Positions 1-10,430 of a DNA stretch of 10,430 nucleotides are shown one piece after another; the first letter of the stretch is position 1, and each line of letters opens with the position of its first letter. A program made the position numbers and the translations under genes. The stretch covers positions 1 through 10,430 of the forward strand of contig CAJQMX010000188.1 in NCBI GenBank assembly GCA_905479515.1. The letters run 5' to 3'. Source of the DNA: an uncultured Parasphingopyxis sp. (GTDB taxonomy: Bacteria; Pseudomonadota; Alphaproteobacteria; Sphingomonadales; Sphingomonadaceae). Below the pieces are notes generated by a model, which was not told the DNA's origin, did no database searches, and was given only the letters and a program-made list of their open reading frames with translations.

Positions 1-1
1 C

Positions 2-427
2 GACCTGGAACAATCGCGGCTGAAGGTCGTGCGCGATCATATGGCGCTGGAGATCACCCATGAATGGGATGCGGTGATCGATACGTTTGCGCATCCGCGC
101 TATGAATTATACGGCAATGGCACGATATTCGACGGCGAGGAAGCGGTGCGCAAATATTTCGCCATGTCGCGGACGCCCTTTCCCGACCAGGCCAATGAAG
201 TAATCGCGATCGGCGCGGCGGGCGAGCATGTCGTGCTGGTCGAATTCTGGCTGACCGGCACCCATCTCGGCCCGCTGACCATCGGCGAGCGGGTGATCGA
301 GCCGACCGGCAAAGCCTTTCGGGTGCGGATGGCCGCGAGCTTTGAATTTGCGCCGGGGACGGATCGGATAATTTGCGAGCGGGCTTATTTTAGCGATGCG
401 ATGATTGCGAAAGAGTTGGGGTTGTGA
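2..427 (+). CDS. SnoaL/NTF2-like fold protein, 5' truncated
   Basis: The reading frame is open from the window edge (residues DLEQSRLKVV precede the first in-frame GTG at 29 and the ATG at 41), so the true start very probably lies upstream and about 141 residues are visible. The protein resembles the small cone-shaped NTF2/SnoaL superfamily, which includes polyketide cyclases, ester cyclases and isomerase-like proteins. The signs are a hydrophobic helix followed by the strand YELYGNGTIFDGEEAV, then RTPFPDQANEV, a TGTHLGP turn and a PTGKAFRVRMAASFEF strand pair, ending in an acidic ERAYFSDAMIAKELGL helix. Members act on small cytoplasmic substrates, but substrate and reaction cannot be read from the sequence. 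Codon use is GC-rich like the host. The 115 nt between its stop and the next gene, which is convergent, shows no clear terminator. Confidence 0.75.
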   Translation, partial: DLEQSRLKVVRDHMALEITHEWDAVIDTFAHPRYELYGNGTIFDGEEAVRKYFAMSRTPFPDQANEVIAIGAAGEHVVLVEFWLTGTHLGPLTIGERVIEPTGKAFRVRMAASFEFAPGTDRIICERAYFSDAMIAKELGL

Positions 428-542
428 GGAGGGCGAAAACGGCGGGGCGTCACCTTGACTGCTCCTGACATTTTGGACCAAGTAATTATGTGCGAGAACC
501 GTGAATCAGCTTGGCGGTAGATCGTAGCGATCCGCAACGGTT

Positions 543-1847
543 TTATTCAACTTCAATGGCAGGCGGCAAACCTAGCTCTTCAAGCACTTCAGCTATGTCT
601 TGACTGGCCAACCAAATTAAAAAGCCTTTGTCCACGATGTTCATCCGTGTATTTGTGCCATCATAATCGATAACGAGCGGGCGAATATTTTTCTTGTTTT
701 GGAGAGATGATGCAGAATTTAGAATCTGAGTAATATTTCCGTTGTTTAAAGAATCACCTTTTGGATGCTGCGCCTTAATAATTTTCGCAACTTTTCGCAG
801 TCGAATACCTTCCTCCAGCTCTTCGAGAGGGCAACAAAGAAGGGCGAAAATGACCCATTTCGGCATTTCCAGATCAGTCTCTTGGAAACCATCTACAAAA
901 CCGTGGAGGAAGCCTTTGTATCGACCTGCCTGCTGAGACACAATGTCGGCAACCAGTGCTTTTACGTCCATACCGCCGCCAATTTCTATAAATTCACTTT
1001 GTGTCTCGAATATTCCGCATTCTCTAGCAGTGCGCCGACAAGCTTCTTGGACAATATGAACGCTTTCGAAGGCTTGACTTATCAGTGGTTCGATAAAGCT
1101 CTCTGCGAAACTGATATTTAGTAGAGCACCTCCATCGTTGATGACCTCCTTCAAGCTGTCTGGATTCCAACTATCAACATCGACCGAAATAACACGATCT
1201 GTAAGATCACCATTAAATGCAATCAGTCGATTTTCTTCACGCCAAACACCTACCACGATAAATGAAAAATCCGAGGCTTCATGGAACGTCTTCAATGAAA
1301 AACTAAAGTCTCTTTGCGTTTCGTCAGGCAGATAATGAAAGTCTTCCAATACTATATATTTCTTAAAGCCTATGCTTTCCAAAGCTCTAATTATATCGTT
1401 CGCAGACTCCGCATCTAGTTCGAGCTCAAGGTATTCAACTTTATTTTCGTTAGTCTCCGTGTCCTCTGCGGCCACCTTTCCTCCTATTCTTCCAAATAGA
1501 GGAAGGTCGATACCCCCATTCATTTCCACAGAGATTTTATTTGATCCCGTTTCACTTTTTGTTTCAGATTGTTTTACCGCAAAACCGGCTTCCTTGAGAA
1601 CATTTGAGTGCAAGGTGGCCAAATTCCAACGATTTTGGCAGGAAATAACAATGTAGTCTTCTTCCAATAGGCATTTTTTCCGAAGAGATGTTTTGCCTTG
1701 TTTAGAACTTCCATAAATTACAATATGTTGATTGCGTGCCAAACTATCGATAAAAGTCTCATCAACTTTGGGCCGAGAGACATAATTCTCCGGTAAGTCG
1801 CGGCTTACGCCAAACACATCGTCGGTTGTGTGATGATTAGCAGCCAT
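543..1847 (-). CDS. P-loop ATPase, candidate STAND/AAA-like, AT-rich islet
   Basis: A 434-residue protein. The Walker A motif is G46-SSKQ-GKT53. The probable Walker B is YIVLED at 164-169. A hydrophobic strand FIVVGVW (196-202) fits a sensor-1 position, and residues 328-415 look like a winged-helix region (KVAKII, then NITQILNSAS, then a DGTNTRMNI wing). The N-terminal phrase FGVSRDLPENYVSR leading into the P-loop suggests a dedicated ATP-binding family related to STAND or Orc-type ATPases. Exact family and role are unrecognised. The ATG start at 1847 is supported by AGGAG 7 nt upstream on the minus strand. The gene is markedly more AT-rich than both neighbours and stands alone, flanked by a convergent SnoaL-like gene and a broken DUF2442 gene, which suggests horizontal acquisition. 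No transmembrane segment or signal peptide is seen, so it is probably cytoplasmic. An antiphage role is possible but unproven. Confidence 0.8.
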   Translation of the reverse strand: MAANHHTTDDVFGVSRDLPENYVSRPKVDETFIDSLARNQHIVIYGSSKQGKTSLRKKCLLEEDYIVISCQNRWNLATLHSNVLKEAGFAVKQSETKSETGSNKISVEMNGGIDLPLFGRIGGKVAAEDTETNENKVEYLELELDAESANDIIRALESIGFKKYIVLEDFHYLPDETQRDFSFSLKTFHEASDFSFIVVGVWREENRLIAFNGDLTDRVISVDVDSWNPDSLKEVINDGGALLNISFAESFIEPLISQAFESVHIVQEACRRTARECGIFETQSEFIEIGGGMDVKALVADIVSQQAGRYKGFLHGFVDGFQETDLEMPKWVIFALLCCPLEELEEGIRLRKVAKIIKAQHPKGDSLNNGNITQILNSASSLQNKKNIRPLVIDYDGTNTRMNIVDKGFLIWLASQDIAEVLEELGLPPAIEVE

Positions 1848-1956
1848 GAAATTCTCCTGAGGTTTTCAGATTTGATAGATAACTATTCGTCAAACATCCA
1901 TCTCGAATTCCGGTAACTGTTCACGAGATAAGACGGCTTCAAGACGCTTTCAGTGC

Positions 1957-2230
1957 TTACACTCCCCTGAGCAAACCCTCGGCGCTCAAATCCTCATCAA
2001 TATCCGGCGAATATATGCCATAGCCGCAGCCAGCGATTTCCAAGTTGCTCCGGCGTCGCGCCGTGCAAGAGTTGATAATATGCCAGTGGCACCGAAATGC
2101 TGCGGCTATCCATCAGATCGACAATCAGGCTGTCATCACTGCACCGCACGTCAGCGACCCGTTCGTCGGTGATTTTAGATGGGCTTCGCATTTGTTCATC
2201 TTCGCGCCTTCGTGGCTTCGTGCGAAACAA
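1957..2230 (-). pseudogene. DUF2442 protein gene, frameshifted
   Basis: The upstream frame encodes ITDERVADVRCSDDSLIVD, then SRSISVPLAYYQLLHGATPEQL, the start of a DUF2442 domain. It then reads out of register as GNRWLRLWHIFAGY and stops at 1997. The adjacent frame, from 2040 down to the TAA at 1957-1959, encodes EIAGCGYGIYSPDIDEDLSA followed by EGLLRGV. That is the expected DUF2442 C-terminus (family pattern NWEIAGGGYGIHWPDIDEDL). A small deletion near 2041-2048 explains the break. The likely original start is the ATG at residue 14 of the long frame (MRSPSKIT), because the upstream extension comes from a degenerate CTTCG-rich repeat. DUF2442 genes often pair with DUF4160 genes, and no partner is visible here. 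The function of the family is not established. A sequencing error is the main alternative. Confidence 0.7.
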
Positions 2231-2270
2231 TTTTATGCCGGTAACGACGATAGGACAGGCCCCACCTCAA

Positions 2271-2292
2271 CCCCTCCGGTAAACGGGAGGGG
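2271..2292. repeat. GC-rich intergenic hairpin repeat
   Basis: CCCCTCC and GGAGGGG form a 7-bp inverted repeat around an 8-nt loop, in the gap between the divergent DUF2442 and lipocalin genes. No T-run follows on either strand, so it is unlikely to be an intrinsic terminator. It resembles a dispersed intergenic repeat of GC-rich alphaproteobacteria (recalled, not checked). The rest of the 2231-2405 gap shows only a weak CTATAT box at 2374-2379 before the lipocalin gene. Confidence 0.45.
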
Positions 2293-2405
2293 CTATGAAG
2301 CTCCGCTCAAAGCCATGGCGTCATAGCCGCCGACATGTACCAAGGGCCATATTCAGCGCCCGCTCAGGTCCGCCTATATAGTCTTAACAGGATGGAGACT
2401 ATCGC

Positions 2406-2948
2406 ATGACATTATCAACCGGACAGAGGCTCGCGCTGTGTACGCTGCCGATTGCCCTGCTCGCCGCCTGCGCCGGTTCGCCCGGCCCCGTCGGCAATAG
2501 CGCGGTGCCGGAGCCGGCCAAGGCGGTCGAGCTGGATCGCTATCTCGGCAAATGGTTTGAAATGGCCCGCTATGAAGCGCCGTTCCAGAAAGACTGCGAC
2601 GGCGTGACCGCTGACTATGCGCTGCGCGAGGACGGCAAGATTTCCGTGGTCAACAGCTGCACCAGGGACGGCAAGCGGACCACCGCCGACGGCAAGGCGA
2701 AGATCGTCGAGGGCAGCGGCAACGCGAAGCTGAAAGTCTCCTTCTTCGGGCCGTTTTACGGCGACTACTGGATACTCGACCGCGCCGAGGATTATAGCTG
2801 GGCGATCGTCGGCGAGCCGAGCGGGCGCTATCTCTGGATGCTGACCCGCGAGGCGCAGCCGGAGCCGGCGGTGCGGGCGCTGATCGAGGCGCGGGTCAGG
2901 GATCTGGGCTATGACTGGAGCCTGGTGCGGGTGACCGACCAGAGCTGA
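2406..2948 (+). CDS. blc: Lipocalin-family lipoprotein (Blc-like)
   Basis: A 180-residue outer-membrane-type lipocalin. A lipoprotein signal peptide ends at the lipobox LLAAC, with lipidated Cys22. The first lipocalin structurally conserved region is GKWFEMARYE (48-57), with Trp50 of the G-x-W signature. The core continues through FFGPFYGDYWILD (113-125) and SWAIVGEPSGRYLWMLTR (131-148), which matches bacterial Blc closely. Length is typical of Blc (about 175-180). The family binds lysophospholipids or other hydrophobic ligands at the envelope and is often stress or stationary-phase induced. Start: ATG preceded by GGAGA about 8 nt upstream. It is followed in the same direction by a csbD-like gene 116 nt later, with a separate candidate promoter between them. 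Cys64 and Cys85 could form a disulfide. Confidence 0.92.
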   Translation: MTLSTGQRLALCTLPIALLAACAGSPGPVGNSAVPEPAKAVELDRYLGKWFEMARYEAPFQKDCDGVTADYALREDGKISVVNSCTRDGKRTTADGKAKIVEGSGNAKLKVSFFGPFYGDYWILDRAEDYSWAIVGEPSGRYLWMLTREAQPEPAVRALIEARVRDLGYDWSLVRVTDQS

Positions 2949-2964
2949 GCGGATGACCGTGCGA

Positions 2965-2989
2965 GCAACCAACTGGCGGCTCGTGCGTT
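2965..2989 (+). promoter_or_regulatory. Candidate EcfG-like promoter of first csbD gene
   Basis: GCAAC (2965-2969), a 16-nt spacer and CGTT (2986-2989) fit the alphaproteobacterial general-stress consensus GGAAC-N16/17-CGTT with one mismatch in the -35 element. The spacer part GGCGG(C/T)TCGTGC is shared with the region upstream of the second csbD gene, which supports a conserved element. A start site near 2997 would leave a leader of roughly 70 nt. Confidence 0.4.
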
Positions 2990-3064
2990 GATGGATCGAG
3001 CGGGCGCGCTTTGGCGCGGCCTATCCAACCGGCCGGTGATCCGGCGAGAGAAGAGGAGAATAGC

Positions 3065-3238
3065 ATGGGTGAACTTCTGGACAGGCTGAAAGGCAATGTG
3101 AACGAGGCGGTCGGCAAAGCGAAACGCAAGAGCAACGACCCCGAGACCCGCGCCAAGGGCGCCGCGCAGGAAATCAAGGGCAAGGCCCAGCAGGTCAAGG
3201 CCTCGCTGAAGGCGGAGCTGACCAACGATATCAAATAG
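3065..3238 (+). CDS. CsbD-family stress-response protein, copy 1
   Basis: A 57-residue, highly charged, Lys/Ala/Gln-rich protein beginning MGELLDRLKGNVNEAVGKAK and continuing SNDPETRAKGAAQEIKGKAQ. This is the CsbD pattern: an amphipathic helical repeat with G-x-A/V-KG motifs. A longer in-frame start at 3011 is rejected because the ATG at 3065 has AGAGGAGAA directly upstream and the product then matches family length. CsbD proteins are small, probably disordered or helical soluble proteins induced by general stress (sigma-B controlled in Bacillus subtilis). Their molecular role is unknown. A paralogue of 56 residues lies at 4743. Both share the same downstream arrangement of terminator then REP repeat. 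Confidence 0.92.
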   Translation: MGELLDRLKGNVNEAVGKAKRKSNDPETRAKGAAQEIKGKAQQVKASLKAELTNDIK

Positions 3239-3292
3239 TTTGCCCCAGGGCACTAGCTGGCGCCCCTTGCCCCTTGAGGGAAGCGCCAAACG

Positions 3293-3326
3293 AAAAGCCG
3301 GCCCTGCGGGGGGTCGGCTTTTTTAT
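3293..3326 (+). terminator. Rho-independent terminator of csbD copy 1
   Basis: AAAAGCCGGCCC pairs with GGGGTCGGCTTTT (one G-T wobble) around a short GC loop and runs into TTTTTTATT. It lies 55 nt after the csbD stop. The A-rich 5' side could also let it act on the minus strand for readthrough from the convergent gene. Confidence 0.85.
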
Positions 3327-3381
3327 TGCGTGGTGGTGGGGATGCCGGTCCCGGGGTGCACCGGTTGTCGCCGCGCGCGGT

Positions 3382-3490
3382 CCGTTCGTGCTGAGCTTGT
3401 CGAAGCATGAGTGGGAATAGCTGAACCTGCCTCATAGACGCCGTCGTTGACCTGCGGTCGCCTTCGGCTCGACAGGCTCAGGACGAACGG
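3382..3490. repeat. REP pair A (inverted, BIME-like)
   Basis: The left arm CCGTTCGTGCTGAGCTTGTC (3382-3401) and the right arm CTCGACAGGCTCAGGACGAA plus CGG (3468-3490) are near-perfect reverse complements. They flank a centre containing GAGTGGGAATAGCTGA. The same arms and centre recur at 3527-3613 and 5090-5177. This copy is the longest, with about 20 extra bases before the right arm. The 3239-3630 gap otherwise holds only the csbD terminator and spacer DNA. Confidence 0.9.
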
Positions 3491-3526
3491 TGGAGGTGGA
3501 CGCGCCCTGCTCTCGCCCCGACCAGT

Positions 3527-3613
3527 CCGTTCGTGCTGAGCTTGTCGAAGTACGAGTGGGAATAACCAACCCACCTTATAGACGCTGCCCTTCGACAGGC
3601 TCAGGACGAACGG
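3527..3613. repeat. REP pair B (inverted, BIME-like)
   Basis: CCGTTCGTGCTGAGCTTGTC begins at 3527, and the reverse-complement arm CTTCGACAGGCTCAGGACGA ends in ACGG at 3613. The centre keeps GAGTGGGAATA and TATAGACGCTGCC, shared with copies A and C, so the whole 87-bp unit is the repeat and not just the arms. It ends 17 bp from the stop codon of the minus-strand JmjC gene and could serve as that gene's 3' hairpin. Confidence 0.9.
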
Positions 3614-3630
3614 TTCTCTCCGCCTCTCCC

Positions 3631-4497
3631 CTACCCGCGCCCGAACATCCGTTCCGCCCGGACCAGCGCGCGCTGGCTGTAGCTTTTGAGGCGGTTGTCG
3701 GCGGGGTAGCTGCGCGGGGAGGACGGGTTGAGGCCGAGCTTGCGCAGGCGGCTGTTGAAGCGGCAGGCGTCGGCGTGGTGGAAGCTCCACTCGCTGCGCC
3801 AGGTCAGCGACAGCGAGATCGAGACCGCGTCATCGACCTTGACCCAGTGCGGGCCGAGGATCGGCACATAGATCGCCTCGCCGGGGGTGACCCGGATCGG
3901 CTGGCCGCGGTCGGCCCATTCCTCGCGCCACGACAGGTTGCGCGGTCCGCCGTTGAAATATTGCTCGAAAAACGGATCGGGGATCATCTCGGGGTCGCCG
4001 GCGGGGAAGAAGGTCATCGTCTTGCTGCCGCGCGCCTGGAACAGGATATTATAATCGGGATCAAAATGCAGCGGCGTCACCGCGCCGGGCGAGGAGATGA
4101 AGATGAAGCCCTCGAGCCGCATCATTGCGCCGGTGCGCGGCTCGACCACCGGCTCGATCGCCGCCAGCACATCGTGCATCAGCTGCGCATAGGCGGGGTC
4201 CTGATCGATGGTCTTGAGCAACACCCAGGAACCGGCGCTTTCGATCTGGGCGATCGTCTGGTGGACGTCGAGGCCGGTATAGGGCGTCTCGTCATTGCGG
4301 ATGCCGAGCGGCAGGTCGGTGGCGGCGTTGAACTCGATCGATTCCGGACGCAACCGGTGGGCGAGCGCCGCCAAAGCGTCGAGCTGGAGCAGCGGATGGT
4401 CGGCGATCCGGTGCTGCAGATGGCGCGGCGCGAGCGGATAGGCCGCGGCGAGCGCGTCGATCGTCTCGGGAGAGAAAGGCTGGCTGTCGTTCATCAT
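3631..4497 (-). CDS. Cupin-like/JmjC-domain (cupin_8) oxygenase
   Basis: A 288-residue protein with the double-stranded beta-helix pattern of JmjC/cupin_8 Fe(II) and 2-oxoglutarate oxygenases. GAVTPLHFDPDYNILFQARG gives the H144-x-D146 metal motif, GSKTMTFFP follows with Lys159 in a position that often contacts 2-oxoglutarate, PGEAIYVPILGPHWVK supplies the distal His217, and SISLSLTWRS closes the barrel. All three facial-triad residues are present, so it is probably catalytically competent. Family members hydroxylate proteins or small molecules, and the substrate here is unknown. Two adjacent ATGs occur. AGGA lies only 2 nt before the first and 5 nt before the second (4494), so the true start may be the second. 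It lies convergent between the two csbD-like genes, with REP pairs just beyond its 3' end. Confidence 0.85.
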   Translation of the reverse strand: MMNDSQPFSPETIDALAAAYPLAPRHLQHRIADHPLLQLDALAALAHRLRPESIEFNAATDLPLGIRNDETPYTGLDVHQTIAQIESAGSWVLLKTIDQDPAYAQLMHDVLAAIEPVVEPRTGAMMRLEGFIFISSPGAVTPLHFDPDYNILFQARGSKTMTFFPAGDPEMIPDPFFEQYFNGGPRNLSWREEWADRGQPIRVTPGEAIYVPILGPHWVKVDDAVSISLSLTWRSEWSFHHADACRFNSRLRKLGLNPSSPRSYPADNRLKSYSQRALVRAERMFGRG

Positions 4498-4643
4498 GGT
4501 CCTGCTGCGGGTCGGGTCTGCGGGACTAGCGGGCGCGGGTTAAGATAGTGCGAAGCCCTGGCGGACCCGTTGCGGCAGAATGGGTGTTTATGTCAGCGGA
4601 GCGCCGAGCCGTTTTTATTGAGCGCCAGTCCGCTGCGGCGGCG

Positions 4644-4668
4644 GGAACGATCAGGCGGTTCGTGCATA
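4644..4668 (+). promoter_or_regulatory. Candidate EcfG-like promoter of second csbD gene
   Basis: A perfect GGAAC (4644-4648) is followed, after the same 16-nt spacing as in the first copy, by CATA where CGTT is expected. The spacer GGCGGTTCGTG aligns with GGCGGCTCGTG upstream of the first csbD gene. The degenerate -10 lowers confidence in activity. The alignment with copy 1 is the main support. Confidence 0.33.
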
Positions 4669-4742
4669 GATAGACTGTGCAGGCAACAACGCCGGCATCC
4701 CCCACCGGCCGGACAACCGGCCACAGCAGAAGGAGCATCAAA

Positions 4743-4913
4743 ATGGGTGAACTCGCAGACAAGGTAAAAGGCAATGTCAACGAAGCGGTTGGCAAGGCCA
4801 AACAGAAAAGCAACGACCCCGAGACCCGCGCCAAGGGTGCGGCTCAGGAAACCAAGGGCAAGGCCCAGCAGGTCAAGGGCTCCGTCAAGGGCGCTCTCGG
4901 CGACAAGGTCTAG
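4743..4913 (+). CDS. CsbD-family stress-response protein, copy 2
   Basis: A 56-residue CsbD-like protein (MGELADKVKGNVNEAVGKAK, then QKSNDPETRAKGAAQETKGK). It differs from copy 1 at only a few positions in the first 45 residues and diverges in the tail (GALGDKV versus AELTNDIK). Nucleotide identity is also high in the SNDPETRAKG and KGKAQQVKG codons, which indicates a fairly recent duplication or gene conversion. The ATG at 4743 has AGGAG 7 nt upstream. The longer in-frame start at 4677 lacks such a site and gives an atypical N-terminus. The family is a general-stress group of unknown mechanism. It is followed by its own terminator and a REP pair. Confidence 0.92.
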   Translation: MGELADKVKGNVNEAVGKAKQKSNDPETRAKGAAQETKGKAQQVKGSVKGALGDKV

Positions 4914-4991
4914 GCCTGCCCCCTCCCTGAACCCGGCACTGCCCGCTCTCCCCCTGCCCCCTGCCCCCCCGAGCGCGCAGTGCCGACCAAG

Positions 4992-5019
4992 AAGCCGTCC
5001 CTCACGGGGCGGCTTTTTT
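4992..5019 (+). terminator. Rho-independent terminator of csbD copy 2
   Basis: AAGCCGTCCC and GGGGCGGCTT form a 10-bp stem (one T-G wobble) with a TCAC loop, followed by a T-run to 5019. The stem base AAGCCG/CGGCTT is the same as in the terminator after csbD copy 1, in line with duplication of the whole gene-terminator unit. Confidence 0.87.
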
Positions 5020-5089
5020 GGTTGGGGGTGCTGGAAAGATGGGGAGTGGTGGATTTGATTGGGGTTTGAGTGCACGCACGGCACACGCT

Positions 5090-5177
5090 CCGTTCGTGCT
5101 GAGCCTGTCGAAGCACGAGTGGGAATAGCTGACATTGCCCTGCGACGACTGCCCTTCGACAGGCTCAGGGCGAACGG
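5090..5177. repeat. REP pair C (inverted, BIME-like)
   Basis: CCGTTCGTGCTGAGCCTGTC starts at 5090, and the complementary arm CTTCGACAGGCTCAGGGCGA ends in ACGG at 5177. The centre GAGTGGGAATAGCTGA is identical to copy A. It ends 20 bp before the stop codon of the minus-strand lipoprotein gene, matching the placement of copy B beside the JmjC gene. Confidence 0.9.
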
Positions 5178-5197
5178 GATTTTTAAACGCGTGGAGC

Positions 5198-5788
5198 TTA
5201 GGAACAAGCCTCGACATAGCCGAGCACCGGCATCGTGCCGACGTGAATCTGGCTGATCTTGCCGTCGCTGCCGATTTCGAAGCGCAGAGCGGGGTCGCCG
5301 CGGGCGGCATTGGGAGCGGTCAGATATTTAGCCGGCGGGTCGCCATATTTATGCGGCGTGGCGGGGAAGGCAAAATATTGTTTCATCGTCGCTTCGCGGG
5401 CGCCGGGACCAATGCCCTCGACCAGCTTGACCTTCGAGCCCTCGCTGATCGAGATGCGGCGAACCTTGTTCGCTTCGACAATCGCATAAGCATCGGGATA
5501 GTCGGGCGAGGACAGCACGCGACAGGCATCGGATGCCTGCACGCCTTCCGCTTTCCAGCTGCTGGTGGCAGGAACCGGCTCGCCAATCCGCAGATCGCCG
5601 AGACCGGCGAGTGTGAGCGTGTTTGCCGATGGCGCGGGGTCGGGTTCGGGGGCGCTCTGTTCTGGTGCCACCGCCGGTGCGGGCGTCACAGAAACTGTCT
5701 CGTCCGCGGCTGGCTCGGGGTCGGGGGAGGATTGCGATGAACAGGCCGCCAGTAGCGCGAGCGGGATCAGGGAGAGAGTTTGTTTCAT
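5198..5788 (-). CDS. Hypothetical proline-rich lipoprotein
   Basis: A 196-residue protein. The signal peptide MKQTLSLIPLALLAAC ends with lipidated Cys16. A Pro/Ala/Glu-rich linker (about 17-55) probably spans the periplasm. A globular domain (about 57-196) contains LRIGEPVP, a strand-rich centre (YAIVEANKVRRISISEG), PHKYGDPPAKYLTA and RFEIGSDGKISQIHVGTMP, and ends in VEACS. Cys88 and the penultimate Cys195 could form a disulfide. The domain resembles uncharacterised lipoproteins of proteobacteria, and no function is known to me. The envelope location is inferred from the lipobox. The ATG at 5788 has only a weak Shine-Dalgarno. The RT gene ends 68 nt upstream in the same direction with no obvious terminator between, so read-through from the RT gene is possible. 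Confidence 0.8.
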   Translation of the reverse strand: MKQTLSLIPLALLAACSSQSSPDPEPAADETVSVTPAPAVAPEQSAPEPDPAPSANTLTLAGLGDLRIGEPVPATSSWKAEGVQASDACRVLSSPDYPDAYAIVEANKVRRISISEGSKVKLVEGIGPGAREATMKQYFAFPATPHKYGDPPAKYLTAPNAARGDPALRFEIGSDGKISQIHVGTMPVLGYVEACS

Positions 5789-5856
5789 GTTGGGTTTACG
5801 CGGGAGTGGGGGGAAGGTTGCGGGGTGGGGTCAGTTAGTACGTTGACGTTCCGTTT

Positions 5857-7539
5857 TTAGTCTCCGTAAGTTGAATACGAAAAATCTCTCGGCAGAACTG
5901 AGCTTACGTCCAGATTAGAAAGTTGTTCAAGGGTGATTCCACGAAGCCTCGCTGTCAGCGCAAGAAGCTCAGGCGAAACGGGCCTAGGCTTCTCTCTCGA
6001 CAGCAAACGAACATTCTTTTTGTCGTTGTAAAATGAAATTTTTCTCTTTTTCAATTCGTTGAAATAAAAGTGCTCTTGCACATGGTTGGGGTTTGGCGAT
6101 GGGAGCCATCCTTTTAAATTTGCCTCATATGCAAGTAACCACATCTCAGAGTCGAGCCCAGCCTTGGTCATGTTTTGCAACCAGACAGTTTCATCTAAAT
6201 TTCCCGATATTAACCCTTTGTCTCGAAGGTCGAGCGTTATTAGCGCACATATCGAACTTTCGAGCCTACAAACCCCCTGCAATAGATTTGCATCAATATT
6301 TAATTGCAGTGCTTTCACTAGAAACAATGCCCAACTTATCTCAAAATGACTGCCCACTGGAACATGCGTGCGAAGTATATCTTCTACCAATTTCCTCATT
6401 TTTTCTTCGCTAATATCGAAATCCATTTCACGATAATTAGCAACCAATTGAACAAATTGCGGAAAAACTGTTTTGTTAGCGCGTGCCACTCTCAAAAGAA
6501 AATTTTCAAATATTCTCCAATTTGATTTTTCAACTTTCCAACTACGCACCAATGTAATCGCGAATTTCAACACATTCGCATCAACATGTTTAATAGACAA
6601 ATCGAATGCTAACTCGAAAAAATGCTCCATTTTGCGCTGCTGAGCTTTTCCAGACTTGGGAATGACAAGGCTCAAAAGTTCGTCAGTCCAAAGAGGAGAA
6701 AATAATTTCGTTAGCTCAACAGATTTTGTTTTTTCTGGATGGATTTCCAATTGAAAAAAGTTGCACTCAGACGACAATATTGCAATATTTTCTTCTGCTT
6801 GGCTTAAAGTATCAAAACCGATGAACCAATCATCAACGTTTCTAATTGCTCCAGATTTCTTTAGCTCTAATTTTTCTGTCAATTTGTGATCTACTTCTGA
6901 CACGATCATTTCTGACAAAATTCGCGATGTATCTGGTCCGATTGGAATGCCAGCGGTTTGATTCTCGTTCCCTTTTCTCACCGCCCTATCTAATTTTGTC
7001 CCCAACAGGTCTTTGTAGGCCGCTGTATCCAAAATTGCTTTGCAATGTGATTTACCGTGTAACGCCCAAGGAATTGCATGTGTGTATAGGGTGCCGTAAA
7101 ACCGTGAGATGTCAGAAACTAAGGCATAGTCATACATGCCTGAAATCTCGCTCTTAAGCATAGACAATAGTCTAAAATCAGGCTCTTCAATCGATCTAGT
7201 TTTGTCATCCGCAATTTCTAGATGCTGTGCGCTAAAACTATTTTTGTTAATGTGTTTGCGAATTTCAACCCATTCATCTGCAATGAGCGATGAGAGATAG
7301 AATTGTGCGACCGGATTGACGATTGAAAGATCACGGCGCCAATTCCCTATTCTCGGAACCGTGAAAATTTCAGGCTTACTCTTTGGATAATCATTTCCAT
7401 TATTCCATGCCTCACCCACAGATTTTCGATATTTGGCAAGGTCCCGCGTATTGAACGGAGGAGGAAGTTCCTTCGGAAAATAACCAGAAGCTAAAAGGGC
7501 ATGTAGTCGCTTCGTTTTATTTAAGGTAAGATTAGACAT
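5857..7539 (-). CDS. Reverse transcriptase, UG/Abi (DRT-type) candidate
   Basis: A 560-residue protein. RT signatures in order: a fingers region with Arg115 (TRSIEEPDFRLLS), motif A VSDISRFYGTLYTHAIPWA with catalytic Asp143, motif B GIPIGPDTSRILSE (197-210), motif C RNVDDWFIGF with Asp236 and Asp237, and motif D FQLEIHPEKTKS (262-273). Motif C carries Asn where most RTs have Tyr or Phe. After about residue 295 the rest is predicted mainly alpha-helical, HEAT-like in look, with no recognisable maturase, endonuclease or nitrilase domain. This layout fits the UG/Abi reverse transcriptases, several of which abort phage infection by making DNA, some protein-primed and some using an adjacent RNA template. 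The exact group is not assignable by eye. Start: the ATG at 7539 has AGGA 7 nt upstream. A TTG one codon earlier (7542) is less likely, and an in-frame TGA closes the frame above it. The gene is strongly AT-rich. Confidence 0.87.
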   Translation of the reverse strand: MSNLTLNKTKRLHALLASGYFPKELPPPFNTRDLAKYRKSVGEAWNNGNDYPKSKPEIFTVPRIGNWRRDLSIVNPVAQFYLSSLIADEWVEIRKHINKNSFSAQHLEIADDKTRSIEEPDFRLLSMLKSEISGMYDYALVSDISRFYGTLYTHAIPWALHGKSHCKAILDTAAYKDLLGTKLDRAVRKGNENQTAGIPIGPDTSRILSEMIVSEVDHKLTEKLELKKSGAIRNVDDWFIGFDTLSQAEENIAILSSECNFFQLEIHPEKTKSVELTKLFSPLWTDELLSLVIPKSGKAQQRKMEHFFELAFDLSIKHVDANVLKFAITLVRSWKVEKSNWRIFENFLLRVARANKTVFPQFVQLVANYREMDFDISEEKMRKLVEDILRTHVPVGSHFEISWALFLVKALQLNIDANLLQGVCRLESSICALITLDLRDKGLISGNLDETVWLQNMTKAGLDSEMWLLAYEANLKGWLPSPNPNHVQEHFYFNELKKRKISFYNDKKNVRLLSREKPRPVSPELLALTARLRGITLEQLSNLDVSSVLPRDFSYSTYGD

Positions 7540-7680
7540 CAATCAATCCTGCATAAAATGAAAACGATTACAACTTTTCTTTGATATCTAAATAATCAAC
7601 TGGAAACATCAAACCTATGCAGTATGTTTAGTCGATAGCGCAACAATTACTGTAACAGTGCAAAAATTAATAAGACCTTA
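7540..7680 (-). promoter_or_regulatory. AT-rich leader/upstream region of the RT gene
   Basis: These 141 nt begin directly after the stop of the exported RidA-like gene and share the RT gene's AT-rich composition. Two structures are visible. ACTGT-A-ACAGT (7649-7659) is a perfect 11-bp palindrome, operator-like. CCTATGCAG (7614-7622) and CTGCATAAA (7549-7557) can pair as a 9-bp stem with two G-U pairs, and the second arm overlaps the AGGA ribosome site at 7547-7550. No convincing sigma-70 promoter was identified. It may hold the promoter, a 5' leader or a short RNA, and nothing proves any of these. Confidence 0.4.
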
Positions 7681-8139
7681 TTACTCCCCTCGCCGCTGCG
7701 CGACGATCTTGATCTCGACCACGCCTTCCGCCTCGTAGAGCGCGCTGATGCCGATCGCGGTCCAGGTGGGGAACGGGGCTTTGACATATTGGTTTTTTAC
7801 TTCGACCATTTCATTGATCGAGCTTTGCAGGTCGGTGTGATAGCTGGTCAGGTCGACGACATCGTCCCAGCTGACCCCGGCCCGTTCCAGCGTCCGGCCA
7901 ATCCGGTCGAAGGCGCGGGTGAAGGCGGGTTTGAGGTCACTCTCGCCGGGCTCTGGCGTGACGATCACGCCGGACAGATAGACCTTGTCCCCGGCGATCA
8001 CCGCATCGGCGTAGCCAACCGCTGACTGGAAGGCGAGATTCCCGGCATCTTCCGGCATGAAGACCTGTTTTGCCTCCTTCGCCTGGAGCGGTGGCGCAGC
8101 CATGGCCAGCAAAGACAGGCCGATCAGAAATTTGTGCAT
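7681..8139 (-). CDS. Exported RidA/YjgF-family protein
   Basis: A 152-residue protein with an N-terminal signal peptide (MHKFLIGLSLLAMAAPPLQA, probable cleavage after Ala20) and a RidA/YER057c fold: VYLSGVIVTPEPGE (53-66), the helix AFTRAFDRIGRTLERAG, WDDVVDLTSYHTDL, and the C-terminal VVEIKIVAQRRGE. RidA proteins hydrolyse reactive enamine/imine intermediates using an Arg in a PxR motif of the last third. Here the equivalent segment reads FPTWTAIGISAL, with Trp126 where Arg is expected, so canonical deaminase activity is doubtful. The start at 8139 is chosen over the upstream in-frame start at 8328 because it gives a clean signal peptide and has a G-rich AGGGGGG site upstream. It was probably the direct upstream neighbour of the 5198-5788 lipoprotein gene before the RT islet inserted. 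Confidence 0.85.
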   Translation of the reverse strand: MHKFLIGLSLLAMAAPPLQAKEAKQVFMPEDAGNLAFQSAVGYADAVIAGDKVYLSGVIVTPEPGESDLKPAFTRAFDRIGRTLERAGVSWDDVVDLTSYHTDLQSSINEMVEVKNQYVKAPFPTWTAIGISALYEAEGVVEIKIVAQRRGE

Positions 8140-8271
8140 ATTGTTTCCCCCCTCTGTGTGCAGCGACTCGCTGGTGAAAAAGGCTTGCCGTTGCAGGGGG
8201 TTATATTGCGCTCTTCGGTTGTCGGTCGTCAAGCGGGCGGGAGCGGTGTTGGGCGGGGCATGATATTCACG

Positions 8272-8369
8272 CGTCATCCTGAACGTGTTTACCTCCGGTG
8301 GCCTTCGGCTCAGGACCTCGAGGGGCAATATACAATCTCAAGGGATCCTGAAACGAGTTCAGGATGACG
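8272..8369. repeat. Intergenic inverted repeat, second family
   Basis: CGTCATCCTGAAC (8272-8284) and GTTCAGGATGACG (8357-8369) are exact 13-bp reverse complements around a 72-bp centre. The right half, GGATCCTGAAACGAGTTCAG, contains further local inverted structure. The family is unrelated in sequence to the CCGTTCGTG REP pairs. It lies in the 283-nt gap upstream of the RidA-like gene and 54 bp after the DUF3365 gene stop. No T-rich intrinsic terminator is seen in this gap. Confidence 0.8.
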
Positions 8370-8422
8370 ACGGTCTTTGGTTCAGCATCACAATAACAAC
8401 GACACGGCGGCGCGCTATCTGG

Positions 8423-10430
<2,008 letters not shown>

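Follow-up and report, generated by a model that had tools for sequence, protein, structure and literature searches.

The locus and its gene content

The window, by which we mean the whole stretch of 10,430 nucleotides analysed here, encodes from right to left thiC, a Tll0287-domain gene, a RidA-like gene, a reverse transcriptase (RT), a lipoprotein-like gene, a cupin-like gene, a lipocalin on the opposite strand, a PDC-S59 ATPase-like gene and a SnoaL-like gene (Table 1). The first-pass annotation had described the RT gene as compositionally foreign and as lying between a RidA-like gene and a lipoprotein gene, and both statements hold: the flanking genes are those named, and the RT gene has a GC content of 0.404 (0.383 at third codon positions, GC3), against 0.59-0.66 (GC3 0.71-0.89) in the other measured genes, except the gene at 543-1847 (0.421), which that annotation had not mentioned. 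No solved relative of the latter was recovered by sequence; its spot may be a second variable site, since the related genome G094 has other AT-rich genes there beside SnoaL. Over its part in the window, ThiC shares 92% identity with the homologue of an uncultured Erythrobacter (G001) and up to 98% with those of genomes of the same family, which makes the host a probable member of that alphaproteobacterial family.

The RT frame runs unbroken on the minus strand over 560 codons. Its ATG is the likely start because an AGGA motif lies 7 nt upstream, and use of the TTG immediately 5' of the ATG would add one residue. A promoter and terminator scan gave a number of sites no higher than in shuffled sequences. 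Dispersed repeats (CCGTTCGTGCTGAGC / CTTCGACAGGCTCAGG) occur in both orientations in the intergenic regions at 3373-3431, 3518-3576 and 5081-5139, with partly complementary partners at 3462-3490, 3585-3613 and 5149-5177, and G094 contains several similar stretches. We also noted a 19-base inverted pair (8272-8290 and 8351-8369) and a 148-base direct duplication, 84% identical, that flanks the cupin-like gene (3065-3212 and 4743-4890).

Table 1. Features of the window and of the encoded reverse transcriptase, with positions counted from the first base of the window
Feature	Position	Strand	Remarks
ATPase-like gene, second AT-rich gene (GC 0.42)	543-1847	-	PADLOC PDC-S59 (phage-defence candidate), 250 bits
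Lipoprotein-like ORF	5198-5788		No Pfam family matched
Stretch replaced in G094 (L133) by 6.2 kb of other AT-rich, partly defence-like cargo	5829-9061	.	Left break 29 bp from RT stop
DRT6-type reverse transcriptase, 560 aa	5857-7539	-	Stop 5857-5859, ATG 7537-7539; alternative TTG start 7542
Disordered C-terminal tail, residues 547-560, with Tyr555 and Tyr558	5860-5901	-	pLDDT <50; candidate priming residues
Alpha-helical repeat domain, residues ~284-541	5917-6690	-	From model secondary structure; aligned to DRT6, DRT4 and AbiK structures
RT-like domain (fingers and palm), residues 1 to ~276	6712-7539	-	Catalytic D143, D236, D237; limits approximate
Tyr51 codon, loop after first helices	7387-7389	-	Rival, AbiK-like priming candidate
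AT-rich leader (30% GC) with AGGA ahead of ATG	7540-7680	-	141 bases; structured RNA not detected
RidA-like gene	7681-8139		Pfam
Tll0287-domain gene	Between thiC and RidA-like gene		
thiC, cut by window end	9031-10430	-	3' flank is the cargo hot spot holding the RT

The reverse transcriptase is a member of DRT6

The first-pass annotation had recognised an antiphage RT of the UG/Abi type without being able to fix its group by eye. Profile searches with the PADLOC models placed Drt6 first, with 554 bits over residues 10-521 of 560 (profile positions 2-494 of 511), followed by two Drt4-named models (494 and 474 bits) and a further Drt4 model, PDLC03752 (243 bits), whereas AbiK (112.6 bits) is not the best match and Abi-P2 scored 94 bits. 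The best NCBIfam model was Drt4 with 212.6 bits, under its equivalog cut-off of 450, and the Pfam RVT_1 model was barely over its own (30.9 bits against 29.6). Among ten relatives labelled with PADLOC profiles Drt6 was the best model in seven; L108 was labelled DRT4 and L112 Drt3b. Given the high scores of the Drt4-named models against the window RT, and a relative (L019) that scores 648 with one such model and 590 with Drt6, the borders between the named DRT groups are not clean.

The predicted structure points the same way. The AlphaFold2 model (pLDDT 88.5, pTM 0.87) has helices at residues 284 to 541, in agreement with the helical C-terminal region of about 260 residues noticed at first pass, and this domain aligns to the DRT6, DRT4 and AbiK structures; the DRT6 fold spans residues 9-508, helical domain included, and there is no maturase. 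The closest of these is the solved DRT6 (9wy8, "hexameric DRT6"), to which the window RT, on its alphaproteobacterial branch, is 33% identical, against 22-23% for DRT4 (UG15; 9vdo, 9l9s) and 17-19% for AbiK and Abi-P2.

The active site is intact. D143 lies in DISRFY, GIPIGPDTSR occupies residues 197-206 and VDDW residues 235-238; we take these to be motifs A, B and C, which had been seen in the first reading of the sequence. In an alignment of 203 sequences longer than 495 residues, the window protein included and the AbiK, Abi-P2, DRT4 and Drt3b rows left out, D143 and D236 are present in all 203 and D237 in 202. An aromatic residue, Tyr148, sits five residues past D143 at what is presumably the steric gate; Tyr148, Tyr152 and Tyr471 are conserved far above the tyrosines of the tail or the loop discussed below, and are taken to have structural or catalytic roles.

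Of the 7994 candidates scored in a search of 5.8 billion proteins, 1290 matched at E<=1e-3; among the 120 matches listed the nearest complete relatives are 66-72% identical to the window RT and the next about 44-52%. Alignment A1 combines 36 of these 120 with the window protein (37 sequences). A separate entry, P0005 (352 residues), shows full identity across 63% of the window RT and then ends differently; it might be a contig end or a broken copy. A genome scan with the single RT sequence found no relatives, and a scan with the RT alignment found 157, with 80 loci kept: those at 41-49% identity (L001-L009 and L011) are all from Alphaproteobacteria, and the remainder, at 38% or less, come from many phyla, including two archaea. 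In a quick maximum-likelihood tree of 110 rows, with few reference rows from other DRT groups and profile labels on only 10 rows and L113, the window protein groups with P0002, P0003 and P0004 (SH-aLRT 100) within a 25-row clade (SH-aLRT 99) whose nine named rows are all alphaproteobacterial; the positions of the other DRT groups in it are uncertain because their rows are on long branches.

By profile and structure, then, the protein is a UG/Abi RT as first supposed, of class 1, and a member of DRT6 (presumably the group also labelled UG12), a group already described as antiphage and structurally solved; the group of a gene that could not be assigned by eye is thereby fixed. The further suggestion that it could be a new or poorly sampled subgroup is weaker, since the group itself is a known one and the protein forms a branch inside it.

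Distribution and mobility of the relatives

A match to the RT at E<=0.001 was found in 23 of the 249 genomes searched in the host's probable family, and the only close one is in G001 (46% identity), the next best being 33% identical. The gene is thus patchy, and lacks the housekeeping-like conservation that had been named at the outset, in combination with no effect on any phage, as an objection to a defence role. We rejected carriage of the window RT's own branch by phages: no phage record covers 80% of the protein and five give partial matches; six viral contigs carry relatives at 26-33% identity, and 206 plasmid records match, the best full-length relatives among the 20 listed being about 30% identical. 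On a sphingomonad branch a phage capsid gene (Pfam PF05065) adjoins the DRT6-type RT at three loci (L014, L020 and L022), and at L032 the neighbour is an integrase, which suggests that prophages or satellites carry such genes.

We also scanned 82 of the 85 neighbours of the RT at 16 loci, mostly alphaproteobacterial and including L014, L020 and L022, with the PADLOC models. Thirty-three models matched, with few defence matches; among the 25 listed most were methyltransferase models, with one protein each, and the others included a 4TM effector, capP and mad3. At these 16 loci close relatives of the RT often lie outside defence islands.

The 3' flank of thiC as a hot spot for cargo genes

The window RT lies 1.5-3.2 kb downstream of the thiC stop. 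In G094, which is similar to the window at the DNA level in thiC (92%), SnoaL (92.6%) and the lipoprotein region (80%), the place of window 5829-9061, from the left break at 5828, is taken by 6.2 kb of other DNA. This contains a GmrSD-type gene (PADLOC NsnA, 215 bits), a Bro-N gene (PDC-S13, 392 bits) and, as its position indicates, the IS1595-type transposase of the cargo set. Genome G097 has the order thiC, a different DRT6 (29% identical; Drt6 508 bits) and lipocalin, and in G211 thiC is followed directly by the lipoprotein homologue, the RT, RidA and Tll0287 genes being unmatched in the stretch. G215 (97 bits) and, weakly, G196 (30 bits) have a PDC-S59 match some 1.5 kb away from the 3' end of thiC; they are two of the seven genomes among the 249 with any such match.

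To define cargo we counted ORFs of at least 100 codons with a GC content more than 8 points below that of thiC, picked by length and not with a gene finder, in 41 thiC 3' flanks of at least 5.5 kb. The flanks were hand-picked from the match list without sight of their content, four of them having been chosen for hits (two RT, two PDC-S59), so that 37 remain without these. Such an AT-rich ORF occurs within 5 kb 3' of thiC in 32 of the 41 genomes, at 5-9.3 kb in nine of the 41, and on the 5' side in six of 19 (3' against 5', Fisher p 0.001, kinship of the genomes ignored). With the hit-chosen genomes removed the figures are 28 of 37 and 5 of 17 (p 0.002, kinship again ignored), and the excess on the 3' side persists at GC thresholds of 6, 8, 10 and 12 points. 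A recognised RT lies in the first 5 kb in only one of the 41 flanks, that of G097.

The 53 AT-rich 3' ORFs of at least 130 residues matched 124 PADLOC models at 1e-10, several of which may share one protein; among the 25 models listed are Drt6, RmrA, HEC-06, capP, SspE, PDC-S13, PDC-M30B and PDC-M41B. Pfam finds GmrSD_N in three of the AT-rich 3' ORFs and the M78 peptidase in two, as well as caspase, PIN, kinase and transposase domains. On the upstream side, 58 of the 62 ORFs were scanned and matched 23 models, mostly RT models that one protein, best matched by Abi-P2, can explain, and otherwise mad3 in two ORFs and mad8 in one. This comparison is only indicative, since the 3' set was restricted to AT-rich ORFs of at least 130 residues and the upstream set comprised ORFs of any GC content of at least 180 residues, with four of the longest omitted for their size. 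The Abi-P2 match is probably the RT of G161 (L114, about 5965-7419, plus strand), which lies on the 5' side of thiC and has an internal stop in its frame.

Related genomes thus often carry AT-rich cargo, some of it defence-like, in the 3' flank of thiC, which makes this flank a hot spot. A limited search of the literature on thiC and on sphingomonad hot spots found no description of it as a defence hot spot, which is no proof of novelty. In this alphaproteobacterial family the flank is a site to mine for defence genes, for several of the cargo ORFs match only "candidate" profiles or nothing. The flanks L133-L152 and L168-L186 hold ORFs with neither a PADLOC nor a Pfam match (L135:6295-7482 and L139:9417-10349) that may represent undescribed defence genes.

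Proposed mode of action and the priming residue

What is published on related systems offers a model for the window RT. DRT4 is described as a single-gene enzyme that makes random single-stranded DNA, and the phage protein ORF55 shields the 3' end of this DNA so that it accumulates to toxic levels; ORF55 activates DRT6 too, whose product chemistry is called "less resolved" (PMC13213688). DRT4 is tyrosine-primed and DRT6 is listed as probably similar (PMC13314766), and the class 1 DRTs studied so far are reported to need no nucleic-acid template (PMC13174585). By analogy with these systems we infer a role of the window RT in phage defence, most likely as a protein-primed DNA polymerase that works without a template and causes abortive infection, like DRT4, AbiK and DRT3b.

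We consider it quite probable that the gene encodes a DRT6-family RT which acts alone in defence, by tyrosine-primed, template-free DNA synthesis in the infected cell. Of this, the analysis shows the intact active site, the DRT6 fold, the foreign composition, the patchy distribution, the position in a hot spot and the fact that neither a partner RNA nor a recurrent partner gene was detected. The steps of the mechanism, to judge from DRT4, AbiK, DRT3b and the solved DRT6, would be: 1) The RT would assemble as a hexamer. 2) With no nucleic-acid template, the RT would join deoxynucleotides to one of its own tyrosines, most plausibly Tyr558 (or Tyr555) of the disordered tail. 3) The product would be protein-bound single-stranded DNA, which in the uninfected cell would be degraded. 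4) In an infected cell the 3' end of the DNA would be shielded by a DNA-binding protein of the phage, the part played by ORF55 in the published DRT4/DRT6 case. 5) The shielded DNA would build up, and the infected cell would stop growing ahead of phage production. Against the explanation, an identity of 33% to the solved DRT6 leaves room for a different product or trigger, the NCBIfam Drt4 score is under its cut-off, the borders between the named DRT groups are blurred, and near relatives often lie outside defence islands.

AbiK primes from Tyr44 and Abi-P2 from Tyr61, both in a loop (PMC9508834); DRT3b uses Y666, in a C-terminal tail comprising residues 622-667 (PMC13174585), and DRT9 uses Y496/Y498, likewise in a C-terminal tail (PMC12483538). 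DRT1 is primed from a serine (PMC13275509). For DRT6 no priming residue is named in those parts of the published reviews of DRT systems that were available to us. The disordered tail of the window RT includes Tyr555 and Tyr558 and ends in SYSTYGD, and the three nearest complete relatives have a tyrosine at the place of Tyr558 in all three cases and at that of Tyr555 in two. Over the last five positions of 197 relatives longer than 495 residues, 17.4% of the residues are tyrosine, whereas its overall frequency is 3.6%. When the 203 sequences (window included) were thinned to 49 at <50% identity, 32 of the 49 carried tyrosine among their last five residues, against an expectation of 17% (binomial p ~5e-14; thinning lessens relatedness without abolishing it). 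The tails are also rich in glycine and aspartate and poor in lysine and arginine. The tyrosine enrichment makes Tyr558 (or Tyr555) a candidate for priming from a C-terminal tail, the position used by DRT3b and DRT9; the one DRT4-like protein compared, L108, ends at 490 residues, without a tail like that of the window RT. We tentatively propose that DRT6 enzymes are tail-primed, with a disordered C-terminal arm that bears the priming hydroxyl and swings into the active site, and that their priming tyrosine would usually be found within the last five residues. If so, the loop priming of AbiK and the tail priming of DRT3b and DRT9 would be alternatives between which the class 1 defence RTs have switched. 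This gives a single-residue prediction, tail against loop tyrosine, in a DRT family for which a 2026 review describes the product chemistry as "less resolved". Against tail priming, the tail tyrosine is absent in 17 of the 49 sequences; serine as its substitute in these was dropped because it is barely enriched (0.108 per residue in the last six residues of the 17 tails against 0.082 overall).

The same enzyme might instead be primed from the N-terminal loop, at Tyr51, the tail tyrosines being otherwise employed. The loop that follows the first helices contains Tyr51, in the region of Tyr44 in AbiK, and the conservation of this residue among the 37 sequences of alignment A1 is 90% or more; moreover, AbiK uses Tyr44 even though it has a tyrosine third from its own C-terminal end (L164). 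Across DRT6, in contrast, this position is poorly conserved: the residue aligned to Tyr51 in the solved DRT6 is an alanine, and any tyrosine in the AbiK-like loop occurs in only 16 of the 49 non-redundant sequences, against 32 with a tyrosine in the last five residues, 14 having neither. We have rejected the Tyr51 loop as a universal primer and regard it as a rather unlikely one for the window RT.

That the RT is a decaying or silent passenger gene appears improbable. Its AT-rich, foreign composition would suit such a gene, as would P0005 if it is a broken copy and not only a contig end, and the internal stop of the RT beside thiC in G161; against this, the window RT keeps 560 unbroken codons and the catalytic positions invariant in the family, and the complete relatives at 66-72% identity share a similar tail.

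An RNA-templated system of the DRT2 or DRT9 kind, with its RNA overlooked, is very improbable. DRT3b, the class 1 half of DRT3, needs a partner RT and an RNA, and DRT9 an RNA, neither of which was found for the window RT. Rfam gave no match anywhere in the window, and around the gene (5700-7800) even a limit of E<=1 brought up none; a search for tRNAs was likewise negative, and the leader of the RT folds no better than its shuffles (z +1.28). Rfam can miss structured RNAs, and the 141-base AT-rich leader offers room for one; a partner RNA outside Rfam and lacking a stable fold would have escaped these searches.

We give practically no credence to a mobile-element RT devoid of a defence role, be it of a group II intron (RT model only 31 bits against a cut-off of 300; no maturase domain or intron RNA), a retron (RT model only 19 bits against 235; no Rfam msr/msd match) or a diversity-generating element (no template/variable repeat pair in 5400-8300); beyond the RT domain common to all, the window RT does not match group II intron or retron RTs. 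The Pfam, Rfam and repeat searches thus agree with the first-pass annotation, which had seen no maturase, intron RNA, retron msr/msd or variable-repeat pair, and the RT does not fall among group II intron or retron RTs with a matching RNA, the placement which that annotation had named as contrary to its proposal.

A survey of 542 neighbouring ORFs within about 4 kb of 80 RT loci (79 relatives and the window) revealed no recurrent partner gene, the commonest neighbour family being present at only eight loci; one integrase family occurs at five, as does a family that by eye looks like type I restriction. On an Agrobacterium fabrum plasmid (L166:1111-6692) a DRT6-type RT begins 15 bases after a helicase gene that is itself accompanied by one for an AAA ATPase, an order which we take to resemble that of Gabija. 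In Devosia epidermidihirudinis the same RT match is found twice on one contig (L004 and L005), in opposite orientations and with equal statistics, which is either a real duplication or an assembly artefact.
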